Assembly (NCBI GenBank): GCA_016185725.1
Contig: JACPNA010000050.1
Span: 1 to 36,639, forward strand
Direction of reading: 5' to 3'
Source of the DNA: Candidatus Woesearchaeota archaeon
GTDB lineage: Archaea; Nanobdellota; Nanobdellia; Woesearchaeales; GW2011-AR9
DNA: 36,639 bases
Every line of letters begins with the position of its first letter. The stretch's first letter is position 1. The position numbers were made by a program, and so were the translations under genes. This document shows, one piece after another, positions 1 through 36,639 of this stretch. Under the pieces are notes generated by a model, which searched no databases, was not told the origin of the DNA, and was given only the letters and a program-made list of their open reading frames with translations.

Positions 1-124
1 AGTATACCTGCTCTTCTCTTTGGTTAGCGGTGTAATATTTATAATTTGTCCCATGGTGGTGATAAAACACCTACAGAATTTAATATTTTACCTAAGTAAT
101 GGGATAAATAAATATAATGAAGCA

Positions 125-292
125 TCACTTTCTCTTTTTTAGGCGTGATTTTTTACCTTTTATCCCTTTTCTATGGCGTGCTTTAGCTAGTTTTATTAGT
201 TTGGCGACTTTTGTTTCTTTACCTTTAGTGCTTTTTTTCCTGCCTTTGTTTTTGCTTTTTACAGCTTTCTTCTTTCGTTTTATTTTTTTCAT
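125..292 (-). CDS. Small Lys/Arg-rich basic protein (55 aa)
   Basis: An ATG at 292 opens a 55-codon frame ending in TGA at 125-127. Well over a third of the residues are Lys or Arg (it begins MKKIKRKKKAV and ends KSRLKKRK), with no acidic stretch, no Cys and no membrane segment, so it would be expected to bind nucleic acid. It follows the structured RNA candidate at 325-530 on the same strand by about 30 bases, and no separate TATA box is obvious, so the two could share a transcript. I do not recognise the family. The opposite strand reads as a Phe-rich frame that is simply the complement of this Lys-rich one. The call rests on composition and context only. Confidence 0.45.
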   Translation of the reverse strand: MKKIKRKKKAVKSKNKGRKKSTKGKETKVAKLIKLAKARHRKGIKGKKSRLKKRK

Positions 293-324
293 CGTGGAAA
301 TTTAATAAAGGATTGTATAAGACT

Positions 325-530
325 GGACTCGGTGAAAAAGTGCCTTAAACAACCACCAACTACAAACTTAACCTGTCGGCTTGTTTTAAAGGTTATCTTC
401 TTCGTTCCTTAATCAAGCTTAACGGGTACAGGTTTCGTCTGGTGAGTTATAGTCCAGCCACCAGATTAATGGCTAAATACCCGACATAGGCAGCTAAGGT
501 AACACTCTTTTCAGAGCAACCGAATTGTCC
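325..530 (-). ncRNA. Unassigned structured RNA candidate (about 206 nt)
   Basis: Read on the minus strand, the 5' end (GGAC at 530-527, CGGT at 522-519) pairs with the 3' end (GTCC at 328-325, ACCG at 333-330), closing a terminal helix. Inside are a hairpin CTCT-GAAA-AGAG with a GNRA tetraloop (516-505) and a nested pair: CGGGTA (483-478) with TACCCG (428-423) enclosing TCTGGTG (465-459 read 5'-3') with CACCAGA (444-438). No reading frame of note covers it. A TATA-like box lies about 25 bases upstream of the predicted 5' end. I looked for RNase P, SRP and tRNA hallmarks and did not find them, so its class is open. Confidence 0.45.
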
Positions 531-555
531 TTATTAATGGAAGAAACGAATAATA

Positions 556-564
556 GTATATATC
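556..564 (-). promoter_or_regulatory. TATA box for the structured RNA
   Basis: GATATATAC on the minus strand preceded by an A-rich element (AAAAAGA), a good archaeal BRE/TATA arrangement. Its centre is about 30 bases upstream of the helix-closed 5' end at 530. Confidence 0.45.
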
Positions 565-686
565 TCTTTTTAGAGAAAATGGGATAAATAGAGGAGAAGG
601 AGTAGGGAAGAAGGAACAGGGCAGGGCTATCAAGTGTATTGTTATTACTATTTCTCCTTTAAATAGAAGATTATATTGGTCACAAG

Positions 687-866
687 AAATGAAGTTACTG
701 CTTCATTTTAGATATAGCAAATGTGTTAAATAATCGTACTTTTATTCACACATTTGTTTATTAGTAATTGTGAACAAATATACGAAAATAATTCACAGTT
801 ACTATATTGGTGTAGAGAGGTATGAAATTAGGTAGTTTCTTGATTTCTTGTGAAGCTTTTGCTTCA
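687..866. repeat. Hairpin-rich intergenic stretch (four inverted repeats)
   Basis: The 400-base gap upstream of the protease gene contains four stem-loops and no credible gene. They are AAATGAAG/CTTCATTT (687-694 with 701-708), CAAATGTGT/ACACATTTG (718-726 with 748-756), TAGTAAtTGTGAA/TTCACAgTTACTA (762-774 with 792-804, one mismatch) and TGAAGC-TTTT-GCTTCA (851-866). The second resembles the 40-bp hairpin at 30497-30536 in layout (AGCAAAT arm). They could be operators, small transcripts or decayed mobile hairpins. Confidence 0.6.
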
Positions 867-923
867 TCTTGTGTGGGCAGCTGAAGGGTAGTTTTCTTTT
901 GTGAGTAGTAAACGTCTAGAACA

Positions 924-933
924 TTTTATAAAG
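924..933 (+). promoter_or_regulatory. TATA box of the protease gene
   Basis: TTTTATAAAG centred about 27 bases before the ATG at 955, which implies a leaderless or nearly leaderless mRNA and supports that start. Confidence 0.6.
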
Positions 934-954
934 ATATTCATTGCTTAGAGGGCG

Positions 955-2067
955 ATGAGATATGGGAGATTAGCAAGGGCAGGATTAGTGGCATTAGTGA
1001 TGAATTATTCTTGTAAATTTGAAGAGCAATTAGATAATATTATACGAGATAAAGAAATACAAGAGGAAGATCATAAACCGGTTATTTTTCAGGAAAATGA
1101 AGCAATGCCAATTGCGTTTAGGTATACAGATTTAAGTAAGGTAAAACCACAGTATCAAAAGGCAGTATTGAATTTAACACGGTTATATTCCGTTTCTGAA
1201 AATGGATTATTAAGAGGAACGGCGGTACTTATTAATCCGACGCAAGTATTGACGGCGTATCATGTCATTAACAGCATGACGTTAGAATATATTATTCAAA
1301 ATGAAGATGGCGGCTTGGTAGGAATTCGAGATTGGGTTCAAAATATTGAATCTGATGATGTTGCGGATATTGCGTTGATAAATCTAAATGTTAAAGTAAT
1401 GGCTCATCCGAGTTTACAGTTTTATGATAAGCCAATTATAGAAAGATTGCCTATTGCATTGATTACATATAATGAAGAGAGGGTAACTATACAAGAAGGG
1501 GAGATTACATATTTATATACGGAGAACGGAAGAAATAAGTTTGTAACGAATATTGCAATTATTCCGGGAAATAGCGGAGGAGTGTATGTTGATCAACGAG
1601 AAGGAAAAATTGTGGGAGTTATTACACATGGTTCAGAACTATTCAGTTTTGGACCGAGTATTCATACGTTGAGTATTAAAACACGAGAAAGAGTTCTGAC
1701 CATAGATGAAGAAAAAAGAATTGAAGTGTATGAGCAAGGGAAAGAGCTGGAAAAGAGAAAGGCATTGTTAAGTTATGAAGACTTTGTAAGAGGAGATTTT
1801 TATTTAAATGATACGCAAAAAGGAGTAGAAATTTGCTCTCAACAAAATTTAGATTATTTATTGGAAAAATCGAGGTGTGAGTATAGGTATGCGTTTAAAA
1901 CGGTTAAAGGTATACGGAAAACAGAGATGGTAGAAGAAGGCAAGGGGAGAGGTATAATTGAATTAATATTCCAAGATGGCCGAACGTATGAGAAAAGCTG
2001 GACTTTTGAAAATCCTGTTGATGGTACAAAGGATAGTTTTTTGACAACTGTTTCGGGAAATTGGTGA
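955..2067 (+). CDS. Trypsin-like (S1-fold) serine protease, probably exported
   Basis: 370 residues. The chymotrypsin-fold triad is visible: His103 in TAYHV, Asp138 in DDVADIAL and Ser207 in PGNSGG, in the usual order and spacing for HtrA/V8-type proteases, with GTAVLINPTQVLTAYH as the first strand pair. The N terminus has a basic start and a short hydrophobic stretch ending in NYSC (Cys20), so it may be a lipoprotein or weakly signal-anchored; the lipobox is poor. No PDZ domain is recognisable. The C-terminal 130 residues are unassigned and contain two Cys residues (294 and 305) close together. The gene stands alone, is followed by a convergent tRNA gene, and has its own TATA box at 924-933. 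Substrate unknown; protein quality control or attack on external protein are both possible. Confidence 0.85.
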   Translation: MRYGRLARAGLVALVMNYSCKFEEQLDNIIRDKEIQEEDHKPVIFQENEAMPIAFRYTDLSKVKPQYQKAVLNLTRLYSVSENGLLRGTAVLINPTQVLTAYHVINSMTLEYIIQNEDGGLVGIRDWVQNIESDDVADIALINLNVKVMAHPSLQFYDKPIIERLPIALITYNEERVTIQEGEITYLYTENGRNKFVTNIAIIPGNSGGVYVDQREGKIVGVITHGSELFSFGPSIHTLSIKTRERVLTIDEEKRIEVYEQGKELEKRKALLSYEDFVRGDFYLNDTQKGVEICSQQNLDYLLEKSRCEYRYAFKTVKGIRKTEMVEEGKGRGIIELIFQDGRTYEKSWTFENPVDGTKDSFLTTVSGNW

Positions 2068-2076
2068 ATGAAAAAG

Positions 2077-2206
2077 CGCCCCTGACCAGACTTTCTAACT
2101 GATGTCCTTATGTTAATGGAAATCAATTTTTGAACTGGTGACCTGATGGTCTCTTTTTCTGTTGGGAACTAACAGCCATCCGCTCTAACCGCTAAGCCAC
2201 AGGGGC
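2077..2206 (-). tRNA. tRNA-Asn(GUU) with two introns
   Basis: Acceptor arms GCCCCTG (2206-2200) and CAGGGGC (2084-2078) pair, with discriminator G at 2077 and no encoded CCA. The D stem is GCTT/GAGC. The anticodon stem GATGG/CCATC frames the anticodon GUU at 2173-2171. A 19-nt intron (2169-2151) sits at the canonical 37/38 position. The T stem ACCAG/CTGGT is split by a second intron of about 38 nt (2128-2091) between positions 59 and 60; splicing it restores the loop TTCAAAT. The second intron folds on itself (ATTGAT with ATCAGT). The mature RNA would be 73 nt. G73 fits archaeal tRNA-Asn. A T-run follows the 3' end. Confidence 0.9.
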
Positions 2207-2230
2207 GTAGATGGTTAGGAGAGCAATTTA

Positions 2231-2239
2231 TTTATAAAG
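2231..2239 (-). promoter_or_regulatory. TATA box of tRNA-Asn
   Basis: CTTTATAAA on the minus strand, about 29 bases upstream of the tRNA 5' end at 2206. Confidence 0.55.
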
Positions 2240-2251
2240 ATTTTGATATAT

Positions 2252-2341
2252 TAATGAGCGACATAAGTAAATCATTAAATTGTGTCGCTCATTAGATAGT
2301 AAACGACATAATTAAAGCATAATTTTATATGTCGTTTACTA
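2252..2341. repeat. Two adjacent palindromes upstream of the phosphoesterase gene
   Basis: TAATGAGCGACA/TGTCGCTCATTA (2252-2263 with 2283-2294) is directly followed by a perfect 14-bp pair TAGTAAACGACATA/TATGTCGTTTACTA (2297-2310 with 2328-2341). Both arms share a CGACA/TGTCG core. The second palindrome ends 13 bases before the ATG at 2355 and covers the likely TATA region (TTTTATATG), so a repressor binding here would block transcription. TGTCGTTTACT recurs at 3087-3097, just after the gene. Confidence 0.65.
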
Positions 2342-2354
2342 TATATGGGGAGTT

Positions 2355-3062
2355 ATGGAAATCAGCAAGGGCATTGAAATAATAGAAACAGGATTGTTTT
2401 TACGTAAGGAAAAAATCTTGATAATTAATGATTTACATATTGGGTATGAAGAAGCTTTGCATAAAAAAGGAATATTTGTGCCAAAGTTTCAGATTAAAGA
2501 AATTATATCATTGTTGGAGATAATTATTATTAAAGTACAACCTAAGAAAATTGTGCTGAATGGGGATGTTAAACATGAGTTTGGGAAGGTATTAAGGCAG
2601 GAATGGAAGGAAGTTTTGCAGTTGATGGATTTTTTACAGAAGAATTGCGAAGAAGTTATTATCATTCAAGGCAATCATGATCCTATTTTAGCACCAATAG
2701 CTATACGTAAAGGGGTTCATTTAGTTAAGGAATATAAAGTCGGCGATGTAATTATTGTGCATGGTGATGAACTGATTGATTGTCAAGAGAAGATCGTGAT
2801 AATAGGGCATGAACATACGGCGATTACGATTCGTGAGGGCGGTAAAAGGGAGAAATATAAATGTTTTCTGAAAGGAAAATGGAAGGGCAAAGAATTGATT
2901 GTCGTGCCTTCATTTAATCCATTGCTGGAGGGAACGGATATTTTGAAAGAGGAGTTATTAAGTCCTTTTTTAGGGGAGATTAATAATTTTGAAGTATATG
3001 TAGTGAGTAAAGGAGAAGTGTTTGATTTCGGGAAAGTGAAGAATATTGTTACGATACAATAA
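2355..3062 (+). CDS. Calcineurin-like metallophosphoesterase
   Basis: 235 residues with the metal-binding motif series of this superfamily: NDLHIG (D-x-H), NGDVKHE, GNHD, HGDE and GHEH. The length and the N-terminal location of the first motif match the archaeal stand-alone phosphoesterases related to SbcD/YkuE. A cytosolic nuclease or nucleotide phosphodiesterase role is likely, with a two-metal active site; the substrate is not evident. The start is supported by GGGGAG just upstream of ATG. The promoter region is filled by the two palindromes at 2252-2341, which suggests local regulation. Confidence 0.85.
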   Translation: MEISKGIEIIETGLFLRKEKILIINDLHIGYEEALHKKGIFVPKFQIKEIISLLEIIIIKVQPKKIVLNGDVKHEFGKVLRQEWKEVLQLMDFLQKNCEEVIIIQGNHDPILAPIAIRKGVHLVKEYKVGDVIIVHGDELIDCQEKIVIIGHEHTAITIREGGKREKYKCFLKGKWKGKELIVVPSFNPLLEGTDILKEELLSPFLGEINNFEVYVVSKGEVFDFGKVKNIVTIQ

Positions 3063-3125
3063 ATTATTGAGAACGGGGTATAATTCTGTCGTTTACTCCA
3101 TCCATTTTTTTCTAGGAAAAATTCT

Positions 3126-3257
3126 CTATTCTTTATATGGTTTGGGCAGAGTATATGGTTCGTGAACAGGGTGGTCAGCGGTTTCATCAAGCTCATCATT
3201 ATCTGAATGATTAATTTTTTTCTTGCGCTTTCTTGGAGTTGGTTTATTATCGTTCAT
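3126..3257 (-). CDS. 43-residue charged protein, coupled to upstream gene
   Basis: The ATG at 3257 overlaps the TAA of the preceding zinc-motif gene by one base (TAATG), a typical translational-coupling junction, and the frame ends in TAG at 3126. The N-terminal third is basic (TPRKRKKK), followed by an acidic stretch (DNDELDE) and a Pro-rich tail. There are no Cys and no membrane segment. I do not recognise it. The junction and the charge pattern are the only evidence that it is a gene. Confidence 0.45.
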   Translation of the reverse strand: MNDNKPTPRKRKKKINHSDNDELDETADHPVHEPYTLPKPYKE

Positions 3258-3586
3258 TATTCACGAGCTTTTTGGTTATATCCTTTTTGTTTCTGTTGAT
3301 GATAAGAACAGAAAACTATTCTGGGCAGGGCTTTTTTATGACAACGCACACAAAGGCTTCGAGATTTGTGTTCAGAATAGAAAGAACGGCGTTCTTTGTT
3401 CAAACGAGATTTATTCTCATGATAAAATTTAAGGAAGCGGTTGGGATATTCCTTTGGTTTTTTTTGAAATAGGGATAGAGTTGTTTTCTTAAGTTGTTTA
3501 TGGGGTGATTTTATCTTCGTTTTTGCTTTCTTTTCTTGCGAAGATAGTTTTTTTAATTTTAATTTATTAATCCATTTTCTGAACAT
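3257..3586 (-). CDS. Basic protein with a C-x2-C...C-x2-H zinc motif
   Basis: 109 residues. The N-terminal 75 residues are rich in Lys and Arg. The C-terminal part has Cys79-x2-Cys82 and Cys93-x2-His96, a treble-clef or zinc-ribbon-like pattern seen in small archaeal and phage nucleic-acid-binding proteins. It starts 16 bases after the fpg stop codon with a Shine-Dalgarno-like AGGTG before its ATG, and its stop overlaps the start of the 43-residue gene. The three genes therefore look like one operon with fpg first, so a link to DNA binding or repair is an inference. Overlapping plus-strand frames here are shadows. Confidence 0.7.
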   Translation of the reverse strand: MFRKWINKLKLKKLSSQEKKAKTKIKSPHKQLKKTTLSLFQKKPKEYPNRFLKFYHENKSRLNKERRSFYSEHKSRSLCVRCHKKALPRIVFCSYHQQKQKGYNQKARE

Positions 3587-3602
3587 AGTTTCACCTTTTT
3601 AT

Positions 3603-4403
3603 TTATTTTTGGCATATTGGGCAGTAGAAAGTGCCACGGCCGCTTATATTTATTTTTTTAAGAGGATGTTTTTTGGGGCAGTGTGATTTTTGGTATACGG
3701 CAAGATAGTTCTGAAAATCGCCTTCTCCGTTTAAATGTTCATAATCATCTACGGATGTGCCTTTGTGTTTTATTGCTTGTAATAGGATGCGTTGAATTTC
3801 GTGATATAAGTTGGTTAATTTTTCTGAAGGAATGTCTTGGATTTTCTTTTGGGGATTTATACCTGCATAATATAATGATTCTTGGGCGTAGATATTGCCG
3901 ATACCAGCGATGATGTTTTGGTTCATTAGCTTGGTTTTGATGTTGGCGGAGGGTGATTTTTGGAAAAGCTGTTGGAATTTATCTGCGGTGAAAGATTTAT
4001 CTAAAGGTTCTGGACCAAGAGGAGCTGTAAGTGTATTAAGTTCTGATTGGTTGAGAATATCGAATCGTTCGAAGCGGCGGATAGAGTGGAATGTTAGCAA
4101 AGAATTGTCGTTAAAATAGATTTTAGCAACGCAAAATTTTTCGTTGGTAAATTTGTCTTTGTTTTTGAAATAATGAAAATGGCCGGTTAAACGCAGGTGG
4201 ATAACAATATATTGAGAGTTGTTTAAGGCAATAATAATATATTTGGCACGACGGCACACGTTATTTATGTTTATGTTTTTGATGGTTGATGTTTTTTTAT
4301 CGACAACTTTATGGTCAAGATTTTCTATGCTTAAAATAGTTTTATGATTTATTTCTGAGTTTAATTGGTTGACGATTGTTTCTACTTCAGGTAGTTCGGG
4401 CAT
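3603..4403 (-). CDS. mutM: Formamidopyrimidine-DNA glycosylase
   Basis: 266 residues, the standard Fpg length. MPELPEVET at the N terminus supplies the catalytic Pro2 and Glu3; Lys54 lies in RRAKYI; the H2TH region has NIIAGIGNIYAQE; the C-terminal finger has GRGTFYCPICQ. It removes 8-oxoguanine and ring-opened purines from DNA and nicks the strand. The zinc finger is unusual: the first ligand pair is Cys242-x3-His246 in place of the normal C-x2-C, while Cys261 and Cys264 are intact. Fpg is chiefly bacterial, so transfer is likely. The start sits about 30 bases from a TATA box shared with the divergent gene at 4453. Confidence 0.95.
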   Translation of the reverse strand: MPELPEVETIVNQLNSEINHKTILSIENLDHKVVDKKTSTIKNININNVCRRAKYIIIALNNSQYIVIHLRLTGHFHYFKNKDKFTNEKFCVAKIYFNDNSLLTFHSIRRFERFDILNQSELNTLTAPLGPEPLDKSFTADKFQQLFQKSPSANIKTKLMNQNIIAGIGNIYAQESLYYAGINPQKKIQDIPSEKLTNLYHEIQRILLQAIKHKGTSVDDYEHLNGEGDFQNYLAVYQKSHCPKKHPLKKINISGRGTFYCPICQK

Positions 4404-4427
4404 AGTATGTTAAATGTAATACGCAAG

Positions 4428-4437
4428 ATATATAAAG
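4428..4437. promoter_or_regulatory. Single TATA box serving two divergent genes
   Basis: ATATATAAAG is the only TATA-like element in the 49 bases between the fpg start (4403, minus) and the bPH gene start (4453 or 4459, plus). It lies about 29 bases from the first and 21 or 27 from the second, so it can position TBP for either direction. Confidence 0.55.
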
Positions 4438-4452
4438 TTTTTGCGCTTTTAA

Positions 4453-4947
4453 ATGAATATGGAAGATTTCCACGATAAGGAGGAACGAGTGCTGACCTCA
4501 TTAAAGAAATCACGAATGGCTTTTCTGGTGGAATATGTTTGCGCGTTATTTTTAGGTTTTTTGTTGTTGATGCTCTTCTGGAATAAAATTATTATTCCGG
4601 GTTGGATGTTTAGGGGGGTGATAGTGCTTATTGTAGGGATTGTGGTATTTGCGGAAATTTCCAGAAGGTATACACGATATGTGATAACGCCAAGTAAAAT
4701 GGTAATCATTAAAGGGTTGATTAATGAATATAGAAAGAATATCTATTTCCACCCATTGGCGTATGTTCCTGATTTTGAAGTCAGACAGAGTTTTGGACAA
4801 AGGATGTTGGGTTATGGGACGGTTTCTTTAAGCGGTTCGCAAGGTTATGATTTTTTGATTGAGGATGTTAATAATCCTAATGAAGTTTTGAAGGTTATTG
4901 AAGATTTAGTTAATGCGAGCAAAGATGTAGATAAAAGAAAAAAATAA
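4453..4947 (+). CDS. Membrane protein with bacterial-type PH (bPH) domain
   Basis: 164 residues. A short cytosolic N terminus is followed by two transmembrane helices (about residues 22-43 and 53-68), then a domain beginning RYTRYVITPSKMVI and continuing to VSLSGSQGYDFLI, the pattern of the YdbS/YdbT-like bPH_2 (DUF304) family. A charged tail ends the protein. These proteins are membrane-anchored PH folds of unknown ligand. Two ATGs are possible; the one at 4459 lies 27 bases from the TATA box and fits a leaderless mRNA better than the one at 4453. Convergent with the M15 gene, 6 bases apart. Confidence 0.8.
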   Translation: MNMEDFHDKEERVLTSLKKSRMAFLVEYVCALFLGFLLLMLFWNKIIIPGWMFRGVIVLIVGIVVFAEISRRYTRYVITPSKMVIIKGLINEYRKNIYFHPLAYVPDFEVRQSFGQRMLGYGTVSLSGSQGYDFLIEDVNNPNEVLKVIEDLVNASKDVDKRKK

Positions 4948-4953
4948 ATTTTT

Positions 4954-6046
4954 TTATTTAGAATTGGAATATGGTTCAATATTCCCATTGCCTTTAAAGT
5001 CGCCAAGATTACCTTGCCAGTCAAAATGCATGTAATCTTTTGCATCGGAAAAATCACCACCCCAGCGAAAGTCGTTAGCTTTGAATATTTGAATTATTTC
5101 TTCGGGCAGGTCATAATATTTGCCGTTATATTTTTTACATTCTACTTCGATGCCTTCTTTTGTTTTGTAATAATTGGTGCCATCTGGACGGACTAAACAG
5201 AAGGGATTGGTAGAAGGATTGATGTCAATAGCTAAACCATAACTATGTTTACTGCGTTGTACTATGCCTTTATTATCTAAACAAGTAGTTTTATCTACAA
5301 TATTAACTTTAGGAGAATTGACACAGCGCCAGGTATAAGGCGTGCCTAATTTTAGTTTATAATTTAGATTTTCGGTTTTGATCTCTTGGTCAATTTTTTT
5401 TAGTAAGGGAATGATTACTTTATTTACTTTGATATTATTGCCTTGAAAGGTTAATGAGCCTATTTTAGAATCAGCTGTTTGTTCGGAGGTGGATAAAACT
5501 TGGGGAAAGCATTTACTGGTGCCGGAATATTTAGGAAGAGAAGGGGAGATTAATTGAGCTTGATGCGGTGGTTCATAAACTTCGGCAAAGATTTTCCATT
5601 GTGCTGGCGAAATTTGTGTGTCCAATATTTGGTTAATGTTATTACCTACGTGAGTGCTTATTTTAAAAGCCCAGACTTCATCAATCTCTTTACAGGTTTG
5701 AGAATTAAGACAAGTATAAATAGATGGTTTATCTGGAAGTGATTTTGTGGCGGTATCAAGTCAAAGAAAACCGACCACCACCAGTCAATAGACTGTGGTG
5801 GTCGGTTTTCTGACCATGCTTTTTCCACTTTAAGTGTTAGTGGATGTGTACCACCAGTGAAACACACTGGTGGAAAAAGCATATTTTAGCGGCGCTACTT
5901 TCTCTTGAGGGTGTTATCTGCGGAGTAACTTCTTCCATTGCGGTGATAGGTTCTTCTTCAGGATGTTCTTCTTCTAGAGCGGAGGAGAAGAGGGATAAAG
6001 TTATTATTAAAATTAAAAAGATAAAAAATAGATGATTTAATTTCAT
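4954..6046 (-). pseudogene. Secreted M15 (VanY/D-Ala-D-Ala-type) peptidase, split by a repeat
   Basis: The 5' part (6046 to about 5889) encodes a signal peptide and an acidic linker. The 3' part (from 5757) encodes a Cys-containing module (LNSQTCKEIDEVWA) and an M15 domain with the zinc/catalytic motifs SKHSYGLAIDIN (H-x6-D) and DYMHFDW. Between them lies a 130-bp element that brings stop codons into both frames. Deleting exactly 5759-5888 joins the frames into one 320-codon gene, so this was a signal-bearing peptidase that has been interrupted. M15 enzymes cleave D-Ala or L-Ala-D-Glu bonds of murein stem peptides. As it stands, the catalytic part could only be made from an internal codon such as TTG at 5625 and would lack export. 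It is the last gene of the 15931-4954 operon, 12 bases after the lysozyme-like gene. Confidence 0.85.
5759..5888 (+). mobile_element. Palindromic element, copy A (130 bp, short form)
   Basis: Runs from (A)GTCAAAGAAAACCG to GCATATTTTA. The left half folds as a long hairpin (AAAACCGACCACCAC with its complement, loop around CAGTCAATAGACT). The right half folds as ATGCTTTTTCCAC with GTGGAAAAAGCAT enclosing CCACCAGTG/CACTGGTGG. It splits the M15 gene, and its removal restores the frame with no target duplication. Confidence 0.85.
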
Positions 6047-6058
6047 TTTTGTTAAGAA

Positions 6059-7498
6059 TTATTTGTTCTTTTGAATTTCGTAACATTTAAGGAATTGATT
6101 AGTTAAATCATTATTATTTTTATAGGGTTGACCGTAGTAACTTTTTCCACCTTTGGAACTGCTCGGCAGAGATGCCCAAGTAGGTGCTAATCTATCCCAA
6201 AGAGGAATAAAATCTTTGGAAGAAATAGCATTTTTTATATCACTTTCAGAAACTCCTTTTTCTGTTATTAATGAAAGACCGGCTTTGTCTTGCGCTTCTT
6301 TGCCAAAATTAGGAAATAATCCTTTTTTCTTTAAATTATTATAGGTGGTACAGGTAAATTGATATCTACCAGAGGCACTGGGATTTAATTTTTGTTTTTC
6401 ACAAGGATGAACACTTAAATCTTCAAATCTTTTTCCACCATACAGTACATTATAATCTCCACCCTCAGCCCAGGCAATTGTATCGAGTAAGGCATTGTAT
6501 TCAGGACTGCCAACGTTAGCAATACCACAATAACTAATTTTAGTTGTAGAAGCAACATAAGTATCGACGGTGGCTTGCACTGATTTTGGTTCGGTGTATA
6601 ATGTTGTATAAGGTACCCAGCCGCCAGGAACGGCATAGACTTTATCACTTAAATCCGGATTGACATATGCACTGATACGAGAAGCCCAAGCTTCGTCAAT
6701 TTCTTTACATTGTTGAGAGTTGAGACAAAGCGGTTGAGTAATTTTTGTAGTAGTTGAAGGGGTTGAGGAGATGGTAGAAATTGATACGGCAGCAGCGGGA
6801 GTTGCAGAAGCAGTTCCTCGCAAGGCAGCGGTGTAGATATCACCCATTATACCGTATTTCAATCCTGGACTTATTTCGTCGTATACTTTTTGGGCCCATT
6901 GTGTTGGACGGGTATTATCACTAAAATGTATTTCATCTTTATTTAGTTTTACTTTATCCCGTGAATCTATTAATATACAATTATTACTAAGTCCTTTAAT
7001 TATAGCTTCATAACGTTGATCACGTTGAGCTGCTTCAGTTGGATCATTTTTACCGGGCGGACCAATCCAATAACATTTAATGTTTTGATCAATTATGATT
7101 TTCACTAAAGAAGCCACATTTTTATCATAATTTGAAGGTGTTTTTCCAGCAGGATTACCTCCCATAGTAATTATAACGATCGTCGGTTGGAAATCAGAAA
7201 TTAAATCGGCAAGTTTTGGTGTTTTAGACAATGTTGATGTTTTTCCTGTTTCAGTGATATATAAAGAGCCACAACTATCAGCCTGGTTATTAAACCACCA
7301 GGAAGGTGAAGCACCACACATAGCATAATGGCGAACAGTATTATCTTTACTAAGCAATTTATTGATTTCTGTGCCATAAGTGCCAACACTATGAGAATCA
7401 CCAATAAATAAAATCTTTTCTGCAAGTGCTGAGGAGGATAAAAGTAGAATAAATATTAAAATGAAAATTCTTTTTGTTAATTGGCGATTAAATTTCAT
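6059..7498 (-). CDS. Secreted SGNH hydrolase fused to a lambda-endolysin-like (GH104) lytic transglycosylase
   Basis: 479 residues. Residues 1-26 are a signal peptide. An SGNH esterase domain (about 28-215) shows block I GDSHSVG (Ser35), block III GGN (Asn115) and block V D-x2-H (Asp188, His191). A Ser/Thr/Ala/Pro linker (about 222-255) leads to a Cys module (LCLNSQQCKEIDEAW, about 257-320) shared with the next gene. The C-terminal domain (about 330-475) follows phage lambda R closely in motif order: LLDTIAWAEGGD (catalytic Glu345), YGGKRFEDLSVHP, LNPSASGRYQF, WASLP and YGQ. GH104 enzymes cleave the MurNAc-GlcNAc bond of bacterial murein. An esterase that removes O-acetyl groups, which block such enzymes, would fit the fusion, but that is inference. 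It sits between a pilin-like gene (11 bases) and the M15 peptidase gene (12 bases). Confidence 0.88.
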   Translation of the reverse strand: MKFNRQLTKRIFILIFILLLSSSALAEKILFIGDSHSVGTYGTEINKLLSKDNTVRHYAMCGASPSWWFNNQADSCGSLYITETGKTSTLSKTPKLADLISDFQPTIVIITMGGNPAGKTPSNYDKNVASLVKIIIDQNIKCYWIGPPGKNDPTEAAQRDQRYEAIIKGLSNNCILIDSRDKVKLNKDEIHFSDNTRPTQWAQKVYDEISPGLKYGIMGDIYTAALRGTASATPAAAVSISTISSTPSTTTKITQPLCLNSQQCKEIDEAWASRISAYVNPDLSDKVYAVPGGWVPYTTLYTEPKSVQATVDTYVASTTKISYCGIANVGSPEYNALLDTIAWAEGGDYNVLYGGKRFEDLSVHPCEKQKLNPSASGRYQFTCTTYNNLKKKGLFPNFGKEAQDKAGLSLITEKGVSESDIKNAISSKDFIPLWDRLAPTWASLPSSSKGGKSYYGQPYKNNNDLTNQFLKCYEIQKNK

Positions 7499-7509
7499 TA
7501 TTCATCGAT

Positions 7510-8061
7510 TTATTTTACTATGAATGTTTTGGTGTACGTTACTTGTTTTATTAAATAGGGATTTTCTAAGATTAAGTCTAAACTATAAGTTCCGGGTTGT
7601 AAACCAAAGCCAAGAGTGAAGTAGTCTTTGAATACTAGAGATTCTTTGTTTTTATTTGATTCGGTGTCATAATCAAAATTGTTTTCAGTATTAGCATCAA
7701 GAATAATTTGACCAGATGGGGAAGTAATACGATAATTTTCTACTATCTTTACTACTCCGTTAGATGTTGTTGATTCGACAACGAAACGGAAATGGACTTC
7801 TTCACCTCTTACGAAAGTTTGTTTTGGTTCAAGGCATTGATATTGTTCGTCAACGTATTGACAGAATTGAAATTCTTTAATAGATAAAGTTCCTTCACGG
7901 GCGAAGGGGATAAATTCAGTGTTTAAGATAGGCTGCGGTGAAGTGTCGGCTTTAACAGTTACAACACCTTTCTGTACCAAGAAAAGAATGACTGCACTGG
8001 TAAGAACTACGGCTACTAAGATCAAAAGGAATTCTATGATGGTTGAGGCTTTTTTGTTCAT
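7510..8061 (-). CDS. Pilin-like secreted protein with class III-type N terminus
   Basis: 183 residues from the ATG at 8061. It begins MNKKASTIIEFLLILVAVV, a short basic leader followed directly by a hydrophobic helix with Glu, as in archaeal class III (prepilin-peptidase-processed) signal peptides. The exterior domain has three Cys and a beta-rich, Ig-like character with a conserved-looking end (QPGTYSLDLILENP). The start was chosen because the ATG lies two bases after the stop of the 1970-residue gene (TAA-AA-ATG) and places the hydrophobic helix at the N terminus; an upstream in-frame start at 8130 would bury it. It could be a minor pilin or an anchor for the neighbouring enzymes. Confidence 0.75.
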   Translation of the reverse strand: MNKKASTIIEFLLILVAVVLTSAVILFLVQKGVVTVKADTSPQPILNTEFIPFAREGTLSIKEFQFCQYVDEQYQCLEPKQTFVRGEEVHFRFVVESTTSNGVVKIVENYRITSPSGQIILDANTENNFDYDTESNKNKESLVFKDYFTLGFGLQPGTYSLDLILENPYLIKQVTYTKTFIVK

Positions 8062-8063
8062 TT

Positions 8064-11000
8064 TTATTCTATGAATATTGTTTGTTCTATTTCTTCTGTG
8101 GGTGGACAACATAATTGACCCGATGGACATTGATATTTTGATTGATATTGAGAGGAATCAAAACAAAAGCTATTATATTGAAATTTTCCACTATCATCTT
8201 TAGCAATCTTATCAGCTAAAACTGGAGTTTGACAAGTATATTGATTCCACTTTGCGGGAGGAGTGTTTTGATCAGTATAATCTGAAGGAGGAACGGTAAA
8301 AATAAATTTGGCAGAAGGATCGCCACATTTTTTTCCTAGAGTAGAAGTTGAAGGAGTTCCGGCTTTAGGTTCGCAGCATTTTTGCGTTCCAGGACAGCCG
8401 TTTTGCAGGTTATATTGATTAGCAATAGTTTTCGTAGAGTAATCTGAAGCATCATAGCATATTGAACTTGTGTCCGGCTCACGACAGACATATTTATTCC
8501 AGTTAGCAGGTTCGATAAAATCTTCTACTATATGTGTAGATCCACACGTTGTTCCTTTACCAGTTCCTAATGAGGTTGAAGATATTGGTGTAATGCCCTC
8601 ACACTTTATTTTATTATTTATCTGCGCTAGATATTGGTAAATCTTTTGATATTCTGCGGTATTGGTTATTTTTTCAGGATATGGTTCACGAATTTCTCCG
8701 GTAACGTATTTATTATTAAAAAATATATTTAAGTAATTGCAAATGGGTTGTTTGTATTGTGTTGTCCATTCATATTGACCTTGCATGATGTAACAAGCGA
8801 TGGCATAGTATAATGCGTTAGCATCGGCGATGTCATTCGCACGGCGGTTGATGAGTTGTTGAGCTTCGCCTAACACATAACCGCAATTGCCGAGCATAAA
8901 TTCGGAATGGAATTTGCTGGTTATTTTAGAGGCAAATGGTTCTAATTGTAAAGTAATAGTCTGGGTATGTTTATTTTTACCGTAAGCAGGAGATTTTACG
9001 GGAATGTAGGCATTGAAACAATCGCCAGAAGCGTCTGGTTGTAATAGTTCGTTAGTTATTGTAATTGACTTAACTCCCTGAACTTGTGAGGATGCAGGAA
9101 CGATTTCATAAGTACATGCTTTTTTAGGATTATTTTGCGGAAGTTTTGGTGAGCCAATTAAGTTGTAAACAGTAAATCCTTCGAATTGGAAACGGACCGT
9201 AGATAATTCTCCGGTTGTAAGAAATGGATTGCCGTTAGATGTCAAGATTTGATTGGTAACTTGGAAGGGAGGCATTGCGGTAACACCGCTAGGTAAAGTT
9301 ATTTTATATTTACCTTCAGAATCCAATTCATAACTGAAGGGATATTTATTTTTGGTCTGCACTCCAGCAGGAGAATTTTCATAGAGGATATTATTACTAC
9401 AACCAGGATCACTTTCAGAAGAAAGTCTAACGGAATTCTCTCCAGAGAATAGGGAAGGTGTAACTGTACCGAGATTAAGTGGAATGGTGAGAGGACCGCT
9501 TAATTCGGGTAAAGGACGAGGAGTTAATTGACTAAATGTATCTTTTAAGCCAGCAATAGTTGTTTTTAAACAATATTTTTTACCATCAGTCATTAAATGA
9601 TTATTGACACGGATAGGACGATCTTTGATAAATAAATTAGGTGTATTACAATCAGACCAAGCTTTAGTTGTTTCGTCCCAACAACTCAGGTAAGGGTCTT
9701 CAAAATAAGCACCGCCGCCGCCAAACAAGGCTAAGACTTCTGGACATAAGAAGCGACCAGTCAGCGGTTCAACCTGACAAGATAATTGCTGTTCGGGAGA
9801 GACGTCAGTAATAGGGAAATAAAATTTGCCGTCACGATACCCTTCATCAAAACAAGTTTCGGCTTTTTCATAGGGATCTAATTTTATGTCGACGACAACA
9901 TGATCGTAGCGATAGCTAGAACTTATACGTTGCGGGGCAGGGATTTTCATGTCGACAAAATCGCCGCCTTTAAGATTGAATTTTCGACCGTTGTCGAGGA
10001 ATTTGGTTTTTTCTTGTTCAACAGCACTTTTTTGTGTGGCATGCAGGCAATCACAACCTTGCGGACCACACTCTATTCCTTTATGACCCATGTCTTCTGG
10101 ACCGATACATTTTAAATAAACGTCAGCGCTACGGATACGACAGCCAGGCATTAAGATGGCGCCGATTTTGTAATTGTATACTGCAGTTCCGGCGGTAGGA
10201 TTATACGTTGATAATTCACGCTGCGCAGGTACGACAATAACATCAGTTTTTGTGGAAAAGGAATTGGCGGTGTCCATAATGAAATCCATGCCGATAGGCC
10301 AATCGTAACCAAAGGCAGCCATACAAATGGATTGAGAAACTCCTTGCGATCCTTGAGCAAAGTATTGATTTAATTTTGCATTTTGGTAATCTGATTGTAC
10401 TGTCTTTATGGATGATTGCATGGCTTGAGGAATGGCTGCAAAACCGGATTTGGCAATAACGCCGATGTCTTCAATGGTTGTTCCTTTAAGTTCATCTTGA
10501 AAATTATCTGTACTACAACCATTATTAAAATATGCTAATGATTGATAAATCAAACCACAAACGTGTTGAGAGAATATTGTTTTACAAACACCGACATCTT
10601 GCAAGCCAGTATATTTTGCTTCTTTAATACAATTACTTAAGCCAACTAAAATATTTCTCAACGTTACTAAACGAGCATTTATACCAGTAAGACAAACCGT
10701 TTGGAACGCACCGGTATGTTGAGTATTAGGATTGATTTCGTGATAGGTTTTATTGTCGGAAAACGCATCGAGGATAGAGTTCTGACCAAAGGCTGAAGAA
10801 AAATCACGATTGTTATAATAACGCCATTCGGGATAATAAGTGCCAAAGACACCTTTACTTTCTCTGAATTTTAGTGATTCACGGTAGTCCCAATCTTCAG
10901 CTAGATTGTCAATTTCTTTTTGAGCAGTACGCGCTCCAAGAATTTTAGTGGTTGGTTTACTATCGGTAATACAGACGCATTGTAAGAAACCAGTGGTGCG

Positions 11001-13976
11001 GGAGGCTTCATCCAATCCTTTTGGTTCTCCTTCGGAATCTAAATCAAGGAAACAGTCAGCGGTATAACCAGCAGATTTACGAACGGGACCTTTTTGTTCA
11101 TCACTTTTTATTGGACCATTTTTACCTTGAATAATTATTTTACCAGAAGCATCTAGTTGTTCACGATAGCATCCATATTTGCCGGAAGCAGGAGTAGAAG
11201 CGCCTTCTGGTTTAAAATTATTAGTTGTTCCACCATCTTTATCGGCTTTATATCCCGGTAATTTAGGATTTTTACAGACTGCTTCACAGCTACGATCTTG
11301 ACCGACAATAAAACTTTCTGAACCTTCAGGCTGATATGCAAATAAATCTCCCGAGCCGGCAAATTTTTCTTGTAGTGCTTCAAGAGTTATACCAAATTGT
11401 TCAACTTGATTTAATTTGATGAGAGGAGATTCTTTATTTTGTTGTTTAGAATCGATAACATAAAGTTTATTTTGATATTGATAGCAATCAAAAGAACCAT
11501 TTTTTAAGACTTCTACGGCAATTTGATTTTGATTAGTGCCTTTTTGGATTAAGGTTTGACAATTTTCACGTTTAGTTAAGGGAATGCCTAAACTGGTAAC
11601 CGCACATTGTTGTTGGGCAGAGGCAACTGCGCCGACTTCTTCTTGTGTTTTAGATGCAGTCCAACGAGCAGGAACTTTACGACAAAGGAAACGATCACAG
11701 GAGTAGCGGTAAAGTTGGTCGATTCCAGATTCAATCTGCCAAGCGTTAGCGGTTAACGGGCAGCGTTCATTTAAAGAGCTGGCTTTAAGATTTTTAGGGT
11801 CAATTTTATATTTAATAATAGGATTGTTGGTATTATCAAAATAATTTGATTTGTCAGCTAACACTTGCCATTTTTGGATAGTGCTGTCTAAAAATAGATT
11901 TTGTTGTTCTACTATAGAAGGACATCTGTCTTCCTTTTTTTTAGTAAGATCTTTAGCACCATAGTAGGATTCTACATTAGAGATAAAGAGGCGATACCAT
12001 TTAACAATTGTCTGCACGCCAATAGAGGATAAACATGTTGCACCAGCAATTTTTATAGCAGTTTCTAAATAGGGTTGAATTGTCTCAATTTGTTTAATTG
12101 TGAAATCAATTGATTTTAAACCTTCGTCGGCAATGAAATCGGGAAGCATATTTTTACTGTCTATAGGTATATCCACAAAATAGCCAAGGTCATAACAAGA
12201 AGTTTGAGATTTCATCGGACCAAGATTGCCGTTAGGATCACGTTCTTGATAATCTACACGAATCTTTAAGGGAAACATGATTTGGCGTTTTTTGAACTCG
12301 TTCCAAAAGTCTTCTTTTGTTTCGCTTAATTTTTGCGAGGCGGCAAGATTAGAGGTTACATACCAAGACGTTTTTTCACCATTAGGAATGGTTTTAAGGC
12401 TCGCTGGTAAAATGTTACAACCAATTTTAAAAGAGTTATCTTTGAGCATGCCTTGAGTACAAGCACGTTCGAACTGTACACCTTGAATAAGATAACCAGA
12501 TTCGAGAACATGACCAGTAGCAAGATCAATTTTAGGAGTGCCTTGACCACGATAACTAAAGTTAAAAACAGCAGTAGCAACTTCTCGACCGGAATCAAGC
12601 AATTGCGGATTTAAACGCAACGGAGCCTGAAATTGGGGAATAGATGAAATTTGGAAATCAAAATTAGGAGAGTAACAAGTATTAATGGTAATGGTAGTTT
12701 GCTGGAAACCTTTACGACCTAATTGATCTTCGGCAACTATAAATAGATAATAAGTCCATTGCTGCTGCTGTTCGGCTTGTTCTAAAGGAAAGATGGAAAT
12801 TTGTTCCATACCCGCAGGAACTAATTTGAAATTAGGATTGATTTGTTTGAAAGGTTCGCTATCAAAGTTAATGTCTTTAAATGTAAATTCGCCTTTACTA
12901 TCAGAAGTTGTTTCCGCCCACGCTTTATCAAACTTAGGAGTGTATTGGAAACCAACTTGACGGTATAAAAAGAAGTATAATTTGGTGTTAGGTTTAGTTT
13001 TACCGCTAATAGAAGACTCAGCACGGCCTTGATAATAACTATTGCCTTTTTCTAAATTGAAAGTTACAACAGGTGCTTGGACATCAGCAGTCATAGTAAA
13101 TTCTTTGGTAATAACAAAGCCGGAAGTATCTTGGACGGTAATGACAATATTATTTTTTCCTTCTTGTAAATTAATAAGATGAGATATTTTTTGGCCTTGG
13201 CCTTTGGCTTGAGATTTATTGTTGACAAAAATTTCGTAAGTGCTATTTTTAGTGATAGTACCATTAATTGGGAAACTATTGCTGTCAGTAATAGTAGGTA
13301 ATGCGGTTAAATTAAGTATAGGGAGATTATTGTCGGAATAAATGGCGCCAGTCCAGACAGCTTTGTTGTCAGCGGTATCAAGAGCTTCTATTTTTAGATA
13401 ATTTTGTTTATTTGGCTCTAGAAAAATATCGGGAAAGATAAAATGAGATAAGGATGCAGAGACGTTATTTTTGATTTCCTGATGGGGAGCAGTGATAGTT
13501 GATTTAGAGATGTTGTTAACAAATAAAGTTAATTTTGTTTTGGGTTCGGTTGTGCCATTAAGGGATACTTTAGTTCCGGCTATGGAAGAGGGAGCAGAGA
13601 CTTGTAAGGGAGGAGGATTAGTGTCAGGAGTAATGGTTTGGAAAGTATAGAAAGAACCATTATTGTCAGAAATTTTGGAATTACTTTCAACTTGGTAATA
13701 ATATGTTGTTTTAGGAGTTAAATCCTCAAGAGTGAATTGATGGGAGGTGATAGGATTAGCATCGCCTATTGTTTGCAAGGAAGATTTATTTGCGCCGTAA
13801 TGTAAAAAGCTATCAGATGGTTCGTCAGTATTCCAAGAAACAGTGGCAGAAGTTTCAGTTATATCTGTAGATTGCACGGAGGATATTTCTAAAGCGCTTA
13901 CGAAGGTTAAATTAACTAAGAGGGAGATAATTAGGATTGATAATAATTTATTGATGGGGGTTATTTTTGATTTCAT
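8064..13976 (-). CDS. 1970-residue secreted multidomain protein (FN3, Ig-like, Cys-rich repeats)
   Basis: A signal peptide (about 1-28) is followed by a fibronectin type III domain (about 30-115, with TSATVSWNTDEPS and TTYYYQVES) and several bacterial Ig-like segments with the NGTTEPKTKLTLFVN pattern (about 125-310). The long middle part is rich in Cys and aromatic residues and has no family I recognise. The last 130 or so residues hold two copies of a Cys motif ending CPGTQKCCEP and CPSGQLCCPP. The many paired Cys point to an extracellular, disulfide-bonded protein. The start overlaps the stop of the upstream gene by four bases (ATGA). Its place between two pilin-like genes and ahead of two murein hydrolases suggests a large adhesin or the body of a surface structure. 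Confidence 0.8.
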   Translation of the reverse strand: MKSKITPINKLLSILIISLLVNLTFVSALEISSVQSTDITETSATVSWNTDEPSDSFLHYGANKSSLQTIGDANPITSHQFTLEDLTPKTTYYYQVESNSKISDNNGSFYTFQTITPDTNPPPLQVSAPSSIAGTKVSLNGTTEPKTKLTLFVNNISKSTITAPHQEIKNNVSASLSHFIFPDIFLEPNKQNYLKIEALDTADNKAVWTGAIYSDNNLPILNLTALPTITDSNSFPINGTITKNSTYEIFVNNKSQAKGQGQKISHLINLQEGKNNIVITVQDTSGFVITKEFTMTADVQAPVVTFNLEKGNSYYQGRAESSISGKTKPNTKLYFFLYRQVGFQYTPKFDKAWAETTSDSKGEFTFKDINFDSEPFKQINPNFKLVPAGMEQISIFPLEQAEQQQQWTYYLFIVAEDQLGRKGFQQTTITINTCYSPNFDFQISSIPQFQAPLRLNPQLLDSGREVATAVFNFSYRGQGTPKIDLATGHVLESGYLIQGVQFERACTQGMLKDNSFKIGCNILPASLKTIPNGEKTSWYVTSNLAASQKLSETKEDFWNEFKKRQIMFPLKIRVDYQERDPNGNLGPMKSQTSCYDLGYFVDIPIDSKNMLPDFIADEGLKSIDFTIKQIETIQPYLETAIKIAGATCLSSIGVQTIVKWYRLFISNVESYYGAKDLTKKKEDRCPSIVEQQNLFLDSTIQKWQVLADKSNYFDNTNNPIIKYKIDPKNLKASSLNERCPLTANAWQIESGIDQLYRYSCDRFLCRKVPARWTASKTQEEVGAVASAQQQCAVTSLGIPLTKRENCQTLIQKGTNQNQIAVEVLKNGSFDCYQYQNKLYVIDSKQQNKESPLIKLNQVEQFGITLEALQEKFAGSGDLFAYQPEGSESFIVGQDRSCEAVCKNPKLPGYKADKDGGTTNNFKPEGASTPASGKYGCYREQLDASGKIIIQGKNGPIKSDEQKGPVRKSAGYTADCFLDLDSEGEPKGLDEASRTTGFLQCVCITDSKPTTKILGARTAQKEIDNLAEDWDYRESLKFRESKGVFGTYYPEWRYYNNRDFSSAFGQNSILDAFSDNKTYHEINPNTQHTGAFQTVCLTGINARLVTLRNILVGLSNCIKEAKYTGLQDVGVCKTIFSQHVCGLIYQSLAYFNNGCSTDNFQDELKGTTIEDIGVIAKSGFAAIPQAMQSSIKTVQSDYQNAKLNQYFAQGSQGVSQSICMAAFGYDWPIGMDFIMDTANSFSTKTDVIVVPAQRELSTYNPTAGTAVYNYKIGAILMPGCRIRSADVYLKCIGPEDMGHKGIECGPQGCDCLHATQKSAVEQEKTKFLDNGRKFNLKGGDFVDMKIPAPQRISSSYRYDHVVVDIKLDPYEKAETCFDEGYRDGKFYFPITDVSPEQQLSCQVEPLTGRFLCPEVLALFGGGGAYFEDPYLSCWDETTKAWSDCNTPNLFIKDRPIRVNNHLMTDGKKYCLKTTIAGLKDTFSQLTPRPLPELSGPLTIPLNLGTVTPSLFSGENSVRLSSESDPGCSNNILYENSPAGVQTKNKYPFSYELDSEGKYKITLPSGVTAMPPFQVTNQILTSNGNPFLTTGELSTVRFQFEGFTVYNLIGSPKLPQNNPKKACTYEIVPASSQVQGVKSITITNELLQPDASGDCFNAYIPVKSPAYGKNKHTQTITLQLEPFASKITSKFHSEFMLGNCGYVLGEAQQLINRRANDIADANALYYAIACYIMQGQYEWTTQYKQPICNYLNIFFNNKYVTGEIREPYPEKITNTAEYQKIYQYLAQINNKIKCEGITPISSTSLGTGKGTTCGSTHIVEDFIEPANWNKYVCREPDTSSICYDASDYSTKTIANQYNLQNGCPGTQKCCEPKAGTPSTSTLGKKCGDPSAKFIFTVPPSDYTDQNTPPAKWNQYTCQTPVLADKIAKDDSGKFQYNSFCFDSSQYQSKYQCPSGQLCCPPTEEIEQTIFIE

Positions 13977-15931
13977 TTTATCTCCGGATCAGGTAGAGAG
14001 GTACTTATTTGAGGCAGGGATAACATTAGACCATAAACTACATTCTCATCACTGGAATCGGTAGAAGCGATATGGAAAGTTATCTGGTTAGCTTGAGATA
14101 AATCTGACCAGGGTAAGGTCCATTTGCCTTTATACCCACCAATGAATTTTTCTTGGTCAAAGGCATTGATTTCTAATTCATAGGTGTAATCAGCTTTTGC
14201 AAGCAAAGACAGGGTTTGGAATTCTTGCAGTTCTTTATCCGTAGGAGAATATAACAATGTTGCTTCGTGGAACGGTTGAGTGGTGTTGGATTTAAATATG
14301 CGTAATTTTATAAGAGCGGTTTCTGTTTTGGATAGTTCTTTTGGTGGTCCAATATTTTGTTCTGATTCGTAATTGTGTTTAACTATTTTTAGTTTAGATG
14401 CGGGTAAATGGTATACTGGAATTAAATTTAGCTCTGTTTCTTTATTTGATTCGGTAATGACACGCTGCCAGGATTCTTTATAATCTTGTTTTACACCGCG
14501 TAAAATACCGCCAACACAATAAGGAAAGTTAGTAGTTATTTTAGAAGATGCGGTGTAGGGATTGAACGAAGTTTGACCGAGATCGCATTTGTAACGTAGG
14601 CAAGTATAAGAAATGTTTACTCCGGAAATTTCTTCACGATTGAATACACCTAAATCGTTTTCTATTAATTCGTATGTTTTGACAGTCATGGGAATCCGTT
14701 TGTTAGCACAAAATTCTTCAGAGTCAATAGTCTCAATAGCGAGAGATGGACGAGAAAATATTTCATTACGATTAGGATTGTTCTTTATGATATGAACAGT
14801 GAAGGCAAGATTGAAATTGTAGCCGGTAGTTTCATCACGAATTCTAGCTAAAACAGGATATGATAGATCGTACGTAAATTTCCAGTTTTGCAAGCATAAA
14901 AAGGAAATCTGATCCGTACCACCAAGCATAGAACTTTGTAGTTTTGTTCCGGATAAAGGAGTAACGGCAAAGGTAAAGGGATAGTTTTCTTCATAGTTGA
15001 AATAAACGTTAATTTTGTTGTTGTTACCATTTTCACCAATATCCCAAAGGTAGTGACTTTTATAGTAAGGAAGAGTTTTGGGATATTCAATAATATTGGT
15101 GCCTTTAAGCTGGATTTGGGGGATATTGGTGTGAATTAATTTTTTTAAGGAAGATTGAACTTGGAAAATATCCCAGGTTTTTTTGGTGCAACTTAACTCC
15201 ATGCCGGCAGTGGGAACGTCGGGGTGTTCTAAAGCTAAAAGGTCTTGGGTAATATCTTCAAATTTTAGAGTAGCCATCTCTCGATCAATGATTAAAGCAG
15301 CTAATTCGTGAACTTGTTTTAGTTTTATATCAGATTCAGCTTGATGATCAATAACTTCCGCAATGGTTTCACCGGCTTTGTTTTTTAATTCAATATCCCA
15401 TCTGACGTTAAGGATTACTTTAGCAGCAGTAATTTCGGTGTTTGGTTCAATTTCACTTTTTTCTATAATATCATACGATTCTTGGAATGGTTGTAAATCT
15501 AAAAGACAGGAACGCAAGTTCTGTTTCATATAATTGTCTATTCTTGTTTTGATATCTTGTAAAGAGGGTATTCGTGTTTGTTGACCGTAAGCCCAATAAG
15601 GAACTACGAGGTTAGGAGAAAGACGTAAATTTTGTGAAGCATCATGGGCAATATCAGAAGGAATGTCAATGTAACCACCTTGCAGACCTATTTTGAATAA
15701 AGCTTCTTCACCAATCTGTTCAATGCAGGTGGTGAGGTAGTTTTCTATTTTACCTTTTTCAGTTGGAATTATTTCTTCGGTCTTAAAACGAAATATTTCT
15801 GTTTGGAAAAGCAAGAGTAAAGATATGGCTAACAAAATTATTATTCCTAGAATTATAAAAATAGTTACTTGAGCTTTTTTGTTGCTGAAAATATAGCTAG
15901 TGTTACAGCTATCTACCCTCTTTTTGTTCAT
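13973..15931 (-). CDS. Membrane-anchored surface protein with KKAQVTIF-type N terminus (652 aa)
   Basis: The N terminus has a short charged leader, then NKKAQVTIFIILGIIILLA, the class III-like signal/helix common in secreted DPANN proteins (RGQVTIFIILG type). The remaining 600 residues are predicted to lie outside the cell and are beta-rich with scattered Cys; no enzymatic motif is visible. It is the first gene of a five-gene operon: the TATA box at 15951-15962 is about 25 bases from the ATG, which fits a leaderless start, and the stop overlaps the next start by four bases. Candidate roles are a pilin-like base or a host- or prey-contact protein. Confidence 0.7.
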   Translation of the reverse strand: MNKKRVDSCNTSYIFSNKKAQVTIFIILGIIILLAISLLLLFQTEIFRFKTEEIIPTEKGKIENYLTTCIEQIGEEALFKIGLQGGYIDIPSDIAHDASQNLRLSPNLVVPYWAYGQQTRIPSLQDIKTRIDNYMKQNLRSCLLDLQPFQESYDIIEKSEIEPNTEITAAKVILNVRWDIELKNKAGETIAEVIDHQAESDIKLKQVHELAALIIDREMATLKFEDITQDLLALEHPDVPTAGMELSCTKKTWDIFQVQSSLKKLIHTNIPQIQLKGTNIIEYPKTLPYYKSHYLWDIGENGNNNKINVYFNYEENYPFTFAVTPLSGTKLQSSMLGGTDQISFLCLQNWKFTYDLSYPVLARIRDETTGYNFNLAFTVHIIKNNPNRNEIFSRPSLAIETIDSEEFCANKRIPMTVKTYELIENDLGVFNREEISGVNISYTCLRYKCDLGQTSFNPYTASSKITTNFPYCVGGILRGVKQDYKESWQRVITESNKETELNLIPVYHLPASKLKIVKHNYESEQNIGPPKELSKTETALIKLRIFKSNTTQPFHEATLLYSPTDKELQEFQTLSLLAKADYTYELEINAFDQEKFIGGYKGKWTLPWSDLSQANQITFHIASTDSSDENVVYGLMLSLPQISTSLPDPEIK

Positions 15932-15950
15932 AGGAGAAGGATATTGTAAT

Positions 15951-15962
15951 GGTTTATAAAGC
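15951..15962 (-). promoter_or_regulatory. TATA box of the surface protein/murein hydrolase operon
   Basis: GCTTTATAAACC on the minus strand, centred about 25 bases before the ATG at 15931. No other strong TATA box was seen between the five genes, which are spaced by 12 bases or less. Confidence 0.6.
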
Positions 15963-16006
15963 TTGTGCTGATTGACGTCTATAAAAAAAGGAGGAAATGG
16001 TGAAAA

Positions 16007-16816
16007 TTATCCAATGTAACTTGCTTCTTTCTTTTTAGATTGAGCGCCGGCTGCTTGAGTTTGGTTTATTTCGGCAAGCCAATCATGAGTTTTTTTAGCT
16101 ATTTCTTTCTCGACTTCGGAAATTTCACGACTCATTTTTTTTAAATCAATGTTATATTTTAGTTTTGTATCAATTACACGAATTACTTCTTTAGCCCCTT
16201 TAATTCCTAAGTATAGAGGATGGCCAAAAGTTTCGGCCAGGATAGCGACACCATTCATTTTACGTTTTCTACCAAGACCGAGAAGAATACCGGAAACGCC
16301 GACAATCGGACCGACAATGCCAAAAATATCTTTTTCCACCAACATGTTTTTTTGCTGATATTCTTTAAGAATTTTTGAATTATTAGCAGTACAATATACA
16401 CGAGGTTTTTCGGGAATTTGCTGCAAGCCAATGCCTCCTGTGGTGATAATTCCTGTGCATTTAAAATGTTTAGCTATCTTAATTATTTCATCACAAAAAG
16501 AAAAACAGCTTTCTTCATCAATGGGCTGGATATCGCCGACTAAGATTAATAAGTCACGTTTGGTTTTAGAATTAAATTTTTTGTAGTATAATTCTAATTT
16601 AGGCATTTCAATGAGATTTTTCTCGTTGACAAAAACAGAGTGAGGAAATTTATAGGAGAAGAAGGAGTATAATAATTTAGCATTAAGTTCTTCTACTAGA
16701 TAGTCTGCAGCAATCTTACCTACATTACCAATACCGGGAAGTCCTTCAATCAGCAGAGGATTGTGCAAGACGGGCAGAGTTTTACATTCTGGGGTTATTT
16801 CCCAATCCGATTTCAT
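16007..16816 (-). CDS. PAC2-family proteasome assembly chaperone homologue
   Basis: 269 residues. IEGLPGIGNVGKIAADYL near the N terminus, LLILVGDIQP, TGIITTGGIGL and VGPIVGVSGILLGLGR follow the order seen in archaeal PAC2 proteins (PF09754). Members resemble eukaryotic PAC2 and the archaeal PbaA/PbaB group, which are linked to proteasome assembly; the exact function in archaea is less settled. The C terminus is a charged helix followed by a Lys-rich tail. A TATA box (ACTATATAA, 16839-16847 on the minus strand) lies about 27 bases before the ATG, so it is probably leaderless. It is about 75 bases upstream of the surface-protein operon, which has its own promoter. Confidence 0.88.
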   Translation of the reverse strand: MKSDWEITPECKTLPVLHNPLLIEGLPGIGNVGKIAADYLVEELNAKLLYSFFSYKFPHSVFVNEKNLIEMPKLELYYKKFNSKTKRDLLILVGDIQPIDEESCFSFCDEIIKIAKHFKCTGIITTGGIGLQQIPEKPRVYCTANNSKILKEYQQKNMLVEKDIFGIVGPIVGVSGILLGLGRKRKMNGVAILAETFGHPLYLGIKGAKEVIRVIDTKLKYNIDLKKMSREISEVEKEIAKKTHDWLAEINQTQAAGAQSKKKEASYIG

Positions 16817-16881
16817 AGTTCTATGAAGAATTTTAGTGTTTATATAGTTTTGGAAAATATAGTTTTGGAAACAAAAATGAG

Positions 16882-17078
16882 TGCGGGGGACGTGACTTTC
16901 GAGCTGTAATTATTTTGCTTACATCGTGAGGTTTCTGAAAGAATACCTCACTTGAGTAACTTGCATAGGTTACTTGCATTCGAACACGCGAACCCACTAA
17001 GGGACTACCCCCTCAAGGTAGCGGATCTAGTCGACGATTGTTTTAACAATGCGTAATTGACCGCTTTCCTACCCCCGC
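16882..17078 (-). tRNA. tRNA-Leu(GAG) with introns in the D loop and T loop
   Basis: Acceptor GCGGGGG (17078-17072) pairs with CCCCCGC (16889-16883), discriminator A at 16882, no encoded CCA. The D stem GGA/TCC is interrupted by a 30-nt intron (17056-17027). The anticodon stem CTACC/GGTAG encloses TTGAGGG, giving anticodon GAG (17014-17012). A long variable arm (CCC/GGG) confirms class II. The T stem GCGTG/CACGT is split by an 83-nt intron (16978-16896) between positions 59 and 60; splicing restores TTCGAAT. Both junctions fit the bulge-helix-bulge rule: GGTC/GACT with bulges AA-T and AG-A, and TTCG/CGAA with bulges AA-T and AG-T. The mature length is 84 nt. The larger intron has three internal hairpins. 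A TATA-like TTTTTTAAATAC lies about 30 bases upstream. Confidence 0.9.
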
Positions 17079-17116
17079 ATGAGTTTGTTGATAAGGGAGT
17101 GTATTTAAAAAAGTAA

Positions 17117-17145
17117 TGCGAAAAATTAATGATTAATTTGTCGCA
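17117..17145. repeat. 29-bp palindrome between tRNA-Leu and the 17221 operon
   Basis: TGCGAaAAATTAAT, a central G, then ATTAATTTgTCGCA, with one mismatch per arm. It lies just upstream of the likely promoter regions of both divergent transcripts. TGTCGCACT occurs in its right arm (17139-17147) and again at 17204-17212, 9 bases before the next start codon, so it may be an operator. Confidence 0.5.
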
Positions 17146-17187
17146 CTTGTTCTAGAAAAAGATATAAGCTCAATTCACTTATAGGCA

Positions 17188-17199
17188 TTATATAAAATG
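17188..17199 (+). promoter_or_regulatory. TATA box of the AAA ATPase operon
   Basis: TTATATAAAATG centred about 27 bases before the ATG at 17221, which implies a leaderless mRNA. Confidence 0.6.
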
Positions 17200-17220
17200 A
17201 GAATGTCGCACTAGGAATTT

Positions 17221-17757
17221 ATGGTATGCAGTCCACATCAATACACAATGAATAGAATTGCATTTCCAAGTCAACAGTATAATACAAATAGTATTGGAGG
17301 TTATATGACAAATAAAAATTATGCATCACAAAGCAGTTTAGGCAATTATCAACCTAGAACTAGTTATCAAACTAAAGCGGCCAAATACCAACCACTAACC
17401 AAATATAATCCACAAGAATTAGCAGGATATAACAAAAGTTATCTCCCAATAGCACAAAAAGGGATTAATTTTGGTTTGTCTGCACCAGCAGGATATTTTA
17501 AAGCGCCTAAACAAGGATTAGAAAAACAATTAGGTAATGAAAGCGGTAAATCTGGCGATAATAAAGGAGGAGATCTTTTAAGATTATTAGGTTCAAATAC
17601 TTATTCTCCGGGAGGATATGCAATATTGATTATTTACCAACCATTAGCAAATAAGGATGCTAAAGGATTAGATGTTAAGGATTGGGATAAAAATAATTTA
17701 GCTCATTTGATTGAGCAAGAATTGGCACAATTAAACTTTCAGGTGCAGCATGTGTAA
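17221..17757 (+). CDS. Asn/Gln/Tyr-rich protein of unknown function
   Basis: 178 residues. The first 130 are low in complexity, rich in Asn, Gln, Tyr, Ser and Gly, with repeated KYQPL/KYNPQ-like and SYQ/SYL motifs, and are probably disordered. The last 50 look folded (GGYAILIIYQPL, then a helix LAHLIEQELAQLNFQ). It is the first gene of a three-gene operon; its stop overlaps the start of the next by 8 bases. It may be a partner or substrate of the AAA ATPase encoded two genes later. No family recognised. Confidence 0.65.
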   Translation: MVCSPHQYTMNRIAFPSQQYNTNSIGGYMTNKNYASQSSLGNYQPRTSYQTKAAKYQPLTKYNPQELAGYNKSYLPIAQKGINFGLSAPAGYFKAPKQGLEKQLGNESGKSGDNKGGDLLRLLGSNTYSPGGYAILIIYQPLANKDAKGLDVKDWDKNNLAHLIEQELAQLNFQVQHV

Positions 17758-18058
17758 TCTGAAAGAAGCACAACGGCAGGAAAAATTGGCAATGATTTTT
17801 CAAGGGGAGGGTAATAAAGATAAAGCGATTGAACATTATATTGAAGCGGCAAGCATTTATGTGTTAAATGCTGAACTATTAAAAAAAGATAAATTAATTG
17901 AAAATGCTAACATCTGCTATAAGCAAGCGCAATTGTTAAGAGGAGATAAAGATATTAAAGATTTTTCTAAACAGGAGTTGGCAAGAAGAACAATAATGGA
18001 AGGACATAGGCATCAGGGAGATGTGTTAAGGGAAATAGAACAGTTGCTTAGAGTTTAA
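17750..18058 (+). CDS. Small helical MIT/TPR-like protein
   Basis: 102 residues, all predicted helical. GNKDKAIEHYIEAASIYVLNA and NICYKQAQLLRG give the three-helix pattern of MIT or TPR-like modules, similar in style to the N-terminal region of the next protein. Both this and the next protein begin MCN. It overlaps the upstream gene by 8 bases and ends one base before the ATPase gene. A role as a stand-alone adaptor for the ATPase is inferred from context. Confidence 0.65.
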   Translation: MCNLKEAQRQEKLAMIFQGEGNKDKAIEHYIEAASIYVLNAELLKKDKLIENANICYKQAQLLRGDKDIKDFSKQELARRTIMEGHRHQGDVLREIEQLLRV

Positions 18059-18059
18059 A

Positions 18060-19160
18060 ATGTGCAACAAAGAAGAAGTTATGACGATGATTGAACTGGC
18101 GAAGAAGCTAGAATTTTCTCAGCCAAAAGAAGCGGCTAGACAGTATTTTTTAGCGGCAGAAGCATTAGTGCAGGGGGCGAAAGAAAATCCGAAAGAGGAA
18201 CAGAAATATTTAGAATTAGCGCAAAGGAGTTTTCTAAGAGGAAGAGAGTTAAAAGCCAAACCGGCGGAGATTAGAAAGGTTACTAAAAGCAATGGTAAAA
18301 CTAATTTTGATAGTATCGGCGGATTGGAAGATCTTAAACAAGAGATTAGAATGAAAATTATCGAACCGTTTAAACGACCAGATTTGTTTAGATTTTATGG
18401 AAAGCAGGCAGGCGGAGGGATATTGATGTATGGGCCGCCGGGATGCGGAAAAAGTTTAATTGCTAAAGCTACCGCGAATGAAGCAGGAGCGAATTTTATC
18501 CAAGTTAAAAGCTCTGATCTGAAAAGTAAGTTTGTGGGAGAAACGGAAAAAAATATTGCGGAATTGTTTGAAAGCGCGAGAGAAAAACAGCCAACGATTA
18601 TTTTCTTTGATGAGTTTGAAGCGTTAGGTGGAGATAGAACAGACGCACCAGCACATGATAAAAGTGCAGTGGCACAATTATTAACAGAGATGGATGGTAT
18701 GGATACGAAAGATCAACAGATTTTATTGTTGGCGGCAACGAATGAACCGTGGTCGGTTGATCCGGCATTGCGTCGAGAAGGCAGGTTTGGAGTAAATTTG
18801 TTTGTTCCACCTCCCGATGAAGAGGCGCGAAGAGAGATATTACAATTGCATTTAGCGAATAGACCAACTGAAGAATTAGATTATGATGAACTAGCAGATA
18901 TAACGGAAGGTTTTTCTGGAGCGGATTTGAAAGCGGTATGTGAAATGGCTACGGATATTCCGTTGAAAGAAAGTTTAAACACTGGTAAAAAAAGATTGAT
19001 TACACAAGATGATATGAATAGTGCAGTGAAGAATACTAAGTCTGTTTTAAAGCAGTGGTTTGGAAAAGCGTTAGAGCAGGTCAAACGAAGAAAATTGGAA
19101 GAAGATTTTTCAGAATTAGTTAAGGAAGCGAGGAAGGAAGAAAAGGCGGGATGTAATTGA
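18060..19160 (+). CDS. AAA ATPase with MIT-like N-terminal domain (Vps4/CdvC-like layout)
   Basis: 366 residues. The N-terminal helical region (about 4-65, with AARQYFLAAEALVQGA) is MIT-like. The AAA module starts at FDSIGGLEDLK and has Walker A GPPGCGKS (125-132), Walker B IIFFDE (ending Glu185), sensor AATNEP (Asn228), the arginine residues RREGRF (238-243) and the small domain GFSGADLKA. This is the meiotic-clade AAA layout (Vps4, katanin, CdvC), enzymes that pull apart protein filaments. The typical C-terminal Vps4 beta domain is not evident. No ESCRT-III/CdvB gene is in the window, so the substrate is unknown. The gene ends 21 bases before repeat copy B. Confidence 0.85.
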   Translation: MCNKEEVMTMIELAKKLEFSQPKEAARQYFLAAEALVQGAKENPKEEQKYLELAQRSFLRGRELKAKPAEIRKVTKSNGKTNFDSIGGLEDLKQEIRMKIIEPFKRPDLFRFYGKQAGGGILMYGPPGCGKSLIAKATANEAGANFIQVKSSDLKSKFVGETEKNIAELFESAREKQPTIIFFDEFEALGGDRTDAPAHDKSAVAQLLTEMDGMDTKDQQILLLAATNEPWSVDPALRREGRFGVNLFVPPPDEEARREILQLHLANRPTEELDYDELADITEGFSGADLKAVCEMATDIPLKESLNTGKKRLITQDDMNSAVKNTKSVLKQWFGKALEQVKRRKLEEDFSELVKEARKEEKAGCN

Positions 19161-19181
19161 AGAGTATGAAATTAAATTTAT

Positions 19182-19331
19182 TGTCAAAGAAAACAGCCCA
19201 CCACCAGTCAATAGACTGGTGGCATGCTCGCCTGCGGGCTCGGGTCGGTTTTCTGACCATGCTTTTTCCACTTTAAGTGTTAGTGGATGTGTACCACCAG
19301 TTAAACACACTGGTGGAAAAAGCATATTTTA
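19182..19331 (+). mobile_element. Palindromic element, copy B (150 bp, long form)
   Basis: TGTCAAAGAAAAC...GCATATTTTA. The first hairpin is the long version, with GGTGGCATGCTCGCCTGCGG inserted before the closing arm. Intergenic, just after the ATPase gene. Confidence 0.85.
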
Positions 19332-19375
19332 TTGAGATAAATATTGAAGTTTAAATAATTTTTGGGGAGGATTGT

Positions 19376-19924
19376 TTATTTACTCATAAACTTATTATCT
19401 TTAATATAAAAACGCCATTGTAATTCTGTTGCTTTACTTATGCCGATTCTTTTTGATTTTCCAATCGATTTTACTTTGAATCCATCATCATAGATTTTTA
19501 TTTTATCTCCTATTTTTGTGTTGTTGAATTCTTTAGTTATGTTTAACGCTTGACATAATTTGCCGGGGCCGGAGCAAAGGTTATATGTGTTAAGGGTGTT
19601 TCTTCTTTTTTGCATAGTTGCGATTTTTGTTAGTGGTTCTACGGCGCGGATAAGAACAGCGCCAGGTTGACCGTGAGTTTCCGTGGTGAAGTTAAGGCAA
19701 TTATACATGCCATAGATAAGGTAGATGTAAACATGACCGTAAGTGTCATACATTATTTTACTTCTATCTGTTTTAGTATAGGCATGGGAAGCAGGATCAT
19801 TACGATACGCTTCAGTTTCTACTATTCTTGCTTGTATGTCATTGATGTCTATTATTTTTCCGAGAAGAGCTTTGGCTATGATGAGGGTGTTTCGGTTGAA
19901 GAATTCGGGGGAGATTGATTGCAT
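19376..19924 (-). CDS. 3-methyladenine DNA glycosylase, AAG/MPG family
   Basis: 182 residues, the usual bacterial/archaeal length for this fold. Diagnostic motifs are RIVETEAYRNDPASHAY (with the catalytic Glu), YGHVYIYLIYGMYNCLNF, GAVLIRAVEP and LCSGPGKLCQALNI. It removes alkylated or deaminated purines by flipping the base out of DNA. It is transcribed alone towards repeat copy B. A bacterial origin is plausible since the family is patchy in archaea. Confidence 0.93.
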   Translation of the reverse strand: MQSISPEFFNRNTLIIAKALLGKIIDINDIQARIVETEAYRNDPASHAYTKTDRSKIMYDTYGHVYIYLIYGMYNCLNFTTETHGQPGAVLIRAVEPLTKIATMQKRRNTLNTYNLCSGPGKLCQALNITKEFNNTKIGDKIKIYDDGFKVKSIGKSKRIGISKATELQWRFYIKDNKFMSK

Positions 19925-20008
19925 ATGATGGTTAAATAATTAGGAGAATAAAAAGGTATGGATTTAATTTTTTGACTGGGGATAAGGGGTTATTAAGTTA
20001 TCTAGTGG

Positions 20009-20278
20009 TTAATTATTAAATAAAATAGTACATTCATTATTAACACATTTAATTTCACCTTGAGAACAGTCTAAGGTGTTTGGCTCACAACCCATGGAAC
20101 AGAGAATGTTTTGACAATTGGGAGCATAATTTTTGTTAATTGATTGATTTGCATGACAGCAGGTGGCAGGAACACAGTCAGAGTCTTGAGTACATGATTT
20201 TTCTGAGGGAATAGACGGAGTGCAGGATATAAGGAGGAGGGAAAGGATTGAAAAGATAAGTAAACTATATTTTTTCAT
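20009..20278 (-). CDS. Small Cys-rich lipoprotein
   Basis: 89 residues. A lipoprotein signal ends in LLLISC (Cys19), followed by a compact domain with 10 further Cys in paired spacing (CTQDSDC, ATCC, CSMGC, CVNNEC) and so almost certainly extracellular and disulfide-bonded. The start overlaps the gatD stop by four bases (ATGA), so it is co-translated with a translation-quality enzyme; the pairing has no obvious functional meaning. No family function known to me. Confidence 0.7.
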   Translation of the reverse strand: MKKYSLLIFSILSLLLISCTPSIPSEKSCTQDSDCVPATCCHANQSINKNYAPNCQNILCSMGCEPNTLDCSQGEIKCVNNECTILFNN

Positions 20279-21573
20279 TTTATATTTACAAATTCAGTAT
20301 CGTATTGATGTTTTAGATTTATTTCTCCACGTAAATTTTGAGAAATTAATTTTTTTACTTCTTCTGGTTTATAATTGCCAAGCAGCCAAGATAATTTTAC
20401 TAGGGCAGTGTTGGCGAGCATATCTTCGCCAGAAATAATGCCGAGTTCTAAAAGGTCACGACCTTTATCGTAAACATTCATATTAACTGTTCCATATAAA
20501 CATTGAGTGGTCATAACTAGTACACAGCCCGATTGGGTTAGTTTTTTTATTGCAGGATATATTTTTTTGTGTATTTCACATTCAGGATTGGGAACTTGAC
20601 CAGGGGTGTGACCAAGACCTGTGCCTTCGATGATCAAACCTTTATACCCTTCAAAGAAAGAAAATTGTTCAGGAACCATGTTGACATGAATTTTGAGCAA
20701 ACCCACTTTTTCTTCCATTTTTGGTTTTATTATTGGTTTTAGAGAAGAGCGCTTTTTGTAATCTTTAGTGAGGAATTGGATGGATTTTGTTTGGTAATTT
20801 ATCTTGGCGAGAGCAAGGGTATTCACCGGCTGAAAGGCGTCTCTTCTCGAAGAGTGTAATTTATAGGTCTTAGTGGCAGGAAGAAGGTAGCAATCAGTAT
20901 CCTGTTCAGAAGCGTGCATGCAAATAGCAACATCAGCAAAGTCAGAGTGAGCGATAAGATGTGCTGCGCTCAGTAAATTTAAAGCAGCGTCAGAACTGCC
21001 ACGATCGGAAGAGCGCTGGGAACCAACCAAGAGTATAGGAATGGGGGTTTGTTCAATGATAAATGAGAGAGCGGCAGAAGCTACAGCCAAATTGTCTGTA
21101 CCCATACCGATAATGATGCCGTTGACGTCTTTTTTTATTTGAGCTTCAATTTTTTCGGCGATTAAAGTAAAATGTTTGAACCGTAAATCGTCCGACCACA
21201 TTTTAGAAATTAATTCTGAGTGGAGATTAGCAATTGAATTTAGTTCAGGAAATATTTTGATAAGATCTTCGGGAGAAAAGCTGGCGACAACACCGCCGGT
21301 ACGGTAGTCTACTTTGCTAGCGATTGTTCCTCCAGTATGTAAAATATAGATGGTGGGTAAATCTGGGTTTTTTGAAATGGGAGAAATAGGTTTATGTTCT
21401 TCTTGCGCTTTTTTAATAAGGGTTATTTTGGCTACGTCTTTTTTATTAAATCCTATATTATAGCCTGTTTCTAATTTTAAGATTATGGTGTTGTTATCAA
21501 AACTAGGCATAAGAATGCCTTCTACTGTTTCTTTTTTTGTAGTGATTTGTACTTTGTCTCCAGGGTTAGGCAT
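20275..21573 (-). CDS. gatD: Glutamyl-tRNA(Gln) amidotransferase subunit D
   Basis: 432 residues. An N-terminal beta-barrel domain (about 1-65) precedes an L-asparaginase-like domain with HTGGTIAS (Thr83), GTDN (Thr159, Asp160) and YKLHSSRRDAF (Lys238), which match the asparaginase-type catalytic Thr, Thr-Asp and Lys. GatD releases ammonia from glutamine and GatE uses it to convert Glu-tRNA(Gln) to Gln-tRNA(Gln), the archaeal route. The usual HGTDT is MGTDN here, so the His and the last Thr are replaced. gatE is not in the window. The long form with the N-terminal extension favours GatD over a plain asparaginase. The TATA box at 21597-21608 lies about 29 bases upstream. Confidence 0.9.
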   Translation of the reverse strand: MPNPGDKVQITTKKETVEGILMPSFDNNTIILKLETGYNIGFNKKDVAKITLIKKAQEEHKPISPISKNPDLPTIYILHTGGTIASKVDYRTGGVVASFSPEDLIKIFPELNSIANLHSELISKMWSDDLRFKHFTLIAEKIEAQIKKDVNGIIIGMGTDNLAVASAALSFIIEQTPIPILLVGSQRSSDRGSSDAALNLLSAAHLIAHSDFADVAICMHASEQDTDCYLLPATKTYKLHSSRRDAFQPVNTLALAKINYQTKSIQFLTKDYKKRSSLKPIIKPKMEEKVGLLKIHVNMVPEQFSFFEGYKGLIIEGTGLGHTPGQVPNPECEIHKKIYPAIKKLTQSGCVLVMTTQCLYGTVNMNVYDKGRDLLELGIISGEDMLANTALVKLSWLLGNYKPEEVKKLISQNLRGEINLKHQYDTEFVNIK

Positions 21574-21596
21574 AGTGGTGTATAATTCCTAAATCT

Positions 21597-21608
21597 TTAT
21601 ATATATTA
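21597..21608. promoter_or_regulatory. Shared TATA box between gatD and the SAHH gene
   Basis: TTTATATATATT lies between divergent starts at 21573 (minus) and 21655 (plus). Distance to gatD fits a leaderless mRNA. Towards the plus strand, transcription would start near 21630 and leave a short leader carrying AAAAGGAGG at about 21635, the clearest Shine-Dalgarno sequence in the window. Confidence 0.5.
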
Positions 21609-21654
21609 TGTTTGCCAAAGAGAATATTTACATGAAAAGGAGGATGGTTTATAC

Positions 21655-23055
21655 ATGAATACTGATTATAAAGTAAAAGATATATCTTTAGCTGATTGGG
21701 GCAGAAGGGAAATTAAAGTTGCGGAAAAAGAAATGCCGGGGTTAATGGCTATCCGTGAAAAATATGTACAGGCCAAGCCTTTACGAGGAGCTAAAATTAC
21801 GGGTTCTTTACATATGACCATCCAGACAGCAGTTTTAATTGAGACATTAACAGCATTGGGGGCGGAGGTTAGATGGGCATCATGCAATATTTTTTCTACA
21901 CAAGATCATGCGGCGGCGGCGATTGCTAAAGCAGGTATTCCCGTATTTGCGTGGAAAGGGGAATCGTTAGAAGAATATTGGCGGTGTACGCAACAAGCAT
22001 TACATTTTCATGATGGAAGGGGGCCGAATTTAATTGTTGATGATGGGGGAGATGCTACTTTGTTCGTGCATAGAGGATATGCGGCAGAAAATGATGCAAG
22101 TATTTTGAATGATAATGAGGGTAGTGAAGATTTGCATATTATTAATACATTGTTAAAAGAAGAGTTAAGTCATCATAAAAATAAGTGGAATGAAACCGTA
22201 AAAAGTATGAACGGTATTTCGGAAGAAACAACTACTGGTGTGCATAGATTATATCAAATGCTGCAAGAAGGAAAATTATTAGTGCCAGCAATTAATGTTA
22301 ATGATTCGGTGACTAAATCAAAGTTTGATAATTTGTATGGTTGCCGTGAAAGTCTTGTGGATGGTATTAAACGAGCTACAGATGTAATGTTAGCGGGGAA
22401 AGTTGCGATAGTCGCTGGTTATGGAGATGTAGGTAAGGGATGCGCCCAATCTTTACGCGGGTATGGATGTAGAGTTATTGTAACAGAAATTGATCCCATA
22501 AATGCTTTACAAGCGGCGATGGAGGGGTATGAAGTTAAAAAAATGGATCAAGCGGTGCGTGAGGGTGATATTTTTGTAACGACGACGGGATGCAGGGATA
22601 TTATTGTAGATAAACATTTCAAAGCAATGAAAGATCAAGCTATTGTCTGCAATATTGGGCATTTTGACTGCGAGATTGACATGAATTGGTTGAATAATAA
22701 TTCTGGGGCGGTTAAAGAAGAAATCAAACCGCAGTATGATAAATATAAATTCGCTGAGGGAAAGGAGATTTATGTTTTAGCCGAAGGAAGATTAGTTAAT
22801 TTGGGTTGTGCGACAGGACATCCTTCGTTTGTGATGAGTAATTCGTTTAGCAATCAAGTATTAGCACAATTAGATTTATGGACTAAGAAATATGCCATTG
22901 GTGTGTATATGTTACCAAAAAAATTAGATGAGGAAGTGGCGAGATTACATTTGAAGAAAATTGGAGTGGAAATTGAGGAGTTGACTTCAGCGCAAGCGGC
23001 TTATTTAGGAATCAATAAGGAAGGGCCGTATAAGGCGGAACATTATAGATACTAA
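21655..23055 (+). CDS. ahcY: S-adenosylhomocysteinase
   Basis: 466 residues. NAD site [16 protein letters not shown], substrate and catalytic regions around [22 protein letters not shown], and the conserved C terminus YKAEHYRY. It reversibly hydrolyses S-adenosylhomocysteine to adenosine and homocysteine, relieving inhibition of methyltransferases. The length and C-terminal tail match the longer bacterial/eukaryotic form; many archaeal enzymes are nearer 420 residues, so bacterial transfer is likely. The ATG follows a strong AAAAGGAGG. Downstream genes at 25241 and 26428 use its product adenosine and related purines, although an island separates them. Confidence 0.96.
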
Positions 23056-23605
23056 ATATTATTTTGATTATATCTTTGTATTCTATTTATTTCTTTAGTT
23101 AAGATTTCCGTTGACCATTTCTTTTCAAATTCGTGGATTGATGTTATTCAATCGTATGCAATGCTGTTAAATGCCCCGAGTGGAGTGAGCGAGTGTAAAA
23201 TTAGTTATCAATATCTCTCTTGTGCAACGAGAGCGCAGCGTGGTCGAGGAGCGAAGCGATGAAGAGGTCATAAAACCAGCTAAAAATCGTGTTGTTGTCG
23301 TAGTAGGTAATAAGAATTCTTATAGGAGTTTTGCATAGTGATTCTATAGCTCATCTGCGGAGCAAATTAAAAACCGTGTGGGGAGCGTAGCGAATCGTTT
23401 AGCGGATGTTAGGCAAAGTTTTCAATTTTATATTTTCCGTTTTCGTCACACTAAATGAAGGCAACAACACACAGATTTTTAGGAACGTTTTACGACGGAG
23501 AAGGCTGGTTTTATGATTGCATTTAACGTATGCGCTGTTAGTCGACCCGAGCGTAGCGAGAGTGCAACGGGGTCGAGCATTTTTTTCTGCAGAAAAAAAG
23601 CGGAG
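23056..23605. other. Intergenic region without a gene, GCGAAGCG-type motifs
   Basis: No credible reading frame. It contains several GC-richer strings of the form GAGCGTAGCGAA or GAGCGAAGCGAT (near 23250, 23385 and 23550), unlike the AT-rich background. The stretch around 23385-23475 (CGTTTAGCGGATGTTAGGCA, then CCGTTTTCGTCA and TAAATGAAGGCA) has a diverged direct counterpart at about 24784-24868 on the other side of the island, so it is probably part of the island's border. Confidence 0.5.
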
Positions 23606-23608
23606 AAG

Positions 23609-23783
23609 TTTTCTTACTGCCGAAAATCAGATAGGTGCCGTAGTTTTTACTTACTTTAATATCAATAATTGCGAAGCAGACATTAGTTTAGTCGTTCGTG
23701 GGGGGGGAATTCCGTTTGTTTTTGGTTCTTTTGTAAAAGAACGGGTGGGAGTTTTAGTATTCAGTAGTTAGGGGCGAGAAAAC
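23609..23783 (+). repeat. Left arm of imperfect inverted repeat around the restriction remnant
   Basis: Six blocks occur here in order and reappear inverted at 24715-24921: TTTTCTTACTGCC (23609), GAAAATCA (23622), AGATAGGTGCC (23629), TTTTTACTTACTTTAA (23644), GGAATTCCGT (23706) and GCGAGAAAAC (23774). The material between blocks differs, so the arms have drifted. Confidence 0.7.
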
Positions 23784-23831
23784 AGCAATATTTATAAGTA
23801 TGTGCAAGTATTTCTTATTAGGTGGGGTGAA

Positions 23832-23984
23832 ATGAAAACAAAAAACATCACATTGAAAGTAAACTCTGAACTTTATGATAAGTATAGAGAGATATGTAAG
23901 AAAGAAGGCTGGATAGTATCTCGTCAGTTTGAGAAGTGCATGGAAGCAGAGTTAGAGAAGAGGGGGCGAGAAAATGTCAAATAA
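23832..23984 (+). CDS. Ribbon-helix-helix DNA-binding protein
   Basis: 50 residues. [18 protein letters not shown] gives the RHH beta strand and first helix, and [16 protein letters not shown] the second helix, as in CopG/Arc-type regulators and antitoxins. The ATG at 23832 was preferred to a GTG at 23802 because the TATA box (ATATTTATAAG, 23788-23798) would start transcription near 23820. It overlaps the next gene by 11 bases. It could have regulated the restriction system whose remnant follows. Confidence 0.75.
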
Positions 23985-24714
23985 TGGGGCTAATCTTGGT
24001 TTTGAACAAAAGTTATGGTCTTCTGCTGATAAGCTAAGAAGCAATATGGATGCTGCTGAATATAAGCACGTTGTTTTAGGGTTGATATTCTTAAAGTATA
24101 TTTCTGATGCTTTTACTGAAGTTTATGAAAAACTGAAAAAAGAGAAAGATTCAGATCCAGAAGATGTTGATGAGTATGTTTCTCGGAGAATTTTCTTTGT
24201 TCCAAAAGTAGCAAGATGGGAAAATCTTCAAGCCAATGCCAAAAAGCCAGAGATTGGAAAATTTCTTGATGAAGCTATGGATATTATTGAAAGAGATAAT
24301 CCCTCACTCAAAGGTGTTCTTCCTAAGAATTATGCTCGTCCAGGATTGAACAAACAAAGATTAGGAGAATTAATTGATTTAATTGGCACAATTGGTTTAG
24401 GAGATAAAGAAAACAGAAGTAAAGATATTCTTGGAAGAGTCTATGAATACTTTTTAGGAGAATTTGCCTCTGCTGAAGGAAAGAAAGGCGGGCAGTTCTA
24501 TACTCCTCGTTCTATTGTAAAACTATTAACTGAGATGATTAGAAATAGTGTAACCATAGATTGGACTCAAAGAGAAAGTGTGCAAGCAGGAATGCGTTTG
24601 AAAGTCAAGAAGATTTTAAGGAGATATGGTTATCCTCCAGATAAGGAAAAGAATGCAATAGAAACAGTTTTGAAGCAAGCAGAATTAATTGCTAAAGGTT
24701 GGGTTAGTAAATAG
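23974..24714 (+). pseudogene. hsdM'-'hsdR fusion left by deletion in a type I restriction system
   Basis: 246 residues. Residues 1 to about 188 are the N-terminal part of HsdM ([65 protein letters not shown]). Just where the SAM-binding motif should follow, the protein switches at about 190-194 to the C-terminal end of HsdR ([41 protein letters not shown]). The methylase motif I, NPPF, all of HsdS and the HsdR nuclease and helicase domains are gone. The join is in frame, so a hybrid protein could be made, but without methylation or cleavage activity. A protein-binding role cannot be excluded. Flanked by inverted repeats. Confidence 0.85.
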
Positions 24715-24921
24715 GTTTTCTCGCTCCCTCGTTAGTCGTCGTTACGGAATTCCACCCGTTTAAAGTAAGTAAAAATTTGGGTGAAGCGAAGCGTAACCGT
24801 TTAGCAAATGTTAGATGAAGTATGGTATTTCATTCGTCTCGTTTTCGTTGGACTGCTAAACGAAGGCACCTATCTTTTATGATTTTCTGGAACGAAGTGA
24901 ACTTACTAGGCAGTAAGAAAA
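24715..24921 (-). repeat. Right arm of the inverted repeat around the restriction remnant
   Basis: Inverted copies of the left-arm blocks in mirrored order: GTTTTCTCGC (24715), ACGGAATTCC (24744), TTAAAGTAAGTAAAAA (24760), GGCACCTATCT (24865), TGATTTTC (24880) and GGCAGTAAGAAAA (24909). About 90 bases are inserted here between the fourth and third blocks; this insert resembles, in direct orientation, the region near 23385-23475. The remaining stretch to 25017 holds nothing I recognise. Confidence 0.7.
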
Positions 24922-25017
24922 TTTTTGCTAACTAAGGTTAACCGAGAAATTATTGGTTTTGTAAAACGATTTGGAAGTAATTTGAGAGCAATTTTAACAA
25001 AACAAAAGGAAGGATAT

Positions 25018-25179
25018 TGTCAAAGAAAACCGCCAACCACTGGTGCATGAAATGAAACATCGATTTCATTTCAGCACAGAAATGTGATATCCCTCACATT
25101 TCTGGTGATTGCCTGCGGGCTCAACACTGGTGGCTATGCCACCAGTGAAACTATACATTGGTGGAAAACTCATATTTTA
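25018..25179 (+). mobile_element. Palindromic element, copy F (162 bp, diverged)
   Basis: The ends are conserved (TGTCAAAGAAAACCG and CATATTTTA), but the interior is rebuilt from three other hairpins: TGAAATGAAA with TTTCATTTCA, AGAAATGTGA with TCACATTTCT, and CACTGGTGG with CCACCAGTG. GCCTGCGGGCTC of the long form is kept. Hairpin content is maintained while sequence changes, which suggests structure is what is selected. Confidence 0.8.
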
Positions 25180-25240
25180 ATATTATTTTTAGATAAACAT
25201 AAATATTAGGAAGTGAAAATGGAAAGATGAGGATTTTAAA

Positions 25241-26230
25241 ATGTCAAAAACAAATGATGTTGTTGGTCTAGGAAATGCCTTGATGGATTTCTTGATTGAA
25301 GTTGGCGAGGATACGCTTCTGGAGTTTAGTTTGAAGAAGGGAGAAATGCATTTAGTTGAGGAAGAGAAAGCTAAACAAATTCTTAATAAGATTGAGCAAG
25401 AAAAATTGCAAATTGAATTTGTGCCTGGCGGTTCAGCAGCGAATACGTTGAAAGGTGTAGCATTCTTAGGCGGCAAGGCTATTCTGTGTGGTAAAGTGGG
25501 TAAAGATAAGCAGGGATTAAATTATGTGCAACAAATGGAAGAGCATGGCGTCAATACCAGAATAAATAAGCATGAACATAAATTGACAGGACATGCGGTC
25601 ACATTTATAACGCCAGATGCTCAGAGAACTTTTTCAGTGCATTTAGGCGCAGCATTACATTTAGGAAAAGAGGAAGTATTGGAAGAGGATATCATTGCCA
25701 GTAAAATTTTACATCTGGAAGGGTATCAATTAGAAGGAGATACTAAAGAGATAGTGTTGCAGGCAATGGAAATAGCCTGTAAGAATAATACTTTAATTTC
25801 TTTGGATTTAGCTGATCCTGGTGTGATCAGGCGGAATAAAAAATGGTTGCACAGAATTGTGCGGGATTATGTTGATATTTTATTTGTGAATGAGAAGGAA
25901 GCTAAGGAATTTACGGATTTAGAAGAGGAGAAAGCGGCATTGGGGTTAAGTAAATTTGTGAAAATTGCGGTAGTAAAGATTGGAGAAAGAGGTTCGATTA
26001 TTTGTGGTGATGAGCAGATGCATTACATTGCGCCCTTTCCTGCTACAGTTATCGATACTACAGGAGCAGGTGATACTTATGCTGCAGGATTTCTATATGG
26101 ATACTGTTGTGGATGGTCTTTGGAGAAGTGTGGTAAGTTAGGTTCGTTATTTGCTTCTAAAGTTGTGGAACAGAAAGGAATGCGAATTAAACATTTGGAT
26201 GCAGAGGAGTTGAAGGAGAGAGTGGAATAA
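25241..26230 (+). CDS. PfkB-family carbohydrate/nucleoside kinase, probably adenosine kinase
   Basis: 329 residues. N-terminal GLGNALMDFLIEV and KGEMHLVEEE, the substrate motif GGSAANTL and the catalytic motif DTTGAGDTYAAG place it in the ribokinase/PfkB family. The start sequence and overall layout resemble the bacterial-type adenosine kinases of this family. Phosphorylation of adenosine to AMP would use the product of the SAHH gene upstream and fits the MTAP-APRT gene downstream. Sugar kinase activity cannot be ruled out from sequence alone. Flanked by copies F and C of the palindromic element. Confidence 0.88.
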   Translation: MSKTNDVVGLGNALMDFLIEVGEDTLLEFSLKKGEMHLVEEEKAKQILNKIEQEKLQIEFVPGGSAANTLKGVAFLGGKAILCGKVGKDKQGLNYVQQMEEHGVNTRINKHEHKLTGHAVTFITPDAQRTFSVHLGAALHLGKEEVLEEDIIASKILHLEGYQLEGDTKEIVLQAMEIACKNNTLISLDLADPGVIRRNKKWLHRIVRDYVDILFVNEKEAKEFTDLEEEKAALGLSKFVKIAVVKIGERGSIICGDEQMHYIAPFPATVIDTTGAGDTYAAGFLYGYCCGWSLEKCGKLGSLFASKVVEQKGMRIKHLDAEELKERVE

Positions 26231-26254
26231 GAATTAGTGGTTTGAGCAGTTATA

Positions 26255-26384
26255 TGTCAAAGAAAACCGACCACCACCAGTCAATAGATTGTGGTGGTCG
26301 GTTTTCTGACCATGCTTTTTCCACTTTAAGTGTTAGTGGATGTGTACCACTAGTGAAACACACTGGTGGAAAAAGCATATTTTA
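26255..26384 (+). mobile_element. Palindromic element, copy C (130 bp, short form)
   Basis: TGTCAAAGAAAACCG...GCATATTTTA, nearly identical to copy A. It lies between the kinase gene and the TATA box of the next gene, ending only 11 bases before it. The long first hairpin ends in CGGTTTT and could also act as a terminator for the kinase gene. Confidence 0.85.
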
Positions 26385-26394
26385 ATCTCCACAA

Positions 26395-26408
26395 TTATTA
26401 TAAATAGG
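26395..26408 (+). promoter_or_regulatory. TATA box of the MTAP-APRT gene
   Basis: TTATTATAAATAGG centred about 27 bases before the ATG at 26428, which implies a leaderless mRNA. Confidence 0.6.
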
Positions 26409-26427
26409 TTTTATTAGTTTAAGTTGT

Positions 26428-27762
26428 ATGGTAAAAATTGGTATTATTGGGGGATCAGGATTAGATAATCCTACTATTTTGCTTAATGCTAGAGAGATTA
26501 ATGTTAATACCCCTTATGGAAAGCCTTCTTCTTCATTGAAAGTAGGTAATATTAATGATGTTGATGTTGTTTTATTAGCAAGGCATGGGCGTGATCATTC
26601 GATAATGCCCAGCAATGTGAATAATCAAGCGAATATTTGGGCGTTGAAAGAGCAGGGATGCACCCATATTTTAGCATCGACGGCATGTGGTTCGCTGCGA
26701 GAGGAAATTAAGCCGGGAGATTTAGTGTTTATTGACCAATTTATTGATAGAACGACGAAACGGAAAAAAACGTTCTATGAGAAAGATCGGGTGTGTCATA
26801 TTCCCATGGCAGAACCATTCTGCGATAAATTAAGAAATGTTTTGGCTGATGCTGCTAAAGAATTAGGATTACGTTTTCATAAGGAGGGGACGATAATCAC
26901 TATTGAAGGTCCACGATTTTCTACTAAAGCAGAATCAAAATTGTTTAGAACTTGGGATGCAGATGTCATTAATATGTCAACTGTTCCAGAGGTGGTGTTG
27001 GCAAGAGAAGCAGGGATATGTTATGCTGCGGTAGCGATGGCAACGGATTATGATTGCTGGCGAGAATCTACGGAGGCAGTTACTTGGGAAGAAATAGTGA
27101 AGACATTTACAAAAAATGCAGAAAATGTAATACAATTATTTTTGAAGGCGATGATGATGATTAGACAGGAAGAATGCAAGTGCCGTGAGGATATCAAAAC
27201 GGCAGTGGTCGGCGGGCAGGAGATAGGAGCTAAAAAGGAATTTGATTTGCATTCTACAATAAGAACAGTACCCCATTGGCCAAAACAAGGAATTATGTTT
27301 AGAGATATTACTACTTTATTACAAAATCCAGAAGCGTTCAGGTATTCTATTGAGAAGTTGAAAGAACGGTATAGTGGGAAGAATATTAATAAAATTGCAG
27401 GTATTGAATCAAGAGGATTTATTTTTGGAGCGGCATTGGCATACGAGTTAGGATTGCCGTTTGTATTGATTCGCAAGAAAGGAAAATTGCCTTATGAAAC
27501 AATATCTCAAGAATATGCGTTAGAATATGGCACGGATAAAATTGAAATTCATAAAGATGCCTTGGAAAAGTGGGACACTATTTTAATTGTCGATGATTTG
27601 TTAGCGACAGGGGGAACTTGTTTAGCGGCGTGTCAATTAGTGGAAAAGTTAGGAGCGTCTGTTGAAGGAACGGCGTTTGTAGTGAATTTGCCGGAATTGA
27701 AAGGAACGGAGAGATTGAAAAATTATAAACCGTTTTTTTTAGTAGAATTTCAAGGAGGATAG
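26428..27762 (+). CDS. Fusion of methylthioadenosine phosphorylase and adenine phosphoribosyltransferase
   Basis: 444 residues in two enzyme domains. Residues 1 to about 248 are a nucleoside phosphorylase of the MTAP type: [38 protein letters not shown] and TDYDCW (206-211). The Asp pair in the last motif marks MTAP rather than purine nucleoside phosphorylase. Residues from about 272 to the end are an adenine phosphoribosyltransferase: [34 protein letters not shown], and the PRPP loop [13 protein letters not shown] (385-397). The first half releases adenine from methylthioadenosine, and the second turns adenine and PRPP into AMP, so the fusion would hand adenine directly to the next step. A Cys-containing linker (ECKC) joins the halves. 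Confidence 0.95.
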
Positions 27763-27768
27763 AGGGAT

Positions 27769-28398
27769 ATATTTGCGCATGGAATTTGGAGCGGAATTGG
27801 CGGGAAAGCGGCACAGCTTAGAGGAAGCAAAATTAAGCTGTGGAGAACAGTATTATGGGGAATGTTCCCGGATTTATTTGCGTTTACGTTGTTGTTTGGA
27901 TGGTTAATCTTTAATGCGCTATTTGGAACTGGACAGATAGGGGATTGGGAAAAACATGAACCGGCAGTTAAGGATACTAGTTGGATTACTTTTGTAACTT
28001 CGACGTTATATGAGTTGAGTCATAGCATATCCATTTTTGCAATTGTTTGTCAAAGAAAACCGACCACTACCAGTCAATAGACTGGTGGCATGCTCACCTG
28101 CGGGCTCGGGTCGGTTTTCTGACCATGCTTTTTCCACTTTAAGTGTTAGTGGATGTGTACCACCAGTGAAACACACTGGTGGGAAAAGCATATTTTAGTT
28201 GTTTATGTTATTTTAGGAAGATTTGTTGGGGAAATGTTAGCATGGTTAGGACATATCATTATTGATATTCCGACGCATTCATACAAGTTTTATCCTACGC
28301 CATTCTTATGACCATTTTCTGATTGGAAGGTTGATGGGATTTCTTGGGGCAACAAATGGTTTATGATGGCTAATTATGGTAGATTGTTATTTTTATAG
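27769..28398 (+). pseudogene. Small polytopic membrane protein, broken by a repeat and a nonsense codon
   Basis: The frame begins FAHGIWSGIGGKAAQL, continues GMFPDLFAFTLLFGW and SHSISIFAIV, is cut by the 150-bp element at 28048-28197, and resumes VVYVILGRFVGEMLAW, GHIIIDIPTHS, FYPTPFL-stop-PFSDW, GNKWFMMANYG. Removing the element keeps the frame, giving about 159 codons. The H-x4-D and PTHS region suggests the DUF457-type membrane proteins (putative metal-dependent hydrolases). A TGA at 28309-28311 stands where Trp is expected. The codon at the likely start (27769, seven bases after the previous stop, behind AAGGAGG) is ATA, not ATG. Three lesions make it inactive. Confidence 0.8.
28048..28197 (+). 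mobile_element. Palindromic element, copy D (150 bp, long form)
   Basis: TGTCAAAGAAAACCG...GCATATTTTA inside the membrane-protein pseudogene. The codon before is GTT (28045-28047) and the codon after is GTT (28198-28200) in the same frame, so the insertion ends are defined to the base. Confidence 0.88.
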
Positions 28399-28441
28399 TA
28401 GTTATCTGGTGGAAGAGTAGAAAGAAGGAAAAGAAATGAAT

Positions 28442-29542
28442 CTATTTCTGTAATTTAGAAATGGCGTGAGTTATCTCTTCTTTAAAGGTAGAGAAGGATG
28501 ATTTTGTTTCTTCTTTAGACCATTCCTTTGTTTCTTTTTTTTCTGCTGGTTCTTTTGGTTCTGTTTTTTCTTCTTTATTTTGAGGAGAGTTTTTGTCTGT
28601 TTTCTGTTCTTTCTTTTTAGGATGATATTTTAGGTTCCATGTTTTATCTTTGATTTTTTCGGCGATGCTTTCTATTTTGTATTTTGGCTGCTGCGGTGTC
28701 CAGATTAAACTTTGCAGGGAATCATTTTGCATTCGAGGGATAATATGGAGGCTTAATTTACCCTCTTTATTATCATCAGTATATCCAGATTTGAGAATGA
28801 TATTCGTGCCGTGAAGTTGCAGTAGTTGAAATAATAAGGAAGCGATAGATGAAGCGGCATGGAATAAGTAAATAGAATCTTCAGAGGATAATTTTTCAAA
28901 GTTTTTTTCTTCTAGTTTAGAGTAGATCTCAATGTGACCGGCGGCTAATGATAATGGGGGCAGGAGGATTATGATTTTTTCGTCTTGGTATAAGATAAGA
29001 GATTCTTTTACTGGTTTTTCTAGGTAAGAAGGAAGGTATTCTGAGGTGTTAATAGTTAAAGAATTTTCCTGCTGGAATTTTTGCATTAAATATTGTATAT
29101 TTGGTGTTAAGGGTTTACGTTTATCTTCAGGCAATGGTTTTTGTTTTTTGTGGAATAGAAAATTGAAAAAACCGTCGCCTTCTTCTCGGGGTAGAAGGTG
29201 AATGGTGAGGTGCGGAGAATTTTGGCCGGCGGCACCGCCATTGGCAATGAAAATGTTGAAGGCAGTGGCAACTACTGCTGATTTTATTGATTTTACTAAC
29301 AAGGGTAAAACACCAAAGTAATGGGCTAATTCTTCTTCTGAAAGGTAGGGTAGAATAGGATAATGTTCTTTGAGAAGGTAGAGGGTGTGACCTTTAACGG
29401 CAGGATAAATGTCCAATAAAGCGAGAGTTTTAGAATCTTCGAAAATAATATTTGCTGGTGTTTGTTTAGAGATTATTTTACAGAAGATACATTGTTTCTT
29501 TTGTTCGGCTAATTGCGCTTTTAATTCTGTGGGTAGTTCCAT
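28442..29542 (-). CDS. Tandem HIT-domain protein with altered histidine triads
   Basis: 366 residues. A first HIT domain (about 15-125) has CIFCKI (Cys18, Cys21), DIYPAVKGHTLYL, and NSPHLTIHLLPR, where the triad reads His111-Leu-Thr113-Ile-His115. A second, more diverged HIT-like domain (about 165-272) ends KLSLHIIPR with Ser264 at the middle position. In canonical HIT hydrolases the middle His is the nucleophile; here it is Thr and Ser. The C-terminal 80 residues are a Lys/Glu-rich, probably coiled tail. It may bind nucleotides without classic hydrolysis. Repeat copy E lies directly upstream, where the promoter would be. Confidence 0.82.
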   Translation of the reverse strand: MELPTELKAQLAEQKKQCIFCKIISKQTPANIIFEDSKTLALLDIYPAVKGHTLYLLKEHYPILPYLSEEELAHYFGVLPLLVKSIKSAVVATAFNIFIANGGAAGQNSPHLTIHLLPREEGDGFFNFLFHKKQKPLPEDKRKPLTPNIQYLMQKFQQENSLTINTSEYLPSYLEKPVKESLILYQDEKIIILLPPLSLAAGHIEIYSKLEEKNFEKLSSEDSIYLFHAASSIASLLFQLLQLHGTNIILKSGYTDDNKEGKLSLHIIPRMQNDSLQSLIWTPQQPKYKIESIAEKIKDKTWNLKYHPKKKEQKTDKNSPQNKEEKTEPKEPAEKKETKEWSKEETKSSFSTFKEEITHAISKLQK

Positions 29543-29574
29543 AATGGCAAGGATACGAAGCAGAGGAGGGTTAA

Positions 29575-29724
29575 TGTCAAAGAAAACCGATCACCACCAG
29601 TCAATAGACTGGTGGCATGCTCGTCTGCGGGCTCGGGTCGGTTTTCTGACCATGCTTTTTCCACTTTAAGTGTTAGTGGATGTGTACCACCAGTGAAACA
29701 CACTGGTGGAAAAAGCATATTTTA
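29575..29724 (+). mobile_element. Palindromic element, copy E (150 bp, long form)
   Basis: TGTCAAAGAAAACCG...GCATATTTTA. Its right end provides the stop codon of the gene at 29722-30501, so that gene may have lost its original C terminus on insertion; its left end is 33 bases from the HIT gene start. Confidence 0.85.
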
Positions 29725-30501
29725 TAAAGTATTGCGTTGATTATTTTCCTGGAGAGATTGATAATAGTGTAGGGCATGAGTCATGCCGACAATTAAGAGA
29801 CCTTTTTGATCTATTCGGGGCAAGGGGCAATGGTAGATATTTTCCAGCTGTTGGAGCATGTAGTGTTCTCGTTCTGAGCATAACAGCTTGGCTATTTCAG
29901 GAGGGTAGTTAGAGAGGCAATCGGCGTTTAACATGCTTTTGAGATGAGATAGTTTTGTTTCAAAGTCAAGAGCAATGAGTTTTTCGAATAGTTTATGACT
30001 AGGCATATCTACTAGATGTACTTGTTTATGATATTTTTTTGCAATGTTAATAGCAAATTCAAATTCGAGCTGCGAGGTGTTGCGGGATTGTTTATCTTCT
30101 GCAAAGAGGATATTCCCTTTTTTTATAAGATGATGATTAAGATGGCAGAATAAGCTTAAGTATATTAAATTAGATAGGCCAACGTACAATGTTTTTTCTT
30201 GCGGGAAATATCCTCTTTTTGTGGGAGAATAGGATATGGGAATTGCACCTCTTCTTTCTTTTCTTAACTCGTCATATTCTAAGGAAATAAAATCTGATAC
30301 GCGAATAAGGTTTTCTAAATTTTCTCTGTCTTGATTATGCAAGGCATGATACGTTCCGATGATACGTAAAGTAGGGGTATAATCAAAAATAAGTAGTTCA
30401 TAATTTTGAATGGCGTTGTTCATGTTGAATGGCAGGATATTTAGAGGATGATTATATCTTCTATCAACAAATGCCACACCCTTTTTTAGAACTGATAGCA
30501 A
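29722..30501 (-). CDS. TraB/Tiki-superfamily-like protein
   Basis: 259 residues from a TTG at 30501, or 233 from the ATG at 30423, which has a TATA-like AGATATAATC about 29 bases upstream and is the better start. IIGTYHALHNQDRENL near the N terminus, ISLEYDELR, FEFAINIAKKYHKQVHLVDMP and the C-terminal GMTHALHYYQ follow the pattern of TraB/PrgY/GumN-like proteins (conserved G-T-x-H, an E-x-D/E motif and a late G-x-x-H), which are putative metal-dependent hydrolases. The assignment is by pattern only. The last codons run into repeat copy E, and a 40-bp hairpin (30497-30536) sits at the other end. Confidence 0.6.
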   Translation of the reverse strand: MLSVLKKGVAFVDRRYNHPLNILPFNMNNAIQNYELLIFDYTPTLRIIGTYHALHNQDRENLENLIRVSDFISLEYDELRKERRGAIPISYSPTKRGYFPQEKTLYVGLSNLIYLSLFCHLNHHLIKKGNILFAEDKQSRNTSQLEFEFAINIAKKYHKQVHLVDMPSHKLFEKLIALDFETKLSHLKSMLNADCLSNYPPEIAKLLCSEREHYMLQQLENIYHCPLPRIDQKGLLIVGMTHALHYYQSLQENNQRNTL

Positions 30502-30536
30502 ATCTCATTAATTATTGAACATTGGTGAGATTTGCT
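30497..30536 (-). repeat. 40-bp hairpin repeat, copy 1
   Basis: Perfect 11-bp arms AGCAAATCTCA and TGAGATTTGCT with an 18-base loop. Its reverse complement matches 33381-33420 at 38 of 40 positions. It lies just upstream of the TraB-like gene. Confidence 0.75.
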
Positions 30537-30610
30537 AGAATAGTAAATCGCAGAGCATAATGTTCCATTACTGTTGGGATTCACTCTAAGATTTGAGCAT
30601 CAAACAATGC

Positions 30611-31534
30611 TTATTTTTTTTTGCTTTTCTCGACGTCTTTAGTTAATTTTAATTTCTTAATCAATTCCTTGTAACGATTTCTGATGGTAACTTCTGTTAC
30701 ACCGGCAACGTCAGCGACTTCTCGTTGAGTGCGTTTTTCTCCATGGATTAAACTGGAAACGTATAAAGAGGCGGCGGCGATTCCAGTTGGACCTCGACCG
30801 GAAGTCAATTCTATGTCTCGCGCTAATTCTAAAATTTCTACGGCTTTGGACTGAGTTTCAGGAGATAATTTTAATGCGGAAGCAAAACGAGGGATATAGT
30901 CTGCAGGATTGCTGGGTTTAATGTTAATGCCTAATTCGCGGGTAACAAAGCGGTAGGTTCGACCAATTTCCTTTTTTTCGATGCCAGAAGCTTCACCCAT
31001 TTCATCGAGGGTTCGAGGGATTTCATGACGCCGACAGGCGGCGTATAAAGCACCGGCGATGACTGATTCCATGGATCTACCACGGACAAGACCTTTTTGG
31101 ACAGCTAGACGATAAATACGCGCGGCTTCTTCTTCAACAGATTTGGGTAATTTTAAGAAGGAACTTACGCGTTTGAGTTCAGCTAAGGCTACTTTTAAGT
31201 TACGCTCGATGGCGGTGCTAATCCGAATATTCCATTTACGTAAACGGAAGAATTTGTCACGCTCACGATCTGAGCCGAGTTTATAAAAATCAGAAGTTGT
31301 ACCAACTTCAGTGCCTAGACCTTGATCAAATTGGGTTTGGGAGGACGGTGCACCAGTTCGGCGCTTAGATCCGCCACCATCATCCTCAAAGTCACGCCAT
31401 TCTTGGGAAAAGTCAATCATACGATCTTCGATGACAAGACCACAATCGCGACAGATGGTTTCGCCTTTCTCTGCATCACGAAAGATGTTTTTGCTGGCGC
31501 ATTCAGGACATTCTTTGATGGATTTTCTTAACAT
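30611..31534 (-). CDS. tfb: Transcription initiation factor B
   Basis: 307 residues from the ATG at 31534. An N-terminal zinc ribbon (CPEC...CRDCG), the B-finger/linker (SQEWRDFEDDGG, RRTGAPSSQTQFDQGLGTE) and two cyclin-like repeats, the second ending in a helix-turn-helix (REVADVAGVTEVTIRNRYKEL). TFB binds the TBP-DNA complex and recruits RNA polymerase, the archaeal counterpart of TFIIB. A GTG at 31552 is possible but adds six residues not seen in the family. The TATA box (AATATATAAAA, about 31580-31590) would start the transcript near 31560. This gene is the firmest evidence that the window is archaeal. Confidence 0.96.
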   Translation of the reverse strand: MLRKSIKECPECASKNIFRDAEKGETICRDCGLVIEDRMIDFSQEWRDFEDDGGGSKRRTGAPSSQTQFDQGLGTEVGTTSDFYKLGSDRERDKFFRLRKWNIRISTAIERNLKVALAELKRVSSFLKLPKSVEEEAARIYRLAVQKGLVRGRSMESVIAGALYAACRRHEIPRTLDEMGEASGIEKKEIGRTYRFVTRELGINIKPSNPADYIPRFASALKLSPETQSKAVEILELARDIELTSGRGPTGIAAASLYVSSLIHGEKRTQREVADVAGVTEVTIRNRYKELIKKLKLTKDVEKSKKK

Positions 31535-31673
31535 GGTATATACCGTAAACACTTATCGCAATCTTAATTATAACGTTAGTTTTATATATTGTTTGAGATA
31601 ATGGTTTATAAATGTTTTGGTTGGTTTTGCGATTAGCGAAAAGTTTAAATAGGTTAAAACTTTGCTTGGAGTT

Positions 31674-31973
31674 ATGGAAAAAAGAGGGCAGTTAGGAATT
31701 ATAGAAGCTAAGTTTTTCTTAATAGGTTTTTTTTTGGGATTAGTTATAGGTTCAGCTTTACTTAAATTGGGAGTTAAAAAAATGCTGCCTTGGAATTTAA
31801 GTGTACCGTTTGTTTGCGGAGTATTTATGCCTAGCGATAAAAAAGGACAATTGATACAGTTAGAATGGCATTTCTTATGGATTGGAGCAGTGGTAGGAAT
31901 AATTGTGAGTTGGATTTTAGTGGTGTTAAGCAGAACTAAGGTTATTCCTGTAGATTTGACGTTTTTGTGTTAA
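31674..31973 (+). CDS. Two-helix membrane protein made of a duplicated unit
   Basis: 99 residues from the ATG at 31674, about 26 bases after a TATA box (GTTTAAATAGG, 31643-31653). The first half (KRGQLGIIEAKFFLIG..., ending VKKMLPWNLSVPFVC) and the second (KKGQLIQLEWHFLWIG..., ending RTKVIPVDLTFLC) align in K-[RK]-G-Q-L, a membrane helix with I-G and small residues, a basic turn, a Pro and a terminal Cys. So the protein is a tandem duplication of one helix unit. KRGQLG resembles class III-type signal starts. Function unknown. Confidence 0.7.
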   Translation: MEKRGQLGIIEAKFFLIGFFLGLVIGSALLKLGVKKMLPWNLSVPFVCGVFMPSDKKGQLIQLEWHFLWIGAVVGIIVSWILVVLSRTKVIPVDLTFLC

Positions 31974-32117
31974 TTCTTCGGTTTGTTTTTAATATATCTA
32001 GCAGAATAGAAAATATTATAAGGTGTTGTTGATTTTAAAATTAAAAAAGCGGTGAGAAGCTAGATTGAGCTTTTCGAGTTTTTACGATTAATTAAAAAAA
32101 GAGAAGAGGTTTGAACA

Positions 32118-32681
32118 ATGGATATAGAACAAATTCAAAAAATAAATGCTTTGGCAGTAGATTTAATGAAAAGAGGATTAGCAAATGATAGAGAGGAGGC
32201 GGTAAGACAAGCAGAGAAGGTGTATCATGGACGTGATATAGATGGCGGATATAGTTCTATGCGGCAAACAATGGAAGGTGTCAATAGCGAAGTACGACGG
32301 TATAACATAGAAAATAATAATGTTCCTGCGGAGACAGCAGGAGTGGCACCAGAGATTTCGCAAGATCAGTTAAAAGGCATTTTAGAAAAGAATACTACGT
32401 TTATTATTACCAAGTTTAAAGAGTTTCAAGAGAAAATAGAATCAATGGAAAAGGAAATGGCAACGTTACGAAATCAAATGACGTATAGTAGGGTTTCGGC
32501 TCCTGCTCAAAGTTCTAGTCCTGGTGAAGTTAGAATACAATCGGCATCACCAGAAAGAACTGTATCTGTGCCAGCCAGCGCACAGGGAAGCAGTTCAGCT
32601 CCAGCAAGCCATCCGCGTTCGGGAGGATATAATGTGGGAGATGTTTCTATTGAGAAGTTTTTTTATGCGGGTCATAAATAG
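32118..32681 (+). CDS. Helical/coiled-coil protein with conserved C-terminal motif
   Basis: 187 residues. An N-terminal helical segment (IQKINALAVDLMKRGLAND, then REEAVRQAEK), a coiled coil (about 85-120, KEFQEKIESMEKEMATLR), a Ser/Pro/Ala-rich disordered stretch, and a short C-terminal motif VSIEKFFYAGHK. This arrangement is, from memory, common in Woesearchaeota-type genomes as a conserved hypothetical protein. TTAATTAAAAAAAG about 28 bases upstream may be the TATA element. The hairpin GAGAAGCT/AGCTTTTC at about 32053-32075 may end the previous transcript. Convergent with the next gene. Confidence 0.75.
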   Translation: MDIEQIQKINALAVDLMKRGLANDREEAVRQAEKVYHGRDIDGGYSSMRQTMEGVNSEVRRYNIENNNVPAETAGVAPEISQDQLKGILEKNTTFIITKFKEFQEKIESMEKEMATLRNQMTYSRVSAPAQSSSPGEVRIQSASPERTVSVPASAQGSSSAPASHPRSGGYNVGDVSIEKFFYAGHK

Positions 32682-32696
32682 AAATTTATTATTTTT

Positions 32697-33269
32697 TCAA
32701 AACATTTTTTGTTTTTTTAAGAATTCTTTAAAACCTTTGGCTAAGAGTGGTTTGTTATTAATGAGAACGTAACGAAAGGGCAAGATTATAGATTCGCCTT
32801 TTTCTATATCTATCTCAAGTGTGTCTTGGAAGTGGAAGTCGGAGAGTTGTTGACGATGTTCAAGAATTTCTTTAGCAATGTAGACAGCATTATCGGTAGG
32901 AAGTTGTTCTTTGCCAAGATGGCGTGTAGGAAGGGTTTTACAGAGGTTGCTCAGTTCTTGTTTAGTTCGAGCCTGCATAGGGTGATCACCAAGAATTCCG
33001 CCTATTATTATATAATCAAAGTTTTCTGTATCTTTTGAGGTGAGAGGTTGTTTTGCAAAAGGATCGAGGATACAAGCACGAGGCAAGGAGATGTTTCTAA
33101 TGCTGGGGTTGTGGACTATGCCCAGTGATTTTAGTTTCTGTTGTTCTGAGGGAGAAGAAATATTGGTGAAGAGGAGATGTTCTTTTCCGACAATTTGGGA
33201 GATGTGGGTGTATTCTAATATGCACCAGGGGTATAATTTTGGCTCCAAATGTTCGATGATGTATTTCAT
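32697..33269 (-). CDS. SFM1-like SPOUT methyltransferase (DUF431)
   Basis: 190 residues. MKYIIEHLEPKLYPWCILEY at the start, then PRACILDPFAKQPLT, FDYIIIGGILGDHP, RTKQEL, RHLGKEQLPTDNAVYI: the motif order of the SFM1/DUF431 family. Yeast Sfm1 is a SPOUT-fold enzyme that methylates an arginine of ribosomal protein Rps3; archaeal homologues are of similar length, and their substrate is not established here. The knot motifs (GGILGDHP and LGKEQLPTD) would bind SAM. It uses SAM and so generates the SAH handled by the SAHH upstream in the window. Confidence 0.85.
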   Translation of the reverse strand: MKYIIEHLEPKLYPWCILEYTHISQIVGKEHLLFTNISSPSEQQKLKSLGIVHNPSIRNISLPRACILDPFAKQPLTSKDTENFDYIIIGGILGDHPMQARTKQELSNLCKTLPTRHLGKEQLPTDNAVYIAKEILEHRQQLSDFHFQDTLEIDIEKGESIILPFRYVLINNKPLLAKGFKEFLKKQKMF

Positions 33270-33323
33270 TGGTTAGATATAAGTTCATAAGTTTAAAAAA
33301 GTTTATATTAGGATAATAGATGG

Positions 33324-33491
33324 ATGGTTTCTAAAGATTTAAATGAAGATATTCAAAAATTGCAAGAGCAAATAAATAATAGTAAATCTCACCAATGTTC
33401 AATAATTAATGAAATTTGCTACAAGTATAAATTTAAACCTCGTGTGGCAGTAAATATGTTGGTTTTCAAGGAAAAAAACAAGTTCTTTTAA
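33324..33491 (+). CDS. 55-residue helical protein containing the 40-bp hairpin
   Basis: ATG at 33324 lies about 25 bases after a TATA-like GTTTATATTAGG, and the frame runs to TAA at 33489-33491. The N-terminal half is an amphipathic helix (SKDLNEDIQKLQEQIN), followed by NEICYKYKFKPRVAVNML, which looks like a small helical DNA- or protein-binding unit. The 40-bp repeat at 33381-33420 lies inside the frame. No family recognised; it may be the remains of a longer gene since some similar AT-rich sequence follows. Confidence 0.45.
   Translation: MVSKDLNEDIQKLQEQINNSKSHQCSIINEICYKYKFKPRVAVNMLVFKEKNKFF
33381..33420 (+). repeat. 40-bp hairpin repeat, copy 2
   Basis: AGTAAATCTCA...TGAAATTTGCT, the same 18-base loop as the copy at 30497-30536 but in the opposite orientation, differing at two positions that weaken the stem. 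Here it is translated in the small ORF. Confidence 0.75.
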
Positions 33492-33626
33492 TAAAAAGAG
33501 AAAAAAAGGAGAGTGTAGAAAATATAATTCAAATTATTGATAATCATATATATTGTCTTAACCTAAATATTAGGATTTGTTACAAAAGATTTAAATATAA
33601 AGTAACTACTTAAGAATAAAAACTCC

Positions 33627-35105
33627 GTGGGGGTCGAGATTATTAAACACAAACTAATATTAAGTTTAGTTTTACTGATTTTATTGGTAAATATTGTAAA
33701 GGCAGACGTTATTGTTGATGGAGCTGCTGCTAATACAGTTACGTTTAGCGTAGATTATGGTCAGTTAAGAGATAATAGCCGTAGTTTATATCTTACGAAG
33801 AGTATTACTCTCAAGAGTACGGCAGGGACGGAGAATGTTACGTTGGAAGTTGTTTCGGTTAATTCTGATTATGTTTTAAATTTGGATAAAAGTTCGGCGG
33901 TGGTGGGAGCAGAAGGGGCAGTAGTGGGGTTGAATTTAAAGGTTCCTGTAAATGCTAATGAGGGTAAATCGGGAGTTGTAGCGAGAATTAAGGCGACGTA
34001 TGCAGGAACGGAGAAGGTTTTTGATATTGATACTGATGTGGGGGATATGTTAGAATTAAGAAAAGTGTATGCTTATATCAATGATGTGGAAGAGAAAGCT
34101 ATTGATGGTGATGGGGAATCGGTCAAGTATATTAATCCGAAGGATACGATAAAGTTACGATTTGTGATGGATAATCATTTTGATGAGGATTATGATTATG
34201 GGGAGATGGATGTTACGGTAAGTGTAACCAGCGATGATTCTGATTTGAGCAAGGATATTGATGAGGAAGCAGATTTTACTATTAAGGCAGGCAAGAAGTT
34301 AGATGGTACTGATGAAGGTTTTTTAATATTTGATATTCCGGAAAAGGCTGAAGATGGGGAATATGAATTTACGATTAAAGCAGAGGGGAAAGATGAGAAT
34401 AAGGCGAAGTATAAAACGGAATGGAAGGATTATTTTAAGATTGAGCGAAAGGATAATGATATTAGGGTAGATAGTTTGACAGTTTCACCCACAGAAGTTA
34501 GCTGTTTTAGAAAGGTACAGATTACTTCCAAAGTTGTGAATGATGGCGGAATAAACCAACAACATGCGGCATTACGTATTGTTAATGAAGCGTTAGGAAT
34601 TAATTTTAATGAGAATTTTGCACTGAATAAGGGGACTGCAGATACTAATTATGCTATTAAACAGACGTGGGCGGATCTTGATCGTAATTTAAAACCAGGA
34701 ACATATACTATTGAGGCTAAAGCATTCTATGATTATACACAATTAGGGGATGCTCGAAGTGTGCAATTAGTGGTAAAGGATTGCGCAACTGCTAAAGAAG
34801 AAGCGGTGCAAGAAGCGCAAAATAAGACAGTAGATGATAAGGGTAAGGCTATAGATGAGGTTGCAAGTACGGAGATTACCAACAGCCAAACGCAAGCGAA
34901 TTTGAATACGCAAGCAGGAAAGGAATTGGCGGCAGAGAATATCAGGGCTAATATCAAAACGGATAGTGGTGTGTCCATGATTGCGCAGACAAGAGAACGT
35001 TCTCCGTATAATGCTGATGATTATTTATTGGGAATGATTGTCGTAGCGGTGGTATTTGTGATCGCGTTAATTGTGATGTGTGTAGTATTATTATTAAGGG
35101 ATTGA
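33627..35105 (+). CDS. Secreted, C-terminally anchored surface protein (S-layer-like)
   Basis: 492 residues from a GTG at 33627, which lies about 33 bases after TTTAAATATAAAG; no ATG precedes the signal peptide (KHKLILSLVLLILLVNIVKA). The exterior is acidic and beta-rich, with at least three Ig-like sections, the last with the pattern of CARDB-type domains (VDSLTVSPTEVSCFRKVQIT, then LKPGTYTIEAKAFYD). A Gln/Asn/Ala-rich stalk precedes a C-terminal membrane helix (MIVVAVVFVIALIVMCVVLL) with a short RD tail. The acidity and single anchor suit a cell-envelope protein. It is followed at 87 bases by another secreted Ig-like protein. Confidence 0.8.
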   Translation: MGVEIIKHKLILSLVLLILLVNIVKADVIVDGAAANTVTFSVDYGQLRDNSRSLYLTKSITLKSTAGTENVTLEVVSVNSDYVLNLDKSSAVVGAEGAVVGLNLKVPVNANEGKSGVVARIKATYAGTEKVFDIDTDVGDMLELRKVYAYINDVEEKAIDGDGESVKYINPKDTIKLRFVMDNHFDEDYDYGEMDVTVSVTSDDSDLSKDIDEEADFTIKAGKKLDGTDEGFLIFDIPEKAEDGEYEFTIKAEGKDENKAKYKTEWKDYFKIERKDNDIRVDSLTVSPTEVSCFRKVQITSKVVNDGGINQQHAALRIVNEALGINFNENFALNKGTADTNYAIKQTWADLDRNLKPGTYTIEAKAFYDYTQLGDARSVQLVVKDCATAKEEAVQEAQNKTVDDKGKAIDEVASTEITNSQTQANLNTQAGKELAAENIRANIKTDSGVSMIAQTRERSPYNADDYLLGMIVVAVVFVIALIVMCVVLLLRD

Positions 35106-35191
35106 GTTTAGAAGAATAATTTTAATATAGGCAGTGTTTAATTTTAAGGTGAAGATGTTTAATAGTCAAAAATCTCTAACGAGGGTCAAAA

Positions 35192-36639
35192 ATGAAAATA
35201 AATAAAGAATGGAAAACAATCGGATTAATTTTGTTTGCGGTTTTAGCAGTAGTGTTAACCGCGAGTATGGCTTTAGCAGATAATGCGGTGCCGGTAATAA
35301 ATACAATTACTGAACAAAAGGCAACACAAGATCAAGAATTTAGTTTGGTAGTAACAGCTACAGATGCTGATAATCTACAAACTGATCTGCTGATTTCAGA
35401 GGTAGATTCTACTTTAGGCTGGCTGAAAGTCAAGGATAAAATGACCCTCTATGGAACTCCTACAATTAGTAATGCTGGCAAGCAAGAAATTACTGTAATA
35501 GTTAGTGATGGGTTAGGAAATTCTTTGCCGGTTACATTTAATCTGACCACCGTTCGGGCGTTGGAGATTAAAAAAGACGATAGTTTGGAGATTTATGTTA
35601 ATACTGTCAAAAAGTATAATTATAGCGATGTTATGGGTGGAAAATTAGAAGCTTCTCAAGGGGATGTGATTACGGTCAAGTTCAAGTATGGGAATAATTT
35701 TGCTTCTAAAGTTTTAGGATATATCAAATTAAGCGCTAATAGTTTGGGAGTTGATTATGTTAAATATAGTAAAGATGTTTGGAATCTATTGCCAGGAATA
35801 ACGGAAAGCGCAGAGTTCACATTTACTGTGCCTTTTGAATATACGGGAAGCACATTTACAGTGTCCATTGATGCAGAAGATGAGGATGAGATTGGCGCGG
35901 CATATGAGGATCATATTACTAATCCGCCATTACAATTCAAGATGAATTATAAGGTTCAGAGCGGTTATATTAAGGCGGTTAGTGTAGATGATGATAATTT
36001 AACATGCAATACGATAGCTACTTTGCAAATAAAATTAATTAATAATGGGAATAGCAGTCTTACTCCAGAATTATGGGTGTTTAACCAGCCGGCGAGTATA
36101 GATGGAAAAACGGGCGTGGTGACAAGCAGTGGAGCAACACTAAAACATTATCCTGATGATGTTAAAAATGAAGTTAAGTTAGTTCCGGGAGAAGAAAAAA
36201 CGATAAATTTACCGGTGAATGTCTCAACATTGAGCGGAGCGCAAAAATTGTACGTTTATTTAGTCAGCCCCTGGTTCTATGATAAAACCAGCAACAGTTA
36301 TTATTTTGGAGATAAGAAGGAAGCAGTTGAGATTAAGAATGTTGGGGCGTGTTTGAAAAAAGAGGTCATCGAGAAAAAATTATCATTAGCAAAAAATTCA
36401 GATCAGGTTAAAATAAATCTTGTAGAAAAAGGTTCCGATGGGAATTATGTTTATATCAATGAAGATGATGATGCCAGCGGGGTAGTGTTTGAAGTGCCTA
36501 CAGGAAAACAATCCAATAGCGCATTGATTAATTGTCATGTTGATCAACAAATGTTGGTGTGTGATAAACCGGCGATGGATAAGGATGGAACTTCTGAGGT
36601 GACATTGAAGATAAGCAAAGATGCATCAGTTATAGAAGA
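35192..36639 (+). CDS. Secreted cadherin/He_PIG-like surface protein, 3' end outside window
   Basis: ATG at 35192 opens a frame still open at the window end (482 complete codons). A signal peptide (about 1-30, ending MALA) is followed by a putative Ig domain of the He_PIG/dystroglycan-cadherin type (VPVINTITEQKATQDQEFSL, LTLYGTP-like turn MTLYGTPTISNAG, VIVSDGLGNSLPVTF), then further beta sections with the same LTCNTIATLQIKLINNGNS style seen at VSCFRKVQIT in the preceding gene. Together the two genes look like paralogous parts of a cell surface layer. No TATA box is within leaderless distance; ATTTTAATATAGG at about 35119 would give a leader of roughly 45 bases, or the gene is co-transcribed. 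Confidence 0.8.
   Translation, partial: MKINKEWKTIGLILFAVLAVVLTASMALADNAVPVINTITEQKATQDQEFSLVVTATDADNLQTDLLISEVDSTLGWLKVKDKMTLYGTPTISNAGKQEITVIVSDGLGNSLPVTFNLTTVRALEIKKDDSLEIYVNTVKKYNYSDVMGGKLEASQGDVITVKFKYGNNFASKVLGYIKLSANSLGVDYVKYSKDVWNLLPGITESAEFTFTVPFEYTGSTFTVSIDAEDEDEIGAAYEDHITNPPLQFKMNYKVQSGYIKAVSVDDDNLTCNTIATLQIKLINNGNSSLTPELWVFNQPASIDGKTGVVTSSGATLKHYPDDVKNEVKLVPGEEKTINLPVNVSTLSGAQKLYVYLVSPWFYDKTSNSYYFGDKKEAVEIKNVGACLKKEVIEKKLSLAKNSDQVKINLVEKGSDGNYVYINEDDDASGVVFEVPTGKQSNSALINCHVDQQMLVCDKPAMDKDGTSEVTLKISKDASVIE

Follow-up and report, generated by a model that had tools for sequence, protein, structure and literature searches.

What is the function of an archaeal operon that joins pilin-like surface proteins to enzymes of the type that cut bacterial murein? 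The question is raised by a window of 36,639 nucleotides (the whole stretch of DNA analyzed here), which is contig 44 of a Woesearchaeota metagenome-assembled genome (MAG; 1.03 Mb, 97% complete).

Organization of the operon

The five genes, designated A-E, all lie on the minus strand where an earlier, sequence-only reading of this DNA had placed them. The genes, the promoter and the two flanking genes are as follows.

16007 to 16816, minus strand: PAC2-family gene (PF09754, E = 2.4e-37; synteny), upstream neighbor kept in relatives
15953 to 15960, minus strand: TATA box TTTATAAA, identified from sequence, 29-22 bases upstream of the gene A ATG
13973 to 15931, minus strand: gene A, 652 aa, with the class III (pilin-type) leader KKAQVTIF, a single helix near the N terminus and an ectodomain whose cysteines are conserved
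8064 to 13976, minus strand: gene B, encoding a protein of 1970 aa that has a signal and an FN3-type domain at its N terminus and dozens of invariant cysteines
7510 to 8061, minus strand: gene C, 183 aa, pilin-like leader and helix with Glu at +5, then a Wzt_C-like beta sandwich
6059 to 7498, minus strand: gene D, the first slot gene (479 aa), with an export signal followed by an SGNH domain, the link module and a GH104 domain
4954 to 6046, minus strand: gene E, the second slot gene, which encodes an M15 peptidase and is interrupted (Pfam match and reading-frame analysis)
4453 to 4947, plus strand: bPH_2 membrane protein gene, convergent and downstream of the operon, the same neighbor in many relatives

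Genes A and B overlap by 4 bases, and the gaps at the B-C, C-D and D-E junctions are 2, 11 and 12 bases. A TATA box near -30 before gene A was present in 32 of 34 relatives, and the promoter of the A-E operon is therefore very likely real. Judged from these sequence features, A-E is one operon under an archaeal TATA promoter, and the short or overlapping junctions together with the conserved TATA box confirm the operon as first proposed. The archaeal source of the DNA was likewise borne out, the relatives being MAGs labeled Woesearchaeota, Nanoarchaeota or ‘archaeon’. A gene for a trypsin-like peptidase was also observed near the operon, at 955-2067 of the window.

The surface proteins A, B and C

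Class III leaders have a charged residue at -2, Gly, Ala or Ser at -1, and a cleavage site before the hydrophobic stretch (PMC4371748), and the leaders of A and C follow these rules for archaeal type IV pilins. The leader of A is of the KKAQV/KKGQV type, a motif found in 32/32 aligned rows with Phe or Tyr at +5; in C, Glu occupies +5 in 20 of 33 rows. Homologs of A were found in 218 of the 242 genomes of the order. The model of A (pLDDT 83) consists of a helix and a mostly beta ectodomain, and a Foldseek search with it returned only low-TM matches (adhesins and S-layer proteins) and no clear PDB fold, so we make no claim about the fold of A. The N-terminal region of B matched the purple-acid-phosphatase N / FN3 domain of Pfam, and the B profile matched a biofilm-associated surface protein in the PDB (7dm0, E = 6e-7) over profile positions 132-283 only. 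Of the 49 genomes in the GTDB family, 46 have a match to B, which in a few cases is short and limited to the FN3 domain; the full-length copies are 37-52% identical.

C matched Wzt_C (PF14524) with E = 3.7e-6 and 27.4 bits, under the cut-off of 30.4. Its model, which is weak because it was folded from a single sequence without an alignment (pLDDT 60), shows a long helix at the N terminus and then a beta sandwich, and the best PDB matches that Foldseek found with it were Wzt domains (E ~1e-3, TMt up to 0.54). The agreement of the weak Pfam match with the weak structural match makes a glycan-binding role of the C ectodomain possible. The earlier description of C as pilin-like thus holds for the leader and helix but is incomplete for the protein as a whole, since the ectodomain resembles a Wzt_C glycan-binding sandwich. 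PDB sequence profiles gave no match for A or C, and the NCBIfam scan of A-E gave nothing above the cut-off.

The slot genes D and E

We refer to the position directly after C as the slot and to its products as cargo. In the window the slot is occupied by D and E, which contain the following elements.

6938 to 7408, minus strand: esterase-like domain of the SGNH/GDSL type in D (PF13472, E = 2.7e-6, short of the Pfam cut-off)
6587 to 6736, minus strand: link module of D (E = 3.8e-18)
6116 to 6508, minus strand: GH104 (lambda lysozyme-type lytic transglycosylase) domain of D with Glu345 (PDB 1am7 and PHROG_90 matches)
5752 to 5887, minus strand: copy of a genome-wide two-hairpin repeat interrupting gene E (repeat search of the genome)
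5566 to 5718, minus strand: link module of E (E = 2.1e-18)
5017 to 5256, minus strand: M15_4 (VanY / L-Ala-D-Glu peptidase-like) domain of E (PF13539, E = 5e-19)

The GH104 domain of D matched phage lambda lysozyme (PDB 1am7) with E = 4e-8, with Glu345 aligned to the catalytic Glu19, and D matched the endolysin family PHROG_90 with E = 5e-24. D has the sequence features of a GH104 lytic transglycosylase and is predicted to cleave murein, an activity that would leave 1,6-anhydro ends. In E, the zinc and catalytic residues H127, D134, D197 and H200 (HxxxxxxD...D..H) aligned to PDB 2vo9, of the Ply500 type; PF13539 was the fitting model, and PF02557 (VanY) had no match across the genome. The proposal of a GH104 enzyme in D and an M15 enzyme in E was upheld by these significant matches and intact active-site residues, both being exported-type enzymes with murein-type folds. 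The Pfam scan of D and E recovered catalytic and esterase domains only, and no known wall-binding domain.

The repeat in gene E consists of two tandem hairpins (TAAAATATGC...TCTTTGAC), is ~130 bp long and has about 40 copies in the genome, in length classes of ~128 and ~148 bp that differ in the second hairpin. Other copies in the window lie at 19183-19330, 26256-26383, 28049-28196 and 29576-29723 (-). No exact match to the repeat core was found in the loci of other genomes or in viral contigs, and the repeat looks like a small non-autonomous mobile element. In E it breaks the reading frame and separates the signal part from the enzyme part, so that E is not an uninterrupted exported gene. The M15 gene of a relative in the same genus (L041) is uninterrupted, suggesting that E was broken by one insertion in the lineage of the window; an assembly error at this place is possible. 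The split M15 gene had been taken as a sign that the system may be decaying or tolerates the loss of this gene in the lineage; decay of the system does not fit a single repeat insertion in the window strain while its congener keeps the whole gene. The window strain thus has an intact first cargo (SGNH-GH104) and an interrupted second one (M15).

Gene order in relatives

The gene order of the operon recurs in about 30 relatives, which places the operon well beyond chance. In nearly all readable loci, the order is PAC2-A-B-C with the slot after C. We found this arrangement in ~40 loci, and beyond the slot there are frequently a convergent bPH gene and fpg; the slot genes mostly overlap C (often by 4 bases) or nearly touch it. 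Exceptions are L059, with an enolase gene before the slot gene, L061, with two small genes in that place, and L072, with an unrelated gene in the slot; in L077 and L056, B is separated and yet C stays with the slot. The surface proteins thus recur with the enzymes in the same order, as the sequence-only reading required, and the enzymes are not found only as isolated prophage genes.

The A-B pair is adjacent throughout the order, and in other families B is followed by a multi-TM protein or by unrelated genes, suggesting that C and the slot are a family-specific addition. The presence of A-B without C or a slot across the order also argues that the ancestral role of A-B was not an attack on murein. 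In L149-L181, the pair is often followed by a multi-TM protein of ~280 aa. In the nearest other family, a secreted protein of 475 aa is encoded three genes after B (L149:9735-11162) and has a weak link-like stretch (E 0.03); it may represent the ancestral state of the slot. Paralogous A operons were observed in other Woesearchaeales families (L182, L183, L184, L185 and L188), with an A-like protein of 700-760 aa, a secreted protein of ~1000-1200 aa, a third protein that is large and variable, and in many cases a multi-TM protein. When these operons were checked for hydrolases, an SLT operon gene (the third protein) was found in L185 only; L188 has an SLT gene near its operon.

Contents of the slot across the family

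Of the 29 relative loci that could be read, 25 encode murein-cleaving domains directly after C, four of the 25 by weak matches (L063, 069, 075 and 076). Among the other four, L072 has the unrelated gene, and the scanned slot genes of L061, L066 and L068 had no murein domain; in the genome of L068 (G015), the third gene after C carries M15 and is outside the count of 25.

SLT: L041, 046, 048, 049, 051, 053, 058, 062, 064, 065
M15_4: L041, 042, 048, 054, 056, 059
GH104: window, L042, 055, 071 (L042 and L055 by homology to D)
Amidase_2: L043, 046, 057
DUF2272: L045, 052
Phage_lysozyme2: L045
M23: L062
M74: L077; weak in L076
GH73: L063, weak
SleB-type: L069, 075, weak

Accessory domains in the slot include SGNH, metallophosphatase, Exo_endo_phos, polysaccharide deacetylase, FGE-sulfatase-like and DUF218. 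All 32 intact slot proteins begin with a hydrophobic signal, and none has a strong TM segment further on. The pairing of GH104 with M15, as described in the sequence-only reading, exists in the window but is one cargo among many; the conserved part is A-B-C with an exchangeable slot. Although the slot makes up ~0.4% of the genome, it holds 8 of the 14 M15_4 genes and 10 of the 38 SLT genes of the family (binomial p ~1e-16 each, an approximate value because relatives are not independent and the SLT total was entered as 36). SLT genes outside the slot are widespread in the order (139/242), and murein enzymes thus have other sources as well.

The link module

A previously undescribed module of ~47 aa, which we call the link module, is present in 32 of 33 listed slot proteins, the exception being that of L077. 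Its position varies, with catalytic domains on either side, and a comparison with Pfam gave nothing above noise. The profile was built by aligning the D and E segments and then iterating on slot proteins, which is partly circular, and the genome-wide search therefore serves as the independent test. In the full ORF sets of the loci, the module occurred only in slot proteins and in two contig-end fragments right after C. Genome-wide, it was found at 39 places in 35 of the 49 family genomes; 35 of these places are inside the operon, and the remaining four are on other contigs in genomes where the contig with the operon is broken. Outside the family, a search of 233 genomes gave one marginal match. 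Our guess is that the module docks the enzyme on a structure formed by A, B and C, and we infer that C is its likeliest partner.

Exchange of cargo between congeners

In one same-genus pair (g14), identities are 67% for A, 76% for B and 84% for C, and the slot proteins share only a link region of 67 aa. In a second pair (g34), A is 78% and B 83% (best stretch) identical, and the slot proteins share only 75 N-terminal residues; C reaches only 35% identity in this pair, so that its constancy does not always match that of A and B. SGNH and the link module are common to the window and its congener, which has SLT in place of GH104. A constant region with exchangeable catalytic domains is the pattern by which polymorphic toxins are recognized, and the slot proteins display it. 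No immunity-like gene recurred after the slot among the loci, where the flanking genes are bPH, fpg, enolase and RelA/SpoT.

Proposed function

The recurring cargo covers nearly all classes of murein cleavage, namely the glycan strand, the amide and the stem peptide. A conserved set of surface genes joined to ever-changing wall enzymes suggests archaea that live on bacteria or feed on them, and we consider that the operon probably encodes a surface apparatus with which this Woesearchaeales family presents or releases murein-cutting enzymes to act on bacteria. With their pilin-type leaders, A and C would be anchored in the membrane or assembled in a filament, and B would be the giant secreted, cysteine-rich protein of a common A-B-C structure that binds the bacterium. 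The slot would supply one or two exported multidomain hydrolases, docked through the link module on this structure, most likely on C, and these would open the bacterial wall locally, allowing epibiotic feeding, predation or entry. The SGNH, phosphoesterase and deacetylase accessories may remove decorations that would otherwise hinder lysis, such as O-acetyl groups or teichoic acids. Esterases beside lytic enzymes fit the removal of such O-acetyl and teichoic decorations in wall chemistry. The rapid change of cargo might track changing bacterial partners or wall chemistries. The stronger version, in which the operon is a dedicated predation or epibiont apparatus (a pilin-type structure with a slot of module-docked hydrolases) and the whole family consists of obligate partners or predators of bacteria, is tentative and falls a little short of an even chance.

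A PBP transpeptidase was found in 1 of 49 family genomes, and its absence from the other 48 argues against self-made murein, in agreement with the premise of the sequence-only reading that archaea do not make murein. The single match (G036:C22, a Woesearchaeota MAG) is on a contig that also has an SLT match, and bacterial contamination is possible.

The enzymes might instead be freely secreted weapons or scavengers, killing competitors or consuming dead murein, with A-B-C as a surface or S-layer-associated structure of general function, linked to them only by the common promoter. Murein hydrolases that archaea secrete and that kill bacteria have been described (PMC12352652), and A-B occurs across the order without a slot. 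We nevertheless regard free secretion as unlikely, because the slot is fixed directly after C across a diverse family, often with 4-base overlaps, C stays with the slot even where B is separated (L077 and L056), and nearly all cargo carries one family-specific module that a free enzyme would not need.

A target in the envelope glycans of the archaeon itself or of an archaeal host, for example during pilus passage, would suit the resemblance of C to a glycan-binding domain and the activity of some hydrolase domains on chitin or other glycans (PMC12352652). We find this improbable: Amidase_2, M15, M23, M74, DUF2272, SLT, GH104 and SleB share little except a murein substrate, the active-site residues are kept, the PBP test gives no indication of own murein synthesis, and envelope housekeeping would not predict such an exchange of cargo. 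Slightly more improbable still is a contact-dependent or pilus-delivered system in which the hydrolases let a further effector or DNA pass into the partner; the pilin-type leaders of A and C and the toxin-like exchange of cargo speak for it, but the genes after the slot include neither a recurrent immunity-like gene nor a recurrent additional effector gene.

That the enzymes are stray phage endolysins or come from bacterial contaminant contigs is very hard to credit, for although phage endolysins typically carry GH104 and M15 domains, the same operon and flanks (PAC2, bPH and fpg) occur in dozens of independent MAGs under an archaeal TATA promoter. Prophage origin was rejected on synteny and because the best phage matches cover only 23-24% of D, in the GH104 domain; phages could be the ultimate source of single catalytic domains.

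DPANN archaea are mostly regarded as symbionts of other archaea. Under the reading that we prefer, of an apparatus directed against bacteria, a family-wide operon of bacterial-wall enzymes points to bacteria as partners of these Woesearchaeales. The type of cargo may hint at which bacterial walls are targeted, the slots are a varied source of wall-cutting enzymes, and metagenomes can be screened for such archaea with the link module as a simple marker.

Comparison with known systems

Polymorphic toxin systems combine a constant delivery part and a constant module with exchangeable catalytic domains. The slot resembles them in all three respects; it differs in being archaeal, in having unrelated genes, in that immunity genes were not seen, and in a cargo that would cut the wall instead of acting in the cytosol. 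The catalytic domains of D and E keep the same active-site residues as phage lambda lysozyme (GH104) and the Ply500-type M15 endolysins, but those are phage lysis genes, whereas D and E are exported multidomain proteins of a chromosomal archaeal operon. With archaeal type IV pilins and bindosome-type proteins (PMC4371748), A (KKGQV/KKAQV) and C share the rules of the processing site in their leaders; they differ in the large ectodomain of A (652 aa) and the Wzt_C-like sandwich of C.

Murein hydrolases of archaea, and murein transglycosylases of Woesearchaeota, were already known (PMC12352652, PMC8204110, PMC9723730, PMC10936187). Our literature search, beyond which lay most subscription papers and all preprints, found no description of the operon, the slot or the link module. 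The GH23 enzymes of Woesearchaeota MAGs (PMC9723730) are also SLT-type enzymes for which bacterial partners were suggested; the passages found in that paper describe them as single proteins, without an operon, an A-B-C core, a slot or a link module. The modular archaeal peptidoglycan hydrolases of Strock et al. 2025 (PMC12352652) are likewise secreted against bacteria, with patchy and shuffled domains, and are prominent in Nanoarchaeota. Inclusion in that survey called for at least one catalytic domain together with at least one known wall-binding domain, and its text does not mention M15, lambda or pilin. By comparison, D and E have no known binding domain and carry instead a new module, within a fixed operon that includes surface proteins.

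Follow-up and report, generated by a model that had tools for sequence, protein, structure and literature searches.

In bacterial polymorphic toxin systems, a constant trafficking part is combined with exchangeable catalytic domains. Lyases of the lambda and SLT types are expected to produce 1,6-anhydroMurNAc and hence to need a free C6 hydroxyl group. O-acetylation of MurNAc at C6 inhibits lytic transglycosylases, and the esterase Ape1 of Neisseria relieves this block (PMC7083599; reviewed in PMC6174289). Ape1 also forms a complex with the lytic transglycosylase LtgA (PMC7083599), which provides a precedent for cooperation between an esterase and a transglycosylase. Among archaea, the sections of Strock et al. 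(2025) compared here (PMC12352652) describe peptidoglycan hydrolases that kill bacteria, with Nanoarchaeota prominent. The part of PMC9723730 compared here proposes, from murein transglycosylase genes, that Woesearchaeota are predators ('vampiristic' MAGs).

We analyzed a window of 36,639 nucleotides, which is a whole contig of a 1.03 Mb genome that is 97% complete. An earlier sequence-only reading had placed at positions 6059–7498 a secreted protein in which an SGNH esterase is fused to a lambda-endolysin-like domain. These coordinates were exact; the open reading frame lies on the minus strand, the plus strand being full of stop codons over the same interval, and it encodes 479 aa comprising a signal peptide, an SGNH domain, a linker, a module termed CMOD and a lambda-type lysozyme domain. 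The probable Sec signal peptide, read from the sequence (residues 1–26, ...SSSALA/E; 7421–7498, minus strand), is directly followed by the first strand and block I of the SGNH domain (KILFIGDSHS), and a hydrophobic N-terminal segment also opens the complete cargo relatives listed. The predicted signal peptide suggests that the protein is secreted. Both domain identities were borne out by sequence and profile matches, and the picture of a lambda-like lyase within one secreted protein was right as far as it went, but this protein is merely one cassette of a larger exchangeable archaeal set; the strand, the archaeal origin, the module at residues 258–304 and an adjoining M15 gene with the same module had been missed.

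The lysozyme domain (residues 325–478; 6065–6526, minus strand) was delimited by sequence and profile matches. A phmmer search of the PDB with the single sequence retrieved lambda lysozyme (3d3d/1am7) over residues 335–450 with an E-value of 4e-8; E-values obtained within small local sets in this analysis are not database-wide. The endolysin family PHROG_90 matched the same half of the protein (E 5e-24), and a profile built from seven relatives matched 1am7/3d3d with E 2e-20. All of the motifs named earlier were present (LLDTIAWAEGGD, GGKRFEDLSVHP, LNP, SGRYQ at 376–380, WASLP at 441–445 and YGQ), and E345 (AWAEGG) aligned with the catalytic glutamate E19 of lambda (AWSEGT). With a match far above chance, the C-terminal domain is clearly predicted to be a lambda-R-type lysozyme. 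The C-terminal 150 residues thus have the catalytic glutamate and the motif order in common with the phage lambda R endolysin (1am7, 3d3d, PHROG_90), and the lytic transglycosylase chemistry is likely to be common as well. Unlike lambda R, the archaeal protein carries a signal peptide and is fused to SGNH and CMOD, and neither a holin nor a phage context was seen at the locus.

For the SGNH/GDSL domain (residues 27–210; 6869–7420, minus strand), the single sequence matched Pfam Lipase_GDSL_2 with E 2.7e-6 and 28.4 bits, below the gathering score of 32.9; the cut-off was passed by the relatives L024, L026, L032, L039, L053, L058 and L068. A profile of 11 relatives (A6) matched many solved SGNH enzymes in the PDB, including PatB (4e-7) and platelet-activating-factor acetylhydrolase, and weakly matched the 4k3u/4k7j entry set (2e-5), which includes Ape of N. 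meningitidis (4k7j; PMC6174289). Blocks I, III and V, which had been claimed before, were all found: the catalytic serine in G33-D34-S35-H36, the oxyanion hole G113-G-N115 with Gly113 invariant in A6, and D188-E-I-H191 with the histidine invariant in A6. Block II was present too, its glycine being assigned by position to G62 in CGAS. These matches support the prediction that the N-terminal half is an SGNH domain with a complete catalytic signature.

The SGNH domain would most likely strip MurNAc of O-acetyl or similar groups, after which the lambda-type lysozyme would act as a lytic transglycosylase on the glycan thus exposed. In Neisseria, Ape1 and LtgA are likewise an SGNH esterase and a lytic transglycosylase acting together (PMC7083599). 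However, Ape1 and LtgA are separate polypeptides and belong to a bacterium remodelling its own wall, whereas here a single polypeptide with a putative esterase substrate occurs in an archaeon without detected wall-peptidoglycan synthesis. The proposal that the esterase helps the lyase was examined across relative loci with domain labels assigned by hand from family matches. A glycan-cleaving domain was found at 11 of the 14 loci with SGNH and at 4 of the 15 loci without it (11/3/4/11; n = 29; Fisher's test ignoring phylogeny, p = 0.009), and SGNH showed no association with peptide-cleaving domains at these loci. When phylogeny was controlled, however, the pairing of SGNH with a lyase was not significant, and independent pairs were few. 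The tendency to co-occur agrees, indirectly, with a role of the SGNH domain as an Ape1-like partner of the lyase.

Alternatively, the SGNH domain might act on another ester (lipid, teichoic acid or capsule) or serve as an O-acetyltransferase, its fusion to the lyase being incidental. SGNH folds take many substrates, the best match of the SGNH profile to a natural enzyme in the PDB was PatB, a transferase, and three loci (L028, L039 and L066) encode SGNH without a recognised glycan lyase. However, apart from the co-occurrence above, SGNH was retained where the lyase type was swapped: the window and its congener (L022, G084) both have SGNH (43.5% identity) and CMOD, and in the congener an SLT domain with no detectable similarity takes the place of the lambda-type lysozyme. 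In addition, searches of this genome found neither MBOAT (PF03062) nor AT3 (PF01757), the same searches being positive in 3 and 10 of 14 control genomes, respectively. Because neither acyl-donor partner was found, a transferase role of the PatB/OatA type is less likely. We therefore regard this alternative, taken as a whole, as somewhat unlikely. The fusions at these loci form a natural esterase-lyase series that could be useful for asking whether de-O-acetylation aids lytic transglycosylases. At L068 (4034–6373), the cargo consists of a polysaccharide deacetylase, SGNH and SLT, that is, two putative de-modifying enzymes and one lyase.

The producer is a Woesearchaeales-type archaeon. Relatives of the fn3 protein of the locus (described below) came from records named Candidatus Woesearchaeota, Nanoarchaeota or archaea, with one weak exception, L093. 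This contig, labelled as a Nitrospirae bacterium, shows 34% identity over 155 residues of the fn3 protein and either has been misbinned or belongs to a genuine relative. A search of the 97%-complete genome turned up no Mur ligase, and the same search was positive in 12 of 14 control genomes. The likely substrate of the enzyme is therefore not made by its producer. Since peptidoglycan synthesis went undetected in the producer, we infer that the target is bacterial peptidoglycan. An archaeon that makes no bacterial wall would accordingly encode wall cutters that resemble exchangeable tools for attacking bacteria.

Upstream of the cargo gene, three genes lie on the same strand, only a few bases apart. 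The first gene of the operon (13973–15931, minus strand) encodes a 652-aa protein whose N-terminus is pilin-like (KKAQVTIFIILG) and overlaps the next gene by 4 bp. This next gene (8064–13976, minus strand) encodes a 1970-aa secreted, Cys-rich fn3 protein, a probable surface scaffold with 37–51% identity across the family. The third (7510–8061, minus strand) encodes a pilin-like single-pass protein (MNKKAS...) with a C-terminal resemblance to Ig-like/Wzt_C domains and stops 11 bases short of the cargo gene. On the other side lies a second cargo gene (4954–6046, minus strand), encoding an M15 domain (VanY-like D,D-carboxypeptidase; Pfam M15_4, E 5e-19) with its own signal peptide and its own CMOD copy (5566–5712, minus strand). 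Three-frame translation showed that this gene is split over three reading frames, with at least two frame changes, which may reflect a recent pseudogene or assembly indels in MAG data; an intact relative occurs in the congener (L022:10899–12851). The M15 product would cut stem peptides, although the gene is broken in this copy. An Fpg/Nei-type DNA glycosylase gene (3603–4403, minus strand) forms the downstream border of the locus and is conserved in many relatives. The operon gene order recurs in the family, where the cargo slot is bordered by Fpg and, in some members, by enolase. Outside the family, L032 and L036 contain clusters of pilin-like genes followed by other putative wall-active proteins without CMOD, namely SGNH + amidase_2 + M15 at L032 and a 3D domain at L036.

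CMOD (residues 258–304; 6587–6727, minus strand) was recognised by comparison of cargo proteins as a stretch shared with the M15 gene and with almost all cargo proteins of the locus, and is a previously unnamed module. Its pattern is C-x5-C-x2-[IL]D-x2-W, followed by a conserved W and an aromatic residue (Y); when all 34 cargo proteins are compared, W271 alone is nearly invariant. Solved structures in the PDB yielded no credible match to the module. Among 371 sampled genomes of the phylum, CMOD was confined to genes at the cargo locus and occurred in 20, comprising 20 of the 30 genomes of the own family and 0 of the 341 outside it (Fisher's test, p = 5e-26). In 19 of these 20 genomes, CMOD and the fn3 protein were encoded on one contig, with CMOD a few kb downstream; in the 20th, CMOD lay at a contig end. 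Similarly, 29 of the non-redundant loci had a readable cargo gene, and in 28 of these the cargo contained CMOD, L025 being the exception. Partial Mantel tests related CMOD distances to those of the pilin-like protein given fn3 (r = 0.38, p = 0.0004) and to those of fn3 given the pilin-like protein (0.34), so that CMOD tracks both proteins and a docking partner is not singled out. Because CMOD is confined to the operon and co-inherited with its proteins, we consider it a probable tag that docks or sorts the cargo to the surface proteins of the operon. The module could also be used as a marker for locating such loci in metagenomes.

Catalytic domains found in the cargo of relative loci include SLT, lambda-lysozyme, Phage_lysozyme2, SleB-like, M15/VanY, M23, amidase_2, DUF2272 and SGNH. 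A peptidoglycan-hydrolase domain was clear at about 21–22 of 29 loci, or about 26–27 when weak matches were counted, and two loci (L028 and L051) had no recognisable wall hydrolase. The exchange of these domains was evident between close relatives. L024 and L070 are sister loci with 67–84% identity between their operon genes and with cargo that has only CMOD in common (64% over 61 aa); the same is true of the cargo at L049 and L069, where the other operon genes are 77–86% identical. At L030 and L048, the cargo ends are retained and the middle hydrolase is swapped. When mapped with wide labels onto an fn3 protein tree of 29 tips, the states of SGNH, glycan-cleaving and peptide-cleaving domains change at least 7, 6 and 8 times, respectively. 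The cargo is accordingly best described as a constant CMOD joined to exchangeable domains, mostly predicted bacterial-wall hydrolases. The pilin-like gene at L049 and L069 differs too (35% identity), and exchange may extend to it.

A constant module with exchangeable catalytic domains in close relatives is the pattern by which polymorphic effectors are recognised, and it was found here. The locus has in common with bacterial polymorphic toxin systems a constant part, presumed to serve trafficking, together with catalytic domains replaced between close relatives. In contrast to those systems, the archaeal tag is short and internal, the apparatus bears no relation to theirs, and no obvious immunity gene was seen in the operon, nor would one be needed by a producer without the target. 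The locus is therefore polymorphic-effector-like by pattern, a likeness that lies in the swapping. As judged from their sequences, the cargo proteins are real, unusual, polymorphic-effector-like archaeal peptidoglycan hydrolases.

Compared with described archaeal systems, the locus resembles that of Strock et al. (2025) in combining predicted secreted murein hydrolases with domain shuffling. However, only proteins with a known wall-binding domain were admitted to that survey, its text mentions neither SGNH nor lambda-type enzymes, and the sections compared here contain no description of an operon-tagged cargo family (PMC12352652). The 'vampiristic' MAGs belong to the same archaeal group, and their transglycosylase genes were likewise taken as attack on bacteria; the part of that article compared here presents only GH23 and hemolysin genes, with no operon, tag or cassette pattern (PMC9723730). 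The articles searched yielded no description of the operon, of CMOD or of the fusion of SGNH to a lambda-type lysozyme.

These results lead us to favour, with more than even confidence, the explanation that the protein is a secreted peptidoglycan-attacking effector, a CMOD-tagged exchangeable cargo of a conserved surface operon, with a bacterial target. The effector would be secreted by a Woesearchaeales-type archaeon as a member of the cargo family at the end of the operon, and CMOD, as the constant part, would dock or sort the cargo to the surface proteins. The locus supplies the study of DPANN attack on bacteria with testable parts, namely a tag that can be recognised, a scaffold that is conserved and a set of enzymes that are swapped. 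A broader proposal is more tentative, and we hold it with somewhat less than even confidence: a single Woesearchaeales-type family would carry a dedicated surface apparatus, inherited vertically, its last gene would be a polymorphic-effector slot, and CMOD would dock swappable wall-degrading cassettes used against bacteria. The cassettes in this slot would be SGNH-lambda-lysozyme, SGNH-SLT, deacetylase-SGNH-SLT, amidase, M15, M23 and others, exchanged among close relatives as bacterial targets change, which might be of benefit to the producer. In this view the locus would be an archaeal system for attacking walled bacteria.

The operon might instead build a contact structure for attachment or entry, with the hydrolases thinning the wall of a bacterial host for nutrient uptake by an episymbiont and no killing involved. 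The large Cys-rich fn3 protein and the pilin-like proteins, the conserved surface genes adjoining a variable cargo, and a small genome (1.03 Mb) of a size typical of symbionts all fit this idea. However, the lineage has no known bacterial host, and the T2SSF platform protein (PF00482) was not found in this genome, the control search being positive in 13 of 14 genomes, which makes a canonical pilus unlikely; for a T2SSE-type ATPase there was one partial match. On the same ground, we rejected the idea that the pilin-like genes specify a type IV pilus. Attachment or entry differs from the effector explanation mainly in outcome, and we judge it unlikely.

The enzymes might also serve nutrient scavenging, as fast-changing extracellular enzymes that degrade murein and other polymers to feed on dead bacteria (acetate, amino sugars and peptides) and spare living cells. 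The cargo includes, in addition to polysaccharide deacetylase, the accessory domains metallophosphoesterase, EEP, FGE-like and DUF218, of which the last four fit general polymer breakdown, and the compared part of PMC9723730 proposes that Woesearchaeota recycle cell material. Scavenging, however, needs no single locus, single tag or whole-gene cassette exchange between close relatives, and cassette exchange at one locus is a pattern better known from conflict systems. Scavenging thus appears to be quite unlikely. Finally, a prophage or mobile-element gene, that is, an endolysin captured from phage without a cellular role, is hardly credible: the lysozyme domain is like phage endolysins (PHROG_90) and 412 phage records match, but none covers 80% of the 479-aa protein, cellular genes flank the locus, the operon is syntenic across the family, and the lambda domain is one of many catalytic types at the cargo site. 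A phage origin of the whole gene is contradicted, as no phage record spans it.

Several further genes were observed. Stand-alone lambda-type lysozymes occur in genus g19 of the same family (L034 1751–2446, L007 1462–2196 and L015 1495–2289), with lipoprotein-like N-termini and near a triosephosphate-isomerase-like gene. Elsewhere in the genome analyzed here, distant from the surface operon, a second lysis-type gene, without CMOD (L163 922–1983, minus strand; G000:C40), encodes 353 aa with an SLT-like match and an N-terminus resembling that of lipoproteins. Within the window, an open reading frame at 23974–24714 (plus strand; 246 aa, possibly truncated) has a start that resembles the N-terminus of HsdM, a type I restriction methylase.
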